NCBI GenBank assembly: GCA_019057735.1
Contig: JAHLWV010000190.1
Span: 1 to 5,132 of the forward strand
Source: Promethearchaeota archaeon
Lineage (GTDB): Archaea; Asgardarchaeota; Lokiarchaeia; Sigynarchaeales; SOKP01
Reading direction: 5' to 3'
DNA length: 5,132 bases
Part shown: positions 1 through 5,132 of the stretch, piece after piece
Layout of the letters: each line of letters opens with the position of its first letter
Numbering within the stretch: position 1 is the first letter of the stretch
The notes under the pieces: model-generated
What the model saw: the letters and a program-made list of their open reading frames with translations, nothing else
The model's database searches: none
What the model was told of the DNA's origin: nothing
Translations under genes and position numbers: made by a program

Positions 1-82
1 ATTTCCTCCCCAGTAAAATTTTATTAATCTTCCTTTATTTGTGTCATTAACAAAAAACTAAAAAACTAATGATGTGAATAAC
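1..82 (+). promoter_or_regulatory. Upstream region and putative promoter of the NMO/FabK-like gene
   Basis: This A+T-rich leader holds a possible archaeal promoter: a purine/A stretch GTAAAA (13-18) resembling a BRE, followed by TTTTATTA (19-26) as a TATA-like box. A transcription start about 25 bases downstream would give a leader of roughly 30 bases. GATGTGA at 71-77 differs at one base from GAGGTGA, the complement of the archaeal 16S 3' end, and sits 5 bases before ATG 83, so it is the likely ribosome binding site. The TATA call is weak because the whole stretch is A+T-rich. The SD call is somewhat better. Confidence 0.35.
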
Positions 83-1135
83 ATGGTTTTAGAAACGAAT
101 ATAACTAAAATGTTTGGGATCAAGCATCCAATCGTCGCAGCACCAATGGGCCCTTTCTACACCACCCAATTAACGATTGCTGTATCTGAAGCGGGAGGTC
201 TAGGCGTGTTGAGCCATTCTGCTTTAATAAGCGATTACATGAGCGGAAAAAATCCCATACAAATTTTAAAAGATAACATGTTAGAGGTTGTTGAACATAC
301 GGATAAACCATTTGGATTTAACATAAGAACCTCTAGAAGAGAAGTTGAATCGCCAATCTTGGTAAAAGAAATTCCTAAATTCATAATGTCAAATCCGAAA
401 CTGAAAGAGCAATGCATTTATGCCATCACTAGCGCAGGATCCTCAAAAACATTACCACAGTCTAAATCTTATCAAAAATTAAAAGAAAGCGGATCGCAAA
501 TAAAACATTTCCACGTTGCTCCTGCTTTATGGCTTGCAGATAAGTGTGTAGCCTCTAATGTCGATGGTGTTGTCGTTACAGGAACAGAAGGAGGTGGACA
601 TCAATCCTACGAAAAAGTTAGCTCGTTAGTCTTACTTCAACAAGTCATAAAAAAACATCCAGATCTCCCTATAATTGCTTGTGGTGGTTTTGCTACTGGC
701 GAAGGTGTTGCTGCTGCATTGGCGTTAGGTGCAGGGGCTGTTGCTATGGGTTCACGATTTATTGCATCGGAAGAAAGCGAGTTTTCCAAGGAATATAAAA
801 CAATTCCATCTAAATCTAAAGCTCAAGATACCATCTTAGCAACTGGAGCGCTTGGACCTATTCGGCTATGGAAGAACGAATATTCGCTCCATCACGGCCT
901 CGTGACGGATAAAGAAGCAAAAATGGCTGAAGAAGCGGGAATGACTCAACAAGACATAATTAAGGAAGGAAAAGCATACGAAGCAGCCTACACAGGCGAT
1001 ATTAATTCTGGTGCTGTTTTACTAGGACAGAGTATTGGTTTAATCGATGATCTGAAGAGTGTCAAAGTTATTATAGAAGAAATTGTTCAAGATGCTGAAA
1101 AGCGATTGAAAATAGCCGCAAGCTATATAAAATAA
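83..1135 (+). CDS. FMN-dependent nitronate monooxygenase / FabK-like enoyl reductase family protein
   Basis: This is a 350-residue flavoprotein of the nitronate monooxygenase (2-nitropropane dioxygenase, COG2070) TIM-barrel family, probably cytosolic. Members oxidise alkyl nitronates with O2, or, as FabK, reduce enoyl thioesters with NAD(P)H. What is visible, numbered from ATG 83: the N-terminal APMG (20-23) and EAGGLG (36-41); FGFN (77-80) at the flavin site; ITSAG (115-119); TEGGGH (168-173), whose His173 aligns with the family's catalytic histidine; ACGGF (199-203) and AMGSRF (221-226), the glycine-rich FMN-phosphate strands; and the C-terminal GQSIGLIDDL (315-324). Length is normal and the gene is intact. 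A GTG at 74 could extend it by three residues, but that GTG lies inside the SD-like GATGTGA, so ATG 83 is preferred. The nearby thiolase and acyl-CoA synthetase favour a lipid-related role, but sequence alone does not separate the two activities. No signal peptide or membrane segment is seen. Confidence 0.88.
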   Translation: MVLETNITKMFGIKHPIVAAPMGPFYTTQLTIAVSEAGGLGVLSHSALISDYMSGKNPIQILKDNMLEVVEHTDKPFGFNIRTSRREVESPILVKEIPKFIMSNPKLKEQCIYAITSAGSSKTLPQSKSYQKLKESGSQIKHFHVAPALWLADKCVASNVDGVVVTGTEGGGHQSYEKVSSLVLLQQVIKKHPDLPIIACGGFATGEGVAAALALGAGAVAMGSRFIASEESEFSKEYKTIPSKSKAQDTILATGALGPIRLWKNEYSLHHGLVTDKEAKMAEEAGMTQQDIIKEGKAYEAAYTGDINSGAVLLGQSIGLIDDLKSVKVIIEEIVQDAEKRLKIAASYIK

Positions 1136-1137
1136 AA

Positions 1138-1160
1138 TTATTTTTTATTTTTATTTTTAT
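1138..1160 (+). terminator. T-run terminator of the NMO/FabK-like gene
   Basis: Immediately after the stop codon the + strand carries three T runs (six, five and five T) separated by single A or TA. Such U-rich tracts without a strong stem are the usual intrinsic termination signal in archaea. Placement 3 bases past the stop codon fits well. Confidence 0.55.
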
Positions 1161-1180
1161 CAAAAAATACATTTAATAAA

Positions 1181-1207
1181 AAAATAGATAGATAATCTAA
1201 ATTATCT
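1181..1207 (-). terminator. Hairpin plus U-run terminator of the thiolase gene
   Basis: Read on the minus strand, a perfect 7-bp stem AGATAAT/ATTATCT with a 4-base loop (1190-1207) is followed by ATCTA and a run of seven T (complement of the A run at 1181-1187). It starts about 50 bases past the thiolase stop codon, and a second run of six T follows at 1162-1167. The stem is A+T-rich, so the U runs may matter more than the hairpin. Confidence 0.45.
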
Positions 1208-1223
1208 TTTAGATCCTTTTACA

Positions 1224-1250
1224 TCAATTCTGGTTAAATTGAACCATTGA
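1224..1250 (-). other. Bulged hairpin in the thiolase 3' untranslated region
   Basis: TCAAT (1224-1228) pairs with ATTGA (1246-1250), and inside it GGTT (1232-1235) pairs with AACC (1242-1245), leaving a 3-base bulge and a 6-base loop. It lies 8 bases beyond the thiolase stop codon on the minus strand. It could stabilise the mRNA 3' end or assist termination. Function is inferred from position only, and chance is possible in such sequence. Confidence 0.25.
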
Positions 1251-1258
1251 GATATATG

Positions 1259-2530
1259 TTAGACGTCGAGATTTTCGATAATCGTGGCAACTCCCTGACC
1301 TCCTCCCACGCATGCGTTAGCGATACCATATCTCGCTTTCTTTTCCTTTAATATCCTTGCAACAGTGCCTGTTAACCGTATCATTGTTGAGCCTAAAGGG
1401 TGCCCTATAGCAGTGGAACCACCCATAACATTAACTTTTTCTTCAGAGATGTTAAATTTATCCATACAATTTAACGCAACGATACAAAACGCCTCGTTTA
1501 TTTCCCAATAATCGATATCATCAGCTGTCAATCCCGCATATTTTAGAGCTTTTTGAGTTGCTGGAACTGGACCTCTTCCCATTACAGTAGGATCTACGCC
1601 TGCCCATCCAATTGATACGATTCTTGCCAAGGGTTCAATTCCTCTTTTCTTTGCTTCTTCAGCTTCCATAAGTACAGCTGCTGTAGCTCCTGCGTTTAAA
1701 GGAGACGAATTTCCGGCAGTAATTACACCCTCTTCAGTACCTTCTCTCTTTAAATAACCTTCTTTTCCCCCATTTCTTTCTAAGAAAAAAGGTTTTGATA
1801 TTCGACGCAACTGAGAAACTGTTTCTAGAGTAGATTTTCTAGGATTCATGTCTCTATCGATAATCATTTTCTCTTCCACATTTCCTGGAGCGTGTCCTTC
1901 AATGGGTATGATTTCGCCTTTAAAAAAACCATCTTCGTGACTCTTAACAGCCAGATTATGACTTCTTACACCAAATTTGTCTAGATCTTCTTTGGTAAAT
2001 GTAGGAACTTCTTCTTCGTATACCTTCTGTGCCGTTTGTAGCATATTAAATACCGTTTGTAGATCCAAATCTGGTCTATAAAACTTGCTTTTTTTATTAG
2101 CTGTTGATGTATTGGGTTCTGTTCCTTTACCTCTAACGCGAGTCATGTGCTCAAAACCAGTAGCTAATGCGCTCTTAATCTGTCCCGTCATAATTTCCAT
2201 AATGTTAACATGCATCCCGCTACCAGCTGAACCGCATTGTCTATCTATGGAAAATGCTGGAACTTCATATGGAAACCCCGCCAAAAATAAGGGAATTCGT
2301 CCACCATAAGTCCAATTCTCTAATACACCTGTTGCAGTTCCAACTGATACTTCCCCCATATCTTTCTTTTCTATGCCTTTATCCGCTAATCTTCCATCAA
2401 AAAATTTCATTAACAACTCCGCTAGTAACGCATCTCCTCTGATCTCGCCAAATACATCCCTTTCAGGTTGAGTTGGTCTAGATCGAGAAAAAGCTGTACG
2501 AGCGTAATCAACTAACCACACTTCTTTCAA
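1259..2530 (-). CDS. Thiolase family protein (acetyl-CoA C-acyltransferase / acetyltransferase)
   Basis: This is a 423-residue thiolase that would cleave beta-ketoacyl-CoA with CoA, or run in reverse to condense two acyl-CoA molecules; it is cytosolic. All catalytic elements are present: the nucleophile Cys99 in SIDRQCGSAGSG, the NEAF loop (345-348), His377 in AIGHPLG, and the acid/base Cys407 in NACVGGGQG. The N-terminus (VWLVDYARTAF) and C-terminus (GVATIIENLDV) match full-length family members, so the gene is intact. An extended loop lies around residues 130-170. The motif after GHPLG reads STM where many thiolases have ASG. The start is TTG: an in-frame TAA lies 15 bases upstream, no ATG intervenes, and a strong SD (AAGGTGA) sits 7 bases before it. 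No DUF35/OB-fold partner, which accompanies the archaeal mevalonate-pathway thiolase, is adjacent, so a degradative acyl-CoA role is more likely. It is convergent with the NMO-like gene and divergent from the acyl-CoA synthetase. Chain-length specificity cannot be read from sequence. Confidence 0.93.
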   Translation of the reverse strand: MKEVWLVDYARTAFSRSRPTQPERDVFGEIRGDALLAELLMKFFDGRLADKGIEKKDMGEVSVGTATGVLENWTYGGRIPLFLAGFPYEVPAFSIDRQCGSAGSGMHVNIMEIMTGQIKSALATGFEHMTRVRGKGTEPNTSTANKKSKFYRPDLDLQTVFNMLQTAQKVYEEEVPTFTKEDLDKFGVRSHNLAVKSHEDGFFKGEIIPIEGHAPGNVEEKMIIDRDMNPRKSTLETVSQLRRISKPFFLERNGGKEGYLKREGTEEGVITAGNSSPLNAGATAAVLMEAEEAKKRGIEPLARIVSIGWAGVDPTVMGRGPVPATQKALKYAGLTADDIDYWEINEAFCIVALNCMDKFNISEEKVNVMGGSTAIGHPLGSTMIRLTGTVARILKEKKARYGIANACVGGGQGVATIIENLDV

Positions 2531-2536
2531 ATATAA

Positions 2537-2543
2537 TTCACCT
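2537..2543 (-). promoter_or_regulatory. Shine-Dalgarno site fixing the TTG start of the thiolase
   Basis: On the minus strand the sequence AAGGTGA precedes TTG (2530-2528) with a 7-base spacer. It matches the archaeal anti-SD complement GGAGGTGA over GGTGA. Together with the in-frame TAA just upstream it makes TTG the best start. The only near alternative is GTG at codon 4. Confidence 0.75.
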
Positions 2544-2617
2544 TATACATTAAATTTTAAAATTATTAAAATAAATTGTTTATAAAAAAATTGTTAATAA
2601 TTAATTATTTAGTATTT

Positions 2618-2625
2618 TATATAAA
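2618..2625 (-). promoter_or_regulatory. Putative TATA box of the thiolase gene
   Basis: The minus strand reads TTTATATA, the same octamer as the box upstream of the synthetase gene. It lies 87 bases before the TTG start, predicting a leader of about 60 bases, compatible with use of an SD. A second candidate, TTTATAAA at 2579-2586, would give a shorter leader of about 25 bases and cannot be excluded in this A+T-rich stretch. Confidence 0.35.
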
Positions 2626-2647
2626 TATACAGTTTCTATTAATGTAG

Positions 2648-2663
2648 TGAACATTTTCGTTCA
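2648..2663. repeat. Inverted repeat TGAAC-N6-GTTCA, candidate operator
   Basis: A perfect 5-bp dyad with a 6-base spacer forms a 16-bp element, one of the more G+C-containing spots in this spacer, and is bracketed by GTAG on both sides (2644-2647 and 2664-2667). It sits upstream of both TATA boxes. Its size suits a dimeric winged-helix regulator, but a 5-bp dyad can arise by chance and I saw no second copy near the other promoters. Confidence 0.3.
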
Positions 2664-2772
2664 GTAGCTTGAAAATTATGAATGAAATAAATATTTTAAC
2701 AACATCGACATATAGTATCAAAATTACGTATGCAAATTATTTATTTGAGTAAAAAGAACAGAAATATTTATT

Positions 2773-2801
2773 AGATTTTCAATTTATATAAACTAAAATC
2801 T
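2773..2801. promoter_or_regulatory. TATA box embedded in a 7-bp inverted repeat, promoter and candidate operator of the synthetase gene
   Basis: TTTATATA (2783-2790) is a near-ideal archaeal TATA box 33 bases before the ATG, predicting transcription to start around 2812-2815 and a leader of only about 10 bases. That agrees with the lack of any clear SD. AGATTTT (2773-2779) and AAAATCT (2795-2801) form a perfect inverted repeat whose centre (2787) coincides with the centre of the box. The half-sites are 22 bp apart centre to centre, about two helical turns. A dimer bound here would be expected to block TBP/TFB, as in archaeal repression. The TATA call is good; the operator call is inference. 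Confidence 0.5.
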
Positions 2802-2823
2802 GTAAAAATAAAATTGATGATTT

Positions 2824-5037
2824 ATGACTTTAGTGAGTACAATCCCTAATAAAATTCCAAAAAGGCTTTTACGCGAATTGAAAAAAGAAAAGTATGATAA
2901 TATTATTCTTTTTACTTTAGCAGTTTATGGGCCTCATAAAACGAAAGAGTTAGTAAACGATCCTAAAATTCCTATTGAAAATCGATTGGACAAGGAGCTA
3001 TTTAAGAAATGGGTAACTGAGTTAAATGACAACAGCCTTATTAATGAATATAATCTCGACAATGAAATCTATTATAAAATAACTAATAAAGGCGAAGAAG
3101 AGTTTATGAAGCGTATTGAGGACAATTCTTCTCTAAAGCTGCTCAGGGATAACCTTATAAACACTTTTGATGCGCTTCTTGGAGGATCGGTAATAAACAA
3201 GAAGGTAAATTCTAGATCCACTTCTGGATACACTCTGAGTTATAAGAATTTTATTTTTGGTCTATTTTCAATTAATTGGCGTTTACCCGATATGTTAAGC
3301 GCAGGAACTAAAGCGAGCGATTTAATTCCCGACAAAAAAATGTCTTTCGGTAATATTTTAGATTATAACGCAGAACATTACGGCAATAGGCCTGCTCTTT
3401 TATATGAAGACATTAAGTATACTTACAAAGAGTTAAATGAATGGATGAATCGGTATGCTCATTTTTTTCTTTCTATCGGTTTAAAAAAGGGAGATGTGAT
3501 TAATGTTTTTTTAGAAAATCGACCAGAATTGATGTTTATTCTCGGGGCTATGGCAAAAATCGGGACAATCGCCTCCTTAATTAATACAAGACAGAGAGCC
3601 GCTTCGCTTATTCATAGCCTTACAGTTAATACAGTTAAAGCTTATATAATTGGTGAAGAACTCTATCCCAATTTTCGAAATATTATGACGGATCTAGAAT
3701 TAACGAATGAAGATAAGCTCTTTTTTTTAGCAGATAAAAGTGAGATGGAATTGCCTGAAGGGTTTATTAATTTAAAAGAGAAAATTAATGATCAAGCAAC
3801 AAACACGCCATCCGCTATAAATGAAATTAAAGGAATAGATCCTTATGCCTATATTTTTACATCAGGGACAACAGGACTCCCTAAAGCAGCACCGATGAGG
3901 CATATTCATATGATTGGTTCTATTTATGCATGGGGTGGGATGGCGCTGAATATGCAGCCTGAAGATATTATCTACATCAGTCTTCCATTATTTCATAGTA
4001 ATGCAATGCATATAGGATGGGCCAGTGCCTTGTGTGTTGGTTCAACAGTAGCTTTGGCCCGAAAATTCAGTGTAACTAATTTTTGGAAAGAAGTAAGGAA
4101 ACACAAAGTTACTTGTTTTAATTACATTGGTGAATTATGTCGGTATCTATTGAATCAAGCTCCAAGTATAGAAGATCGAAGACACAATGTTTATAAAATT
4201 TGTGGGAATGGACTTCGCCCTGAGATATGGAAAGAATTTAAGGAGAGATTTGGGATTCGAGAAGTTTACGAACATTATGGAGCAACAGAGATTAGAGGAA
4301 TGTTTTGTAATTATTTTAATATAGACTGTACTATAGGAATTAATTTTGCTACGTACGCTCTTGTTAAGTATGATATTGACATTAATGAACCTTTTCGAGA
4401 TGAAAATGGTTTTTTTCAAAAGGTTGAGGAAGGTGAGGCTGGATTGTTACTTATGAAAATCTTTGATCCAACTACTTTCGCTGGATATACTGATAAAAAA
4501 GCAACTATGAAAAAGATTTTGAAAAATCCATTTGGTAATGGAGAGTCTTGGTTAAATACTGGTGATATGCTCAGAAATATCGGTTATTACCACGCTCAAT
4601 TTGTTGATCGCTTAGGAGATACATTCCGTTGGAAAGGAGAAAATGTATCTACCTCAGAAGTTGAGGATGTCCTTTCTTCATTTAAACAAATCGAACATTC
4701 ATCCGTTTATGGTGTAGAAATTCCAGGTACTAACGGGCGTGCAGGCATGGCTTCGATTATCACTACTGAAAGTTGTGAAAATTTTGACTTTGACGGTCTT
4801 TTGTCAATGTTAAAAACGAATTTACCTGAATATGCGATTCCTAAATTTATCCGGTTTCTTTCTGAATTATCAACGACAAGTACTTTCAAAATAAAGAAAT
4901 CTAAAATGAAACAAGAAGGGTTTGACATCAAGAAGATAGCTGATCGAATCTATATTCTTTTACCTGGCAGTAAAGAATACACCTCTCTTTCAGAAATAAT
5001 TTGTAAAAATATTGGGAAAGGTGAGTATCGATTTTAG
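2824..5037 (+). CDS. Winged-helix domain fused to FATP-type (very-long-chain) acyl-CoA synthetase
   Basis: This 737-residue protein joins a winged-helix domain (about 14-100), a linker of unknown fold (about 101-144) and a complete FATP/very-long-chain acyl-CoA synthetase (about 145-737). The enzyme part would activate a fatty acid with ATP to an acyl-adenylate and then to acyl-CoA. Motifs present: the P-loop YIFTSGTTGLPK (343-354); PLFHSNA (388-394); GNGLRP (461-466); YEHYGATE (482-489); WLNTGD (576-581), with ATP-ribose Asp581; the FATP signature DRLGDTFRWKGENVST (595-610), with Arg596; and TFKIKK (687-692), with Lys689 as the likely adenylation lysine. The C-terminus is complete. FATP proteins usually have about 600-650 residues, so the extra length is the N-terminal domain. 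The start is ATG 2824: an in-frame TGA lies at 2818-2820, no SD is visible, and a TATA box 33 bases upstream suggests a near-leaderless mRNA. No membrane segment is obvious. The enzyme call is firm; exact substrate and the role of the winged helix are inferred. Confidence 0.93.
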   Translation: MTLVSTIPNKIPKRLLRELKKEKYDNIILFTLAVYGPHKTKELVNDPKIPIENRLDKELFKKWVTELNDNSLINEYNLDNEIYYKITNKGEEEFMKRIEDNSSLKLLRDNLINTFDALLGGSVINKKVNSRSTSGYTLSYKNFIFGLFSINWRLPDMLSAGTKASDLIPDKKMSFGNILDYNAEHYGNRPALLYEDIKYTYKELNEWMNRYAHFFLSIGLKKGDVINVFLENRPELMFILGAMAKIGTIASLINTRQRAASLIHSLTVNTVKAYIIGEELYPNFRNIMTDLELTNEDKLFFLADKSEMELPEGFINLKEKINDQATNTPSAINEIKGIDPYAYIFTSGTTGLPKAAPMRHIHMIGSIYAWGGMALNMQPEDIIYISLPLFHSNAMHIGWASALCVGSTVALARKFSVTNFWKEVRKHKVTCFNYIGELCRYLLNQAPSIEDRRHNVYKICGNGLRPEIWKEFKERFGIREVYEHYGATEIRGMFCNYFNIDCTIGINFATYALVKYDIDINEPFRDENGFFQKVEEGEAGLLLMKIFDPTTFAGYTDKKATMKKILKNPFGNGESWLNTGDMLRNIGYYHAQFVDRLGDTFRWKGENVSTSEVEDVLSSFKQIEHSSVYGVEIPGTNGRAGMASIITTESCENFDFDGLLSMLKTNLPEYAIPKFIRFLSELSTTSTFKIKKSKMKQEGFDIKKIADRIYILLPGSKEYTSLSEIICKNIGKGEYRF
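2863..3123 (+). other. Winged-helix (wHTH) domain at the N-terminus of the acyl-CoA synthetase
   Basis: Residues about 14-100 show the order expected of an archaeal winged helix. Helix 1 is around KYDNIILFTLAVYG (23-36); a short helix 2 is around KTKELVND (39-46); a recognition-like helix is DKELFKKWVTELND (56-69), ending in the typical SLI turn; and a beta-wing EIYYKITNKGEEEF (81-94) leads into a final helix. The pattern 'lysine-rich helix, then YYKITNKGEE' is characteristic of PadR/ArsR-like archaeal regulators. Assignment rests on pattern recognition only; winged helices can also mediate protein contacts. Confidence 0.7.
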
Positions 5038-5046
5038 AAGTTAGTG

Positions 5047-5067
5047 TAAATTTCTTCATCTTTTTTA
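5047..5067 (+). terminator. T-rich terminator of the acyl-CoA synthetase gene
   Basis: Ten bases past the stop codon the + strand becomes pyrimidine-rich and ends in six consecutive T (5061-5066), with no strong stem. This fits archaeal U-tract termination. The remaining spacer to the window end is A+T-rich, includes a 14-bp A/T palindrome (5087-5100), and shows no gene that I can support. Confidence 0.45.
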
Positions 5068-5132
5068 TGCTGAGACCTTATAAATATAAAAATATTTTTA
5101 ATATAAGAAATTAGTGATTACAAAATTGGCTA

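Follow-up and report, generated by a model that had tools for sequence, protein, structure and literature searches.

The protein encoded at positions 2,824 to 5,037 of a 5,132-nucleotide stretch of Promethearchaeota DNA (contig JAHLWV010000190.1; hereafter the window) joins an N-terminal winged-helix (WH) domain to an acyl-CoA synthetase (Table 1). On balance, we favour the view that a synthetase acquired a DNA-binding-type module in a single event and that this module became a docking or control domain. Such a role for the WH looks more likely than gene regulation; we infer docking from the comparisons below. The fusion places a DNA-binding-type module on a metabolic enzyme, in a group of archaea regarded as the nearest to eukaryotes, and likely relatives of the unfused state are still present, namely a WH-less sister synthetase, a free-standing WH, and proteins in which a related WH is joined to TPR repeats (WH-TPR proteins). 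The system offers a clean way to ask whether domains captured in this manner go on sensing DNA or turn into modules that control the enzyme, and it illustrates that a fold alone is unsafe ground for calling a regulator.

Table 1. Features of the window, with positions counted from its first nucleotide
Feature	Position	Strand	Basis or remark
Nitronate-monooxygenase (NMO)/FabK-like flavoprotein	74..1135	+	91-92% in L001 and L002
Thiolase, divergent neighbour	1259..2530	-	near WH-ACS in L001 (downstream) and L002 (same place)
Upstream block kept with L001	2760..2823	+	89.6% over 67 columns; TATA-like TTTATATA
WH-ACS gene, 737-aa winged-helix/FATP-type acyl-CoA synthetase	2824..5037	+	ORF, family matches, homologues
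N-terminal TIPxKIP motif, residues 6-12	2839..2859	+	alignments
Winged-helix domain, residues 13-100	2860..3123	+	predicted structure; fold search
Recognition helix, residues 57-69	2992..3030	+	face unconserved; acidic residue 56 immediately before helix
Wing hairpin, residues 73-86, acidic tip 79-81	3040..3081	+	predicted structure; row comparison
Helix 102-119 after the winged helix	3127..3180	+	predicted structure
Variable linker, residues 120-138	3181..3237	+	alignment
FATP-type long-chain acyl-CoA synthetase part	3277..5031	+	NF006134 match, residues 152-736
ATP-binding loop FTSGTTGLPKAA	3856..3891	+	residues 345-356; sequence and alignment
K689	4888..4890	+	aligned with lysine of FATP2 TGTFK stretch; invariant in 30 sequences

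The gene product appears to be an AMP-forming long-chain acyl-CoA synthetase of the FATP/PRK08279 type and is presumably active. It scored 712.6 bits against NF006134, above the curated cut-off of 625, and the alignment showed the ATP loop, TGD, the FRWKGENV stretch, and the C-terminal lysine to be intact; we take these elements to have the roles known for them in acyl-CoA synthetases. The first-pass annotation was therefore right in describing a complete synthetase of this type. A domain family scan gave AMP-binding domains alone above family cut-offs, with no biotin-ligase catalytic domain and no match to TPR repeats. Hydropathy gave no membrane-spanning segment within residues 1-165, where the Kyte-Doolittle mean over 19 residues peaks at 0.85 (at 143), and because an N-terminal segment of this kind is missing, we class the protein as a FATP-type enzyme and not as a FATP transporter. 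It is 84% identical to a protein of a Lokiarchaeota genome. The synthetase half of the full-length structure model was too poor (mean pLDDT 58.9) for the interface between the WH and the enzyme to be read. In a second look at the PDB with this model, the 50 rows listed were adenylate-forming enzymes; a family missing from such fold-search lists is no evidence on that family.

The N-terminal domain is predicted to have a true winged-helix fold. A winged helix had been proposed for residues ∼14-100, and the predicted structure does contain one, with the helix order and beta-hairpin wing of a MarR/PadR-like domain within residues 13-100. Solved winged helices match the model in a fold search, which places it near the DNA-binding MarR, PadR, and AspA proteins, with eS10 also among its structural neighbours. 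A WH profile compared with PDB chains gave weak matches to the same kinds of protein (best AspA, E 0.034; PadR and eS10 too), and the best score of the window against Pfam HTH_45 was 18.5 bits, below the gathering cut-off of 25.5. The IPxKIP part of the leader motif is common to most WH-TPR rows and the free-standing WH in alignments. Residues 117-137, covering most of the linker, are 29-43% identical in three of eight pairs compared.

We searched for the fusion in protein and genome data. With residues 1-150 as the query, a protein database search found 34 proteins, comprising 29 full-length fusions (730-739 aa) and five shorter records. One partial record of 471 aa (P0034), which carries molybdopterin-oxidoreductase and AMP-binding domains and is 60% identical to part of residues 1-150, may be joined or chimeric. 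A scan of species genomes, using patterns that find close relatives only, gave eight loci, all fused and all titled Lokiarchaeota or Lokiarchaeia. Scoring the four best candidates in each of 227 genomes of the same phylum gave 61 synthetase places at E 1e-80 in 26 genomes. Twelve of these, in nine genomes, are fused without an internal stop; 33 others (46-56% identity) align only from about residue 122, or from 303 in a broken copy, and the remaining 16 are 35-40% identical. The in-frame fusion reported in the first-pass annotation thus holds as one open 737-aa frame, and the domain order is conserved in related archaea. An assembly or annotation artefact is ruled out by the recurrence of the fused frame in 12 genes from 9 of the 227 genomes and its full length in 29 of the 34 database proteins. 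Nor are the synthetase and the WH always separate genes, as the fused genes show; genome G120, where they are separate, is the one exception. Searching with the WH alone recovered the same 12 fused genes, the free-standing 113-aa protein of G120, and five strong matches that front larger proteins (E 6.4e-24 to 2.4e-19 with the synthetase WH profile). Each of these five proteins has TPR repeats; they come from L070, L072, L073, L074, and L094 (a fuller version of locus L071), and the repeats are weakest in L073. Weaker matches reach E 0.01 and include G140, also a TPR protein. Relatives of the WH-TPR type carry the names Promethearchaeota or Lokiarchaeota and in one case Thorarchaeota.

Phylogenies place the fusions in a single clade and suggest that the WH joined one synthetase lineage once. 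The synthetase-only tree (54 rows, 570 columns) contained the window, 11 of the 34 database proteins, and, from the loci used, every open synthetase of at least 550 aa and at least 250 bits that was not contained in another, and so takes in part of the 61 genome matches. All 24 fused rows fell on one side of a branch (99/97), and their nearest neighbour was the WH-less synthetase of G120 (100/98). The WH tree (60 rows and 96 columns, which are few) kept the 39 synthetase WHs together to one side of a single branch (100/98); the free WH of G120 did not fall among them but grouped with the TPR type and had a long branch. The WH would have changed from a DNA-binding type to an altered one. In G120 (L092:1226-8469), a 605-aa WH-less synthetase and the free WH lie ∼5 kb apart on the same contig, separated by reverse-transcriptase-like and transposase-like genes as read from the ORFs. 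The free WH is 36% identical to that of the window, and a database search with it found only itself; the arrangement could be either the state before fusion or a later split. At another locus, a paralogous synthetase directly upstream of the WH-ACS gene (L080:1580-3835) has an SCP2-like N-terminal domain, with PDB matches to AF_1534 (E 0.0044) and a putative sterol carrier protein 2 (E 0.04) and no Pfam or NCBIfam match. N-terminal domains thus seem to be swapped within this synthetase subfamily. A further locus (L090, G003:C99:1-9900) holds four WH-less synthetase paralogues in tandem, with matches at 1650, 3582, 5676, and 7658 of the contig.

The first-pass annotation had proposed, by analogy with BirA, that the protein could bind DNA according to fatty-acid or acyl-adenylate occupancy and tune lipid genes. 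In the form considered here, the WH would bind an operator, and this binding would be switched when the synthetase is occupied by substrate, acyl-adenylate, or CoA, so that the enzyme regulates lipid genes. The winged-helix fold close to that of DNA-binding MarR, PadR, and AspA proteins and the 293-bp intergenic region that WH-ACS shares with the divergent thiolase gene are in line with this proposal. We examined the surface that would read DNA by comparing seven recognition-helix face positions (56, 57, 58, 59, 61, 62, and 65) between 39 rows of synthetases and only 20 of WH-TPR proteins; many of the latter are close kin, and row pairs are not independent. In the WH-TPR proteins, the face reads N56 K57 N58 T59 H61 K62 K65 (NKNT.HK..K), and its identity was 98, 95, 97, 100, and 96% in successive divergence bins at rest-of-domain identities like those of the synthetases. 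The synthetase helix, including that of the window, lacks this signature. Face identity among the synthetases was 34, 37, 43, 55, and 76% at rest-of-domain identities of 0.51, 0.59, 0.69, 0.78, and 0.89, always below the rest, and both the wing and the remainder of the domain changed more slowly than the face, also among close relatives: the window keeps 2 of 7 face positions with L002 (rest identity 0.77) and 4 of 7 with P0003 (rest identity 0.90). The wing has no special conservation in the WH-TPR proteins either (35-76% identity). Across the WH-TPR proteins (L070, L072, L073, L074, L094; P0035-P0052), the basic recognition helix RMNKNTFHKWAK is near-invariant although identity elsewhere in the domain falls to ∼50%; from their sequences, these proteins look like DNA-binding regulators and may have one kind of site in common.

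The charge of the domain differs as well. With rows identical over the first 100 residues dropped, the mean net charge of residues 54-69 was +0.49 in the synthetases (range -2 to 4) versus +5.80 in the WH-TPR proteins (4 to 6), that of the wing (residues 74-86) -1.64 versus +1.35, and that of residues 24-100 -5.3 versus +8.2. All 39 synthetase rows have an acidic residue at position 56; 36 have I, L, or V at position 59, and 33 have D at position 79. In G120, the free WH carries D56, K57, D58, and I59 and is nearer the synthetase type. Residues fixed in at least 85% of the synthetases and rare in the WH-TPR proteins are T6, K23, D25, H38, D46, D56, Y76, and E99.

The upstream DNA was compared as well. 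The block next to the start codon that is kept with L001 contains a TATA-like element and is likely a core promoter. When the intergenic region was compared with eight loci by blastn, the window and L001 had a second stretch in common (53 columns, 77%), and the likeness between the window and L002 is one AT-rich stretch (114 columns, 75%), which can be promoter sequence; the other matches were short. An inverted-repeat search of window positions 2500-2860, L001, and L002 gave AT-rich palindromes. No palindrome or other operator-like element kept across loci was seen by inverted repeats, a four-way upstream alignment, or blastn against the eight loci, in the few orthologues with upstream DNA. 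The helix face, charge, and upstream comparisons together disfavour a conserved sequence-specific operator. Because the recognition helix is less charged and less conserved than that of WH-TPR proteins at equal divergence, the wing is acidic, and no operator was seen, the DNA-linked regulation of lipid genes suggested earlier is disfavoured, and we regard it as unlikely.

The genes around WH-ACS would suit an enzyme that activates fatty acids, or acids related to them, for anaerobic degradation by a beta-oxidation-like pathway. L001 and L002 also have the thiolase and the NMO/FabK-like gene close to the fused gene (89-92% identity), and NMO relatives (52-57%) lie near WH-ACS in L080 and L085. 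The other 8 of 12 loci (L003-L008, L084, and L086, several of them short) gave no thiolase or NMO match. Further neighbours, judged by eye from ORF sequences, are enoyl-CoA hydratases and acyl-CoA dehydrogenases, and others are a molybdopterin oxidoreductase, glycyl-radical enzymes, and a carboxylesterase. One of the glycyl-radical enzymes (L084:168-2543) matches trans-4-hydroxy-L-proline dehydratase with 1290.7 bits (cut-off 1100). In L080 (6247-7374) and L085 (6123-7256), a ferredoxin-type protein lies between the synthetase and the NMO gene; the front portion of this protein gave weak matches of HTH-like kind (to Sulfolobus_pRN, E 0.016, in L080; to TrmB, E 0.0091, in L085).

In our preferred account, the synthetase would feed a beta-oxidation-like pathway in Lokiarchaeia, and one synthetase lineage would have captured, once, a WH akin to that of the WH-TPR family in the same phylum. 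The captured domain would then have dropped the DNA-reading face of that family, with T6, H38, D46, D56, Y76, and E99 nearly fixed instead. Its contacts may be with the synthetase half, with the other subunit if the enzyme is a dimer, or with a partner from the pathway, and may tune the activity or location of the enzyme. DNA specificity that differs between paralogues could also make the helix vary, yet close relatives vary too. Several of the synthetase-specific residues may reflect common descent alone. An aspartate at the start of a helix is a common cap, and by itself proves nothing about D56.

Another face of the domain could still bind DNA, and the N-terminal helix could touch DNA, RNA, or membrane. 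Eukaryotic FATPs have an N-terminal membrane-spanning anchor, and a replacement for it could be a WH and basic N-terminal helix that place the enzyme non-specifically on the nucleoid, RNA, or a membrane surface. Residues 9-23 have a net charge of +4.2 in the synthetases versus +0.5 in the WH-TPR proteins, a basic excess due in part to the lack of residues 18-20 in the WH-TPR rows. The missing membrane-spanning segment and the structural likeness to eS10 point the same way, as does the weak resemblance of 12 of 18 members to the profile of the Sso10a chromatin family. However, the net acidic residues 24-100 are poorly suited to an anchor on nucleic acid or anionic membrane, and the window scored 22.2 bits against Sso10a, far below the curated cut-off of 60, so that we consider such anchoring quite improbable. 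We give similarly little weight to a fatty-acid sensor in which the WH would bind nucleic acid by a remodelled surface (the basic N-terminal helix, H38, and Y76) according to acyl-adenylate or acyl-CoA occupancy.

Least probable is a functionless WH that drifts as a neutral passenger: in seven of eight pairs the WH has a dN exceeding that of the synthetase half by a factor of 1.4 to 2.7, but the WH is kept in an open frame in all 12 fused genes, its dN/dS is below 1 (0.10-0.65 in the seven of eight pairs where computable), and eight residues (T6, P8, K10, P12, H38, E42, F60, and G90) are invariant in all 39 synthetase rows. The WH is thus under purifying selection. In the pair L007/L008, the WH and linker are identical (dN and dS 0) while the synthetase halves differ by 6% (94% identity), showing that divergence is uneven along the gene.

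Literature searches covering titles and abstract openings found no report of a winged-helix/acyl-CoA-synthetase fusion and no description of an acyl-CoA synthetase acting as a fatty-acid-sensing trigger enzyme. Neither the type of enzyme nor the fold is new; their combination did not appear in these searches. The biotin protein ligase family is described as having forms with and without an N-terminal DNA-binding domain (group II and group I, respectively; PMC4016012), and the window protein resembles group II BirA in carrying a DNA-binding-type domain ahead of an adenylate-forming enzyme. The architectural parallel drawn in the first-pass annotation is therefore real, but the window protein has no biotin-ligase domain, its recognition-helix face is unconserved, and the chemistry of a reading helix is missing. 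The NF006134/PRK08279 synthetases and FATP2 (PDB 9vzp and 20zn) are alike over the whole synthetase half, including the AMP-binding motifs and FRWKGENV, whereas the window protein has the additional N-terminal WH and, by hydropathy, no membrane-spanning N-terminus. WH-less paralogues in the same phylum (e.g. L042, L059, and L044) are 51-55% identical to its synthetase part. The WH-TPR proteins of Promethearchaeota share the homologous WH and, in most rows, the IPxKIP leader; theirs is joined to TPR repeats and has a near-invariant basic recognition helix, whereas that of the window is joined to a synthetase.
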